This document shows, piece by piece, positions 1-40,222 of a DNA stretch of 40,222 nt. The position numbers were made by a program, and so were the translations under genes. Source of the stretch: a virus; the IMG/VR virus record IMGVR_UViG_3300049811_000205, positions 1-40,222 of that record; one strand, written 5' to 3'. The notes under the pieces were generated by a model. It saw nothing but the letters and a program-made list of their open reading frames with translations. It was not told where the DNA came from and searched no databases. Every line of letters starts with the position of its first letter. Position 1 is the stretch's first letter.

Positions 1-68
1 TTTGTCTCATCTTGGCTATTTCTATATCTCTCTAACTCACGTTCAATTTCTTTTTGTATTTTTTCCAT
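1..68 (-). CDS. 5' fragment of an unknown gene on the alternative contig tail
   Basis: A minus-strand reading frame opens with ATG at 68 and runs off the contig edge after 22 codons. The peptide starts MEKIQKEIERELERYR and is strongly charged, helix- or coiled-coil-prone. It follows a good promoter (TTGACA at 126-121, TATACT at 104-99) that overlaps a palindrome. This segment has no counterpart beside the second copy of the repeat at the right end, where a different gene (ending at 39769) occupies the same place. It may come from a strain variant, a related phage or a host junction. The function is unknown, and the reading frame is supported only by the promoter and the absence of stops. Confidence 0.4.
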   Translation of the reverse strand, partial: MEKIQKEIERELERYRNSQDET

Positions 69-81
69 ATAATGGCTTTAT

Positions 82-126
82 TACTTACTAATACAGTAAG
101 TATACTCCTTTCAATTAGGTTGTCAA
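82..126 (-). promoter_or_regulatory. Sigma70-type promoter with overlapping palindromic operator
   Basis: On the minus strand TTGACA (126-121) is followed after 16 nt by TATACT (104-99). A perfect inverted repeat, TACTTACT-5 nt-AGTAAGTA (82-102), overlaps the -10 box, as expected for a repressor site. The -35 box overlaps the stop region of the small KGG gene. The same arrangement (KGG stop, TTGACG, 16 nt, TATACT) recurs at 40093-40066 before a different gene. Confidence 0.6.
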
Positions 127-278
127 GGGATACCTATTGACTTATCCACAGCTTGCCAACGCTTCTTTGCTATTGCGCTATAGTACGCTTTACCCTTAGC
201 CTTGAGCAGCTTGTCCCCGCCTTTCTTGCCATGCTCCTTAAAAAAAGCACGAGCCTCCTTACTTAGAGTATGTTTCAT
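123..278 (-). CDS. Small basic KGG-like protein, 51 aa
   Basis: The chosen ATG at 278 gives a 51-residue, lysine-rich protein with the core FFKEHGKKGG and a C-terminal IAKKRW. This resembles the small Gly/Lys-rich KGG (YciG-like) or nucleic-acid-associated peptides common in bacterial and phage genomes; the exact role is unknown. The start lies inside the 3' end of the nuclease gene (stop at 259), so the two are translationally coupled. Most of the gene lies in the 127-bp repeat, so the C-terminus has two versions: here it ends with four extra residues after DKS (IGIP), whereas at the right contig end it ends DKSR. Family assignment is by motif only. Confidence 0.7.
   Translation of the reverse strand: MKHTLSKEARAFFKEHGKKGGDKLLKAKGKAYYSAIAKKRWQAVDKSIGIP
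138..264. repeat. 127-bp exact direct repeat, left copy (contig circularisation overlap)
   Basis: Bases 138-264 are identical to 40096-40222. The match stops at 137/138 (t versus g at 40095) and runs to the last base of the contig. An exact 127-bp overlap ending at the contig edge is typical of a de Bruijn assembly with k=127 returning to a node it has already crossed. Joining the copies gives a 39958-bp circle and leaves bases 1-137 as an alternative entry branch. Confidence 0.95.
142..150 (+). promoter_or_regulatory. Consensus DnaA box TTATCCACA
   Basis: This 9-mer matches the bacterial DnaA-box consensus TTATNCACA exactly. It lies inside the KGG coding region and is repeated at the right end as part of the 127-bp overlap. 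Two one-mismatch copies lie upstream of the SSB gene (862-870, 907-915) and another perfect one at 5518-5526. One box alone could be chance. Confidence 0.35.
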
Positions 279-861
279 AGTCTTTTGCAATTTCCCGCGC
301 GATGCGGCTGATAATGTCCTTCTGCCGGTCACGCTCCCACTGCTCTATGGTGCGCTCGAATACCTCAATGTGCCCCGTGAGCGCGAGCTTGGTGCGCGAT
401 CCGGCAAGCTGCATCCCGTCAAACTCCTCGTGCACAGTCTCATCGCCAAGCTCCGTCTCCAGCCACACCAAGTGCAGCTTGCTCTGCACCTCGCCAAACT
501 TCTCCTGCACGAGCATAGAGTACAGTGGCAGTTGCTCATGCTTGTGCACCATCGGCAGGGTCCATGGGTTCTTGCTCGTCTTATACTCAAGGATGGCCTT
601 GCGCCGGTCGCAGAAGGAGTCCACGTACGCAAGTATCGGCACCCCGGATACCGTCACCTCGATCTTGAGCTCCTTCGTAGAGTAGATAGGAGCACCTTGG
701 ACCTCGCCACGAGCGATGCGCTCGTGTGTCTCCCGCCCGAAAATGGTGTAGATGGTATCGGTGCTCGGCAGCCCTTCGTAGTACCGCTTGCGATAGGCGG
801 TCTTGTCTTTTTGCCATAGGTCGATCTGCGAATAAGAGAGGTATCCTTTGGGTAGTTTCAT
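259..861 (-). CDS. PD-(D/E)XK nuclease (Cas4/RecB-like)
   Basis: A 200-residue protein starting at ATG 861 (MKLPKGYLSYSQ). The N-terminal YSQIDLW and a Tyr/Arg-rich helix are typical of the RecB/Cas4-like nuclease entry motif. Further on come YVDSF and ILEYKTSK, which supply the Asp and the E-x-K of a PD-(D/E)XK active site. Such phage enzymes are exonucleases or end-processing nucleases in recombination. I see no Fe-S cysteine set, so it is not a classical Cas4. It overlaps the KGG gene by 20 nt and is divergent from the SSB-like gene, sharing an 81-bp control region. The superfamily is secure; substrate and polarity are inferred. Confidence 0.8.
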   Translation of the reverse strand: MKLPKGYLSYSQIDLWQKDKTAYRKRYYEGLPSTDTIYTIFGRETHERIARGEVQGAPIYSTKELKIEVTVSGVPILAYVDSFCDRRKAILEYKTSKNPWTLPMVHKHEQLPLYSMLVQEKFGEVQSKLHLVWLETELGDETVHEEFDGMQLAGSRTKLALTGHIEVFERTIEQWERDRQKDIISRIAREIAKDYETYSK

Positions 862-915
862 ATATCCACAGGGTACCACTTGCAAGGGACTTGCTGCAAT
901 AGTACACTATCCACA
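862..915. promoter_or_regulatory. Divergent control region with two near-consensus DnaA boxes
   Basis: The gap between the nuclease and the SSB-like gene holds ATATCCACA (862-870) and CTATCCACA (907-915). Each is one mismatch from the DnaA consensus and both share one orientation. A TTGCA/TGCAA inverted repeat lies between them. The plus-strand promoter is inside the same stretch. It could be an origin component or DnaA-responsive control; both are inference. Confidence 0.35.
880..908 (+). promoter_or_regulatory. Promoter for the SSB-like gene
   Basis: TTGCAA (880-885) and TACACT (903-908) are separated by 17 nt, a good sigma70-type match. The predicted start leaves a leader of about 28 nt that ends in the A/C-rich run AACAACAACA and has no Shine-Dalgarno sequence. 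Confidence 0.55.
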
Positions 916-942
916 GGTGAACGATTAACAACAACATACATC

Positions 943-1410
943 ATGCAAAAAAATGCAGACTTCAAGGACATGCAGGCGCTTACTAAGCCTCGTGACCTCG
1001 CATGGGAGAACTGGGCAAAGTTCGAGAAGGAAGGAGACTCAGTGCAGGGGTACATCGTAGACGTGTTCTACCGCCCCGCAGAGGGAGAGTTTAAGGCGCA
1101 GCGCGGTATCACGCTCAAGCAGCTCGATGGAAAGCTCGTGAACGTGGCCATCAAGCGTGTGTCGTTCGTTCTCGCAAAGACCGACGATATGCGACTGGGC
1201 GACCCGCTGAAGATCGTCTACGAGAAGACCATGCAGCCTCGCCAGAAAGGGCACAAGGGTGCAAAGGTGTTCGGATTCTACGGCAAGGCGCTTGAAGAAA
1301 ACGCCACCGCAAAGACTGTCGCACAGCTTGAGCTCGAAGACATGAACCGAGGCGGTACGGCACCTGCTCCAGCACCGAGCGAAGCCGATGACGACTTCGA
1401 AAGCCTTTAA
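943..1410 (+). CDS. Probable single-stranded DNA-binding protein
   Basis: A 155-residue protein from ATG 943 (MQKNADFKDMQ). The middle has alternating strand-like segments (VQGYIVDVFYR, LVNVAIKRVSFVLA, DPLKIVYEK) consistent with an OB fold. The C-terminus is a low-complexity Ala/Pro linker ending in the acidic tail EADDDFESL, the usual layout of SSB proteins. It would coat ssDNA during replication and recombination beside the neighbouring nuclease, resolvase, helicase and primase. It is one of few plus-strand genes in the replication region and has its own promoter and a terminator. The family is inferred from layout, not from a recognised signature. Confidence 0.6.
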   Translation: MQKNADFKDMQALTKPRDLAWENWAKFEKEGDSVQGYIVDVFYRPAEGEFKAQRGITLKQLDGKLVNVAIKRVSFVLAKTDDMRLGDPLKIVYEKTMQPRQKGHKGAKVFGFYGKALEENATAKTVAQLELEDMNRGGTAPAPAPSEADDDFESL

Positions 1411-1437
1411 GAAACTTTGTCGTTCACCTACAGGCAC

Positions 1438-1458
1438 AGCCCCCGCATAGGGGGCTTT
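1438..1458 (+). terminator. Intrinsic terminator after the SSB-like gene
   Basis: AGCCCCC (1438-1444), a 5-nt loop and GGGGGCT (1450-1456) form a perfect 7-bp stem followed by TTTG. It ends the plus-strand transcript just before the convergent resolvase gene. The T-tract is short, as in the similar hairpin at 5776-5802. Confidence 0.65.
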
Positions 1459-1459
1459 G

Positions 1460-1729
1460 TCATACCTGAAAGTCGAAGGTGCTCGTGCCCTCCGCGCGGC
1501 ACTTCCTACCATCGCACGTCACCACGAAGGCATCGGCACCCTTGAGCATAAAGAAGTCGAAGGGGTTGCGGCTGCCCATGTCACGTATCTTCCACGCGAA
1601 CGTACCCGCGCGGACCTGGCGTAGCGCCTCCTCCTGGTGCGGGAGCGGCTTATTGCCCTTCACCTTGACCTCCACCGCAGCGCTCCGGGGCCAGTTGGCC
1701 TCGAACCAGCGTATCACAAGCGGGGTCAC
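1460..1729 (-). CDS. Small PD-(D/E)XK endonuclease, Holliday-junction-resolvase type
   Basis: The frame has no suitable internal ATG. A GTG at 1729 lies 5 nt after AAGGAGG (1741-1735), which overlaps the helicase stop codon, so I take GTG as the start (89 aa). Visible motifs are VEVKVK and a MGSRNPFDFFML segment followed by AFVVTC, as in archaeal-type resolvase or VRR-NUC-like nucleases, where the acidic and lysine residues bind metal. It would resolve branched DNA before packaging. It lies 10 bp after the helicase in one operon. This is the only convincing Shine-Dalgarno sequence I found in the genome. An upstream start is possible but would lie deep in the helicase gene. Confidence 0.65.
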   Translation of the reverse strand: MTPLVIRWFEANWPRSAAVEVKVKGNKPLPHQEEALRQVRAGTFAWKIRDMGSRNPFDFFMLKGADAFVVTCDGRKCRAEGTSTFDFQV

Positions 1730-1739
1730 ATCGGCCTCC

Positions 1740-2888
1740 TTATGCCGCTTGACGCGCGGTAGGTCTGGCAAGCCACTCCGAGGGGACAAAGTCGAGTCCT
1801 TGCTGCACAGTGTCATAGATGGCTTGGTCGCGTTCCCCGCCGATGAAGTAGTAGTAGTGGACAGGGTGTAGGTTGTGGATGCGCTTGATGCGGGCTTTCA
1901 TCTGCACATAGTCGCGCACCTTGTACGACATGCTTGCGAATATCATACACGAGAAGCTGTCCGCATCGAAGCCTGCGCCTATGGAAGCCTGCACGATGAA
2001 ATAGCACTCCGGGTCCTCCTGCGCCGCGCGGATCACCGCTCCTTGGTCCGCCACACCGCCATGGAGCACGTACACCTGGCGCTCCTTGCCGAGCTCCTTC
2101 TCCAGTGCCTCTATCTGCTCCCGGTAGTGCGCCACCACGAAGACCTTGCGGTACCCTCGCCCGATGCGCTGTATCTCCTTGGCCTTGCACACCTGCTCTG
2201 CGCGGTGCTCCTCGGTAAACCTCCTCATGGGCTCGGGATCGAGCGAACGTACCGCAGGAGTAGGCACGGGGAGTACCTCATGCTGCTCTTCCGGCGTGTC
2301 GGTCACGATGTCATGGAGCAAGGCGATCTTGCAGTGCTTCTCGATGAAAGGCTGTATGCGCGTGCGCCAGTCACGCCGGGGCATCCACGCGGGGCGTGGG
2401 AGATATGGGCGCATCTCCAGGGAGTAGAAGTGGTCTCGCCATTTTGCCCATGGGTAGTACACGCCGATGAAGCATAGGAGCGTGTGCAGGTTGGCAGGGT
2501 TGCTCCGCACCGGGGTGGCGGTGAGGAGGAGCACCGGCATGGTGGGGTTGGCCCGGATGAACTCGTACAGTGCCTTCGTGCGCTGCGAGCGGCCCTTCCA
2601 GAAGAGTGGCGAAGCAAACTCGTCGGCCTCATCGACAACAAGCGCACTCGGCGCGTTAAAGAGGCGCGTGTCGAGCTTTGCGAACTGCTCCTTGGTCAGC
2701 ACCGTGGCGCTGGTGCGCTTCTTCCAGTCACTCTGTATCTGCTTGGGGCACACCACGAGGGCATTGGTTGCATCGCGCTTCTCAAGCCAGTGAGCAGCGA
2801 CGTAGCTCTTGCCGCACCCGGCCTCGTACGCAAGGAGCGCCTTGTCGGGGTTACTCCGCAGAAACTCCTCCTGGTGTGGGTAGAGCAT
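1740..2888 (-). CDS. SNF2/DEAD-type superfamily 2 helicase
   Basis: A 382-residue protein. Walker A is EAGCGKSYVA near residue 25 and motif II is VVDEADEF, a literal DEAD box. LLLTATPVRS is motif III. The C-terminal RecA-like half has YVLHGGV and an arginine-rich MKARIKRIHN (motif VI). It opens with an HQEEFL Q-motif-like element, as in SNF2 and phage recombination helicases. It likely unwinds or remodels DNA during replication or recombination. The start is coupled to the zinc-finger gene upstream (its TAG ends 2 nt before ATG), and the resolvase follows. The length suits a compact two-domain enzyme. Confidence 0.88.
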   Translation of the reverse strand: MLYPHQEEFLRSNPDKALLAYEAGCGKSYVAAHWLEKRDATNALVVCPKQIQSDWKKRTSATVLTKEQFAKLDTRLFNAPSALVVDEADEFASPLFWKGRSQRTKALYEFIRANPTMPVLLLTATPVRSNPANLHTLLCFIGVYYPWAKWRDHFYSLEMRPYLPRPAWMPRRDWRTRIQPFIEKHCKIALLHDIVTDTPEEQHEVLPVPTPAVRSLDPEPMRRFTEEHRAEQVCKAKEIQRIGRGYRKVFVVAHYREQIEALEKELGKERQVYVLHGGVADQGAVIRAAQEDPECYFIVQASIGAGFDADSFSCMIFASMSYKVRDYVQMKARIKRIHNLHPVHYYYFIGGERDQAIYDTVQQGLDFVPSEWLARPTARQAA

Positions 2889-2889
2889 A

Positions 2890-3099
2890 CTACCAAAAGG
2901 ATATCCTCCGATGACAAAGGTTGCAGTAGACCATATCCTTGCTCCGTGCCGCGTGTGCTTCCGGTGTGCAGTAGGTTTTCATGCGCTCCAAGACTTTTGC
3001 CCGGCCACGTAAATAGCCTTGCTGCCGCCTCCAAGACTTCTTGCGCTCAGGTAGTACATCTTCACCGACTGGCAATTTGCACGTTGGACATTTTTTCAT
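2890..3099 (-). CDS. Small zinc-finger protein, 69 aa
   Basis: The protein begins MKKCPTCKLP and ends with YCNLCHRR, giving two CxxC pairs that can bind one zinc. A basic stretch rich in Arg and Lys lies between. It is the first gene of the zinc-finger, helicase, resolvase operon, so a DNA-binding role is likely but not shown. The start lies about 10 nt after a TATAAC box with no Shine-Dalgarno sequence, so the message has at most a very short leader. Confidence 0.7.
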   Translation of the reverse strand: MKKCPTCKLPVGEDVLPERKKSWRRQQGYLRGRAKVLERMKTYCTPEAHAARSKDMVYCNLCHRRISFW

Positions 3100-3109
3100 A
3101 TAACTACAA

Positions 3110-3136
3110 GTTATATTATTAGCCTTAGTTTGTCAA
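3110..3136 (-). promoter_or_regulatory. Candidate promoter of the zinc-finger/helicase operon
   Basis: On the minus strand TTGACA (3136-3131) is a perfect -35. The best -10, TATAAC (3115-3110), is only 15 nt away, so spacing is short and an alternative -10 is possible. The start would be within a few bases of the ATG at 3099. Confidence 0.4.
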
Positions 3137-3157
3137 CTTCCTACCATACCCAATACT

Positions 3158-3193
3158 GTCCCCACTGCCAATTCGGAAGTGGGGACGTTTTTT
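3158..3193 (+). terminator. Strong rho-independent terminator facing the plus strand
   Basis: GTCCCCACT (3158-3166) and AGTGGGGAC (3178-3186) form a perfect 9-bp stem with extra CC/GG pairs, followed after one base by six T (3188-3193). No plus-strand gene lies upstream within 1.7 kb. In the minus direction there is no U-tract. It may stop antisense transcription or end an unseen small plus-strand RNA. Confidence 0.7.
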
Positions 3194-3194
3194 G

Positions 3195-3407
3195 TGGCGA
3201 AAAATATAGCCTATTTTCCACTACCCTACCTACCCTACCTATTTTTTATATTATAAATACTATAGTAGCACCATACTGAGGAGCGTGTGCTCCTTTTGCG
3301 GAAAGTTTTGGATGGCACTAAAAAGTGGGGCCAGGGGGGCCAACGGCTCAACAGCGCCATTTAATGGCGTTTAAAAGGGGGGCCATGGCAAAAAAAGGGG
3401 GGCCAGG
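3195..3407. other. Non-coding, repeat-rich region: candidate replication origin
   Basis: No gene fits here. In order it holds a CTACC-type tandem repeat (3221-3240), an AT-only-like stretch (3241-3264), a 6-bp hairpin AGGAGC/GCTCCT followed by four T (3279-3297), a CGCCAT/ATGGCG hairpin (3355-3369), and three G5-G6 runs followed by CC. Two of the latter read AAAAGGGGGGCCA. Direct repeats beside a possible DNA-unwinding element, just downstream of the primase-helicase gene, are typical of phage origins. Function is inferred. Confidence 0.4.
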
Positions 3408-5378
3408 CTAGAAGAACTCCGACAGCGGTAGGTTTTTTTCTTGGCGCTGTGCGATCGCCTCGGGCGTGAGGTAGTACGCATACGAGCGGCCATCGTCAGT
3501 GCGCACTCTGCGCCGCTCCATCCCAATGGAGCGTGTGAGTATCCTACCGATGCGCATCTGAACCTTTGTGTCGAGCTTCGTGAGCTCGCCACGGAGCGCT
3601 TTGTTGTGCACCTCGCCTATGGTCACATGGAAGTCCGGGTCCCCTTGGCAGTAGCCCACGTGCGTGCGCAGGTACTCCTCTATGGGCTGCTCCCACTCGT
3701 CGCTGGGCATAGCCTCCTCTTGGAGGCGCTTGGCGTCCTCCGGGGGCACCTCCGGGTATTCGCCCCCGTTGCGCACCGCGTGGTACGCCTCTGCGAAGAG
3801 CTGGTCGCGGTTATCGGTGAGCCACGCAAAGTCCACGGTGCCCTGGAGATTCACGATCCAGTACCGCCTGTTGCCGGTGGAGTCGTGGAGCATCTGCGTT
3901 TCGTTGGTCGTGAGCGCGAAGACAAAGCGCCGCTTGTGCCGCTCCGTCACCTTGCCGTACGGGGACCGGTACTCGTCAAAGGTGCTGCTGATGGTGCTCT
4001 TGAGCTTCGCAGCATCGCTCTTGTACATTGCGACACCTTCGTCGAGGTCCACAAGCACCCCGCCGCGCATCTGCAAGAAGAAGTCCTTGTCGCTCACGTT
4101 GCCAGAGTAGCTCTTGTACCATGGTCCCCCGATGATCCGCAGAAGCGAAGTCTTGCCGATACCCTGCCCACCCGAGAGCACGAGGCAGTGGTCGAACATA
4201 CAGCCAGGGGACACCATGCGCTTGACCATGTGTATGAGCCACTGCGCTCCGACACCTCTGTGGTAGTCGTTCTCCTCGACGCCTGTCGCGCGTGGCAGCC
4301 ACGTTGCAAGGCGTGGTACACCGTCCCACTCCATGCCGTTCAAGTAGTCCATCACCTCATCGTATGAGTTGCGATGCGCCACGGCCTCCATAGCGTCGTA
4401 CACGATGTTTTTCGATATGCCGGGGAGCATCTCAACGTTCTCTTGGAGCACCCGCACAGCGTCGAGCACGTCCCGCTCCCGCAATGGCTCCCCGTCAAAC
4501 TCGATCGCCTGCTGGAATAGGTTGTACCTGAGCTTCCCGCGATAGAGCGGATGCTGCTCGAAGACCATGCAGGCGTTGGTCATGTCCTTTATGGTCACGA
4601 GGTTCTTACTCTTGCGCAGCACCAGCGCCGCCTGGTCCTCGGGAGCGATCTGCACCGGGGAGGGTTCCATGCGCCGCGCCTCCTCGGTCCGTGCGATGGA
4701 CCGGAAAACGGTCTTCAGTTCCGTCTCAGAGAGCGGCGGGTCGAATGTGCGGTTGATGCGCTCCACGACCGGCCATATAACGGGCTCCCACGCGCTCTGT
4801 GGCTCGTTCTGGAGCAAGGTACCGATCACCGAGGCCATGGAGTCGTTCCTGCTGCCCTTCGTTGCTTGTAGGGCCATTCTGAGCGTCTTGCGCTGCTTTT
4901 TCCCCTCGCCAAAGAGCTCGATGGGGAACGGTGCGTAGTTCGCAAAGCGCACCACCTCATAGACACCCGTCGCACCCGGCACCTTCGGCGTGATCACCGA
5001 GGGAGGGGCTACGACAAACCCGCCATCTGAGCGCAGGTCCACGTGCGGGAGATGCGGGTACGCGCCAGCGGACACGGTAAGCCCTGGGTGGTACTGGTAG
5101 TAGAGCTGGAGGCCGCCGTTGCCGGTCTTCACGGTGTAGGTCTCGGGGAACACGGACGGGTCGCCACCTGCATACGTGTCAACGTCCACGACCGTGATGC
5201 CGCTTATCTTGCCCGTCACGATGCCCCAGTTGCAGTCTCCGTAGCGCTCCTTCCATGCGTCAATCTCATCATCTGTCGCGCACCTTGACTGGTATTCTTT
5301 CCATGGGATAAGTGGTTTCTTGTCCTTACCCACGGGGATGAGGGACATGCCTTGCGCGACGTATGAGAGTATGTTCAT
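3408..5378 (-). CDS. Prim-Pol primase fused to VirE/D5-like helicase
   Basis: A 656-residue protein. Residues about 1-170 form an N-terminal bifunctional primase-polymerase domain: the metal-binding pair is VVDVD (residues 63-67), and TGNGGLQLYY follows near 85, then VDLRSDGG. In this family the position after GGL is usually His; here it is Gln. Residues about 340-600 form a VirE-type SF3-like helicase with Walker A GGQGIGKTS near residue 400, LVDLDEG, and TTNETQML followed by GNRRYWI. It would prime and unwind the phage genome. No separate DNA polymerase gene was found, so host polymerase or this domain must extend. It begins after a structured leader of about 100 nt. Confidence 0.88.
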   Translation of the reverse strand: MNILSYVAQGMSLIPVGKDKKPLIPWKEYQSRCATDDEIDAWKERYGDCNWGIVTGKISGITVVDVDTYAGGDPSVFPETYTVKTGNGGLQLYYQYHPGLTVSAGAYPHLPHVDLRSDGGFVVAPPSVITPKVPGATGVYEVVRFANYAPFPIELFGEGKKQRKTLRMALQATKGSRNDSMASVIGTLLQNEPQSAWEPVIWPVVERINRTFDPPLSETELKTVFRSIARTEEARRMEPSPVQIAPEDQAALVLRKSKNLVTIKDMTNACMVFEQHPLYRGKLRYNLFQQAIEFDGEPLRERDVLDAVRVLQENVEMLPGISKNIVYDAMEAVAHRNSYDEVMDYLNGMEWDGVPRLATWLPRATGVEENDYHRGVGAQWLIHMVKRMVSPGCMFDHCLVLSGGQGIGKTSLLRIIGGPWYKSYSGNVSDKDFFLQMRGGVLVDLDEGVAMYKSDAAKLKSTISSTFDEYRSPYGKVTERHKRRFVFALTTNETQMLHDSTGNRRYWIVNLQGTVDFAWLTDNRDQLFAEAYHAVRNGGEYPEVPPEDAKRLQEEAMPSDEWEQPIEEYLRTHVGYCQGDPDFHVTIGEVHNKALRGELTKLDTKVQMRIGRILTRSIGMERRRVRTDDGRSYAYYLTPEAIAQRQEKNLPLSEFF

Positions 5379-5404
5379 GGTTAAAATAAATAGGCCCTGT
5401 ACAC

Positions 5405-5443
5405 AGGCGTGGGGGCAGTGTAGTAGCGCACCGCCTCACGCCT
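5405..5443 (-). promoter_or_regulatory. Long stem-loop in the leader of the primase-helicase gene
   Basis: Read on the minus strand, AGGCGTG pairs with CACGCCT, and inside it GGCGGTG pairs with CACTGCC with one G-U pair, closing an 8-nt loop. On the plus strand that G-U becomes an A-C mismatch, so the minus-strand RNA is the better fold. It lies between a TATAAT box (5486-5481) and the ATG at 5378. It may be a translational control element or an origin hairpin. Confidence 0.5.
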
Positions 5444-5480
5444 ATAGACAAGACCTATAGTGCTACTAGTAACAGGTCTC

Positions 5481-5486
5481 ATTATA
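5481..5486 (-). promoter_or_regulatory. -10 box of the primase-helicase promoter
   Basis: A perfect TATAAT on the minus strand about 100 nt before the primase-helicase start. I see no good -35 at the usual spacing. A GACCT/AGGTC inverted repeat around a TACTAGTA palindrome lies just downstream and could be an operator. Confidence 0.4.
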
Positions 5487-5517
5487 CCTTCATGAGGGCC
5501 GAAGCGCACAACAGAAG

Positions 5518-5526
5518 TTATACACA
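5518..5526 (+). promoter_or_regulatory. Consensus DnaA box TTATACACA
   Basis: This is an exact match to TTATNCACA in the non-coding gap between the primase-helicase and the small zinc-finger gene. It is the only perfect box in non-coding DNA. Confidence 0.35.
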
Positions 5527-5544
5527 CCCCCTGCACGTAAAGTG

Positions 5545-5553
5545 TGGTATACT
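5545..5553 (+). promoter_or_regulatory. Extended -10 promoter predicting a leaderless transcript
   Basis: TGG-TATACT is an extended -10 element. The box ends at 5553 and the ATG is at 5560, exactly 6 nt later, so transcription should start at or next to the A of ATG. There is no clear -35 and no room for a ribosome-binding site. Confidence 0.6.
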
Positions 5554-5559
5554 TGCGCT

Positions 5560-5760
5560 ATGCAATTACACAGATGCCCCACGTGCCACCACGGAAACAG
5601 AACCAAACACTGCCGGTGGTGCCATGCGGATATACGCATACCCGAAGAGTGGCGGAAGAAAAGAAAGTACAACCGGCACGGCACCGTTGCGACGTTTGAG
5701 GCAGGGTGCAGGTGTTGGGCGTGCAAGCGTGCAATGAAGTATGCTATACTCAAGCGGTGA
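5560..5760 (+). CDS. Small zinc-finger protein, 66 aa
   Basis: Starts MQLHRCPTCHHG. Four Cys-pair modules are visible: CPTC, a C-x2-C around residue 22 (CRWC), and a C-terminal CRCWAC, with several histidines. The protein is very basic and probably binds nucleic acid. It has its own leaderless promoter and a terminator 15 bp after the stop, so it forms a one-gene transcript between the primase and the lysis region. A transcriptional regulator is possible. No family was recognised. Confidence 0.7.
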   Translation: MQLHRCPTCHHGNRTKHCRWCHADIRIPEEWRKKRKYNRHGTVATFEAGCRCWACKRAMKYAILKR

Positions 5761-5775
5761 GGTCGCTTGCGCACG

Positions 5776-5802
5776 GCCCCCATTCCTTAAGGTGGGGGCT
5801 TT
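5776..5802 (+). terminator. Intrinsic terminator after the small zinc-finger gene
   Basis: GCCCCCA (5776-5782) and TGGGGGC (5793-5799) form a 7-bp stem around a CCTTAAGG palindrome, followed by TTTG. It is very similar in plan to the terminator at 1438-1458. Confidence 0.7.
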
Positions 5803-6042
5803 GTGCTATACTGGGGGTGCCCGGCATTGGAGATGGAGCCACTCGTAACACGCGGCCGCTGCATGTGTTCACATGTGCAGCGGTTTGCGCGTAGTTTTCC
5901 CCACAGCCAAGGTGCGCAAAGCATATGCCTATGCTACTGTGGACGTAGTGGCACGTTGACAATCTGGCGGAAGACATTACAAGGGCATAATGCCCTGCAC
6001 GTTAAGGATGCCCTTGTCGTGCGGGGCAGTAACAACAACAGC
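5803..6042 (+). other. 240-bp leader with extended -10 box and large hairpin
   Basis: An extended -10, TGC-TATACT, lies at 5804-5812, directly after the terminator. No convincing gene fills the space before ATG 6043. A long imperfect hairpin (CCGCTGCA ... TGCAGCGG around a CATGTG/CACATG palindrome, about 5853-5880) followed by TTT lies in the leader. The region ends with the A/C-rich run AACAACAACA just before the ATG. A structured 5' UTR or attenuator is possible. Confidence 0.4.
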
Positions 6043-6534
6043 ATGTCATACAGCGATGAAAATGAAATCGTGTGGCTTCCTAAAAAGCTTGCAGAGCAAG
6101 TGAAAGAAGTCACCGACGAAAAGAGAAAGGAGCTTCTCATTCTTCGGTTTATCGAGGACAGCAAGATCGACCTGCAGGCAAGCCTCGAAAGCCTTGACGA
6201 AGACGTGGTGCGCTACAAAGGCTCCATGATACGCGCACGCAAGGCGTTTGAGGAAGCTAAAAACGAACAGCTTAATGCCAACTATGAGCTTTGGAAAAAG
6301 TTCGACGCAGAGCTTCCCAGCGTCGAAGCTAAAGTGCAAACACTCACAAAAAAATTGCATCCACTCAAAAAAGAGCTTGAAGAAATCAAGGAGCTTATGA
6401 ACGGAATACGAGACTACGACATCAAGCTCTTGCTTGAACTTGTTAAGAACCTTCATAGCTACCTTAACTACGACAGTGACACGTCCAAGATACTCAGGTT
6501 CCTTTTTGAGAATTACAAGAAGGAACAGAAGTAG
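6043..6534 (+). CDS. Coiled-coil protein of unknown function, 163 aa
   Basis: Chosen start MSYSDENEIVW at 6043, preceded by AACAACAACAGC like the SSB-like gene. Almost the whole protein after residue 15 is charged heptad-like helix (KKLAEQVKEV, KKLHPLKKELEEIKEL), with no membrane segment or enzyme motif. The sequence is somewhat more AT-rich than its neighbours. It is convergent with the lysis cluster (35-bp gap). It could be an accessory or anti-host protein, but no family was recognised. An upstream in-frame start at 5803 exists but would read through the leader hairpin. Confidence 0.65.
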   Translation: MSYSDENEIVWLPKKLAEQVKEVTDEKRKELLILRFIEDSKIDLQASLESLDEDVVRYKGSMIRARKAFEEAKNEQLNANYELWKKFDAELPSVEAKVQTLTKKLHPLKKELEEIKELMNGIRDYDIKLLLELVKNLHSYLNYDSDTSKILRFLFENYKKEQK

Positions 6535-6568
6535 TACACCTCTCCCGCCAGATTGCCAGTGTGTTGTG

Positions 6569-6946
6569 TTATAGGAACCCAAGCAACCGACTGTCTGTGA
6601 GCTGCACACGTCTAAGGGTAAGCTCACACTCACGGTAGTTCCCCTCCAGAATGTCGAACCATCCATCGCCCACAAGCGTGACGTATGCGACATGGTGCAG
6701 CCCGCTCTTAGGGTAGTAGAACAGCGCCGTGGCCCCTACCGAGGCCGTAGAGGTCGCCACGGTCATGTCTGCTGCGTCTATGAGGGGTATCTTGGCTCCG
6801 TATGCTCTCGCAGTGCACACACACGAACAAAGACACTCGGGCTTGGCCTCGTGTGTTTCAATCTCTTTCGTATGCACTTCCGGCATTTGTGCCGCTGGGG
6901 CCAGAGCAACTAAGGCGGCCAGAAGGGGTGTGAAGTAAAATTCCAT
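6569..6946 (-). CDS. Secreted CHAP-like cysteine peptidase/amidase
   Basis: ATG at 6946 gives 125 residues with a clear signal peptide (FTPLLAALVALAPAAQ). The rest fits a small CHAP fold: a Cys-rich CLCSCVCTARAYG holding the likely nucleophile, then VGATALFYY, HHVAYVTLV with the catalytic His, and ILEGNYRE with the polar partner. CHAP enzymes cut peptidoglycan stem peptides or cross-bridges. With a signal peptide it would act from the periplasmic or outer face. It is the last gene of the lysis cluster. The three cysteines close together are unusual and leave the nucleophile ambiguous. Confidence 0.68.
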   Translation of the reverse strand: MEFYFTPLLAALVALAPAAQMPEVHTKEIETHEAKPECLCSCVCTARAYGAKIPLIDAADMTVATSTASVGATALFYYPKSGLHHVAYVTLVGDGWFDILEGNYRECELTLRRVQLTDSRLLGFL

Positions 6947-6990
6947 CTCAGGCCGGTTGTGCCCCGGCGGAACGCGCGTGCGTGAGAACC

Positions 6991-7185
6991 TCAGTCCTCC
7001 TCCACAGGTCTGTCTACGTTGAAGCCGATTGCATCGGCCAGTGCGTTGCGTTTGCCCGCTTTCCATTCATCGTCTACCCAAACATCGTCTGGCCGCTGGG
7101 TTTTCTCTTTGCGACATGCGTCTTGCACGTCACTGGCCATGACGTATTTTCGGACTATGAACAGTTTGTGTGGTTTACGCCGCAC
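6991..7185 (-). CDS. Small conserved-looking phage protein, 64 aa
   Basis: The sequence has a compact globular look: KLFIVRKYVMASDVQDA, then KEKTQRPDDVWVDDEWK and a C-terminal LADAIGF. The pattern of a strand, a helix of Ala/Lys and a DDVWVDDEWK motif resembles small uncharacterised phage proteins of about 60 residues, but I cannot name the family. It lies between the CHAP gene and the holin candidate. No signal or membrane segment is present. Confidence 0.6.
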   Translation of the reverse strand: MRRKPHKLFIVRKYVMASDVQDACRKEKTQRPDDVWVDDEWKAGKRNALADAIGFNVDRPVEED

Positions 7186-7295
7186 AGTGCCGGACGCTTA
7201 CCGACTCCATTACCACTTGCCGCGCGCCCTATGTGTTCGGGTGACCTTTATAGCGGCGTTTAGTGATTATTGAAGAACGTCCGGCGCTCTGTGGC

Positions 7296-7487
7296 CTACT
7301 TTCTGAAGATACCCCACGAGAGGTCCTTCCTGCGGAGCTGGCCGTACACGAGGGCTACCCAACCGATGAAGGTGAGGAGGCCGACTACCGCCTCTTGTAC
7401 TCCGCCCGTGTTCTCTACGCCGAACGCACGAAGAAGCTCGGTGACGATGACAACGATAAGGCCCGTACCTGTAAGTGATGTGTTCAT
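7296..7487 (-). CDS. Probable holin, 63 aa
   Basis: A small protein with two membrane segments: GLIVVIVTELLRAF near residues 8-22 and VVGLLTFIGWVALVY near 34-50, with a charged C-terminus (LRRKDLSWG). It lies 9 bp after the endolysin gene. Size, topology and position fit a class II holin, which opens the inner membrane at lysis. The gap from here to the next gene (7186-7295) holds no gene I can support. Confidence 0.7.
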   Translation of the reverse strand: MNTSLTGTGLIVVIVTELLRAFGVENTGGVQEAVVGLLTFIGWVALVYGQLRRKDLSWGIFRK

Positions 7488-7496
7488 GTGTTACGC

Positions 7497-8486
7497 TTAA
7501 TTGCTAATCGCGCCGAAAAGCGTGAACGGATTGACCAGGTGCTCGCGCACCGTGTCCGCTCGCTTCAGCACGTCAAATAAATACCCTCCCTTCCACACCT
7601 CGATGTGGAGGTGCGGGCCGGTGGAGGTTCCAGTGTTGCCGGTAAGTGCGATCACCTCGCCGCGTCGGTAGGTACCCTTGCGGGGAGGCGCTTGCAAGTG
7701 CGCCAAGCGCAGGGTGTAGAGCTTGCCGTTGTAGTGCCATTCGTAGAGGCAGGCGTTACCGAGCGTCTTGCTTTTCGCCCACACAAAGGTTACTGCGCCA
7801 TCGGTAGGGGCGTATACCGGCGTACCTTGGGGGCAAGCAATGTCCGTGCCTGCATGGATGCCGGAAGCGTACTGCTTGTTCACAGCGCCAAAGTGCTGCG
7901 TGACGCGCAAGCTCGTCCAGTTGGCAAGCGGAGCTGTCACCCGCTCGCGTCGCACTGCGGAAGTGATGCGCTGCACCAAGTTCTTCGGTGCTTCGTAGTC
8001 GCTCATACTCAACATGATACATTCTTTTTCGTAGTCCCAGTAGTGGGTGCGGTCCTCCTGGTGGAAAACCTCAGCAAACCAGTGGCTCATCTCGTGCAGA
8101 AACACTTTTACAAAACGGTCAACCTCACGCCCCGACTTATACAAAACCTTCGTATGCTGGTTTGCAATGACGTACATCTCGCCAAACGCCTCATCGTTTA
8201 TGGTGGAGCCGCGCAACGTCTGTTTGATGCCCCGCTGCCGGGCGTAGAGCTCGTCCATGTGGAGCACCATGGCGCTGTAGCCTCGGCGCTTGGCATAGAG
8301 CGTAAGGACGTTGAACCAGGCGCGGTCTACCTTGCCACCGGCCTCGCGCACGTTGCCTTTGAACTCCTCCACGTCGATCTCGACGGGGCCGATGTCCTTT
8401 ACAAGCCCAATGCCGCCACGACATGCAGCGAGCTTCTCCGGCCAAGAGGCCCACTTCGGCTGCGTGGTGAGGATGAGGATTTTCAT
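7497..8486 (-). CDS. Endolysin with two zinc-peptidase domains (HExxH plus M23)
   Basis: 329 residues. The N-terminal half holds HEMSHWF near residue 130, a zincin HExxH motif, inside a context (FVKVFLHEMSHWFAEVF) like a minimal metallopeptidase. The C-terminal half is an M23/LytM domain: HAGTDIACPQGTPVYAP near residue 210 and GPHLHIEVW near residue 287, with the zinc ligands H, D and HxH. M23 enzymes cut peptidoglycan peptide bridges. The two domains could act on different bonds, or the first may process a protein. It overlaps the XhlA-like gene by ATGA and is followed by the holin candidate. Confidence 0.82.
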   Translation of the reverse strand: MKILILTTQPKWASWPEKLAACRGGIGLVKDIGPVEIDVEEFKGNVREAGGKVDRAWFNVLTLYAKRRGYSAMVLHMDELYARQRGIKQTLRGSTINDEAFGEMYVIANQHTKVLYKSGREVDRFVKVFLHEMSHWFAEVFHQEDRTHYWDYEKECIMLSMSDYEAPKNLVQRITSAVRRERVTAPLANWTSLRVTQHFGAVNKQYASGIHAGTDIACPQGTPVYAPTDGAVTFVWAKSKTLGNACLYEWHYNGKLYTLRLAHLQAPPRKGTYRRGEVIALTGNTGTSTGPHLHIEVWKGGYLFDVLKRADTVREHLVNPFTLFGAISN

Positions 8487-8872
8487 TTGAGTAACTTACT
8501 TATGGATAACACTGCACCAACAATAGCACCTAGCGCTACGACCGAGGAAGCAAGCCCCACGAGTACCTTGCGCATGACACCGAACGCTGCATACCCCTCG
8601 GCCATTTCCTTGAGCTGCCGGATGTCGTCGGGGTCAAAGGATGCAAGCCGTGAGAGCGCTTCGTTGCTTTGTTTGATGTGGTCGCGTAGCTCCTGGCGGT
8701 CTGCGCTTTCTCGTGCATCGTGCTCGTTAAATCGGTCGGTGAGTTTCTTGAGCTGTGCGCCATTTTCGGAGAGTATCTTCGAGATAGCATTGTGAGACTT
8801 GTACATGCGCTCCTCCATGGCATGTTCTGCCTTGTGCACCATGTCCTCAATGTCTTTGCGTTCGACGCACAT
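8483..8872 (-). CDS. XhlA-like coiled-coil membrane protein
   Basis: ATG at 8872 (MCVERKDIEDM) gives 129 residues: about 95 of charged coiled coil, then a C-terminal membrane helix (VLVGLASSVVALGAIVGAVL) and a short basic end. This layout matches haemolysin XhlA and other holin-associated proteins that anchor lysis complexes to the membrane. It could also act as a one-part spanin-like factor. The stop overlaps the endolysin start (ATGA), so both are translated together. Confidence 0.65.
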   Translation of the reverse strand: MCVERKDIEDMVHKAEHAMEERMYKSHNAISKILSENGAQLKKLTDRFNEHDARESADRQELRDHIKQSNEALSRLASFDPDDIRQLKEMAEGYAAFGVMRKVLVGLASSVVALGAIVGAVLSISKLLK

Positions 8873-8873
8873 A

Positions 8874-9545
8874 CTAGGTGAAGAACATAACCTGGGGGGT
8901 GAAGGTTGCGCCTCCTCCTCCACCGCCTGTTGCTGGGGCTATTGCGAGTATCCATGTGGTTGAAAACGAGGTGCTGCCAGCATTGACATTAAGTGTCACA
9001 CTACCAGCAGGATTCTTTGCTGAGTTGCTGTCGTAGTAGCCCTGGTTAGGGTTTGGGGAGAAGTACAGCCGTTGCGTGGTACTGGTGCCAGCGGTTTGTG
9101 TAGCGTTACCCATTGCAACCATGATGTGCCAGCAGTCGTCAACCGTTGAAGTCAACGAAGCTGAAATTGGCGTTGGGTCTGATGCGGTGTATGCTTCCTG
9201 TTCGGCGTTAATTGGAGTTGTTTGGTCAACACCGCTATACACGATTGCACTCAAGTGAAAGTACATCGAACTTGAAGCCGACACATTGAGTGTGTTTGAG
9301 CCACTCGCTGGGTTGGCTAAGTACCACACACCGAATCGGTCTGTTACGTTGTTCGATACACCTAGGTATGTTGCCGATACACCGTTGTATGTGATAGCGG
9401 CACTCTTACCTGCAGGGTCTTCACCCACATACGCCGTTACAAGGAGAAAACGGTCGTCACCCGTCCCTGCGTCAAACGTCCAGTTTCTGCTCGTTGTGCT
9501 ACCACCTGACGTTTCTTTGCCTGATGTAACGTAGGCAATCGCCAT
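8874..9545 (-). CDS. Tail fibre or virion surface protein, 223 aa
   Basis: A Ser/Thr/Ala/Gly-rich beta protein (SNTLNVSASSSMYFHLSAIV, YSGVDQTTPI, WHIMVAMGNATQT) ending in a Gly6 linker. The YSGVDQTTPI element recurs in beta-sandwich domains of surface proteins, suggesting a carbohydrate- or host-binding role. It is last in the tail cluster, next to lysis genes. No catalytic motif is visible. The low charge and regular strands suit a fibre tip domain. Confidence 0.6.
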   Translation of the reverse strand: MAIAYVTSGKETSGGSTTSRNWTFDAGTGDDRFLLVTAYVGEDPAGKSAAITYNGVSATYLGVSNNVTDRFGVWYLANPASGSNTLNVSASSSMYFHLSAIVYSGVDQTTPINAEQEAYTASDPTPISASLTSTVDDCWHIMVAMGNATQTAGTSTTQRLYFSPNPNQGYYDSNSAKNPAGSVTLNVNAGSTSFSTTWILAIAPATGGGGGGATFTPQVMFFT

Positions 9546-9546
9546 A

Positions 9547-9996
9547 CTAGATGATGTCTGTGTGCTTTATGGGGTCGTTACCCTGCTTGTAAACCATTTT
9601 GAGTGACTTGGTGAGCTTTACAGGTGAACCGCTAGTCACATACGCTTCCACTACCGCCCACTTGTTCTCTGCGTCGATGCGGTCGGGAATGAGGAAGTAT
9701 GCGGCGAAGTTTGCTTTGCAGTACGCACGGAGCGCTGCGAGCGTCTGGGCCGGTACGTCCTGGTACTTGTTGTCAAAGGCTACAGGTTCGACGTTGTAGA
9801 ACCACGCATCCCCCGTCTGAGGATTGTGTATGTAGAACACGTTGGTGACACCTTTGGTGCCGTCTGCGTTCAAGGTCTTGACGATAAGGTAGCGCTTTTC
9901 CTCAGCTCCAACACTGTCGGGAGCGAGCTTGTCTTCGATAATTTCGACGTAGCCAGGCTTAGCTGCTACGACTGCGAGTAGGTCTGCTTTCTTCAT
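9547..9996 (-). CDS. Unknown tail-cluster protein, 149 aa
   Basis: A mixed alpha/beta protein without a recognised family. The middle has KRYLIVKTLNADG and VTNVFYIHN, then LAALRAYCKANFAAYF. No signal, membrane or enzyme motif is seen. Its place between fibre genes suggests a fibre subunit or chaperone. The ATG follows the leader CTAACAATTAACC, one example of the recurrent TAACC start context. Confidence 0.6.
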   Translation of the reverse strand: MKKADLLAVVAAKPGYVEIIEDKLAPDSVGAEEKRYLIVKTLNADGTKGVTNVFYIHNPQTGDAWFYNVEPVAFDNKYQDVPAQTLAALRAYCKANFAAYFLIPDRIDAENKWAVVEAYVTSGSPVKLTKSLKMVYKQGNDPIKHTDII

Positions 9997-10012
9997 GGTT
10001 AATTGTTAGTTA

Positions 10013-10651
10013 CTAAGGAAGTTGGAACGTCATTCGCACACTTGCGTATGTCACACCCGTACCAGCTGTGGTCACCGCCACTTCGATGAGGTCGTCGGTA
10101 GCGACATCATCGTATGTGGTGTTTATCACCGCTGCGGTTGCTGCCGTTGCGCTCGTGTACTCGTTCGCGTCTACGGTAAGGGAGGTTGAGAGCATCTGCT
10201 GGTTGTCCGTGACGTTCTTGATGGTGAACGTTGGGGTGCCCGATGAGGAGGAACCCGCCGCACCCGTACCCACCGCTGCTGCGACCGAGACAAGGTTCAT
10301 GCCGTTAAGGTCGGGAGGGATGCGGAAGTACGCTTTCTCGCTTGTGGTGAGGGCTGTGGTGCCGTTCAGTACAACCGTGACGCTCTTTTGTCCGAAGATA
10401 GAACCCGCCAGGCCGTCCGGAGTGACAGCGCGGCCTGTGTCGGTGCCTGTGGTCGTCTCTGCGGCTGTGGCAAGTTCGACAATGCCTTGAGCTGTGTCGC
10501 TTGCGCTGCCAGGTGTGACGTGAGTTTTTAATTGGCCTATAGTTCGCTTTTCCGTGACAGGCGTACCCGCAACGTCGTCAACAATCACAATCAAGTCTGC
10601 ATCATTGATGGTGGTGTTGTTTGCTAAAGCTGTGATTTTTGCATCTGCCAT
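10013..10651 (-). CDS. Tail fibre protein with N-terminal virion-attachment motif
   Basis: 212 residues. The N-terminus (KITALANNTTINDADLIVIV) is typical of phage fibre proteins that start with a short TALxxxxxINDxDxxxVVD attachment element. The middle has a collar-like IVELATAAETTTG segment, and the C-terminal half is a beta-rich TFTIKNVTDNQ domain. The gene has its own extended -10 box just upstream. It probably forms trimers at the tail and contacts the host surface. Confidence 0.7.
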   Translation of the reverse strand: MADAKITALANNTTINDADLIVIVDDVAGTPVTEKRTIGQLKTHVTPGSASDTAQGIVELATAAETTTGTDTGRAVTPDGLAGSIFGQKSVTVVLNGTTALTTSEKAYFRIPPDLNGMNLVSVAAAVGTGAAGSSSSGTPTFTIKNVTDNQQMLSTSLTVDANEYTSATAATAAVINTTYDDVATDDLIEVAVTTAGTGVTYASVRMTFQLP

Positions 10652-10662
10652 ACGTGAAAAAT

Positions 10663-10671
10663 ATTATACCA
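10663..10671 (-). promoter_or_regulatory. Extended -10 promoter before the fibre gene
   Basis: TGG-TATAAT on the minus strand, ending 11 nt before the ATG at 10651. This gives a leader of only a few bases. The same TGG-TATAAT or TGG-TACAAT element occurs at 35150 and 33967. No -35 box is obvious. Confidence 0.55.
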
Positions 10672-10682
10672 CACTAGTAATG

Positions 10683-12068
10683 TTACCTACACGAGTTAGG
10701 TTTTTCCACATCCACCCACGCCGCGGAGGGCTTATTTGCGGTGCTCCACGATGCAGAAGGTTTGGAAGACTGTGACCATGATGCGGTTGGTTTGGAAGAC
10801 TGTGACCACGACGCAGTAGGTTTATTTGAAGCCGACCACGTAGAAGCGGATGGTTTGGTACTTGACGTCCATGGGCTGGCTGTTGTGCAGATTGTTACCC
10901 CCACTGACGAAAGGACGTACCCTCCTTGGGCAATAGAGATAGTGTAGCCCCTCCTGAACGTGATGTTTTGCCCTGTGAGTGTATAGGAACCATTTGAAAT
11001 GCCGACACTATACCATTTGCGGAGGGCAACATCCCGCCCGGTGAGGGCGTAGGTTCCCGATTCTATCGTGATAGTGTAGGTACTTCCCGCTATGCACTGC
11101 TCAAACAAGAGCCTGTCGCCATTTTCCTGCAAAAGAAAATCACCATTCTCTTGGAGTATGAAAGACCTACAGCCCGACGCGAGGAACCCTATATCGAAGC
11201 CCGTGAGGGTGTAGGAGCCTTGGCCTATAGTTAGGCGACGAGCGGTACGTAGTGCAACGTCAAAGCCAGTAAGAGCGTAAGAGCCTTGGGCGATGCTGAG
11301 GCGACGCGCTGCGGAAAGGCCTATGATATTTCCAGTGAGGGTATAGCTGCCTTGGGCGATGGGAAGCTTCCGTGCAGCCCTGAGCGCCAGGTCATTACCT
11401 GTGAGAGTGTAGTTTCCTGTGCTTATCGTTAGCGTGTACGCCCCTGCGATGCACTGTTCGTGGAGTATCTTCGAGTTGTTTTCCTGCAAAAGAAAATCAC
11501 CATTCTCCTGTAAGAAGAACGATGTGCACACGGGGCCACTTGGCGTAAGTGTCAGGTCATAGCCAGTCAGTACGTATGAGCCATGAGAGATTGCTACCCG
11601 CCGAGTTACGACTAACGCTATGTCTTGTCCAGTGAGGGTATGCCCCCCGCTGTCAATGGTGATGCGGTAAAACTTGTGTATTCCTGTGTCAAACCCTGTG
11701 AGGGTGTAGGAGCCGTAGGCTATGGGGATTTTACGGTCTGCTTTTACGGCTATTGAATAGCCAGTAACGGCGTATGAGCCTTGAAGTATTGTGATTCTGC
11801 GCTCTGCACGAAGCCCCACGGAATAACCAGTGAGTGTGTACGCTCCCTGAGCTATGGTTATAGAGTAGCCCTTGCGGAAAACTATACTCTCTCCTGTCAG
11901 CACGTATGCCCCCTGGTTAAGAGCGACAGTGCGTTGCGTCCGGAGTGCAACGTTGTTGCCTGTTACGGCATACACCCCAGCTTCTATGGAGATAGTGTAC
12001 GAACCAGCTACAGGAACGTCAGGTCTGCTGACTTGTAGATTTTTGCTCCTGAATTGTGGGAAGCTCAT
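10683..12068 (-). CDS. Repetitive virion surface protein with tandem beta repeats
   Basis: 461 residues built from about fourteen copies of a 20-23-residue repeat of the form I-x-QGSYTLTG-x-D-x-L-R-x-x-R (for example IAQGAYTLTGYSVGLRAER). Two inserts of the type FLQENGDFLLQEN...EQCIAG (about 11440-11530 and 11085-11170) interrupt it. The C-terminus is a Ser/Trp/Lys/Pro repeat (KPTASWSQSS) ending in AAWVDVEKPNS. Such repeats form extended beta-structures in tail-associated proteins and may vary by recombination. Neighbouring genes are fibres. The number of repeats could change between strains. Confidence 0.72.
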   Translation of the reverse strand: MSFPQFRSKNLQVSRPDVPVAGSYTISIEAGVYAVTGNNVALRTQRTVALNQGAYVLTGESIVFRKGYSITIAQGAYTLTGYSVGLRAERRITILQGSYAVTGYSIAVKADRKIPIAYGSYTLTGFDTGIHKFYRITIDSGGHTLTGQDIALVVTRRVAISHGSYVLTGYDLTLTPSGPVCTSFFLQENGDFLLQENNSKILHEQCIAGAYTLTISTGNYTLTGNDLALRAARKLPIAQGSYTLTGNIIGLSAARRLSIAQGSYALTGFDVALRTARRLTIGQGSYTLTGFDIGFLASGCRSFILQENGDFLLQENGDRLLFEQCIAGSTYTITIESGTYALTGRDVALRKWYSVGISNGSYTLTGQNITFRRGYTISIAQGGYVLSSVGVTICTTASPWTSSTKPSASTWSASNKPTASWSQSSKPTASWSQSSKPSASWSTANKPSAAWVDVEKPNSCR

Positions 12069-12071
12069 AGG

Positions 12072-12740
12072 TTATCGTGCGCGGCATGGAGAAAAAGGAT
12101 ACGGACGGATGTTCGGTGTTTTTATTTGTCCCGCGTTTGGATAGATGTTGAGATTGTCAAGCAGCACTGTGGTTGAACTCGCAACGATTGCATCAGTTCC
12201 AATCTGAATACCTAATGCCAAGTTGGTGATACTGAAAGGGTTTGCTGTAGACTGTACAACAGTCCATGTATTTAGGTCTGACGACACCTCAAAGTACAAA
12301 GTGCCTCCACTCTCCCGTAATGCGAGGTATCTGTGTGTTGGGAGTGAAAATGTGACATCGGTTCCTATCTGAGTATACACGGTAGCTACTTTCGTCCAAA
12401 ACTGGAGATTTCCAAGCCCGTTGATGTTGAGATACACCGAGTTGTTGACATCCAGTTGCAAAAATAGAGGAAACAATCGCCAGTTTGCATCTGCCGGTGG
12501 AGTACCGATACTGACGACCTCAATGAAAATACGAACTCCAGTGAGGTCTAAATTGTCTCTAAAGTCAATGCCATAATACTGGGCAGCCGTCGCTGATACC
12601 AATTCGAGCTGTCCGTTTGCGTTGGTAAACAGTGGCCCCCAGTTGCTCCATTTACTGTCACTAAGACCTGTTGTGCCGCTGCGAGTGAAGGTTTCTTTGA
12701 TTGTGTTGGCTCGTGTCCCCATATTACCAAGCTCGCTCAC
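12072..12740 (-). CDS. Concanavalin-like beta-sandwich tail protein
   Basis: 222 residues resembling LamG/DUF1349-type jelly rolls: ETFTRSGTTGLSDSKWSNWG at the start, a long run of strands (YLALRESGGTLYFEVSSDL), and LALGIQIGTDAIVASSTTVLLDN near the end, where lectin-fold proteins place a ligand loop. A carbohydrate-binding virion protein is likely. The ATG overlaps the upstream gene by 17 nt; an in-frame ATG at 12722 is an alternative. Confidence 0.65.
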   Translation of the reverse strand: MSELGNMGTRANTIKETFTRSGTTGLSDSKWSNWGPLFTNANGQLELVSATAAQYYGIDFRDNLDLTGVRIFIEVVSIGTPPADANWRLFPLFLQLDVNNSVYLNINGLGNLQFWTKVATVYTQIGTDVTFSLPTHRYLALRESGGTLYFEVSSDLNTWTVVQSTANPFSITNLALGIQIGTDAIVASSTTVLLDNLNIYPNAGQIKTPNIRPYPFSPCRAR

Positions 12741-13224
12741 TTACACTTATACCGTTACCAGCGCTCACGCTCTTGAAATTGTTAATCGCGCTTGCTTCAT
12801 TTGGTTCTATCGGTACCACATTGCTTGTGATGTAAAGTTTTACGCCCTGTGCTGTATACTGCCCACCTGTGCTACTGGTAAAGCGGACACTTACAACCGT
12901 GCCTCTTGGAACTAGGAATGGTTCTGGAAGCCACAGATTTTGTTTTAACCAATAACCAACTTGTGTATCCGCTACAAACGAGTTTGGGAATTGTATTTGT
13001 GTCACCTCATAACCTGCTTCACCAAAACCAACTTCTAGCAGTTGATGTTCTACCGCATCCGCTACATTACTAAAGTCCTGTTGGTATACTATCCCCACAA
13101 TATAAGCATCTGCATTAGTTGTGGGCATTATCACCTTCCAAGGACTCCACGCCCACGCACTATTTCTCGACTTTAGTAATGAAAGCCCAGAGGATTTGCT
13201 GGGTATTGCTCTAATAATAGACAT
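12724..13224 (-). CDS. Tail protein related to its upstream neighbour
   Basis: 166 residues. It shares a pattern with the gene at 13227-13658: AYIVGIVYQQ, then a Glu-rich strand, a VADTQVGYW element, LPEPFLVPRGTVVSVRF and a late GVKLYIT. The two look like diverged duplicates of one beta-domain. The C-terminal 25 residues (AINNFKSVSAGNGISVSE) are extra and could link to a fibre. No family was recognised. Confidence 0.62.
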   Translation of the reverse strand: MSIIRAIPSKSSGLSLLKSRNSAWAWSPWKVIMPTTNADAYIVGIVYQQDFSNVADAVEHQLLEVGFGEAGYEVTQIQFPNSFVADTQVGYWLKQNLWLPEPFLVPRGTVVSVRFTSSTGGQYTAQGVKLYITSNVVPIEPNEASAINNFKSVSAGNGISVSERAW

Positions 13225-13226
13225 AG

Positions 13227-13658
13227 TTACGCCATTTGATACAGTATCTTAATCCCCGTAAGCGTATTCGATGTAGTCGCAAGTGAGTACGCAACACGTA
13301 CCGATATGCGCGTGTTTGCGCTCACTAGCTTTGGCTCGGGGAAGATGACCATGTTGGAAGGAGCATACCCTACCCCAGTGTCCATACGAACACTTGCTGG
13401 GACTTGGATGATGAGCACCTCAGAAGAAGCAGCACCAGTTGCAAGCTCGATGATCCACTCGTATGTGGTGTCTACTGCCGCAAGTGGTGTGTGCCAGCAC
13501 CACGTCAGTCCTGCGATGTAGAAGTCGCTCGTGATGGTCGATGCGGGCACTACTTCGGTGTATGCCGAGAATGACCATGCGGTACTACCCGAACTTGCGC
13601 GAGAGATGCCTGCGGCGGCGGCGGGGTAGGATAAATACCTATTTGACGTAGTAGACAT
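13227..13658 (-). CDS. Tail protein, paralogue of the next gene
   Basis: ATG at 13658 (MSTTSNRYLSYP) gives 143 residues. The core FYIAGLTWCW, VRMDTGVGYAPSNMV, FPEPKLVSANTRISVRVAYS and LTGIKILYQ parallels the neighbour at 12724-13224, implying duplication. It sits 2 bp upstream of it in the same operon. A longer start at 13697 is possible but adds a segment with no matching part in the paralogue. Confidence 0.62.
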   Translation of the reverse strand: MSTTSNRYLSYPAAAAGISRASSGSTAWSFSAYTEVVPASTITSDFYIAGLTWCWHTPLAAVDTTYEWIIELATGAASSEVLIIQVPASVRMDTGVGYAPSNMVIFPEPKLVSANTRISVRVAYSLATTSNTLTGIKILYQMA

Positions 13659-13701
13659 ATTGTGGTAAAGTAATGAACTGTTGTACTTGAGCAACAACTA
13701 A

Positions 13702-13710
13702 TGCTACAAT
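13702..13710 (+). promoter_or_regulatory. Extended -10 promoter of the HNH gene
   Basis: TGC-TACAAT ends 9 nt before the ATG at 13720, so the transcript is nearly leaderless. A weak TTGTAC lies 18 nt upstream at 13681-13686. The promoter lets the endonuclease be made against the direction of the surrounding operon. Confidence 0.5.
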
Positions 13711-13719
13711 ACTCATATC

Positions 13720-14250
13720 ATGAAGTACTGTGAATGTGGGTGTGGTAATATCACTCAACCATATACCAGAACGAATAGTGCTAAAGGTTGGGTCATGGGA
13801 GAACCTAGACGTTTTTTGCCAGGTCACTGGGGGAAGACTGTCGCTGGGCGTGCCAATACCGCTGCCCGTCTTGGAGAAAAACATCCCAACTGGAAGCCAG
13901 AAGTCACGTACGGCAATCTTCACTCTTGGCTCAACAGAGCGCACCCACGAAAGGGTGTTTGCGAAGAATGTGGTGGCAATCCTACTGAATACGCCAACAT
14001 AAGCCACAAATACCTTCGTGATATTTCCGACTGGCGCGAGCTTTGTCGCAAGTGCCATAGAGCGTTTGACGGTGCTCGTGGTGAGGGAAATCACAACGCG
14101 AAACTTACCAAAGAGAATGTCCTGTACATTCGTAAGGTTTGGAACGAACCAAACCACCCATCCAAGAAAGCCCTTGCAGAAAGGTTTGGTGTATCTCGCG
14201 GTTTGATTGGTGCGGTTGTCCATAACAGGGTATGGCGATACCTTAGTTGA
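13720..14250 (+). CDS. HNH homing endonuclease with C-terminal HTH
   Basis: 176 residues. An N-terminal zinc-type motif (CECGCG) precedes an EKHPNWK element often seen before HNH domains. The centre has CEECGGNPTEYANISHKY, DWRELCRKCHRAFDG, the zinc-bound HNH core. The C-terminus, GNHNAKLTKENVLYIRKV plus KKALAERFGVSRGLIGAVV, is the NUMOD-like HTH that recognises the target. It is a free-standing gene placed on the plus strand between two minus-strand tail genes, overlapping the end of one (14243), which marks a mobile insertion. Confidence 0.9.
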   Translation: MKYCECGCGNITQPYTRTNSAKGWVMGEPRRFLPGHWGKTVAGRANTAARLGEKHPNWKPEVTYGNLHSWLNRAHPRKGVCEECGGNPTEYANISHKYLRDISDWRELCRKCHRAFDGARGEGNHNAKLTKENVLYIRKVWNEPNHPSKKALAERFGVSRGLIGAVVHNRVWRYLS

Positions 14251-14821
14251 GTGCCTCTACGATGTACTGGTCGCCCCTGATACTGTTCGCGGCGTTCGCG
14301 GTGCCCCATGTCGCAGTAAGCGCAAGAGCGGTGTCCGCGGTGAGGTCTACGGTGACAGCGACGGGCGTTGTGCCTCCCGTACTCCCAGACACAAGCGGTG
14401 CAACTTGTCCATAGTTGGTCACGGTACCCGCGGTAAGAAGCGTGCTCGTGTGCAAAATGCTTTCTCCGTTCGTGAATAGCGTACCCGATGAGCCGTTCGA
14501 GCGTACCTGAATAATCGCCTCAACCTTCCATAGCGCGGTCATTGACGCGCCACCACCCGTACCAGACGTTGTGACGTTCGCCGCTTGTGCGGCAAGTATC
14601 GTACCGGATACACCGCCCCATCGTAGCGAGAACTTGAGCGTTGGTGTTCCTGTCGTGCCGTACGCACCGTATGCCGTAAGACGTAAAACACGCCCGTCCT
14701 GTAGGTAGGATGCTGGGATGGTGATGTTGGGAAACAGGATCGTCTCTGTTGCTGTGTTCGCAACCGCAGTACCAGCCGCAGTAGCCCACGCTATAGTTTC
14801 AGCCCAGTATTGTCGTGACAT
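14243..14821 (-). CDS. Tail or decoration protein, 192 aa
   Basis: A Thr/Ala/Gly-rich beta protein: TILFPNITIPASYLQDGRVL, LKFSLRWGGVSG and LTADTALALTATWGTANAANS with the late element DQYIVEALN. This matches the pattern of phage minor structural proteins with a jelly-roll fold, but no exact family is recognised. It overlaps the 3' end of the HNH gene by 8 bp, convergently. The leader before its ATG is the A/C-rich TAACCACCACATACC. Confidence 0.62.
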   Translation of the reverse strand: MSRQYWAETIAWATAAGTAVANTATETILFPNITIPASYLQDGRVLRLTAYGAYGTTGTPTLKFSLRWGGVSGTILAAQAANVTTSGTGGGASMTALWKVEAIIQVRSNGSSGTLFTNGESILHTSTLLTAGTVTNYGQVAPLVSGSTGGTTPVAVTVDLTADTALALTATWGTANAANSIRGDQYIVEALN

Positions 14822-14833
14822 GGTATGTGGTGG

Positions 14834-15244
14834 TTAGGCGATCTGTAGTAAGCCGTTGGTACCGTCGAAGTCTATGGTAAGCGTTTCAGTGTCATTAAGG
14901 GTGATGCTCGACCCATAATCAGCGTAGCAAATAAGCTCTTTATTTGACGCTGTGTCGTTGTACACGACCACGTACCGAAACGGCCCTACAGAACCTCCTG
15001 AAGCTGTAAGCACGAGGTCATTGAGAACGAGTTTGTATGTCCCCGATGTCTGTGCGCTTGAGCTTGTCGTGATGTTGCGCGTCGAGCAGTAGGTGTAACT
15101 GATTTCGGTAATGTCAGTGAGGACACCGTTTCCTGCTGATGGTGCGCTGTTGGTTAATGCTACCTTGAGCTGGTCAGAGCCAAGATTGTGTGCTTTTTCA
15201 GCCAGCTTCTCAACGAAGGGCTGAAACTTGACGTACGTTGCCAT
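14834..15244 (-). CDS. Phage structural protein (tail/decoration), 136 aa
   Basis: Starts MATYVKFQPFVEKLAEKAHN, and continues LGSDQLKVALTNSAPSAGN, VLTDITEISY, then SVGPFRYVVVYNDTAS and ETLTIDFDGTNGLLQ. This combination is common in a family of tail-associated proteins found near fibre genes in diverse tailed phages. It is first in the fibre operon and has an extended -10 promoter upstream (15283-15275), divergent from the accessory operon. Confidence 0.72.
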   Translation of the reverse strand: MATYVKFQPFVEKLAEKAHNLGSDQLKVALTNSAPSAGNGVLTDITEISYTYCSTRNITTSSSAQTSGTYKLVLNDLVLTASGGSVGPFRYVVVYNDTASNKELICYADYGSSITLNDTETLTIDFDGTNGLLQIA

Positions 15245-15274
15245 AGGTTAGTGGTTTACGGTTAATACTCCTCA

Positions 15275-15283
15275 AGTATAGCA
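15275..15283 (-). promoter_or_regulatory. Extended -10 promoter of the tail operon
   Basis: TGC-TATACT on the minus strand. The leader is about 25 nt and contains AACCACTAACC just before the ATG; a GAGGAG lies too far (over 20 nt) from the ATG to act as a Shine-Dalgarno site. No -35 match is visible. Confidence 0.5.
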
Positions 15284-15325
15284 ATTGGGGATTTCTTACT
15301 TGGAGATGTTTGTGCGTAGTTTTCC

Positions 15326-15340
15326 ACCGTTGACAACGGT
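15326..15340. promoter_or_regulatory. 15-bp perfect palindrome over the -35 box (operator)
   Basis: ACCGTTGACAACGGT is a perfect inverted repeat around one central base. It covers the -35 hexamer TTGACA of the accessory-operon promoter, so a bound dimer would block polymerase. I found no second copy in the window. Confidence 0.65.
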
Positions 15341-15358
15341 TGCCCATGGGTGTATACT
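15330..15358 (+). promoter_or_regulatory. Strong sigma70-type promoter of the accessory operon
   Basis: TTGACA (15330-15335), a 17-nt spacer and TATACT (15353-15358): the best promoter match in the window. The leader is about 50 nt and A/C-rich (ACTCACTAACAAATAACATT) without a Shine-Dalgarno site. Confidence 0.8.
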
Positions 15359-15414
15359 GTAGGTAGGTCAAGAGAACATTATAAGACAACAATTACTCAC
15401 TAACAAATAACATT

Positions 15415-15939
15415 ATGAACCAAAAAGACTTACTCAAACGCGCAATCAACTTCGACAACAAAGAGGCACGACTGCTCTTCATTACCAACTGGCTCGAAGA
15501 CATCAACTGGCACTCTGAAAACAAGCTCTTTGGAGAGCGCAACATTGACGAGTTTACAGAACATTTCCTCGATGGTGTCCAGTGGCTACTCATGGCGCTT
15601 AACCCAGGCAACTATTGTGACTCATTCATTGCCAACCACGAAAAAGAACTGGCACCATACCGCAAGGCGATACTGAACAGTAAGACGCACAATCGCGGCA
15701 CAATCACATTGCCATGTGGTCGCAGTATCGGTGAGAGCACCATGTTTGACCTTAAGCGAGCGCAAAATGGTTTCTCCTTCTTCTCACACCTTACAGGATA
15801 CGGACTTTGTGAAGGATGGAACAACACTACCGGCATCGAGTTTGTAAAAGAGCTTGAGGAGATATTGCACAGCTTTGACGCCGAGGATGAGGAACGCGCT
15901 AATGTTCACGCAGCATACGCTCGTGCCTACGCAGACTAA
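15415..15939 (+). CDS. Accessory protein of unknown function, 174 aa
   Basis: First gene of a three-gene plus-strand operon set into the minus-strand structural cluster. It is a soluble, acidic, mostly helical protein (KDLLKRAINFDNKEARLLFI, FTEHFLDGVQWLLMALNPG) with a GTITLPCGRSIGES segment and an acidic C-terminal helix. No enzyme motif or membrane segment was recognised. Composition is more AT-rich than the neighbours, consistent with recent gain. A superinfection-exclusion, anti-defence or host-takeover role is possible only by position. Confidence 0.7.
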   Translation: MNQKDLLKRAINFDNKEARLLFITNWLEDINWHSENKLFGERNIDEFTEHFLDGVQWLLMALNPGNYCDSFIANHEKELAPYRKAILNSKTHNRGTITLPCGRSIGESTMFDLKRAQNGFSFFSHLTGYGLCEGWNNTTGIEFVKELEEILHSFDAEDEERANVHAAYARAYAD

Positions 15940-15962
15940 TTACCAACTAACCAACAAACATT

Positions 15963-16331
15963 ATGACACACGCATCAATATTCGCAGCAGGACTCAATAA
16001 GCAGGTTGCAAAACGAGTCCCTGACACAAAAAACTTTACCATTGCTAGAGCAATAGATAGCCTCGAAGCAGCAAACAATAAGATAGTGAAAGAGGCAGGC
16101 TACTCTTGTGGGTTGGAGAACTTCCCACGACAGCGAGGCAAGGTTGTGACTGGCTTCTTTTCTAGCCCAGATTACCAGAACGAAAAACTGTACTACACAC
16201 TTATCAAAGATGGCTGGCGCAACGCAGGCTATGGAGCAGCCTATTATTGGAAAGTGCGACGTGGCCCAGTTATCTTGGGTTATAGCGAGGGCGACATTAC
16301 AATTTGGGAAGAAAAAGATATAACCAACTAA
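15963..16331 (+). CDS. Accessory protein of unknown function, 122 aa
   Basis: Second gene of the operon, 23 bp after the first. It has an N-terminal helix pair (FAAGLNKQVAKRV, ARAIDSLEAANNKIV) and an aromatic-rich C-terminal half (YYTLIKDGWRNAGYGAAYYWKV, GDITIWEE) that looks like a small beta-sheet. The leader CCAACTAACCAACAAACATT is typical of this genome. No family was recognised. A small DNA- or protein-binding factor is one option. Confidence 0.65.
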   Translation: MTHASIFAAGLNKQVAKRVPDTKNFTIARAIDSLEAANNKIVKEAGYSCGLENFPRQRGKVVTGFFSSPDYQNEKLYYTLIKDGWRNAGYGAAYYWKVRRGPVILGYSEGDITIWEEKDITN

Positions 16332-16336
16332 CCACC

Positions 16337-16531
16337 ATGAAACACTACACCATAGGAGAAATACACCGCCTTGGTCTTCTCAAAAACCACAAGGGACAGC
16401 CATACACCGACAAGGCAACTGTCTCACGAGTGCTCAATGGGCAACCGCACAAAAAAGTCACTACGCCTTTTGGGGTTGCAAAGACTTTTCCTCAGTCTGT
16501 GATTGATTCTCTAAACGCACGCTGGCATTAA
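16337..16531 (+). CDS. Probable small HTH DNA-binding protein, 64 aa
   Basis: Starts at ATG 16337 (MKHYTIGEIHRLGLL). The arrangement TIGEIHRLGLL, a Gly-rich turn and DKATVSRVLNG has the length and pattern of an HTH, and PFGVAKTFPQSVIDSL could add a third helix. As last gene of the operon whose promoter carries a palindromic operator, it is a candidate autorepressor. An alternative upstream ATG (16304) would overlap the previous gene. Recognition as HTH is by eye. Confidence 0.62.
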   Translation: MKHYTIGEIHRLGLLKNHKGQPYTDKATVSRVLNGQPHKKVTTPFGVAKTFPQSVIDSLNARWH

Positions 16532-16611
16532 GGCCAGCGACAAATGCCTCCGCTTGCCTTTTCCCAAGTTCAATAGAAGCCTTTTTGAGTTCCTCCCTAC
16601 GTTTTAATTTG

Positions 16612-19353
16612 TCATCTGATGTACGCTGCATATTGTTCAGGTTTTATTTGTTCTGCTTCTAAAAGCCTTTTTGCAAGGATATTTAATTTTTTAGTAAGTT
16701 CTTGTGTGGTTGGATAATTTGCCTTCCTTTTTATTTCATCAAGACTACTAACCTTTGCTTTTCCTCTTCCTAAACTGTTATCTATAAAGTTAACCGTAAA
16801 TCCTTCATTTTTCAAGCGTTCTGCAACCTGCAATGAGCCAATGTGATTTTGTGCAACAACTTTTGTTGGCACAAGTCTGCCACCCTCATCAGCGTTATTT
16901 ATCATTCGCGCGACCACACCATTCTCAAACGAATCGAACGGATCGCGGTACACATAGTCAATAACAACTTTTTTCCCTGCATCTAGTGCCTCATTTATTT
17001 TCTTGATTGCAGAGTTGTATGAAGACAAGTTAGAATCTAACACCGCCGCCGCACCATCAAGTTCTCTACTTATTTTAGGTATACCCTTCAATGCAGAAGA
17101 TTTGCCCGTACCACTTCCTCCAGCAGTCAAAATCACATAGTCCCCTTGTCTTTTAAGTGCTTGTGTCCATGCTTTTTTAGCAAGATACGAAGACGGTTCT
17201 TGTACTGCTGCTGCATTACTTCCAACATACCCAACATCTGTAAACAAAGGTCGAAAGTTGTCAGTGTTTATGACCTTACCCCCAGGCCCAGATAGTTTAG
17301 GATTGGAGAAATACTCACTAAGTAGGCCATCCTCATTTTCAATGATTTTGTTGTATGCCGCTTCCTCAATTTTTTTACTTTGTGGGTCAAGGCTCAAGTC
17401 TCGTTCAAATTGTCGTGTCCCTGGGGATTGCGCTATTGACGCTGGTGCTGGCTGTGCTTTACTAGCCCCCATGGGACTATTATTCATACTCGTACTGCTG
17501 GGGATTGCGCTTTCGTCCAGGGATTGATCGTCAAGCGACTCCAAAAGCTCGCGCAGTGCACGTTGCTGGTCTTTTGGCCCCACCGTGCCAGCGTTTAATA
17601 CCTTGTCTGCAACGTCCATAAGGCTGGGCTTTATTGCTGTGCGTATGCTGCCTTGGAAGCCTGTTTTCGGTACAGTGTCGGGGTAAATCGTACGCAAGTC
17701 CTCAGCAAACACTACTAGGTCACTCGGTTTGGCACCGTCATAGCCGTATGTGCGTGAGGTAGTATCAAGGCGGTCTGCCACTTCTTTGAAGTAAGGCGTA
17801 GACAATGCCTCTCCTTCTAAGCGACGAAGGTTCACCGCTGCGCTTGCCTCGGGGTCTACTTTGATACCCATGGTGCGAGAGGTCTTGAAAATGCTGTTAT
17901 CAGCCTCGTCCACAAGGTTCCTGAGCACTGCATAGTCCTTGTTGAGTGCGCGTATGTTCCCATCGTCTATCTGGTCGAGTGTGCTTCGGTACACGTCACG
18001 GAAGGTGTCGTAAATAGACTTAGTACCACCATCTGCTTTAATCAGAATATCGTCCAGTCCTTCCACACGAGAGTTTTCCCGCTTCATCTTCGAGAAAAGG
18101 CGGTCACGCGCGTGAACGGCCAGTGCATCCATGCGTCCTAGGTTGTCTATGTCCCGTAGGGCGGTGTCGTAGAGTTTCTGTATGGAAGCCATCTCAGCAT
18201 CGGTCATACTTGACGTGCTCATGCGCTTAACCTTGCCACGTTCGAGGTAAAGCCCGTTCTGGCGCAGGATGGTATCAAGCTCCGCAAGGGGCTTTTGCAT
18301 ACTCACCTTGGTGTCCGGTAGCGCCTTGATTGCTTCCTCCAATGACTGCCCGACTGCCTTGCGTTGGCTGTCTATAACCTCGTACTGTTTGGCGACTGCT
18401 TCTCCAGCAACACGAGAAGGTCGTGCGTCTCGTGCTCCACTCTCAGCAATGTCGAGCATGTCCTTCATAGCTTTGCGAGTTGGTGCGTCCGTCTGAGTTA
18501 CGAGTGAAATGGTGTTGTCTGGTACGTTTACCTCGATAGCCTTTCCTACTGCGGGAGCTGATCTGCGTATCCTCTCAGCGCGAGCGGCGCGGTCTGCAAG
18601 GTTATCTTGCACGTTGGAAACGGCACGAGGGACACGTCCAGCTAAGTCCTTGGCGGCTTGTGTGACACCTGGGGCGACGTTAGGAATTGACGGTACGTTT
18701 ATGTCAGACACAGCGTCTATTGCCCCACGAGCTGCTTGCTTGGTGGTGTCTACGCCAGTCTTTAACCCCTGTTCGACCACCTCCTTACCTTTTGCAAGTG
18801 TTCCCAAACCAAAGCGGTCGAGCGCAAGCTCCAGCACACCAAGCGTTGCATCTATGTCTCGTCCTCGCTCCGGGTTTGCTTCTTTGTACGCCTGTAGTTT
18901 TTGGTATGCGTCCACAAGGCCAGTATCCTGAGCGACCTTTTTAAGGTCGGCAGAAACACTGTCCTCGGTTTCCTGCGTGGTGAACAGCTTACCCGCCGTT
19001 GTGACACCTCGGCTTATGAGGTCGCCCACACCTCCCGCAACCTGTCCTAGCTGTTGGAAGGCGGTGCGTGCAAAGCCCTGCTTCGCATCAAGTCGCGCCT
19101 GGCCCGCTTCGGTGACAGTCTCACCACGTTGGTTGAGGTCTTGACCTACACCTAAGAAGCCTTCTTTAAGGTCGTTTGGTATGTCAGAAACAACACGGCT
19201 GAATAAACTTCTCTTTTGAGGTTGTAGAGCCTCAGAAACAATAGATTGCTTGCCTTGTCGTGCCTTGGCAATATCGCCCATGATTAGGGTGGTACTTACA
19301 CCTTGTGCTTTAAGCTCTCGGGCTCTTTGCAATTCTTGTGCTGATAGTGCCAT
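16612..19353 (-). CDS. Large internal virion protein with C-terminal zeta-toxin-like kinase domain
   Basis: 913 residues. About 1-640 is a long helical, Ala/Lys/Asp-rich region (KEGFLGVGQDLNQRG, AAKDLAGRVPRAVSNVQDN) like ejected or internal head proteins. From about residue 735 comes a P-loop domain: VILTAGGSGTGKSSALK (Walker A near 745), AAVLDSNLSSYNS, KKVVIDYVYRDPF, a long helix, then LVPTKVVAQNHIGSL. This matches zeta-toxin/PezT-type kinases, which phosphorylate UDP-N-acetylglucosamine or nucleotides. The C-terminal 250 codons are visibly more AT-rich than the rest, suggesting a gained domain. The partner gene follows (ends at 19355). Confidence 0.78.
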   Translation of the reverse strand: MALSAQELQRARELKAQGVSTTLIMGDIAKARQGKQSIVSEALQPQKRSLFSRVVSDIPNDLKEGFLGVGQDLNQRGETVTEAGQARLDAKQGFARTAFQQLGQVAGGVGDLISRGVTTAGKLFTTQETEDSVSADLKKVAQDTGLVDAYQKLQAYKEANPERGRDIDATLGVLELALDRFGLGTLAKGKEVVEQGLKTGVDTTKQAARGAIDAVSDINVPSIPNVAPGVTQAAKDLAGRVPRAVSNVQDNLADRAARAERIRRSAPAVGKAIEVNVPDNTISLVTQTDAPTRKAMKDMLDIAESGARDARPSRVAGEAVAKQYEVIDSQRKAVGQSLEEAIKALPDTKVSMQKPLAELDTILRQNGLYLERGKVKRMSTSSMTDAEMASIQKLYDTALRDIDNLGRMDALAVHARDRLFSKMKRENSRVEGLDDILIKADGGTKSIYDTFRDVYRSTLDQIDDGNIRALNKDYAVLRNLVDEADNSIFKTSRTMGIKVDPEASAAVNLRRLEGEALSTPYFKEVADRLDTTSRTYGYDGAKPSDLVVFAEDLRTIYPDTVPKTGFQGSIRTAIKPSLMDVADKVLNAGTVGPKDQQRALRELLESLDDQSLDESAIPSSTSMNNSPMGASKAQPAPASIAQSPGTRQFERDLSLDPQSKKIEEAAYNKIIENEDGLLSEYFSNPKLSGPGGKVINTDNFRPLFTDVGYVGSNAAAVQEPSSYLAKKAWTQALKRQGDYVILTAGGSGTGKSSALKGIPKISRELDGAAAVLDSNLSSYNSAIKKINEALDAGKKVVIDYVYRDPFDSFENGVVARMINNADEGGRLVPTKVVAQNHIGSLQVAERLKNEGFTVNFIDNSLGRGKAKVSSLDEIKRKANYPTTQELTKKLNILAKRLLEAEQIKPEQYAAYIR

Positions 19354-19354
19354 G

Positions 19355-21079
19355 TTAGAGGTTGATTAGCTGCTGCATTTCATCGGGAGCAAGCATGAGA
19401 CGTGTTGATAGTTCTTCATCACGAGCCCGTAAACCTTTTTGTACCATCAGCAAGTCATTTCTTAATGACTCCTCGCTGCCTTGGTAGTCCTCTACTCGCC
19501 CAGAAGGATTGCCTGACGCATCTTTGCCTATAACAAGACCAGAGTTTAGCCTGTTCGCTGCTGAGAATATCGCTGCACGCTCGCCTTCAGTAAGGCTTCC
19601 AAACGTCAACCCGCTTTCCTTGAGTCCTATAAACTCCTTGAACCCCTCCGAGTTGTACAAATACTGCAAGTCGGTGAGTATCTTGTCCCTATCGTTGCGT
19701 GACTGGATAGCCCCTTGGATGTTTCCAACAACAGGAACGAGACTTACGAGCGAAGCTGCGCTGCCGTCCTTCCTGCCGCCTGAGAAAAAACCACTAATGG
19801 TTGGGCTTTTCACTTGTCCAGTAATTGCACCTATGCCCCTGTTATTCTTAAGCATGCCGTCAATTAGGTTGATGGCCTGTGATGTCTCCACTAGCTTGCG
19901 TTCTGATTGAAGCGTCTGCTCTGGGGTCAGTCCTTTAGTGCGTGGGTCGTAACCAAGCGAAGCAATGGCGAGCGGGTCGCCATCAGCGGCAAGTTTAATG
20001 ATGTTTGCCCGTTGTCCCCAATCAATACCGCTCTGCTCTGGCGCTGTGAGTTTGTTTAGTTGTGCTTGCTTAATCTGTCGGTCAAGCGGGTCTACCATGT
20101 AATTCCCAAGCTGTGACAGTGCTTGCTCTGGGGTGACACCTCCATACATAATGTTTTGTACCTTGGAGAGTGGAGCGCCGTTCTTTAGGGCTTCAGTTGC
20201 TATGTTGAGCACACTTTCTCTTTGTGCACGGTCTTCGGTTAATTTTCGCTCCCGCTCTTTCAGCGCGAGGTCAATCGCTTTCGATTTCTTCTCTGCCTCT
20301 GCCGCAATCTCGCCATCAAACGTCGCTGCTTCTCGTTTGTAGCTTTCGGATACGTTGCGGTAGTAGTCGATGGCTGCCTGTTCGTCTCCAAACTCATCAT
20401 CAAGGGTCTGCTGCACCGTGTCTTCGATAAGCTTGAGGTTGTTTGAGTAGGCGGCGTTTACCAAAGCCTCGGCGGTTATCTCCGCTGTGAGCATCCTGTT
20501 TATTGGTGCCAGTCGTGCCTCTGCGCCGATGCGGGTCTGCCCTGCTTCGCTTTCCATAAGCGGCCTGGCTGCTGCGAGGTCACCCTGGAGCTGTGCAAGA
20601 CGCACGTTTGAGTCTGAAAGGTTGGTGCGGGCCTGGCCTGCTCCAGCCTGGTCGAGTAGCTCCTGTCGGCGTCCGGCCGTGTCGCGGTTCTGCATCCCTT
20701 GTAGGCCAGTACGGAACTGCTCCTCTGAGGCTCGCTGCTGGTTGAGTACGGCACTCTGAGCCGTCTGTGCTGCACTGGGAGTACCGTACAGCGCCTCAGC
20801 AAGCTTGGTCGTGCCCTGAAGTGTGGAAAGTAGGCCATCCATGCCGCTTTGCGTGGTCTGCTGCTGCTCAAGCTGGTTGCGACGGTTCATCACGTCGTTG
20901 TACGTCACTCCAGACGTGACTGCGGTTGAGGGAGTGCGGTCGTTAGGGATGGGGATGGTCACCTGCGGCTTGGGGGTAGGTGCAACAGAGCTGTTTTTCG
21001 CCTGTTGTGAGTATTGCTGCACGAGCTTGTCTTTGAGGGACAAGGAGGAAGGAAAACCGATGAGTCCTTGGGGGTTCAT
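19355..21079 (-). CDS. Internal virion/ejection protein, 574 aa
   Basis: A long alpha-helical protein rich in Gln, Ala and Glu (NRRNQLEQQQTTQSG, ASEEQFRTGLQGMQN, KERERKLTEDRAQRE), with a Gly-rich hinge (VKSPTISGFFSGGRKD) and a hydrophobic patch (SLVSLVPVVGNIQG). This is the usual look of podovirus core proteins ejected with the DNA. It lies 1 bp before the 913-residue protein, with which it probably forms the ejection channel, and 26 bp after the tail nozzle gene. No enzymatic motif is visible. Confidence 0.7.
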   Translation of the reverse strand: MNPQGLIGFPSSLSLKDKLVQQYSQQAKNSSVAPTPKPQVTIPIPNDRTPSTAVTSGVTYNDVMNRRNQLEQQQTTQSGMDGLLSTLQGTTKLAEALYGTPSAAQTAQSAVLNQQRASEEQFRTGLQGMQNRDTAGRRQELLDQAGAGQARTNLSDSNVRLAQLQGDLAAARPLMESEAGQTRIGAEARLAPINRMLTAEITAEALVNAAYSNNLKLIEDTVQQTLDDEFGDEQAAIDYYRNVSESYKREAATFDGEIAAEAEKKSKAIDLALKERERKLTEDRAQRESVLNIATEALKNGAPLSKVQNIMYGGVTPEQALSQLGNYMVDPLDRQIKQAQLNKLTAPEQSGIDWGQRANIIKLAADGDPLAIASLGYDPRTKGLTPEQTLQSERKLVETSQAINLIDGMLKNNRGIGAITGQVKSPTISGFFSGGRKDGSAASLVSLVPVVGNIQGAIQSRNDRDKILTDLQYLYNSEGFKEFIGLKESGLTFGSLTEGERAAIFSAANRLNSGLVIGKDASGNPSGRVEDYQGSEESLRNDLLMVQKGLRARDEELSTRLMLAPDEMQQLINL

Positions 21080-21105
21080 TGTTTGAATGATAGCAAAATA
21101 AGGCT

Positions 21106-22896
21106 CTATACTGGCCGAACGTCAATCTCGTCGAGTATGGGGCTGTCTCCACCGTCTGAGTGTAGTTCGATAAGCACCTGGCAGGATGGAGAGGTTGGGC
21201 TTGGTATCGTGATTGTCCTTTGTGTCTGTGCGCGGTCGTTAAATGACGCCAGCTTTTTGAAGTCCTCGACCGCTACAATACCCGCGTCTGAGGCGGTAAT
21301 GCCGTAGATTGCTTCATCAAGGGTCACCGTGTAGGTGCTTGTGGCAAGGGAGATACTCGCTATGTGGGCTGAGCATCCACCGCCATGGCCTACCGTGACA
21401 AACACCTCATCCCCAACCGCAGCGTTCGCAAAGTCGGTTGAGGTGGTGGTGAATACGGTGCTACTTGTCCAGGTCACTGCACCCTTTAGTGGGTATGCGG
21501 CGCTTCGATGTGTGCGGTACTTCACTACAATTTTATCATCCGCGTTCTTCATCTTCTGGTACTTGAGTGCCACTTCCCACTGTGTGGTGTCCTCGGGTGC
21601 AAATACCTCGTTTGTCCATATCCTGGCGCGACGTTTGGTAGTGCCAAATTGGTCATCAACGTAGATTGCCGATTTGTTAGTGGCACTCGCGTCTGTGTAG
21701 TAGCCATGCTGTAAGAGGATTGAATAGCTACGGTTATCTTTAGTTGCTTGAATACCTCCAGGGCATGAGTCCGCGAGAGCTGGTGAGCACCACTGCCCCA
21801 TGTCAACGCTTCCCGTTTTGTCCATCGTGGCACTGAACTTGTGAGAAAACCGCCCAGTCTGTGGGTCGTACTCCCACACACCCGAGGGAAAATAGGGGAA
21901 GTAGGAACCCGCAGAAACGGAGCTCGCGTCTATTTTTGAAGAAATGTTAATCAGTATCTTTCCATCCTTAGCAACCATTCCACGCTGTCCGACGTTCACT
22001 GGGTTGAAATCCCCATCCCAGTTGTCTAGGTTTTTGTACTTTCCGACAATCGGAAGCGCTCCAACCGTTCTAAAGCCTCCACCTTCCAATACCTGTAGCT
22101 CTCCGTTTGTGGTGAGAATGTACAGCGTGTCGCCTACTGTAGTAGCGGTGAACGCACCAAAGGAGTCCAGCTTGTACACACGGGTTGGAAGCACATCCCC
22201 CCCGTCCCATTCGTACACCAAACCAAAACCATCACCATTCCCAGCGTAGGTGCAGCCGATGTACGCACGTGAGAGTCCAGAGCGTATCCATTTAATGTAG
22301 TGAGACGCACTGAGTGTGAGCTTGGTCGCCGTTGCGGTGTAACTACCAGAAGGTTTCTGTACCGTACGGATAATGTTCCCGTCACCAATCGCAAGGACGT
22401 TGGTGAAAAGTAGAGGCTCCATCGGGTGAGGGTTCCCACTTGTGAGCGCTGCTCCTCCCGAAAGTCCAGAAAACCAATCTTTTGTCCAGTTGTTTGTGTA
22501 GTCATCCCTACGGTATATCCGCGTACTCAGAGACACGATAACCGCACCGTCGTAGACCACAACATCCGAGTTTTCGGTGTCTGCGTCTTGGTTCCCACCA
22601 CCTCCAGGTGCGTATGTGTTGTCATCTAGGTCAAACGCGCCAGTCGCATTTCCTATGTATGTATTATCCTCGCTTGAAGTCCAGTACACACCATCCCAGG
22701 CCACGAAGTTCGAGCACTGCTCTAGCGCTGCTTCGTCAGTTGTGTTTGTGCCTTGTATGAGCCTGGCTGAAGGGCACACCTTCCCAGGGTACTTTGTGAA
22801 GTCACAGTTAAACGTACCAGCGACGTTTGAAAACGCATCCCGCTCTCCTTGGTTGCGCTGTACAAACACTGGATTGTCTGGGTTGGGTATCTTCAT
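21106..22896 (-). CDS. Tail nozzle/tubular protein B-like, 596 aa
   Basis: A beta-propeller-like protein with repeated blades (VVVYDGAVIVSLSTRIYRR, GDTLYILTTNGELQVLEGGG, KDGKILINISSKID) and a C-terminal beta-domain (CQVLIELHSDGGDSPILDEI). Podovirus tail nozzle (tubular B) proteins have this size and fold and sit between the adaptor and the ejection proteins, as here. The start overlaps the small coiled-coil gene by ATGA. Confidence 0.72.
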   Translation of the reverse strand: MKIPNPDNPVFVQRNQGERDAFSNVAGTFNCDFTKYPGKVCPSARLIQGTNTTDEAALEQCSNFVAWDGVYWTSSEDNTYIGNATGAFDLDDNTYAPGGGGNQDADTENSDVVVYDGAVIVSLSTRIYRRDDYTNNWTKDWFSGLSGGAALTSGNPHPMEPLLFTNVLAIGDGNIIRTVQKPSGSYTATATKLTLSASHYIKWIRSGLSRAYIGCTYAGNGDGFGLVYEWDGGDVLPTRVYKLDSFGAFTATTVGDTLYILTTNGELQVLEGGGFRTVGALPIVGKYKNLDNWDGDFNPVNVGQRGMVAKDGKILINISSKIDASSVSAGSYFPYFPSGVWEYDPQTGRFSHKFSATMDKTGSVDMGQWCSPALADSCPGGIQATKDNRSYSILLQHGYYTDASATNKSAIYVDDQFGTTKRRARIWTNEVFAPEDTTQWEVALKYQKMKNADDKIVVKYRTHRSAAYPLKGAVTWTSSTVFTTTSTDFANAAVGDEVFVTVGHGGGCSAHIASISLATSTYTVTLDEAIYGITASDAGIVAVEDFKKLASFNDRAQTQRTITIPSPTSPSCQVLIELHSDGGDSPILDEIDVRPV

Positions 22897-23114
22897 GGGG
22901 TAAAGGTGTCGTATACTGGCACCGCACCACGCTTTCCGTTCAGTGTAAACACGTAGTACCGCGATACCGCGCCTGTAGCTGTTGTTACGGTGCGGTCAAA
23001 GATTGCCTTTTTCAATTCCTCCACGTCGTTGGTCGTAAGGTTGGCGAACCTATAACGCTTGAGCTCCTCCACTTCACGCTTGAGGCTGTCAATCTGCCGC
23101 TTGAGCTCATCCAT
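22893..23114 (-). CDS. Small coiled-coil protein of the tail cluster, 73 aa
   Basis: Residues 1-40 are a coiled coil (LKRQIDSLKREVEELKR), then IFDRTVTTATGAVSRYYVFT and a short C-terminus. It lies between the adaptor (1-bp gap) and nozzle genes (ATGA overlap), so it is translated with them. It could be a plug or chaperone of the tail. No family is recognised. Confidence 0.65.
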   Translation of the reverse strand: MDELKRQIDSLKREVEELKRYRFANLTTNDVEELKKAIFDRTVTTATGAVSRYYVFTLNGKRGAVPVYDTFTP

Positions 23115-23115
23115 G

Positions 23116-23871
23116 TTAGGAGTAGTCGTGCGTCCAGGCTGAGGAGGTAGCTACGGGCATAGCCTCGTCGTTCTTGGTGCCGAAGTACGCTCGAAGCATG
23201 GCTATCTGCTCGTCCACCAATATCTTGAGGCTCTTTTGTCGCTTGAGGTCGTTTATGACCGCGTAACGCATTGAAGCGATAGCGGGCACAAGGCCATTGA
23301 GCACACTGTCAAACCCTAGCGTCTTTGTAGTGTCTGAGGTTGCAAAGTGTGAAAACGCAGGGGTGTACTCCACACGAATCTCCGCACCCGCGCTCACCTG
23401 TGCCGATGTTGCACGAGGGTAGACTTCTATCATGTTGCCAATAGCGCGATACTTTGGCTCCGTGTTCGTAAAGTGCTCGTCCACTTCGTCAGCGTCTCCC
23501 ATGCCAAATGACATGGTTGCGGTGTCTATCGGGTCTGCTTTGTACCAGGTCGTGCCGTCGTAGGTTATATCCACCCGCTTAATCTTCATCAGGCGAATGG
23601 TTGGGGAGCTTGCGTCGTCAATGAGAACGTGGCGAGCGGTTGTAAGAGCCTGGTTCGCGTATGGTGTGGTCGTGGCGTTGTAGTCCGCAATATCCCAGCC
23701 TTTTGAGGCCATCCATATGAGAATGCCCACATGGTCGTACACGTCGTTGACCAGGGCCGTAACCCTCGCAAGGAGCGTGCTGTCACTCGTAATGGCTCCA
23801 TCTGGTAGTCCGACGTTAAACTCTATCCGTTGGAGAATCCCATCTTTGGAGGTGGTGTCACTGAACTGCAT
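23116..23871 (-). CDS. Head-tail adaptor/tubular protein A-like, 251 aa
   Basis: A mixed protein with ILQRIEFNVGLPDGAITSDS near the N-terminus and alpha-helices (RVTALVNDVYDHVGILIWMA) followed by strands (EIRVEYTPAFSHFA) and a helical C-terminus (AVINDLKRQKSLKILVDE). This fits podovirus adaptor proteins that join the portal to the tail nozzle. It is placed directly before the nozzle gene. Confidence 0.68.
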   Translation of the reverse strand: MQFSDTTSKDGILQRIEFNVGLPDGAITSDSTLLARVTALVNDVYDHVGILIWMASKGWDIADYNATTTPYANQALTTARHVLIDDASSPTIRLMKIKRVDITYDGTTWYKADPIDTATMSFGMGDADEVDEHFTNTEPKYRAIGNMIEVYPRATSAQVSAGAEIRVEYTPAFSHFATSDTTKTLGFDSVLNGLVPAIASMRYAVINDLKRQKSLKILVDEQIAMLRAYFGTKNDEAMPVATSSAWTHDYS

Positions 23872-23896
23872 AGCTACATTCTACTACATTCGACCA

Positions 23897-24562
23897 CTAA
23901 GCATCCCAGGTTATCGGGAGCGAGGTAAACAGAGCATCGACTTGTATCTTCTTGTCTCCCCAACAATGTCCACCAAGCGTAGGGCCAAAGGTGTCAATCA
24001 TCCGAAACCCGAGAGAGCGTACTACAGGGAGAATGTCGTCAATGAGCGGCGCACCTTCGTTGTACGGGACAAACGAAAGCTCAAGAAGTAGATACTTGGC
24101 CTTGCGTATCGTCTCCTTACCACCTTCTATGATGTCAAGCTCGCTTCCTTGCGTGTCAATCTTAATGAAGTCGTACAGGGAACCAGCAAAAAGGTCATCT
24201 AGTCGCTGTATCTGCTTCATTTCGGATATTGGAGCAGAAAACGCACCTGTGCGCTCCTTGTAGAAGGAGGAGCCACCACCCACAATGTCGTCGGGGTTGA
24301 CATAGAAGGTCTGCTCACATGCTTGCGAGCCCAAACACGCGTACACAATGTTGAACGGGGACGAATTGAGGAAATACTTGTCCCTCTCGTTGCACTCCAC
24401 ACCTGTTATCGCAGCATCGGGGTAGAGCTCATGGAACATCTTGGAGAAGTGCCCATGGGCCATGCCAATATCAAGCATGGAGTATATCGGGCCTAAGCCT
24501 TTGAGGTGCCACTTCATGTACCCGACTGCCTCGTCGGGTGTAGGGCTAGCGTACTTTATCAT
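23897..24562 (-). CDS. FkbM-family SAM-dependent methyltransferase
   Basis: 221 residues. The SAM-binding motif is SMLDIGMAHGHFSKMF, followed by ITGVECNERD, then the family mark DFIKIDTQGSELDIIEGG and LLLELSFVPYNEGAPLIDD. FkbM enzymes O-methylate sugars and other hydroxyls. It overlaps the glycosyltransferase gene by 17 nt, so it probably methylates the sugar that the partner adds to a virion protein, a host surface glycan or DNA; the target is inference. It sits among structural genes. Confidence 0.88.
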   Translation of the reverse strand: MIKYASPTPDEAVGYMKWHLKGLGPIYSMLDIGMAHGHFSKMFHELYPDAAITGVECNERDKYFLNSSPFNIVYACLGSQACEQTFYVNPDDIVGGGSSFYKERTGAFSAPISEMKQIQRLDDLFAGSLYDFIKIDTQGSELDIIEGGKETIRKAKYLLLELSFVPYNEGAPLIDDILPVVRSLGFRMIDTFGPTLGGHCWGDKKIQVDALFTSLPITWDA

Positions 24563-26801
24563 ACCAAGTTTGCATTACCTTATCCCATGAGAACGACTGA
24601 GCCGCTTTCTGTATTGCGTCTCGGTCTACTCCTGACATAGCATCCTTAATGGCTTGTATGTACTCCTCCTTTTCGGTGACGGGTATCTGCTCTCCGGTCA
24701 GTTGGGTTTCTTTGAGCGCTGCAAAGCCCGAGGTAATGGGGTACACTCCGGCAGCTTGCATCTCTCGGGCGGTAATGCAGTCAATCTCGGGAAACTCTGT
24801 AGGGTAGAGCCACACCCCGCTTGCGAGCATCTCCTTCGCAAGCTGTTTCTGTCCCACACGCCCGTGGTAGGTAATCCCGTCCTGTTGTAGTTTGGCTTTC
24901 ATGGTCTGCATCCACGCCATAGCCTGTGGGTTGTCCTTCTCCACCTTCTCAAACGTCTCCCAGCCGTAGAAGACGTGAAGCTCTGCGTCTGGAACCGCTT
25001 TGCGTATGTCAGGCCACCAATCAAGGATGTGCTCCAATCCACGGTTAGGGGCTGAGGAGTAGATAATACGCTTCGGGTTGCGCTCCACGAGGTTCCAGAA
25101 CCTGTCTAGGTCGATACCGTTACCTACAACCACCACCTTTTCATCTGGCACCTGGGGATAGAGAGAACGATGGTACTGCGTTTTGACGAAGAAATAGTCC
25201 ATCCGCGCTATGCGCTCGGGGGTGAAGTCTTCACTGTTTCCAACATCGTGCATGTCGAATATCACCTTGCGGGCGTTCCACGGGACATCAAGCATCATTG
25301 GCATACGCCACAACCACAGCACATCAAAGTGGTCTGCTTTGTTGAACGTCCACACGTTCTTGTACGTCACACCGTTTACCGTCTTCCCTTCAGGGGGATG
25401 TTCGCGACCGTTGTACACAACCACCTCCCAGCCCTTAGCTGCAAAGCGTCGGGTAAGCTCTATGACTGCCGTCTCACTCCCTCCTATTCCTTTTCCGTCC
25501 TGGTCACCGTCGCTCCATTCCTCAGCCGATACGCCGCAGTACACGGCAATGCTGTTCTTGGGCCATTTCCTGCACGGCATAGTCTTGCGTTGCAGAGAAA
25601 GGATGCGAGGGTCGTCAGCTAAGGTGCTCGGGACAGCCTCTAGGAGCTTTTCTACAAGCTCTGGGTGAGTGGAGTGGAGGTAGTCTCCTAGCTTTTTATA
25701 GGTCTTAGCTAGGTTTTCGTCGTTCCGCATCTTCGTTGCGAGTTCCAGTAGGGTGCGGTCGTGCTCGGTGTTGAACTTGGACACAAGGTACTCCGCAAGC
25801 TCGTTGGCTTCGTCGAAGTTGCCCAGGTGAAGGTGCGCGAGAGCAGCGATAGCCTTGGCGTCGTGCGCCATGAGCATGGGGCGGTGCATCACACCATCAG
25901 TAGGTTCTACGATTGCACGTGCCTGGTTGATACAAGTGAGCACCTGTAGCCACTTTTCATCTGAAAGATATACTCGGGCCTTGTACACATGAGCGTAAGG
26001 ACACCGTTCGTTCTCAAGGAGTGCGTCATTGTAGGCCATCAGTGCTTCACGTTTCCGGTCGAGCTTCTCGAAGCACTCACCCATCAAACACTTGGCCTCG
26101 TAGCGTTCCTCATCCCATCCGCTTTTCTGAATGAACACGGATAGCGTTTTGAGCGCGTCTTCGTAGCGTTTAAGTGCGAGGTACGCTCTCCCTGCGTACA
26201 CATAGGTGCGTGGTTCGTCTGGGTTGGCCTCCATCTCAGCCTCTAAGATAACCAAGTTGCGCTCGTGGTGCTTCAGGTTGTCTTCACGGGTTGCGGTGTG
26301 TACCCGTACCACGTCGTCAATCTTTGCCCATACCACGCCACGCTTGGGGAGGAGGTCTTCGTGTATCTTCCCTACCCAGTGAGCGTGACCGTCGTTCTTC
26401 ACGAGCTGGGTGCGCCAGTGCGCGTCTACCACATTACCGTTGTCGTCTTTGAGGTACTCATAGAGCATCTGTAGGCCGGAACAATTCGTTTCCTCGGCAA
26501 GTGTGACACTCTTGCGGATATTATCTGCACCTCTCACCACATCGTCAGCGTCAAGCCACAGTATCCAGTCGCCCGTACACTGAGAGAAGTTGTAGTTACG
26601 TGCTGCTGCAAAGTCATTCGCCCACTTGAAATGGGACACCTTAGCGTTGTGCCTTTTGCACACTTTTCCCACAGTTTGATTGTCGCCTGTGATTGTCACA
26701 CACACTTCGTCAACGTGCTTTCCAACAGAGGAAAGACACCTGTCGAGTTTTGCAGCTTCTTCGTCATTAGGTGAGCAAATAAGCGCAAGGGAGATTGTCA
26801 T
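24546..26801 (-). CDS. Bimodular glycosyltransferase: GT2 plus TPR plus GT4-like
   Basis: ATG at 26801 (MTISLALICSPND) gives 751 residues. Residues about 1-190 are a GT2 domain, with the DxD-type motif LDADD near 83 and the basic WVGKIHEDLL. About 190-400 are TPR-like helical repeats (AYLALKRYEDALKTL, CFEKLDRKREALMAY). About 420-750 are a GT-B/GT4-like half with GKGIGGSETAVIELTRRF, VVVGNGIDLDRF and EMQAAGVYPITSGFAAL. It could build a disaccharide or glycosylate a virion protein. A single polypeptide with all three parts is uncommon. It overlaps both neighbours (FkbM, small upstream gene). Confidence 0.85.
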   Translation of the reverse strand: MTISLALICSPNDEEAAKLDRCLSSVGKHVDEVCVTITGDNQTVGKVCKRHNAKVSHFKWANDFAAARNYNFSQCTGDWILWLDADDVVRGADNIRKSVTLAEETNCSGLQMLYEYLKDDNGNVVDAHWRTQLVKNDGHAHWVGKIHEDLLPKRGVVWAKIDDVVRVHTATREDNLKHHERNLVILEAEMEANPDEPRTYVYAGRAYLALKRYEDALKTLSVFIQKSGWDEERYEAKCLMGECFEKLDRKREALMAYNDALLENERCPYAHVYKARVYLSDEKWLQVLTCINQARAIVEPTDGVMHRPMLMAHDAKAIAALAHLHLGNFDEANELAEYLVSKFNTEHDRTLLELATKMRNDENLAKTYKKLGDYLHSTHPELVEKLLEAVPSTLADDPRILSLQRKTMPCRKWPKNSIAVYCGVSAEEWSDGDQDGKGIGGSETAVIELTRRFAAKGWEVVVYNGREHPPEGKTVNGVTYKNVWTFNKADHFDVLWLWRMPMMLDVPWNARKVIFDMHDVGNSEDFTPERIARMDYFFVKTQYHRSLYPQVPDEKVVVVGNGIDLDRFWNLVERNPKRIIYSSAPNRGLEHILDWWPDIRKAVPDAELHVFYGWETFEKVEKDNPQAMAWMQTMKAKLQQDGITYHGRVGQKQLAKEMLASGVWLYPTEFPEIDCITAREMQAAGVYPITSGFAALKETQLTGEQIPVTEKEEYIQAIKDAMSGVDRDAIQKAAQSFSWDKVMQTWYDKVR

Positions 26802-27148
26802 ACGGTATCGCAAGTACGAAAGCCTTTATACACTTTCATAAAGTGGTGGAGCTTTCGTTTGTTAGTGAATAAGTCGGGCATAATCTGTTGCAGCTTGAAG
26901 TACAAGCCTGGTGGGAGTGAGGCACCGTGGCGCATGGTCTTTCCTTTGTTGCTGCCAAACTTGGTGTAGTTAGAGTTACGAATCGCAGCGTTCTGTACCA
27001 CAATGGCCTGTGTTTCCATAGGATGTATTTGTGTGTACTCCCGTATGGCTTCGTCTACAGCGTCCCAGTTTTCAGTATGTTGGGCCACGTTCACGACGTA
27101 CACACCTTTGAAGGTGCCGTCGGGATTTCGGACTATGTGTTCTTCCAT
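26798..27148 (-). CDS. Small unknown protein coupled to the glycosyltransferase, 116 aa
   Basis: ATG at 27148 (MEEHIVRNPDGTFKG). A beta-hairpin-like start (KGVYVVNVAQHT) is followed by IREYTQIHPMETQAIVVQNA, a Gly/Lys-rich GSNKGKTMRHGASLPPG and a helical C-terminus. The stop overlaps the glycosyltransferase start (ATGA). No family is recognised; the position suggests a role in the same modification system. Confidence 0.62.
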   Translation of the reverse strand: MEEHIVRNPDGTFKGVYVVNVAQHTENWDAVDEAIREYTQIHPMETQAIVVQNAAIRNSNYTKFGSNKGKTMRHGASLPPGLYFKLQQIMPDLFTNKRKLHHFMKVYKGFRTCDTV

Positions 27149-27149
27149 A

Positions 27150-27362
27150 CTATTTGTGCCTAGTACACCCATCAAGGACAAGTACCTCCTTATCGGGGCA
27201 TACAAAGCAGTGATATACTTTCCCACCATCAACAAGCACATCCATACAGGAATACTGTTGACTGTCGCTTGGAATGTTGCGCTTGCTGTACTGAATTTTC
27301 TTGTTTTTTATAGCGGTTTTGTGCCGCTCCGCGAATTCTTTACTGTAGGTTGAATCCATCAT
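27150..27362 (-). CDS. Small unknown protein, 70 aa
   Basis: Two consecutive ATG codons (27362, 27359) precede DSTYSKEFAERHKTAIK. A basic N-terminal helix leads to CMDVLVDGGKVYHCFVCPDK and a C-terminal VLDGCTRHK. The four Cys residues could bind zinc. It lies after the capsid-gene hairpin and starts the small-gene/glycosyltransferase block. The leader has no Shine-Dalgarno site. Confidence 0.55.
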   Translation of the reverse strand: MMDSTYSKEFAERHKTAIKNKKIQYSKRNIPSDSQQYSCMDVLVDGGKVYHCFVCPDKEVLVLDGCTRHK

Positions 27363-27379
27363 GAGTTGTTCCCTTTATG

Positions 27380-27414
27380 TGTGCCCCAAGCCATAAAGGG
27401 TAGCAAGGGGCACA
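27380..27414 (-). terminator. Hairpin after the major capsid gene
   Basis: TGTGCCCC and GGGGCACA form an 8-bp perfect stem with a 19-nt loop, just after the capsid stop (27430). There is no T-tract, so it is more likely an attenuator or RNA processing or stability element than a full terminator. Such hairpins often set the high capsid-to-downstream ratio. Confidence 0.5.
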
Positions 27415-27429
27415 AACAACCGCAGGAGA

Positions 27430-29003
27430 CTAGGAGTTGTATCGCTTGGACACGACACCTGTCTTTTCCCCTCGGTGCTCAATCGTGAGCTCGGTGATAA
27501 TCTGGCGGCTGTCAGCGTCAGCGGTCTTCGCAACCTCCACAACCTGCGTTGGGCGCAAGTACGAAAGGTAGTGGTAGTCGCTGTTGATACCTACCAGGTC
27601 ACGGCCTGACGCTGCGCTCGCAACGTTGCGGTGGAGCATAATCTGCTGCATACCGAAGTCGCTCTCGTACACGTCAACCGACGCAACGAGCTTCTTGGAA
27701 CCAGCCTCCACGTTCTTGGTGCTGCCTCCGGTAAAGCCCGAGATGGTGCGCTTGAGCTTACCACCAACGAAGATAATGTTCGGTACTTCGTCCGTGGATG
27801 CGTAGACCAATTCGAGAAGGTCATTGAAACCAGCCTCGGTGAGGGTCTGCGCGGAAGCCTGGGTCGTAGCGTTCGTGGTGAGCGCTGCAATCACACCCGT
27901 AAGGCGACGAGCGACACCCGAAGCACCCGAAGCGGTCGTGCCAGCCATGAGCGCGAGCTCGATGTCCTTAGCGTGCTCCTTGAGTGCCTTCTCGGTCTGG
28001 TACTGCCACGGGTCAACCACGCCAGTTACAGCGCGTTCAGTGCCCGAAACGGTGATGTTGTCGGTGAAGATTTGCGTCTTGTTGGTCGCACGGCTCGGCT
28101 GAGTAAGGTCAACCGCCGCAAACGACACTGCTTCCACCTGCGCGTTATCGGCTGCGGCTGCAAAGGTGTCGGTTGCGTACTCGTGCAACGTGTTGGTTGC
28201 GTCCGGCCCGCGCTTCAGCATCGAGAGAAGCGGGGTTTTGTCGGGAGATACGTTTGTAACTACGTCGATGAGGTCTTCCCGCCTTACTGCATCGTCGTAG
28301 GTAATACGATGTGTTACGTGTCATTTGACACGGGTAGTTTGTGAGTCTACCTCTGCATGTCGCCATGCAGTTCCGACTATATCATCTCCATCAAGGAGTC
28401 TAGCGTATAGTCTGTGAGGATTCCTGACTATATTACGTTCTTCTTTAAGCCGCTTCAGTTCCGCAAGTATGGCAAACTCTCGCGGGCTGCGTTTCTTTTG
28501 TGCAAAAAGTTCCTTGCGAATAGCAATAAACTCCAGCATCAATTCCGCTTCTTTGTGCTTTGTGACTAGAAACGGAAGAACGAGCGGTAAGAATCGTTCA
28601 TTTCTGCCTAAACCATTTACCAGTAAGTGCCACACAGGTTTTCGCGGATTCCCGTCTTTATCGAATCCGTTTTTCTTGTGTTGGACGTACAAGGGAAGGT
28701 TAAGGCTTTTGAATAGCTCGATTAGGTAGGACGATGTCAAAGAACAAGTTGTTGTGATGCTCGTGTAAGGGACTGGGTATTCCGTGCGCGTTTCCCTTGA
28801 CTTTCTTTGTCGTTGTATCCTCATTGAGATACAACCATCTGCATCAATTAGTCCTGCTAACCAAGCTAAGTTCAGGTCTTTCCTGCTGATTGTCTCCATA
28901 GGTTGAGTTTGTTACGTAGGTAGTACTCATACATTCGGGAGGGTTTCCAGCATATAGCTAGATTTTTTTACATTGGGCCTATTACGTCAAGTCCAATAGC
29001 CAT
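27430..29003 (-). CDS. Major capsid protein, split by a group I intron
   Basis: Exon 2 (27430-28321) encodes AVRREDLIDVVTNVSPDKTP, LHEYATDTF and QTEKALKEHAKDIELALMAG, typical of the SU10-type (DUF5309) HK97-fold capsid proteins. Exon 2 has no start codon of its own. The missing N-terminus is a 14-nt exon 1 (29003-28990, MAIG plus two bases) right after the scaffold gene. Removing 28989-28322 fuses the two in frame to 301 codons. The join is supported by the P1 pairing and the 3' guanine rule, but the exact splice site is inferred from sequence. It would be the main shell protein, with scaffold and portal upstream. Confidence 0.85.
28321..28899 (-). CDS. Intron-encoded LAGLIDADG homing endonuclease
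   Basis: 192 residues. LAWLAGLIDADGCISMRI near residue 15 is a textbook LAGLIDADG motif. No clear second motif follows, so it is a one-motif type expected to act as a homodimer. Coding overlaps the intron core (its last 30 codons are the R and S elements), and the TGA stop overlaps the 3' splice site (28323-28321). It would cut an intronless capsid gene and drive spread of the intron. LAGLIDADG enzymes in phage introns are less common than GIY-YIG or HNH. Confidence 0.95.
   Translation of the reverse strand: METISRKDLNLAWLAGLIDADGCISMRIQRQRKSRETRTEYPVPYTSITTTCSLTSSYLIELFKSLNLPLYVQHKKNGFDKDGNPRKPVWHLLVNGLGRNERFLPLVLPFLVTKHKEAELMLEFIAIRKELFAQKKRSPREFAILAELKRLKEERNIVRNPHRLYARLLDGDDIVGTAWRHAEVDSQTTRVK
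28322..28989 (-). other. Group I self-splicing intron in the major capsid gene
   Basis: Core elements on the minus strand are P-like TGCTGGAAACCC (28952-28941), R-like ACAGACTATACG (28415-28404) and S-like GATATAGTCGGAAC (28383-28370), giving a P7 of GACTATA/TATAGTC. P1 pairs exon ATTGGACT with intron GGCCCAAT, ending in the needed U-G pair, with one A-C mismatch. The intron ends in G at 28322. Length is 668 nt. Exact ends are inferred; a repeated ACGTAA near both borders leaves a second, less rule-abiding join possible. Confidence 0.85.
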
Positions 29004-29007
29004 GATA

Positions 29008-29526
29008 TTACTGCTTAAACCGTTCGTTCACGATTTTAGCGAGTTCTGATACATTGCCTCGCGCGTCTTGTATGCGCTTGGCTGTTTCAGGTACTGCCAT
29101 ACGTGAAGAACTAGGCATTACAGTATTCTTTTGGGGTTGTGCGCCCTTGAACCTTTCGGCTGTGGTGGTAAAGACCTCTGTTTTGGCTGCCTCCTCCAGC
29201 GAAATGTTGTTAGCCTTGGAAATTGCCTCAAGCACAGGTCGAAGCTCGTTTGCATAGTCAGGGTTTTGGAGGAAGAACATCTGAGTTTTGAGCTCTTGCA
29301 CCTCACTGTTTGGGGTGCTGTCCTTCTTCGCCGTCCCGACGTAAGAAAACGTGTCTTTGAGTGCCTTGAGAGCGCCTTCCTTCGTCTTAAACTTCTTGCC
29401 GAGGTGCTCGTTGAGCTCCTCAAGGGTTAAAGACTCAGGCGTGGACGTGTCCACCGTTCCCGTTTCGCCGTCCGTTGTAGTTGATACCTCGGGTAGGGCC
29501 TCGGGAGTAAGGTTTTCGTTCTCCAT
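29008..29526 (-). CDS. Capsid scaffolding protein, 172 aa
   Basis: An acidic N-terminus (LPEVSTTTDGETGTVD, LTLEELNEHLGKKF), helical Glu/Lys-rich middle, and basic C-terminus (TAKRIQDARGNVSELAKIVN). Scaffold proteins have this charge and helix profile and lie just before the capsid gene, as here (4-nt gap). It would direct shell assembly and leave before or during packaging. Confidence 0.75.
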   Translation of the reverse strand: MENENLTPEALPEVSTTTDGETGTVDTSTPESLTLEELNEHLGKKFKTKEGALKALKDTFSYVGTAKKDSTPNSEVQELKTQMFFLQNPDYANELRPVLEAISKANNISLEEAAKTEVFTTTAERFKGAQPQKNTVMPSSSRMAVPETAKRIQDARGNVSELAKIVNERFKQ

Positions 29527-29543
29527 AGAAATGTAATGTGCTG

Positions 29544-29855
29544 TTAATCCTCTTTCGAGGTAATTATCGGATTGTCATCCGACCTATTCTGTAGCGTAAC
29601 ATATTCGCTACTTAAACTAATAAACGTGTCAAGGCGCTTGAGAAATGCCTCAAGTATCTGCCGTGCACCGTCTTGAATGAGTATCTGCGTCCCTATCGTG
29701 TCCAGCCTGGTTCGGTCAAAGCGCGTGGCCGATATGCGGTCTAGCTCAGCAATCTCCTCCTCAAACATAGAACGGATAAGAGCCCAGCCTTCCGTTTTCA
29801 TCGTGGCCTTAATCGCGTCGGATTTTACTAGCGCAAGGTTTGTATCCTCGTCCAT
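29544..29855 (-). CDS. Small unknown protein of the head cluster, 103 aa
   Basis: A helical protein (WALIRSMFEEEIAELDRISA, LDTIGTQILIQDGARQILEAF) between portal and scaffold genes. The ATG overlaps the portal stop. Position suggests a head maturation or portal-associated factor. No family is recognised. Confidence 0.6.
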   Translation of the reverse strand: MDEDTNLALVKSDAIKATMKTEGWALIRSMFEEEIAELDRISATRFDRTRLDTIGTQILIQDGARQILEAFLKRLDTFISLSSEYVTLQNRSDDNPIITSKED

Positions 29856-31687
29856 TACAGTGCCATTGGTGCGGCAGTTGACGGCATTGTGTTAGCGTCA
29901 GTCGTAAGCTGCTGCTGGTTCATCATGGTATCAAGTGTACCACGGGCCATTGTTGGCTGTACAGGTTGCGACTGGTAGAGAGACTGTGGAACGGGAATAC
30001 CGAGAAGGTCGAGGGCAGAGGCTACAAAGTCATTCTTCACCTGCTGGTCTTGGAGTACGTTTGCTAGGTCAATGAGGTTGCGTACCGTTACCGAGGTGTC
30101 CACTTCCTCGTTCGTGAAGAACACTTGAACGGTCACGCCATCCGTAACCACCTCGTCGAGCACCTTAAAGAACAGATCACCATCACGGCGAAGCTGTATC
30201 TCGGCTTTTTGTATGGCTTCTTGCATGGAGGCCTCGTCAGGCACATTTCCCTTGGCGTACTGCTCCTCAAGAAGCTGCATCGCGTAGAAAGCCACTACCC
30301 CTTCCCTCACACGGTCTACGTTGTCGAAGTCCCCAAACACCGTTGTCCACTTCTCCTCCTTCATCATCTGTGCCACGTGGGGCATGACGTGGCGCTCAAG
30401 CCACCTGGTCTGAAACTGTCCCCAGGCTTCTTTCACCATGACAAAAGCGCTCTTTCCGTGGGCGTCCTGGATGGCGGCTCCCGTTGCTGAGGTAGAAGCC
30501 GGAAGCGGTGCTCCCATGTTCACGTCGAAGATTGAGGTCACCTGCTGGCTCCATTGCCGCACGTTCTCCTCGTCGGTGTAGCTGTCCTGGCCAGCGGGCT
30601 GAATGTCCAGTGAGGTGAGGTCGTCCTTGTCGGAAACCTTGAGTATTCCGCTTGAGACAAGGGAGGAAACCATCTGCTGTGAGAGGTCTTTGTCAGCACT
30701 GCGCCACTTGAGAATACCAAGCTGTGCGAGTGTGTTCTTGTTGATGCGTAGGTTAACAACGAGGTTTATCCACTCTTGAAGGTACAAAACCATCTCTGGG
30801 ATACCCACACCGTACCAGCGTCCAGGAACCTTCATGTACCAGCCTTCTTCGTAGGGCTTTATGATGTTCCCTTGGCGGTCTGTGGTGCTGTTTTCCTCAA
30901 TCACATGCACAACGCTTGTCCCGCCGTCTATACCAGAAATGACGACATGCAAGTCTACCTCGTCCGTGTCCTCCAGGTTGCCAGTCAAGAGCTTGCGTGG
31001 GCCTTTGCCCCACATCTCGTACACATCCACCATCGAATAGGGGGACAAGACGCTTTCCATTCCAGCCTCCTTGGGCTTACGGGTCATGGCTTCAACGTCC
31101 GTGTTGCGCCAGTCCATAGCTTTAATCTCCGAAACCGTCATCAAAGATCGCTCGGTGAAGCGGTAGGCCGTCTGTATGCTCTTAGCTGTGGGGTCGATGA
31201 AACAGTTGAGGAGGTCAACCGTGTGCTTTTCAACCTTGGTCTTGCCTTTCACCTTCCGCACCACGGTTTTCCACACCACCGTACCGTCGATAATCATCTG
31301 CAGCCTGTCCTGGTCAATCATCTCGCCGTAGTACATGCCATCAAGCCATCGGCGCATGTACCCGCGAATGAGTGGCGACCATAGGCGGCCTATCTTGGTG
31401 GTGCCTCGGAAATTGGTGTCCTTGGAGTCAACGTCACTATTCTTGTACGCCCCGTCTACCAGCACACGAGTAAGTGGCACCCACTGCTTTGGCCTTCCGG
31501 TGTTCTTGTCCTTGGGAGAATCAAAGATGCCCCAGTAGTTTTTACGGCACTTCTCAATGAGAGGCCGCATGTTGAAGCTCACCTTGTTGGTAACTTGGAA
31601 GGTGGAGTTCTTAAACTGCGTCACCTCGTCCTGAACGAGTTTGATAGCTTCAGCATCTATGTGTGATTGCTCTAGTTTTTTATCCAT
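29855..31687 (-). CDS. Portal protein, 610 aa
   Basis: Large helical protein following the terminase genes. Visible features are NTGRPKQWVPLTRVLVDGA, a long central region, PGRWYGVGIPEMVLYLQEW with NLVVNLRINKNTLAQLG (the usual portal clip/stem helices), and a Gln/Met/Pro-rich low-complexity tail. Length fits podovirus-like portals. It forms the ring through which DNA enters. Assignment rests on gene order and the PGRWYGxGIPE motif, a good sign in this family. Confidence 0.82.
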   Translation of the reverse strand: MDKKLEQSHIDAEAIKLVQDEVTQFKNSTFQVTNKVSFNMRPLIEKCRKNYWGIFDSPKDKNTGRPKQWVPLTRVLVDGAYKNSDVDSKDTNFRGTTKIGRLWSPLIRGYMRRWLDGMYYGEMIDQDRLQMIIDGTVVWKTVVRKVKGKTKVEKHTVDLLNCFIDPTAKSIQTAYRFTERSLMTVSEIKAMDWRNTDVEAMTRKPKEAGMESVLSPYSMVDVYEMWGKGPRKLLTGNLEDTDEVDLHVVISGIDGGTSVVHVIEENSTTDRQGNIIKPYEEGWYMKVPGRWYGVGIPEMVLYLQEWINLVVNLRINKNTLAQLGILKWRSADKDLSQQMVSSLVSSGILKVSDKDDLTSLDIQPAGQDSYTDEENVRQWSQQVTSIFDVNMGAPLPASTSATGAAIQDAHGKSAFVMVKEAWGQFQTRWLERHVMPHVAQMMKEEKWTTVFGDFDNVDRVREGVVAFYAMQLLEEQYAKGNVPDEASMQEAIQKAEIQLRRDGDLFFKVLDEVVTDGVTVQVFFTNEEVDTSVTVRNLIDLANVLQDQQVKNDFVASALDLLGIPVPQSLYQSQPVQPTMARGTLDTMMNQQQLTTDANTMPSTAAPMAL

Positions 31688-31712
31688 GGTGTTACTATAG
31701 CACTTCTAAGCA

Positions 31713-31931
31713 CTAAACCTCTTCATCGTCAAAGGTAATCTCCTCGTATTCTCTGAGTGAGTACAACCACACCCTATTAGCTGCCTTGAGTGGGATGTTA
31801 AACAGTATTGCAATTTCTTGTGAGTTGAACATACCAAGTTCACGCCAGATGGTTATGGCTTGCAGCAGTTCAGGAAACCTCTCTCGTATGGTCTTTTCAT
31901 CCGCACGAATAATGTAGCGGTACGTTGCCAT
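31713..31931 (-). CDS. Small helical protein between TerL and portal, 72 aa
   Basis: ATG at 31931 overlaps the TerL stop (ATGA). The middle ELGMFNSQEIAILFNIPLKAANRVW resembles an HTH (NSQEIAILFNIPLKAA). It ends in an acidic tail (FDDEEV). It may be a packaging or head accessory protein. No family is recognised; the TTG at 31934 is not preferred. Confidence 0.6.
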   Translation of the reverse strand: MATYRYIIRADEKTIRERFPELLQAITIWRELGMFNSQEIAILFNIPLKAANRVWLYSLREYEEITFDDEEV

Positions 31932-33190
31932 CAAGTGTATGAAGTGTCCCAGAGGGATACGCCTGGTTGTGCCACTTCTGATTGGGGTGCTACGAGGTAG
32001 GTTAGAGCATACCTAGCCGCACTCAAAAGGTGGTTGGCGCACTTCGGGTCTTCGATTCCCGTCTGTTCTCCATCCTTAGTGATTTTCCATGCGCAGTTTT
32101 CGTATTCATTGTGAAGGTTAGTGCTTCTGCGTGTGTACGAGATACGCAGTCCTTGAACGTGCTTTATTCCATGACGTACGGAGTCCGCACCCTTTTCACA
32201 CGGGTACACCTCCACACCGTTTGCTCTCATTTCCTCGATGCTCTTAGGTTCGGCGCTGTCTGCAACGTTTATGGTCTTTGGGCGCGGTCGGATAACAGCC
32301 GCAAGGTCAGGATTGAGGAGCCTCGTTTGGTACAGCACCTCGTCGAGAATGTACCCGCCGTTGTAGTAGTGCACGTCTAAGACAGCGGCAGGGTCAGGGT
32401 CAAAGCCGAAGTCTATGCCTCTGCCTATCAAGCGGGCTTCGTGGGGAATGTCATCTACAATCCCCCACCCGCTGTATATCTTTCCTTGTATCACCTCAGG
32501 AACATACCCCTTTATCATGTTCCAGTAGTGGTCTGGTTTCGTATGCCGATACTCCTCATATCTTTGCTTCGTGTTCGGGTCGAGGTTCTTTGCGTTGTCG
32601 TGGTAGTCGGTACGAATGTACAGCACATCATGGTGTGCACACTCGGGAAGGTAAAACCCTTCTGTCTCACAGGGAAGCAAACGAAACCACCGCTTGATAA
32701 TCCAGTGGTTCTTAGGTGGTGGGTTCAGGGTTAAAACAACCGTGATGGTTCCCTTGACGGTACGCAAGGAGTCGTCCAGTTGCATGAAGTCATCCTCGGG
32801 TACTTCGTCAGCCTCCTCCACCCACACATCGTTATAGTTAGCGAGGGATTTCAGTTTAGCCCTACGGTCACCACTACTCTTTCTGAAACCATGAGCATGA
32901 ACACTGTTTGCTCCATAGCTTATGGTCATCTGTGACGTGTTCACCGTGAGCTTATCGAGCACACCTTGTTCCTCGGCGCGGTCGAGTATCTCTTGGAAAC
33001 ATGAGGAGCGTATGTCAGTAAGGACAAAGCGCATAATAGCGCCTCGGTAATACTCTGGTGCCATCAGTTTGGCTAGGATACGTTGAGAGGCTACTGTAGA
33101 GCGTCCAGCACCTCTACCCCCCATGAGCAGGTTATAACGCTTGTCGGTAAAGAACAGCGGCTTATACTTCAGGTTCACCGTCTGCTGCAT
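31931..33190 (-). CDS. Terminase large subunit (TerL)
   Basis: 419 residues of the PBSX-type (Terminase_3) family. Walker A is LMGGRGAGRST (residues 22-32), with Arg30 where Lys is usual, seen in some relatives. VWVEEADEVPED is Walker B. The nuclease half has GRGIDFGFDPDPAA and NVADSAEPKSIEEM with the metal-binding Asp residues. It packages DNA into the prohead through the portal. The start overlaps the TerS gene by 29 nt. Confidence 0.92.
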   Translation of the reverse strand: MQQTVNLKYKPLFFTDKRYNLLMGGRGAGRSTVASQRILAKLMAPEYYRGAIMRFVLTDIRSSCFQEILDRAEEQGVLDKLTVNTSQMTISYGANSVHAHGFRKSSGDRRAKLKSLANYNDVWVEEADEVPEDDFMQLDDSLRTVKGTITVVLTLNPPPKNHWIIKRWFRLLPCETEGFYLPECAHHDVLYIRTDYHDNAKNLDPNTKQRYEEYRHTKPDHYWNMIKGYVPEVIQGKIYSGWGIVDDIPHEARLIGRGIDFGFDPDPAAVLDVHYYNGGYILDEVLYQTRLLNPDLAAVIRPRPKTINVADSAEPKSIEEMRANGVEVYPCEKGADSVRHGIKHVQGLRISYTRRSTNLHNEYENCAWKITKDGEQTGIEDPKCANHLLSAARYALTYLVAPQSEVAQPGVSLWDTSYT

Positions 33191-33551
33191 GGTCGGCGAA
33201 GATTATAGTATTGCCTTGGATTTTCTCACCTTCTGTTGTGAGGTCTATGTTTGCGCCATATTCCTTTCTGCGCTTACGTTCGAGATACCACTTCGCATGG
33301 TTCGGGTCGTCGAGTGATTTTGCTATGGTTTGCCTTGCTTTTAACACCGGTCTCTGCCGTAAGTCGTCTATTCTGTCCTGAAAGCTGGGGTTTCGCTTTA
33401 GATACTCATAGAACGTGTTGCGTGATATTTCCGCATAACTACATGCCTCCTCAACACTTGCGTCTATTGCAAATGCATGCTCTAGTTTCGTGACAACCTC
33501 CGATGTCATTTTCGTCGGGCGTCCCGTGTTGCTTACTTTCTTTTTTGCCAT
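33162..33551 (-). CDS. Small terminase-like HTH protein (TerS candidate), 129 aa
   Basis: ATG at 33551 (MAKKKVSNTGRPTK). An N-terminal HTH is visible: SVEEACSYAEISRNTFYEYL (residues about 35-55), as in phage TerS proteins that bind the pac site. A basic helical region (KWYLERKRRKEYG) and acidic C-terminus follow. Directly before TerL with overlap, so the role is well supported. Confidence 0.78.
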   Translation of the reverse strand: MAKKKVSNTGRPTKMTSEVVTKLEHAFAIDASVEEACSYAEISRNTFYEYLKRNPSFQDRIDDLRQRPVLKARQTIAKSLDDPNHAKWYLERKRRKEYGANIDLTTEGEKIQGNTIIFADHAADGEPEV

Positions 33552-33556
33552 TGTAT

Positions 33557-33919
33557 TTATACAAGTGCTTCCTTCTTCCTTTTCTCTGCCTCCTCGCGTT
33601 GTTGCAATCTCTCGTTGTACATGCACTGCTGCCAGTTGGATTGTACAGTTGATAGAGCTACTGCGCGGTTTCCTTCCACTACGGTAAGGTAGTCATCCTG
33701 TGGAAAAACAGTGGAATACTGTACGGGCGGTATATCCATGTACCCTACAATGTTGCACTCTTGCGCGATAAGTTCCCTATGCTCTGGAAGAAAGTATCGG
33801 TTCACATATACATCCGTTATGGGATAGCGGGCGCTGTTGAAACCAGCCTTTGCCCTTGCTTTGTGGATGAGTGAGCAATACTCGCGCACCTCTGCCATTT
33901 CATCGAGTACAAAGTTCAT
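33557..33919 (-). CDS. Unknown protein upstream of terminase, 120 aa
   Basis: ATG at 33919 (MNFVLDEMAEVREYC) is 6 nt after a perfect TATAAT, predicting a leaderless message. The protein has a helical start, a YPITDVYVNRYFLPEHREL segment and a Glu/Arg/Lys-rich C-terminal helix (RLQQREEAEKRKKEA). No family is recognised. As first gene before the terminases it may be head- or packaging-related. A longer start reading through the promoter is unlikely. Confidence 0.62.
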   Translation of the reverse strand: MNFVLDEMAEVREYCSLIHKARAKAGFNSARYPITDVYVNRYFLPEHRELIAQECNIVGYMDIPPVQYSTVFPQDDYLTVVEGNRAVALSTVQSNWQQCMYNERLQQREEAEKRKKEALV

Positions 33920-33925
33920 GAAGGT

Positions 33926-33931
33926 ATTATA
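33926..33931 (-). promoter_or_regulatory. -10 box of a leaderless promoter
   Basis: TATAAT at 33931-33926, then 6 nt to ATG 33919. The TTG just before gives TTG-TATAAT. A second -10-like element (TGG-TACAAT) lies 28 nt further upstream inside the repeated element at 33936-33967. Confidence 0.55.
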
Positions 33932-33935
33932 CAAC

Positions 33936-33967
33936 GCGGCAAAGCTAATAACACATATATTGTACCA
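33936..33967 (-). promoter_or_regulatory. Repeated regulatory element, copy 1
   Basis: A 32-nt element read on the minus strand as TGG-TACAAT, 6 variable bases, then TGTTATTAGCTTTGCCGC. It matches 35150-35119 with only 4 differences, all in the -10 T/C and the bases just after it. An extended -10 box followed by a fixed 17-nt block suggests a shared promoter with a start-site or operator element. Confidence 0.6.
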
Positions 33968-34005
33968 CAAAACAGAAGGGGCACCAACAAAGATGCCCCT
34001 ATAGT

Positions 34006-34266
34006 TCAATAACTGGCACACGCCGCACAGTACCATTTACCATTTCGCTCTACCGCGAACGCTTGAGGGAGATAGGCCCCACACCCTTTTGTCGCGCAGT
34101 AGCAGTGACCGACCGGCGCACTTCGCTCTGCTTGCACGTCAATATCGCCATCGCCACGAGTTCGTAGCTGCCTTCGTCTTTGAGTGTGCGTAATAGCTTC
34201 CGCAAGTCCTTTTGCCAACGGAGCCATCGTTTGCGCTTCCTCACTTGATGCCTCGCATGAGGTCAT
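34006..34266 (-). CDS. Zinc-ribbon protein, 86 aa
   Basis: ATG at 34266 overlaps the end of the upstream gene. The C-terminal third has HCYCATKGCGAYLP and GKWYCAACASY, giving Cys pairs for one zinc. The N-terminal half is polar and helical. It may bind nucleic acid or protein. A later ATG (34227) is an alternative start. The overlapping frame 34050-34244 has a better-looking ATGA start but no structured C-terminus, so I prefer this one. Confidence 0.6.
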   Translation of the reverse strand: MTSCEASSEEAQTMAPLAKGLAEAITHTQRRRQLRTRGDGDIDVQAERSAPVGHCYCATKGCGAYLPQAFAVERNGKWYCAACASY

Positions 34267-34552
34267 CGTGCTGGGGGTAGGTGTTATACCCGGTGTCGTC
34301 GAGCCACCGTTCGACTCGCTCGGGGGCTTTGATAGCAAGCTCCTTGCACTTCTTTGCGTGTGCTTCGAGAAGGCACTCAAAAGTGTGCCCAATGAACCAC
34401 TCGCCTAAAATGCTATGGTGTGTTAGTGGCTCATTTTGGATGGGCAAACCACATCCCGAGCATACGGGTAGCTCAACGCCTGTAAGCGGCGCATCCATTC
34501 CGTGCATCGCTACTCTCCTTGGTTTGTGAAAGAACAAGCAGTTTAACGACAT
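34241..34552 (-). CDS. Zinc-binding protein of unknown function, 103 aa
   Basis: Contains PVCSGCGLPIQNEP, a CxxC motif, and HTFECLLEAHAKKCKELA with further Cys/His residues, which can complete a zinc site. No catalytic motif is visible. It belongs to the minus-strand run between HNH genes and terminase. A zinc-ribbon regulator or nuclease fragment is possible. Confidence 0.58.
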   Translation of the reverse strand: MSLNCLFFHKPRRVAMHGMDAPLTGVELPVCSGCGLPIQNEPLTHHSILGEWFIGHTFECLLEAHAKKCKELAIKAPERVERWLDDTGYNTYPQHDDLMRGIK

Positions 34553-34585
34553 GCTTGGGTCGTCTTATTTAATAATTTGTATTAG

Positions 34586-35068
34586 CTAATGGAAACCAAC
34601 ACATTTTTCTTTGTGGTCTTTGTACGCCTTGCACGCTTCATCTACGGTATCAAAAAAACCAAGATGTTTTTGTTTACCACCAAGAGCACAGTAGGCGCGA
34701 TACCTACCTCCGTAAATCCTGGAATTCGGACACACGCCCAAAAACTTTGTAGTGCTATTGCGGTTAATGTGTGTACGGTTTGAGATATTCTGGGCATTCG
34801 TAACGTGACGAAGATTACTTTTGCGATTGTCTAAACCATTACCGTTAATATGGTCGATTACATAGCCGATACGTTTACCAAGAATTTCCTCATGCAACGA
34901 CACATTGCCGCGGCTGGGAAAACTGTTTTTGCGGTTTCGTACCACATAATACACGTGGCCACCCTTTTTATGGGACACGCGCCACTTTAGTCCACTTTGC
35001 ATAACACGGTCGTAATCCTCATCGTCCACCAGTGCGAACTTTCCCTGTGTTAGTTGTATTTTCTTCAT
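34586..35068 (-). CDS. HNH endonuclease with AP2-like C-terminus
   Basis: ATG at 35068 (MKKIQLTQGKFALVDDEDYD) gives 160 residues. The N-terminal half has KFALVDDEDYDRVMQSG and VSLHEEILGKRIGYVIDHING, then NGLDNRKSNLRHVTNAQN, a complete HNH site (DHINGNGLDNRKSNLRHVT). The C-terminal YRAYCALGGKQKHLGFFDT with DEACKAYKDHKEK is an AP2-type DNA-binding domain. This is a common mobile HNH type in phages. It is a free-standing homing gene, with a promoter element (35119-35150) 50 nt upstream. Confidence 0.92.
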   Translation of the reverse strand: MKKIQLTQGKFALVDDEDYDRVMQSGLKWRVSHKKGGHVYYVVRNRKNSFPSRGNVSLHEEILGKRIGYVIDHINGNGLDNRKSNLRHVTNAQNISNRTHINRNSTTKFLGVCPNSRIYGGRYRAYCALGGKQKHLGFFDTVDEACKAYKDHKEKCVGFH

Positions 35069-35118
35069 GTCTTTAACCACAAATGGGCACCCGCTTTGCC
35101 AGTAGGTACCCACGTGTA

Positions 35119-35150
35119 GCGGCAAAGCTAATAACAACTTTATTATACCA
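35119..35150 (-). promoter_or_regulatory. Repeated regulatory element, copy 2
   Basis: TGG-TATAAT (35150-35142) then AAAGT and TGTTATTAGCTTTGCCGC, matching 33967-33936 with 4 differences. It starts the HNH-AP2 transcript, whose leader is about 70 nt. Confidence 0.6.
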
Positions 35151-35230
35151 TGTTATCGCATAGCGGGTACTCCACGCCGAGCATGTTGTCCATGTGTCAC
35201 CTCATTGGAAAGAACAATGCGGTTCCATAC

Positions 35231-35772
35231 CGCCAACGGTTCATGGGGCTTAAATTTACAATCCCCAAAGGAATTGGACAGGCATCCTCACGGCTTGACA
35301 GTAGTATAGTGGGGGCAATACCCGTAAAGTCCATATGACATGTTACAGTTGTGGCACAAAACCCTATATCCTACTGGATATTCGTTTTTGATTAGCCACT
35401 TCCACAATCCATACGAACCTTTGCGACCAGGAGTTTTCCGCTCCTTATGTCCACCCCCGTTTATGTGGTCAAGTGCCAAGAATTCGATACGACCTTCACT
35501 GCAACAGGAACAGCGGACACATCCATTTGAATAGTGCTCGAGACAAAGTATTCTATCTCGTTTCCTGTATCCCTTTTTTAGTTTTTGGTTGCGAGCTAAT
35601 TTACCTTTGTAGCGACACTCGTCACTGCAAAACTTTTGACCATACCTACCAGCCCTACGTGGCACAAACTCAATTAACTTGCATTGTTCGCAAAGCATTA
35701 CCACTAGTATACTACTGTCAAGGTGCATCCACCAGGGTGGGCGCACTAGCCCTACCCCACGAACCGTTGGCG
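35231..35772. repeat. Nested inverted repeats around an HNH gene
   Basis: Outer arms are CGCCAACGGTTCATGGGG (35231-35248) and its reverse complement at 35755-35772, with one mismatch. Inner arms are CTTGACAGTAGTATA (35294-35308) and its exact reverse complement (35708-35722). The spacing between outer and inner arms differs (63 versus 50 nt). The inner left arm is coding for the gene's C-terminus. The arms could be mobile-element ends or duplicated promoters, and the inner match could be partly chance. Confidence 0.5.
35288..35698 (-). CDS. Zinc-finger HNH endonuclease-like protein, 136 aa
   Basis: ATG at 35698 (MLCEQCKLIEFV) is 7 nt after a TATACT, again predicting no leader. The N-terminal zinc ribbon has CEQC and CSDECRYK. 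The C-terminal half has CVRCSCCSEGRIEFLALDHING, then HKERK and YRVLCHNCNMSYG, the D-H-I-N/H-N-H pattern. It is a HNH nuclease of the type found as a mobile gene in phage genomes. Inverted repeats flank it. The longer start at 35788 is disfavoured. Confidence 0.8.
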   Translation of the reverse strand: MLCEQCKLIEFVPRRAGRYGQKFCSDECRYKGKLARNQKLKKGYRKRDRILCLEHYSNGCVRCSCCSEGRIEFLALDHINGGGHKERKTPGRKGSYGLWKWLIKNEYPVGYRVLCHNCNMSYGLYGYCPHYTTVKP

Positions 35773-36108
35773 AGAAAGAACAATCCAAAGCATTGCGCTC
35801 TGGTACCAGACCAGCTCAAGTCCTCTCGCTGCGCGAAAGCCGAGGCAATGCCCATACGTGCAGTCACCTGCACACAAACTTGCTGCTGGTACTGGTATCA
35901 AAGAACACAAGGGGAGAGGCATACTTGTTCGTGGGACGTGTTGGAGACACGGTGCCCCACAAAGCCGATTAGGAGGTCACGGCAAGTATAAACCACCGCC
36001 AGTAGGACACCTCTACCTGTGGGCCTATGTGTCTGGCGATGCCCCAAACCGACCACGGGCGGTGCCGTCGTAACAATCTCCCTCCCCCCTTCTACTCTTT
36101 CAAGGTAC
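35723..36108. other. Gene-poor region of about 390 bp
   Basis: No frame on either strand has protein-like composition or a plausible start signal, and I see no tRNA. It contains the right outer arm of the inverted repeat (35755-35772). A small RNA or structural DNA element may lie here, but nothing supports a specific call. Confidence 0.5.
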
Positions 36109-36155
36109 CCCACCATTGTACTGCCAACGAGGTATCGCGGGCAGTAGGGGGTGGG
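36109..36155 (-). promoter_or_regulatory. Bipartite hairpin at the 3' end of the early operon
   Basis: On the minus strand CCCACC pairs with GGTGGG and inside it TACTGCC pairs with GGCAGTA, with a 14-nt loop. It begins right after the stop of the operon's last gene (36156). There is no T-tract, so it is probably an RNA stability, processing or attenuation element. Confidence 0.5.
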
Positions 36156-36569
36156 TTACAGTGCCTTTAATCGTTCCAGCACATCGTCGCTCGTGTGGCC
36201 GTCGTACTCTGGTGCTGTCTCAAATATTTCTGCGAACCAAGTTTCATCCCATCGCTCTAGTGGAATATGGTACGTTATCTGCTTGCCCGTCTTCTTACCT
36301 AGACCAAGAACGAACCATCCGTCGAGGCAAGTTCCATCACTATGTAGCTTTGAGCGCCAAGTCTGTTTATTAAGACGAGGGCTGTCTATAACGCGACACA
36401 GCGCGATAAAAAGAGTAATGCGGTGGTCGTACAGCTCGTCCCATGTGTGGTAGCCATCACAGTCACACGGAAGGACTGCCGCATGGTCTGGGTTGATGTG
36501 CGGATTGCGCATGTCCCCATGGTACTTTGGCTTGTGCGACGCACACTTGGTTGCATGTTGTTTCTCCAT
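36156..36569 (-). CDS. Conserved-looking phage protein, 137 aa
   Basis: The C-terminal half has WRSKLHSDGTCLDGWFVLGL, QITYHIPLERWDET and FAEIFETAPEYDGHTSDDV with a terminal VLERLKAL. This WDET/YDGHTxxDVLxRL pattern occurs in many phage early proteins of about 110-140 residues; the function is unknown. It is the last gene of the minus-strand early operon. Confidence 0.75.
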   Translation of the reverse strand: MEKQHATKCASHKPKYHGDMRNPHINPDHAAVLPCDCDGYHTWDELYDHRITLFIALCRVIDSPRLNKQTWRSKLHSDGTCLDGWFVLGLGKKTGKQITYHIPLERWDETWFAEIFETAPEYDGHTSDDVLERLKAL

Positions 36570-36579
36570 ACTCCTCTAG

Positions 36580-36813
36580 TTACTTGGTAATCTCCCCCAC
36601 TTGCTGTTTGAGGGTGGTGAGGTGGGAGAGGATGGCTTGGAAGCTGAGCTTGTGAGTGATGCCGTTGTTCCAAGCCCACCATTCCACATCCTCTATCGCC
36701 TCCAAGTACCCCGCTCGGAAGTTCTCCCGCGCACAACACGACTGGTCGCCTATGGTGTGGCCGTAGCGTTGGAGGTGTAGTTCTACGTTTTCGCCTGGGA
36801 GTGGTGTGGTCAT
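36580..36813 (-). CDS. Unknown early protein, 77 aa
   Basis: Starts MTTPLPGENVELHL. Middle DQSCCARENFRAGYLEAIED, then WWAWNNGITHKLSFQAILSH and a helical end. The start context is ACACACCATGACCAC, shared with at least six genes in this operon. No family is recognised. Confidence 0.6.
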   Translation of the reverse strand: MTTPLPGENVELHLQRYGHTIGDQSCCARENFRAGYLEAIEDVEWWAWNNGITHKLSFQAILSHLTTLKQQVGEITK

Positions 36814-36821
36814 GGTGTGTG

Positions 36822-37115
36822 TTAGTCCTCCGTTGGTAACAGGGCTTCAACATTCCCTATCGCAAACTCAAGTGCGTCTCGGAAGCCATCCTCGTACTTA
36901 CCTTTTCCACCTATGCCCAGTCCCGTAAGGACTACCAGCACTTCATTTATCGTCTCCTTCCGTTCCGTCTCCACCGCTACTGTGTGCTGTTGTTTGACAA
37001 GGATTCTCACGTCCTGCCACACCTTCGCCAAGCCCTCAGGGTCGTTTTGTGCCCCATATCCGTAGGCCGCTTGTATAAGTCGTCGGAACTCCTTGAGTGT
37101 CTTTTGTGTGGTCAT
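36822..37115 (-). CDS. Unknown early protein, 97 aa
   Basis: ATG at 37115 (MTTQKTLKEFRRLIQ), start context CCCCATGACCAC. Mostly helical, with a central KQQHTVAVETERKETINEVL and a Gly-rich GIGGKGKYEDGF turn. The EDGFRDALEFA motif resembles YxDGFxxAxEFA elements in the two following genes. No family is recognised. Confidence 0.6.
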   Translation of the reverse strand: MTTQKTLKEFRRLIQAAYGYGAQNDPEGLAKVWQDVRILVKQQHTVAVETERKETINEVLVVLTGLGIGGKGKYEDGFRDALEFAIGNVEALLPTED

Positions 37116-37125
37116 GGGGTGGGGG

Positions 37126-37320
37126 TTAGTAGTGATTGGTAACATTCGCCTCAACATTCACAACGTCTGGCACGAAAACACTGGTCATGCCGACTCCACC
37201 GTCTATCGCCATCACCCATCCAGTAGGCACGCGCCACACATCCCAAACGTCCATTTTAATGCGGTCGCCTACTTTCATTTCGTGTAGTTGCTTCGCGGTT
37301 GTGTCTTGTGTAGTCGCCAT
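37126..37320 (-). CDS. Small beta-rich early protein, 64 aa
   Basis: MATTQDTTAKQLHEMKVGDR, then IKMDVWDVWRVPTGWVMAID and SVFVPDVVNVEANV. The pattern suggests an SH3-like or OB-like small domain. It overlaps no neighbour. The function is unknown. Confidence 0.6.
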   Translation of the reverse strand: MATTQDTTAKQLHEMKVGDRIKMDVWDVWRVPTGWVMAIDGGVGMTSVFVPDVVNVEANVTNHY

Positions 37321-37338
37321 TCTTGGCGTGGTGATGTG

Positions 37339-37722
37339 TTATCGCTCATGGTCTTGTTGGGTGAGGGAGTTTACTACATACTCCATTGCTTCCGCATATC
37401 CGTTATCGTATCCTTCGGCCTCAGCGTTGTGCTCTTTCAGGTCTTGCATGGTTAGTTCAGGTTGCGTCTTGCGTACTTGTTTTAAGGCGTACTCAGTTTC
37501 AGCAATCTTGAGTTTCCGTCGCACACCTAGTTTTTTCACCTTCTCCACCACCCGCTTCCGTTCTTCGGTGAGGAGGCGTTCGAGCGCATACTTTGCAAGC
37601 TCTATAGCAGGTGTGTCTACTGGGTAGCCGTGGCCCTTCTGGTACTCGTCCGCTTGCTTGCAGATAGGTTCGAGGTCATGAAGTGCACGCTCGATTGCTT
37701 CGTTGTGTGGGTCTTTACTCAT
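37339..37722 (-). CDS. Unknown early protein, paralogue of its upstream neighbour, 127 aa
   Basis: ATG at 37722 (MSKDPHNEAIERALHD). PHNEAIER, LLTEERKRVVEKVKK, YDNGYAEAMEYVVNSL and the ending LTQQDHE all match elements in 37715-38113 (PHNEAIERE, LLAEERERVVEVI, YKGGFDAAWYL, LTKQDHE), so the two arose by duplication. Helical, with no catalytic motif. The genes overlap by 8 nt. Confidence 0.68.
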   Translation of the reverse strand: MSKDPHNEAIERALHDLEPICKQADEYQKGHGYPVDTPAIELAKYALERLLTEERKRVVEKVKKLGVRRKLKIAETEYALKQVRKTQPELTMQDLKEHNAEAEGYDNGYAEAMEYVVNSLTQQDHER

Positions 37723-38113
37723 GGTCTTGTTTGGTGAGGTAGGTGAGGAGGTCGTACAACTGTCTGCGTCCAAGATACCAAGCCGCATCAAACCCTCCTT
37801 TGTATGTGTTTGGATATTTGTACTTCTCAAGAGACGTGTCGAATGGTAATTTTTCTTTTATTACCTCCACCACCCGCTCCCGTTCTTCGGCGAGGAGGCG
37901 GGTGTAGGATGCGCGGAGCCATTCTTCTAATTCGTCGCAGTCTTTCCACGAGCGCATGGCTATGCGTGGTGCACTGTCTCCAAACTTCTGTCGAAACTCC
38001 TCCATCTCACGCTCGATTGCTTCGTTGTGTGGGGCACACCTGCCACACACACCAGCGGTACAGTGCTTCATGGTGTTGCATTTGGTACAGAGCTGTAGTT
38101 CTTCTGTGGTCAT
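37715..38113 (-). CDS. Early protein with zinc-finger N-terminus, 132 aa
   Basis: MTTEELQLCTKCNTMKHCTA, then GVCGRCAPHNEAIER: a four-Cys zinc site precedes the helical region it shares with the next gene (PHNEAIER to LTKQDHE). The neighbour lacks the zinc part, so either this one gained it or the other lost it. Start context ACACTATGACCAC. Confidence 0.7.
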   Translation of the reverse strand: MTTEELQLCTKCNTMKHCTAGVCGRCAPHNEAIEREMEEFRQKFGDSAPRIAMRSWKDCDELEEWLRASYTRLLAEERERVVEVIKEKLPFDTSLEKYKYPNTYKGGFDAAWYLGRRQLYDLLTYLTKQDHE

Positions 38114-38123
38114 AGTGTGGTGG

Positions 38124-38561
38124 CTACTTGATAATCTCCAACAAAAAGTCCAGCACTGCCTCGTCTTGCTCAGCTACAGAGCGGGTGAGGTCGAATTTGA
38201 CAGCAACATCCTCTGTTTCAGGAAAGCTGTATTTCATGAGATAACCATCCATTGACAGCATATAATAATTCTTCTTACCGCTTTTACTTATCGCCCGCAA
38301 CAACATCTGCAAGGTGAGTGGTTGGCCTATGACTTTAATGCGGCTAATAAGCTCAGTACCAGACCACATGTCGTTTTTGCCAAATGGTGCCCACGTCCAA
38401 TGAACAACATCACCATCTACACCGAGAACAGTTGCATCTGTTCCACCTCCATCAGTTAGTGCCACCTTGATATGTGTACCAAACTCCAACGGCACACCGT
38501 CAGGGTAGAGTATGGCGTTCACTCGGCGGCGTAGTGTTTCGTATTTTTTTGTGGTGGTCAT
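38124..38561 (-). CDS. Unknown early protein, 145 aa
   Basis: ATG at 38561 (MTTTKKYETLRRRVN) is preferred because ATGACCAC is the start context of at least seven genes here; ATG 38570 would add three residues. The N-terminal half is DGVPLEFGTHIKVALTDG, then VDGDVVHWTWAPFGKN, and the C-terminus is helical (QDEAVLDFLLEI). No family is recognised. Confidence 0.62.
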   Translation of the reverse strand: MTTTKKYETLRRRVNAILYPDGVPLEFGTHIKVALTDGGGTDATVLGVDGDVVHWTWAPFGKNDMWSGTELISRIKVIGQPLTLQMLLRAISKSGKKNYYMLSMDGYLMKYSFPETEDVAVKFDLTRSVAEQDEAVLDFLLEIIK

Positions 38562-38582
38562 AGAAGGCATATGCTTGTGGTA

Positions 38583-38615
38583 CTAGCGACTGATAATTAA
38601 TAATGCGGTGGTCAT
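38583..38615 (-). CDS. Ten-residue open frame overlapping a tiny gene (possible leader peptide)
   Basis: ATG at 38615 shares ATGA with the stop of the 53-residue gene and has the common ATGACCAC start. It encodes MTTALLIISR and stops. It might be a leader, a broken gene with a surviving initiation site, or nothing. Support is only the conserved start context. Confidence 0.25.
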   Translation of the reverse strand: MTTALLIISR

Positions 38616-38773
38616 GGTGTGGGTTGATGTTGCTTGCAGTACCCGTCCTTCCAGGCATTGCGTTTACACTGTGCGCCGCTGTAAAAGCTGGAATAGGCGC
38701 CCTGCGCTTGTGTGTACGCCTTGCACTGCTCTTTCTTTTTATTCTTGTCGTTTTTATTCTTGTCGGTAGTCAT
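38612..38773 (-). CDS. Tiny zinc-binding protein, 53 aa
   Basis: ATG at 38773 gives a basic N-terminus (TTDKNKNDKNKKKEQ) followed by QCKAYTQAQ, QCKRNAW and GYCKQHQP. The four-ligand C...C...C...H pattern, with the CKRxA and GYCxxH spacing, matches a small zinc-binding phage domain. The start overlaps the stop of the upstream membrane-peptide gene (ATGA). Confidence 0.6.
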   Translation of the reverse strand: MTTDKNKNDKNKKKEQCKAYTQAQGAYSSFYSGAQCKRNAWKDGYCKQHQPTP

Positions 38774-38877
38774 AGGCAGCATTGTGCGCTAGTGGATAAG
38801 GTCAGGAGCAGAGTGGTCAGGGTGTTCGCTGTGGTGAGCAGGACGGATGCGGTGACTGTAACGGCGAGGGTGGTCAT
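38770..38877 (-). CDS. Tiny membrane peptide, 35 aa
   Basis: MTTLAVTVTASVLLTTANTL and a further Leu/Thr-rich stretch make one membrane helix; it ends in SAQCCL. ATGA overlaps link it to both neighbours (38874-38877 and 38770-38773). Translation coupling and composition are the only evidence. Function unknown. Confidence 0.5.
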   Translation of the reverse strand: MTTLAVTVTASVLLTTANTLTTLLLTLSTSAQCCL

Positions 38878-39026
38878 ACAAACGCTGAGATTATGCACGC
38901 TACTGCGGCATAGAATGGCATCAGATTCATCAAACTCCCTCTTATCTTGAATGTTCCTATGCAGTAGGCTGTTCCGACTGATAATAGTGCGAGTGCTAGT
39001 GTGGTCATGGTGGTGATGAGGGTCAT
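38874..39026 (-). CDS. Small membrane protein with two helices, 50 aa
   Basis: Two hydrophobic segments, MTTLALALLSVGTAYCIG and FYAAVACIISAFV, are separated by a basic turn (KIRGSLMN). ATG 39026 follows the previous stop by 3 nt; an in-frame ATG 39008 in the ATGACCAC context would give 44 residues. It could be a holin-like or membrane-remodelling protein, or a superinfection factor. Confidence 0.55.
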   Translation of the reverse strand: MTLITTMTTLALALLSVGTAYCIGTFKIRGSLMNLMPFYAAVACIISAFV

Positions 39027-39029
39027 GGT

Positions 39030-39146
39030 TTATGGTTGAAAAGCCTTCCATCCAGCAAACATCCAAAACGGAAGGACAAATGCGGAGTGCGGCCACGGAA
39101 GCCAGACGGCGAGCAACATGCAACCAAGCCAGATGAATTGCCACAT
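39030..39146 (-). CDS. Tiny Trp-rich membrane peptide, 38 aa
   Basis: A single hydrophobic protein with many Trp and Phe (MWQFIWLGCMLLAVWLPW, FVLPFWMFAGW). It starts 6 nt after the transglycosylase stop and ends 3 nt before the next ATG. It probably inserts in the inner membrane. Function unknown. Confidence 0.55.
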   Translation of the reverse strand: MWQFIWLGCMLLAVWLPWPHSAFVLPFWMFAGWKAFQP

Positions 39147-39152
39147 GTCGCT

Positions 39153-39749
39153 TTATAGCTTAATAGTAAGATCATTCGCACACTGCCCGGTCGCACGATC
39201 GTACGCGTACCACTTCGTGTCATTCCAGCGCTCGACAAGGAAGTCGATGGCAAAGTACGCATCGAGCGCTTGCTCCTTGGCGACGCCCCGGTGCGATGGC
39301 AGGTGTATCTGCGACAGGCCGTAGCTCTCCTCCGGCAGCGCACTCTTGACCGAATACCAACGACTCTCGCAGTAGATCGTCTTCACCGCATCCTTGAACG
39401 GCACGCCCGCTGCGGTAGCCTTGTCGTAGAGGTACTGCAAGCGCTTCCTCGTCTCTTCGGTCACTTGCTTATTAAGCGCCGCGCCGATCGCTGCTGCTGC
39501 CTCCTCGACCGGCTGCTCATCGTCGCACACAACGACCTCAAGCTGGCACAAGTCAGTCTGTGACTCGAACGCCTGTGCGGTGCGCTGGTAGTGGAGCACG
39601 TCCGACTGGGTGAAGTAGCCGAGCGAAGTGAAAAAGAACATCAGGATGAGGGTCATCGAGAGCCGGAGCTTGGCCGCGAGCTTCTTGTCTGCGAGCTCCT
39701 GTAGGTAGCTGCGCTTGCTTTGGAACTTTCCGTTTTTGTGCCGGTACAT
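39153..39749 (-). CDS. Membrane-anchored lytic transglycosylase (SLT-like)
   Basis: 198 residues: basic cytoplasmic N-terminus, one membrane helix (LRLSMTLILMFFFTSLGYF near 29-47), a linker, then an SLT domain with TIYCESRWYSVK (catalytic Glu in ESRW) and ESYGLSQIHL, HRGVAKEQALDAYFAIDFL, WYAYDRATG. SLT enzymes cut the glycan strand. In an early operon it could aid host entry or late envelope weakening rather than be virion-borne. It lacks a cleavable signal. Confidence 0.78.
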   Translation of the reverse strand: MYRHKNGKFQSKRSYLQELADKKLAAKLRLSMTLILMFFFTSLGYFTQSDVLHYQRTAQAFESQTDLCQLEVVVCDDEQPVEEAAAAIGAALNKQVTEETRKRLQYLYDKATAAGVPFKDAVKTIYCESRWYSVKSALPEESYGLSQIHLPSHRGVAKEQALDAYFAIDFLVERWNDTKWYAYDRATGQCANDLTIKL

Positions 39750-39768
39750 GGTTTAGTGGGTTAGGCCC

Positions 39769-40059
39769 TTATGCTCCCGTGAAGAGCAGATACTCTGTAA
39801 CCTCCTGCGTGGCGATACCCTGCTGCTGTTCCTTGATCTGCGCTACTTTGACCTTATCCGCGAGCGCGGCGACCTTCGCAGAATACTTCCAGTTGGTGCG
39901 CCTCGCGACGGTGAACTTGCCTACCTCCGCCTCTACCTTCGCAAGTCCTTGCTCCTGCATAGCTGATAAAATCTTGATCTTGATGCCGTCGCGCTTTGCG
40001 GTTATCTCGCGCACTTGGGCATCGAGCTCTGCGTACTGCTGCATTAGTTTGTTGTTCAT
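39769..40059 (-). CDS. Small coiled-coil early protein, 96 aa
   Basis: MNNKLMQQYAELDAQVREI then ITAKRDGIKIKILSAMQEQG form an N-terminal helix pair, followed by KFTVARRTNWKYSAKV and a helical C-terminus. The pattern (coiled coil, then FTVxxRxxWxYS) recurs in phage proteins near recombination genes, but no function is known. It is the first gene of the early operon, with a leaderless promoter. Confidence 0.7.
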   Translation of the reverse strand: MNNKLMQQYAELDAQVREITAKRDGIKIKILSAMQEQGLAKVEAEVGKFTVARRTNWKYSAKVAALADKVKVAQIKEQQQGIATQEVTEYLLFTGA

Positions 40060-40065
40060 GCCTAC

Positions 40066-40093
40066 AGTATACAGCCCCCCTGCATACCGTCAA
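40066..40093 (-). promoter_or_regulatory. Early-operon promoter, leaderless
   Basis: TTGACG (40093-40088), 16-nt spacer and TATACT (40071-40066), then 6 nt to ATG 40059. The -35 overlaps the KGG stop. It drives the long minus-strand operon 40059 to 36156 and mirrors the promoter at 126-99 in spacing. Confidence 0.75.
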
Positions 40094-40222
40094 CGTGACT
40101 TATCCACAGCTTGCCAACGCTTCTTTGCTATTGCGCTATAGTACGCTTTACCCTTAGCCTTGAGCAGCTTGTCCCCGCCTTTCTTGCCATGCTCCTTAAA
40201 AAAAGCACGAGCCTCCTTACTT
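40090..40222 (-). CDS. Second copy of the KGG gene (partial at contig end)
   Basis: The same coding sequence as 123-278 but cut off at the contig end; the last codons read DKSR instead of DKSIGIP because the flanking sequence differs left of the repeat. If the genome is circular this is the real 3' end of the gene, giving 48 residues. Confidence 0.7.
   Translation of the reverse strand, partial: SKEARAFFKEHGKKGGDKLLKAKGKAYYSAIAKKRWQAVDKSR
40096..40222. repeat. 127-bp exact direct repeat, right copy
   Basis: Identical to 138-264. See the left copy: it closes the genome as a circle of 39958 bp. Confidence 0.95.

What the first reader, a model, noticed from the sequence alone, without database searches (positions are those of the whole stretch)
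15326..16531. Regulated three-gene accessory operon opposite to the structural genes
The best promoter in the genome has a perfect 15-bp palindrome over its -35 and drives three unknown, AT-rich genes on the plus strand, ending with an HTH-like candidate repressor. It lies between the fibre genes and the gene with the gained zeta domain. This is the pattern of a moron or defence cassette, possibly one that also keeps the zeta kinase harmless in the host.
Basis: inference. Interest (0 to 1): 0.75.

Follow-up and report, generated by a model that had tools for sequence, protein, structure and literature searches.

The report
Regulated gene cassette beside phage toxin
A phage carries a small set of extra genes, apparently switched by their own repressor, next to a gene for a virion-type protein that ends in an exchangeable cell-wall toxin; related phages keep the switch and regulator but swap the toxin and the other extra genes, which points to a toxin-and-antidote island of a kind not described in the literature searched here.

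Summary
A near-consensus sigma-70 promoter with a perfect 15-bp palindrome (15326-15340) precedes three plus-strand ORFs, and the last encodes a confidently predicted winged helix-turn-helix protein (pLDDT 92). The palindrome alone is not rare (4 of that size in the window). However, the promoter/operator recurs at the same locus in four relatives, and in each of these genomes nowhere else. The regulator (P3) recurs in five. P1 is an orphan, P2 has no known fold, and nothing matches a defence database.

The neighbouring gene ends in an ng_zeta1-type zeta kinase. In one relative a 67-75% identical protein body ends instead in a Tas1-like (p)ppApp synthetase, followed by a small ORF and an alarmone hydrolase, the order of the known apk2-iapK-aph1 toxin-immunity module. 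The large gene is therefore a polymorphic toxin on a carrier with no detectable MuF domain.

P2 and P3 occur beside both toxin types, so they are not zeta-specific antidotes. A small 'GLN' peptide is zeta-specific: one copy overlaps the toxin gene's 3' end, a second lies in the cassette (in the window, the N-terminus of P2). It is the best antidote candidate.

Best reading: an autoregulated accessory operon in a toxin-immunity island. Regulation and immunity are inferred, not shown.

The parts
15326..15340 (.). Perfect 15-bp palindrome ACCGTTGACAACGGT over the -35; candidate operator (core GTTGACAAC 15329-15337; degenerate second copy GTTGCCCAT 15339-15347, 10 bp downstream)
   Evidence: GTTGNCAAC core conserved in cassette promoters of relatives
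15330..15358 (+). Sigma-70-type promoter TTGACA-17-TATACT
   Evidence: 11/12; conserved in MW202577, G001, G004, G005
15378..15406 (-). Divergent promoter-like site TTGTTA-17-TATAAT facing the fibre genes
   Evidence: 10/12; consensus match only
15415..15939 (+). P1, 174-aa orphan protein; variable first-gene position of the cassette
   Evidence: no homologue in any library searched; other phages carry unrelated genes here
15963..16331 (+). P2, 122-aa protein; conserved alpha/beta domain (residues ~19-119) with a disordered N-terminal GLN peptide
   Evidence: 35-42% identity to MW202577 and G004; AlphaFold2 pLDDT 75.8; no clear fold match
15963..16022 (+). N-terminal GLN motif of P2 (MTHASIFAAGLNKQVAKRVP), absent from the P2 of MW202577 and G004
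   Evidence: GLN-peptide HMM built without P2 hits it at E=3.7e-7
16337..16531 (+). P3, 64-aa winged-helix HTH protein; candidate autoregulator
   Evidence: six phages, 45-58% identity; AlphaFold2 pLDDT 92.3; nearest solved folds Xis/BldC/RacA/MerR, Z about 5
16461..16631 (-). Small ORF (56 aa, GLN motif) overlapping the 3' end of the zeta gene by 20 nt and antisense to the end of P3; candidate immunity peptide
   Evidence: equivalent ORFs at the same place in MW202577, G001, G002
16612..17340 (-). C-terminal zeta-kinase toxin domain, ng_zeta1 topology (Asp698 and P-loop Lys751 of the protein align with Asp56 and Lys115 of ng_zeta1)
   Evidence: Pfam Zeta_toxin above cut-off; PDB 6eph E=1.2e-11; 39.9% GC
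16612..19353 (-). 913-aa structural-module protein carrying the toxin domain (polymorphic-toxin carrier)
   Evidence: carrier body conserved while C-terminal domains are swapped between phages

Best explanation
The cassette is an autoregulated accessory operon that forms part of a toxin-immunity island. Host RNA polymerase transcribes P1-P2-P3 from a strong promoter. P3, a small winged-HTH protein, binds the GTTGNCAAC operator over the -35 and spacer and limits its own expression. The first genes of the operon are exchangeable cargo; P3 (and often P2) stay. Next to it, a large virion-type protein carries an exchangeable C-terminal toxin: zeta kinase here, (p)ppApp synthetase in relatives. Toxin-specific protection comes from small genes between the toxin and the cassette core. 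In zeta phages the candidate is the GLN peptide, made once from the ORF overlapping the toxin's 3' end and once from the cassette; in the window the cassette copy is the N-terminus of P2. Shown: conservation of promoter, operator, P3 and P2; toxin-domain swapping; zeta catalytic residues; linkage of GLN to zeta. Inferred: that P3 is the repressor, that the large protein is in the virion and injected, and that the GLN peptide neutralises zeta.
For: Same operator-promoter only at this locus in five phages. P3 in six phages; in G002 the contig ends before the promoter would lie; G003, a zeta phage without P3, also lacks the operator. P3 is a high-confidence winged HTH. MW202577 and G004 share 67-75% identical carrier bodies but end in zeta and Tas1-like domains respectively. 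G004 then has a small ORF and an HD_4 alarmone hydrolase behind a GTTGGCAAC motif, matching apk2-iapK-aph1 (PMC12226406). GLN-peptide HMM hits only the four P3-bearing zeta phages, all near the toxin, plus the window's P2 N-terminus, which was not in the model. Window zeta domain keeps the residues equivalent to Asp56 and Lys115 of ng_zeta1 and is compositionally foreign.
Against: P2 and P3 are not toxin-specific, so the operon may have nothing to do with toxin control. P1 is an orphan without function. Operator-like promoters occur in viral contigs without P3, so the motif alone is not diagnostic. The GLN peptide is short (34-56 aa), with no hit to any known antitoxin, and rests on four phages. 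P3's fold matches are modest (Z about 5). No expression, binding or toxicity data exist. No lysogeny gene was found, so the benefit of immunity to a lysogen cannot be assumed.
Confidence: 0.5

Rival explanations
1. The operon is a generic early host-takeover or anti-defence operon. It sits beside the toxin only because the toxin/fibre junction is a tolerated insertion hotspot. P3 simply shuts off early transcription; no product acts on the toxin.
For: P2 and P3 occur with both toxin types; the first genes vary and are unrelated; a G004 cassette gene has an LPD29 domain of polyvalent, conflict-type proteins; strong host-like promoter.
Against: In G004 the toxin-matched hydrolase sits directly at the cassette behind the same GTTGGCAAC motif; in MW202577 and G001 the operator-driven divergent transcript encodes the zeta-linked GLN peptide; the window's P2 carries that peptide.
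Confidence: 0.35
2. P3 is a lysogeny-type or excision factor (MerR/Xis-like), and the operon is the immunity or maintenance region of a temperate or plasmid-like phage.
For: P3's closest folds include phage Xis proteins and Mu repressor/transposase winged helices; autoregulated operator with tandem repeats.
Against: No tyrosine or serine recombinase detected in any of the seven records; P3 lies among structural genes rather than beside replication genes.
Confidence: 0.1
3. Chance or misread: the palindrome is coincidental and the ORFs are spurious.
For: Palindromes of this size occur four times in the window; P1 has no homologue.
Against: P2 and P3 have homologues at the same locus and the promoter/operator is conserved across phages.
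Confidence: 0.03

Closest known systems
MuF polymorphic toxins of temperate phages (Jamet 2017, PMC5576092); apk2-iapK-aph1 modules (Paulet 2025, PMC12226406)
   Same: Virion-type protein with an exchangeable C-terminal toxin; small ORF directly downstream; in relative G004 the order toxin, small ORF, alarmone hydrolase
   Different: No MuF domain detected in the carrier; no detectable integrase; an extra operator-controlled cassette with its own wHTH regulator; toxin in the window is a zeta kinase
Gonococcal ng_zeta1 / ng_epsilon1 toxin-antitoxin (PMC5923241, PDB 6EPG/H/I)
   Same: Best solved-structure match; rearranged zeta topology with the catalytic Asp ahead of the P-loop; small extended antitoxin as partner in the prototype
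   Different: Here the kinase is the tail end of a 913-aa phage structural-module protein; the candidate partner (GLN peptide) has no detectable similarity to ng_epsilon1; no OB domain follows
Polyvalent proteins of phages and conjugative elements (Iyer 2017, PMC5512222)
   Same: That paper already reports zeta-like kinases and RelA/SpoT domains fused to MuF or in injected effector proteins
   Different: The locus here is a simple carrier-plus-toxin with an adjacent regulated operon and toxin swapping between close relatives
Phage morons
   Same: Own promoter, short accessory genes, atypical orientation in the window
   Different: Core genes P2 and P3 are conserved at the locus across relatives; no evidence of lysogeny
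Small winged-HTH DNA binders (Xis, BldC, RacA, MerR N-domain)
   Same: P3 model has the same arrangement of HTH, hairpin wing and final helix
   Different: Z about 5 and 8-18% identity only; P3 is a family of its own, found in six phages

Membership tests
Zeta toxin (PF06414), ng_zeta1 type | Profile match above curated cut-off | tested here: met
   34.9 bits against 22.3, also in the four other phages
Zeta toxin (PF06414), ng_zeta1 type | P-loop lysine and catalytic aspartate, Asp ahead of the P-loop | tested here: met
   Asp698 and Lys751 align with Asp56 and Lys115 and are invariant in five phages
Zeta toxin (PF06414), ng_zeta1 type | Toxicity relieved by a cognate antitoxin | not testable with these tools
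   needs expression assay
Polymorphic toxin | Constant N-terminal carrier with exchangeable C-terminal toxin domains | tested here: met
   MW202577 and G004 bodies 67-75% identical, C-termini zeta and Tas1-like; G003 shares only the zeta domain and G005 only the Tas1-like domain
Polymorphic toxin | Small ORF directly downstream (putative immunity) | tested here: met
MuF polymorphic toxin | MuF (PF04233) N-terminal domain | tested here: not met
   no MuF match in the carriers scanned (window, MW202577, G004, G005)
Phage moron | Independent promoter | tested here: met
Phage moron | Inserted relative to close relatives that lack it | tested here: not met
   P2 and P3 present at the same locus in relatives; only the first gene varies
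Phage moron | Expressed from a prophage | tested here: inconclusive
   no integrase or resolvase match in the records, which are unplaced viral contigs
Known anti-phage defence system | Match to PADLOC models | tested here: not met
   none for P1, P2, P3 or the zeta gene
MerR/Xis/BldC-type winged-HTH DNA-binding protein (P3) | Winged-HTH fold | tested here: inconclusive
   confident wHTH topology; best Z 5.3, so class likely but family not assigned
MerR/Xis/BldC-type winged-HTH DNA-binding protein (P3) | Binds the GTTGNCAAC operator | not testable with these tools
   co-occurrence only

The most novel reading that the evidence does not exclude
The GLN peptide is a new family of zeta-kinase antitoxin that these phages encode twice: once overlapping the toxin gene in the late operon, and once in a P3-controlled cassette that can be transcribed by host RNA polymerase on entry. 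The incoming genome would then neutralise the injected toxin only in cells where phage genes are expressed. In the window this peptide has been fused onto P2.
Probability: 0.27. Interest if true: 0.8.

Novelty: new variant of a known kind. Interest (0 to 1): 0.58.

Why it matters
Phage-borne polymorphic toxins are known almost only with MuF carriers in temperate phages. Here closely related phages swap a zeta kinase for a (p)ppApp synthetase on a carrier without a detectable MuF domain, beside an operon with a shared operator and its own regulator. It offers a compact test of how a phage that may inject a toxin keeps its own factory cell alive, and gives concrete candidates for the antidote (GLN ORF, P2) and the switch (P3).

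Tried and rejected
Direct searches of P1, P2 and P3 against PHROGs, Pfam and PADLOC gave nothing significant; single-sequence scans of viral contigs found no relatives. The weak match of P2 to Streptomyces phages lies on the strand opposite to the annotated genes and was dropped as spurious. The exact window-style promoter pattern found no viral contig; the relaxed one found seven, six of them without P3, P2 or zeta, so the operator was not treated as diagnostic. Two genome-contig scans (zeta and P3 profiles) found no relative, so the host remains unknown; zeta was not found in plasmids. P1 was compared with first-gene products of other cassettes and shows no relation. GLN peptides against solved structures and Pfam: nothing; ng_epsilon1 was not among the hits, which does not exclude a relation. 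P2 structure search gave only low-Z, unrelated folds. A single-chain toxin-GLN model was considered and not run, because the tool returns no contacts by which docking could be judged.

Full report
WHAT IS THERE. The window is an IMG/VR virus record of 40,222 bases. The structural genes run on the minus strand: terminase, portal, capsid, then tail and internal proteins. At 15330-15358 lies TTGACA-17-TATACT on the plus strand, 11 of 12 matches; one other site of equal score lies at 126-99 minus. A perfect 15-bp palindrome covers the -35 at 15326-15340. Such palindromes are not rare (four in the window), so the palindrome alone proves nothing. Three ORFs follow: P1 (174 aa), P2 (122 aa) and P3 (64 aa). 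They are only mildly AT-rich (46.6% GC against 52.0%). Database searches of the three give no significant family and no defence match.

CONSERVATION. A protein search found phage MW202577 (Manatee Spring) with P2 (42% identity) and P3 (59%) at the same place, between the zeta-type gene and the fibre genes. Its cassette is led by TTGACAACGGTTGGCAACGGGTATATACTGTA, nearly the window's sequence, with a second, divergent copy. Profile searches then gave G001 (L005), G002 (L006) and G003 (L007) by the zeta domain, and G004 (L016) and G005 (L017) by P3. The pattern TTGnnAACnGTTGnCnAnnGnnnTATAnT occurs only at this locus in each: window 1, MW202577 2, G001 5, and G004 and G005 one each with 1-2 mismatches (for G004 and G005 only the fetched parts were scanned). 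Shuffles give 0.2 per window at four mismatches. The aligned sites show a GTTGNCAAC core, often two copies 10 bp apart, with strong conservation in the spacer even where the -35 itself changes to TTGCAA. That points to an operator rather than only a good promoter. G003, which lacks P3, also lacks the motif. In G002 the contig ends before the promoter would lie. A caution: a scan of viral contigs finds the same relaxed pattern in six contigs without P3.

P3 AND P2. P3 folds with high confidence (pLDDT 92.3) as helix, recognition helix, two-strand wing and closing helix. The nearest solved folds are phage Xis, BldC, RacA and MerR domains with Z about 5: class plausible, family unassigned. P2 gives an alpha-beta domain from residue 19 on (pLDDT mostly 80-90), with residues 1-18 disordered and no convincing structural relative. 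P1 is an orphan; other phages carry unrelated genes in that position, among them an LPD29-domain protein in G004. In the window and G002 the operon runs opposite to the toxin gene; in MW202577, G001, G004 and G005 it runs with it.

THE NEIGHBOUR IS A POLYMORPHIC TOXIN. The 913-aa gene at 16612-19353 ends in a zeta kinase (Pfam above cut-off in all five phages that have it). Its best solved relative is gonococcal ng_zeta1 (E=1.2e-11). As in that enzyme (PMC5923241), the catalytic aspartate lies ahead of the P-loop: Asp698 and Lys751 here align with Asp56 and Lys115 and are invariant in five phages. In the window this domain has 39.9% GC against 52.6% for the rest of the gene. The key comparison is MW202577 with G004. 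Their carrier bodies are 67-75% identical, yet one ends in zeta and the other in a domain matching Tas1, a type VI (p)ppApp synthetase effector (E=1.3e-28). G005 shares only that Tas1-like end, and G003 only the zeta end. Constant carrier with exchangeable toxin end defines a polymorphic toxin. No MuF domain is found in the carriers scanned. The position (after tail-type genes, before fibres) resembles that of ejected internal virion proteins, but this is inference.

IMMUNITY GENES. In G004 the synthetase end is followed by a 65-aa ORF and an HD_4 small alarmone hydrolase, the only such gene in the seven records. The hydrolase has GTTGGCAACCGTTG just ahead of it. This is the order of apk2, iapK, aph1, where iapK and aph1 are shown immunity genes (PMC12226406). 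In four zeta phages (window, MW202577, G001, G002) the toxin gene is overlapped at its end by a 40-56 aa ORF with the motif HAxxFVxGLN (window 16461-16631, minus). MW202577 and G001 encode a second such peptide from the operator-controlled divergent promoter. In the window the motif forms the N-terminus of P2, detected at E=3.7e-7 by a model built without P2, and it is missing from the P2 of MW202577 and G004. No GLN match was found in the synthetase phages or in G003. This makes the GLN peptide the best candidate zeta antidote. It has no recognisable relative, and neutralisation is unproven.

INTERPRETATION. P2 and P3 accompany both toxin types and therefore cannot be zeta-specific antidotes. 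The cassette is best read as an autoregulated accessory operon fused to a toxin-immunity island, with P3 as the probable repressor. The defence label, and the idea that the whole operon is the antidote, are not supported. No integrase or resolvase was found in any record and the host is unknown, so the usual lysogen-protection story for phage toxins cannot be assumed. Protection of the producing cell, or timing of host arrest, are alternatives.

NOVELTY. Zeta and RelA/SpoT domains on MuF proteins are already reported (PMC5512222; PMC5576092). New here are the carrier without a detectable MuF domain, swapping between close relatives, the shared operator/P3 cassette, and the doubled GLN peptide. 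Literature searches found no report of zeta toxin with an internal virion protein; subscription papers were not covered.

Noticed in passing
L004 27283-29919 (MW202577.1, UOF78922.1): Annotated 'thymidylate kinase' in GenBank; it is the carrier protein with a C-terminal zeta kinase.
   Followed up: yes
L016 3412-7021 (IMGVR_UViG_3300043411_001180): Tas1-like synthetase end, small ORF and alarmone hydrolase on a carrier without a detectable MuF domain: a candidate apk-type toxin-immunity module in a new setting.
   Followed up: partly
L009 3680-3830 (G001): An operator-controlled divergent promoter drives a 41-aa Lys-rich plus hydrophobic peptide (MKKFNYKKFWKKYFIKLTMKIFDLLFLLGIGSAMGFQLIRY), of type I toxin or holin-like appearance.
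   Followed up: no
cassette leaders in L004, L009, L016, L017: Most cassette mRNAs would begin with a hairpin of about 20 nt right after the start site; the window's leader lacks it.
   Followed up: partly
window, most genes: Few Shine-Dalgarno sequences; starts sit in ...CTAACC-ATG or ...ACATT-ATG contexts, a possible clue to the host.
   Followed up: no
window 23897-26813 and 28321-28899: A double glycosyltransferase, an FkbM methyltransferase and an HNH endonuclease lie inside the structural module.
   Followed up: no
L016 about 3855-4632: The carrier gene of G004 contains a tandem duplication of about 350 bp (opposite-strand ORF pieces repeat letter for letter).
   Followed up: no
L007 11043-12236 and L017 6633-7193: G003 has a different cassette (first gene shared with G005, own XRE-like HTH, different promoter) at the same junction, suggesting an exchange hotspot.
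   Followed up: partly
L007 12271-13770: An ATP-grasp-like 499-aa gene sits between the cassette and the fibre genes in G003; named by eye, not searched.
   Followed up: no

Follow-up and report, generated by a model that had tools for sequence, protein, structure and literature searches.

The toxin ng_zeta1 transfers phosphate to the C4' hydroxyl of UDP-MurNAc, UDP-GlcNAc and UDP-glucose, and two of its sequence blocks are swapped with respect to streptococcal zeta toxins, so that its catalytic Asp stands before the P-loop (PMC5923241). Zeta-like kinases have already been reported in polyvalent proteins and MuF fusions, with cell-wall weakening as the proposed effect (Iyer 2017, PMC5512222); the broad class of zeta-like kinases in large phage proteins is already known. 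The C-terminal toxin domains of MuF proteins in temperate phages vary, and RelA-like and Apk2 domains are among them (Jamet 2017, PMC5576092; PMC12226406). In the genome of phage SU10, the gene of the nozzle protein gp17 precedes those of the ejection proteins gp20-24 (PMC9509320).

The window analysed here, which is the whole stretch of 40,222 bp, belongs to a virus record. It encodes a terminase, a weakly SU10-like portal protein and a major head protein, followed by a minus-strand block of large genes. The last large gene of this block encodes a protein of 913 residues, an open reading frame that the earlier note had described and that proved to be real. Its features are listed in Table 1. 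At a probability of roughly 0.6, we propose that it carries an ng_zeta1-type kinase on an ejected carrier, and that this kinase would phosphorylate a nucleotide-sugar precursor of the envelope early in infection.

Table 1. Positions of the effector gene, its parts and its neighbours in the window.
Feature	Position	Strand	Remarks
913-aa effector-bearing protein, probable ejection (internal virion) protein	16612..19353	-	whole-length homologues in L001, L002, L080
N-terminal carrier region, residues 1-611	17521..19353	-	homologous to L001, L002, L078, L080; blastp 1e-5 to 1e-27, hhalign probability 99.3%
Pro/Ser/Ala-rich linker, residues ~612-654	17392..17520	-	carrier homology stops, effector module starts
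ng_zeta1-type kinase module, residues 655-913 (~255 residues)	16612..17391	-	GC 39.6%
Catalytic-Asp block, residues 690-734	17152..17286	-	Asp698, Arg701; ahead of Walker A as in ng_zeta1
Walker A GGSGTGKS, residues 745-752	17098..17121	-	Lys751 corresponds to ng_zeta1 Lys115
DSNLSSY, residues 773-779	17017..17037	-	strand and loop following the Walker A helix; Asp773 invariant
Residues 816-826	16876..16908	-	Arg816, Arg826 correspond to ng_zeta1 Arg175, Arg181
Portal protein, SU10-like (weak)	29855..31687	-	
596-aa probable beta-propeller nozzle-type tail protein	21106..22896	-	Foldseek top matches are beta-propellers; low-confidence model (pLDDT 37)
574-aa neighbour	19355..21079	-	positional counterpart of the L003 and L079 genes with phrog_2534 matches
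64-aa small protein	16337..16531	+	conserved beside the effector gene in 7/7 phages, 35-69% identity
122-aa small protein	15963..16331	+	conserved in L001, L002, L078

Extent and class of the kinase module

The module differs from the rest of its gene in composition, as the earlier note had pointed out from the AT-rich C-terminus. Its GC content was 39.6% (GC3 29.6%), against 53.1% (GC3 51.5%) for residues 1-654, and Ala made up 11.8% of the carrier (residues 1-650). Every 777-nt piece of the 11 other large coding sequences in the window had a GC content of at least 50.1%, which makes the kinase module by far the most AT-rich of the coding stretches compared. A GC content so far under that of the remaining genome suggests that the module arrived recently from a source of lower GC.

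The Walker A motif and the DSNLSSY motif were both found in the C-terminus, where they had been predicted. The domain itself was taken too short, as the C-terminal 170-180 residues. The catalytic-Asp segment GGKVINTDNFRPLF...QEPSSYLAKKA (residues ~691-728) precedes Walker A and is conserved as strongly as the remaining module, so that the module comprises ~255 residues; the interval 16612-17400 originally assigned to it does include this segment.

The Pfam model Zeta_toxin matched with 27.7 bits against a curated cut-off of 22.3 (E=2.2e-6), covering only model positions 97-177 of 199. Since the same model also gave hits in 14/14 control genomes, the match taken alone is weak evidence and no proof of a toxin. 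The kinase is instead identified by its predicted structure and by its profile match to ng_zeta1, the sole solved family that was matched well by a profile of 58 homologues (6EPH, E=1.4e-21, colinear across profile positions 9-261). An AlphaFold model of the module had a mean pLDDT of 92.4, and Foldseek placed the ng_zeta1 structures 6EPG, 6EPI and 6EPH in the top ranks (E=5e-11 to 3e-10, TM 0.80-0.83, rmsd 2.9-3.3), the best match having E=5e-11, TM 0.82 and rmsd 2.9. A predicted structure without a P-loop kinase fold had been named as the result that would speak against a zeta-like kinase; the predicted fold was that of a P-loop kinase, and the profile match, the AlphaFold model and Foldseek together support the assignment strongly.

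The helices had been called typical of zeta/PezT kinases, and this part did not hold. Streptococcal zeta and PezT structures (including 1GVN and 3Q8X) aligned poorly, with rmsd 8-10.9 (8-10.5 for 1GVN and 3Q8X), because of the block swap of the ng_zeta1 type. The order found in epsilon/zeta and PezT, with the P-loop followed by the catalytic Asp, is absent, as Asp698 lies ahead of Lys751. We considered this order as a new permutation and dropped the idea, since it has already been described for ng_zeta1 (PMC5923241). The enzyme class is firm: residues 655-913 form a P-loop kinase module of the ng_zeta1 type.

Residues Asp56, Lys115, Arg175 and Arg181 of ng_zeta1 correspond to Asp698, Lys751, Arg816 and Arg826, which are invariant in 58/58 homologues. 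Two UDP-MurNAc contacts of ng_zeta1 are altered: Lys59 is replaced by an invariant Arg in this family of 58, and Asn75 by Ser or Ala in the homologues (Ala714 in the window). As the catalytic residues are invariant and Asn75 is replaced, ng_zeta1-like chemistry is probably conserved and the exact substrate may differ; action on UDP-sugars is plausible, with the catalytic residues kept and one UDP-MurNAc contact lost. Loss of the Asn75 contact also fits a kinase that acts early on another target, such as NAD or a nucleotide (compare AvrRxo1) or a defence signal, and so disarms the host or a rival phage. AvrRxo1 was among the structural matches, and the alternative module described below is an enzyme of the nucleotide pyrophosphokinase type. 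However, the AvrRxo1 match (E=1.8e-3, rmsd 11) was far weaker than that to ng_zeta1 (E=5e-11, rmsd 2.9), and the module retains those basic and catalytic residues by which the UDP-sugar is held. Such a target seems rather unlikely to us, and phosphorylation of an envelope precursor is preferred.

Relatives of the module occur alone as ~300-aa proteins on many viral contigs, and within large polyvalent proteins together with NUDIX, ART-PolyVal, ddrB-ParB, LPD22, LPD38 or histidine-phosphatase domains. The gene of the homologue in L050 is located downstream of a portal gene, and that in L059 directly upstream of a gene for a virion structural protein. In L066 (4243-9804), a polyvalent protein of 1854 aa combines histidine phosphatase, zeta-type kinase and LPD38 in one chain. 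Bacterial genomes gave no matches in a scan with a narrow kinase alignment and six relatives of 29-38% identity with a broad one. Across homologous proteins of unrelated architecture, conservation was concentrated at the catalytic residues.

Carriers, exchanged enzymes and small neighbour genes

Seven phages were compared in all, three of which (L078, L079 and L080) were reached through a small gene neighbouring the effector gene. Among the window, L001, L002 and L003, the modules (last ~255 residues) were ~60% identical, against ~19-26% at best for the preceding ~620-650 residues, a difference that was counted for selection acting on the kinase module. L080 also carries the zeta module. The carrier of L078 is that of L001 (75-78% identity across 430-466 residues), and it ends in a domain of ~190 residues unrelated to zeta. 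This domain is shared with L079, where it is 51% identical, and in L078 it matched Tas1, a type VI effector and (p)ppApp synthetase, with E=5.7e-35.

Two carrier types without detectable similarity to each other were distinguished, type I in the window, L001, L002, L078 and L080, and type II in L003 and L079. All four combinations of carrier and enzyme were present (type I with zeta in four phages; type I with Tas1, type II with zeta and type II with Tas1 in one each). With so few phages, and with three of them reached through a neighbour gene that all have in common, the frequencies of the combinations carry no meaning, whereas their existence does. In the sister phage L078, a (p)ppApp-synthetase-like domain resembling Tas1 takes the place of the kinase on the same carrier, which shows the module slot to be exchangeable. 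A conserved N-terminal carrier with swapped putative enzymes at the C-terminus (L001 and L080 versus L078; L003 versus L079) is the pattern of polymorphic toxins. What is new here is the replacement of the zeta module by a Tas1-like domain on a retained carrier in a sister phage.

It could be argued that the kinase is a structural relic or an assembly ATPase without a toxic role, for its gene lies within the structural block and energy is used in some packaging and ejection steps of phages. However, the catalytic residues are the focus of conservation in proteins of unrelated architecture, and since the L078 carrier is intact with an unrelated Tas1-like enzyme in its place, the kinase would not be needed for assembly. 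This explanation was judged very improbable, and the kinase is treated below as an effector.

Two further observations concern these proteins. The 943-aa carrier protein of L078 (5412-8243) contains a tandem duplication of ~120 residues (ATVKETVKRTPQEAAEAVV...NTPQPK). GenBank lists the kinase-bearing protein of L001 (9835-12471; MW202577.1) as a thymidylate kinase, probably in error.

The 64-aa protein encoded next to the effector gene has the motif YTIGEI..LL...G.PY.DKATVS and, among 50,697 annotated phage records, matched MW202577 only. Because the first four phages compared all have it next to the kinase gene, it was considered as an antitoxin. This candidate was rejected, since the gene is also present in L078 and L079, both without the zeta module; it is thus a core gene of the group. 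A family of 209, 171 and 273 aa adjoining the kinase in L001, L003 and L080 was likewise discarded, being absent from the window and L002. None of the small genes flanking the kinase gene gave a Pfam antitoxin match, and no flanking gene tracked the kinase across the seven phages, in agreement with the earlier view that no epsilon-type antitoxin is obvious. As no paired antitoxin was found, we class the protein as an ng_zeta1-type kinase and not as a toxin-antitoxin system.

Gene neighbourhood and ejection

The effector gene is located two genes downstream of the gene for the probable beta-propeller protein, an assignment that comes from a low-confidence model. The MW202577 homologue of this 596-aa protein is annotated as 'putative isomerase ybhE'. 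In L003 and L079, the gene directly upstream of the effector gene matches phrog_2534, a family whose description reads 'released from the phage upon host infection'. The 574-aa protein holds the same place in the window, and its sequence homology to those two genes was not significant. The carrier had no PHROG match, and its profile retrieved no solved ejection protein at a significant level from PDB sequences; profiles of the propeller protein and of a 251-aa protein gave nothing significant against PDB sequences either. No new loci were retrieved when the carrier alone or the propeller protein served as query. No integrase was recognised among the genes scanned.

Judging from synteny and the family match of the neighbour, the carrier is likely an ejection protein that would enter with the DNA. 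On the same grounds, the fusion of a kinase to an internal virion protein, as first proposed in the earlier note, is plausible.

A free HNH gene (28321-28899) is located directly upstream of the head-protein gene in the window. The head-protein gene of L075 (9944-11503) is split around an HNH endonuclease gene, and a group I intron (RF00028, 70.9 bits) was found in the head-protein region of L076 (5468-5785); no RNA family was detected in a search of the window. The structural block of the window also includes a 755-aa double glycosyltransferase with TPR-like repeats (24546-26813), which is found in L075 and L076 as well, and an FkbM methyltransferase (23897-24562). A fusion of Prim-Pol and a VapE-like helicase (3408-5378) is likely the replication protein.

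Proposed action and comparison with known systems

If the phage is short-tailed and ejects the carrier along with its DNA, a few molecules of the protein would reach the cytoplasm. There, a nucleotide sugar from which the envelope is built (UDP-MurNAc, UDP-GlcNAc or a related compound) would be phosphorylated by the kinase at the expense of ATP. The phosphorylated precursor would be a dead-end product, and wall synthesis or host growth would stall at an early stage of the infection. Protein synthesised late could, in addition, weaken the wall ahead of lysis. A phage about to kill its cell would have no need for a cognate antitoxin.

Turnover was estimated from the published constants of ng_zeta1 and pool sizes of E. 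coli (PMC5923241), with an assumed cell of 1 fL, an assumed 4-12 copies and resynthesis ignored. Under these assumptions, turnover of the pool would take 69-207 s for UDP-MurNAc and more than a day for UDP-GlcNAc. At the slow rates of ng_zeta1 on UDP-GlcNAc and UDP-glucose, 4-12 ejected copies would have no effect within an infection. Early action thus needs a fast substrate, and otherwise late expression in bulk becomes likelier. The kinase may then act late in the producing cell, where an abundant structural protein drains wall precursors and aids lysis, its presence in the virion being incidental. The location of the gene in the structural block, so that it is probably made in bulk late, agrees with this, as do slow kinetics, under which only bulk amounts would matter, and the lack of a detected antitoxin. 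However, an M23 peptidase (7497-8486) already supplies a wall-degrading function, and late action leaves both the slot swap with a Tas1-like enzyme and the fusion to a virion-type protein unexplained. Moreover, homologues form part of large polyvalent proteins whose genes adjoin those for head, portal and virion proteins, and proteins of this class are believed to be delivered. Late action is unlikely on balance, and early phosphorylation by ejected copies is the reading carried forward.

There is an even chance, in our estimate, that these probably short-tailed environmental phages possess a polymorphic-effector platform of their own, distinct from MuF, in which the C-terminal slot of an ejection protein can take either a UDP-sugar kinase of the ng_zeta1 type or a (p)ppApp synthetase of the Tas1 type, both phosphotransfer enzymes, and the loaded protein is injected with the genome and requires no immunity gene. 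Ejection proteins are mostly regarded as channel builders. Phage T4 begins the takeover of its host with Alt, which is made in the previous host. If the platform exists, swappable enzymes that empty metabolite pools would ride on an ejection protein, and takeover would be begun by proteins from the previous host, as with T4 Alt. The cargo would be readable from sequence, and the concept of polymorphic toxins would reach beyond the MuF proteins of temperate phages and take in a different kind of virion protein.

Among described kinases, ng_zeta1 (6EPG/6EPH/6EPI, PMC5923241) is alike in the position of the catalytic Asp before the P-loop, the fold, the residues Asp56, Lys115, Arg175 and Arg181 and the colinear profile match. 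In contrast, the window module is without the C-terminal OB domain, no epsilon partner was found, Asn75 is not kept and Lys59 is replaced by Arg; ng_zeta1 is the toxin of a toxin-antitoxin pair, whereas the window module is part of a phage carrier protein. Epsilon/zeta and PezAT (1GVN, 3Q8X, 2P5T) have the P-loop kinase core in common and differ in block order, with Foldseek rmsd of at least 8.

The carrier resembles the ejection proteins of SU10 and T7 in its large size and in the place of its gene after those for portal, head and probable propeller-nozzle proteins, the propeller being a low-confidence model. It differs in that no sequence match to them was detected, and its place in the virion is a prediction. 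The zeta kinases of polyvalent and MuF proteins (Iyer 2017, PMC5512222) are also zeta-like kinases in large phage proteins thought to be delivered. Polyvalent proteins hold two or more conflict domains per chain, whereas the window protein has one known domain and no polyvalent-associated domain. A MuF domain is absent from it, Pfam giving only Zeta_toxin and a weak AAA_19. The carrier is accordingly unrelated to MuF by Pfam, there is no consistent downstream immunity gene, and the MuF toxins belong to temperate phages whereas the present group are probably short-tailed phages with no integrase among the genes scanned. Both groups have in common a phage structural carrier with variable C-terminal domains of toxin type, which in the MuF proteins include adenosine 3'-pyrophosphokinases, an activity related to that of Tas1.
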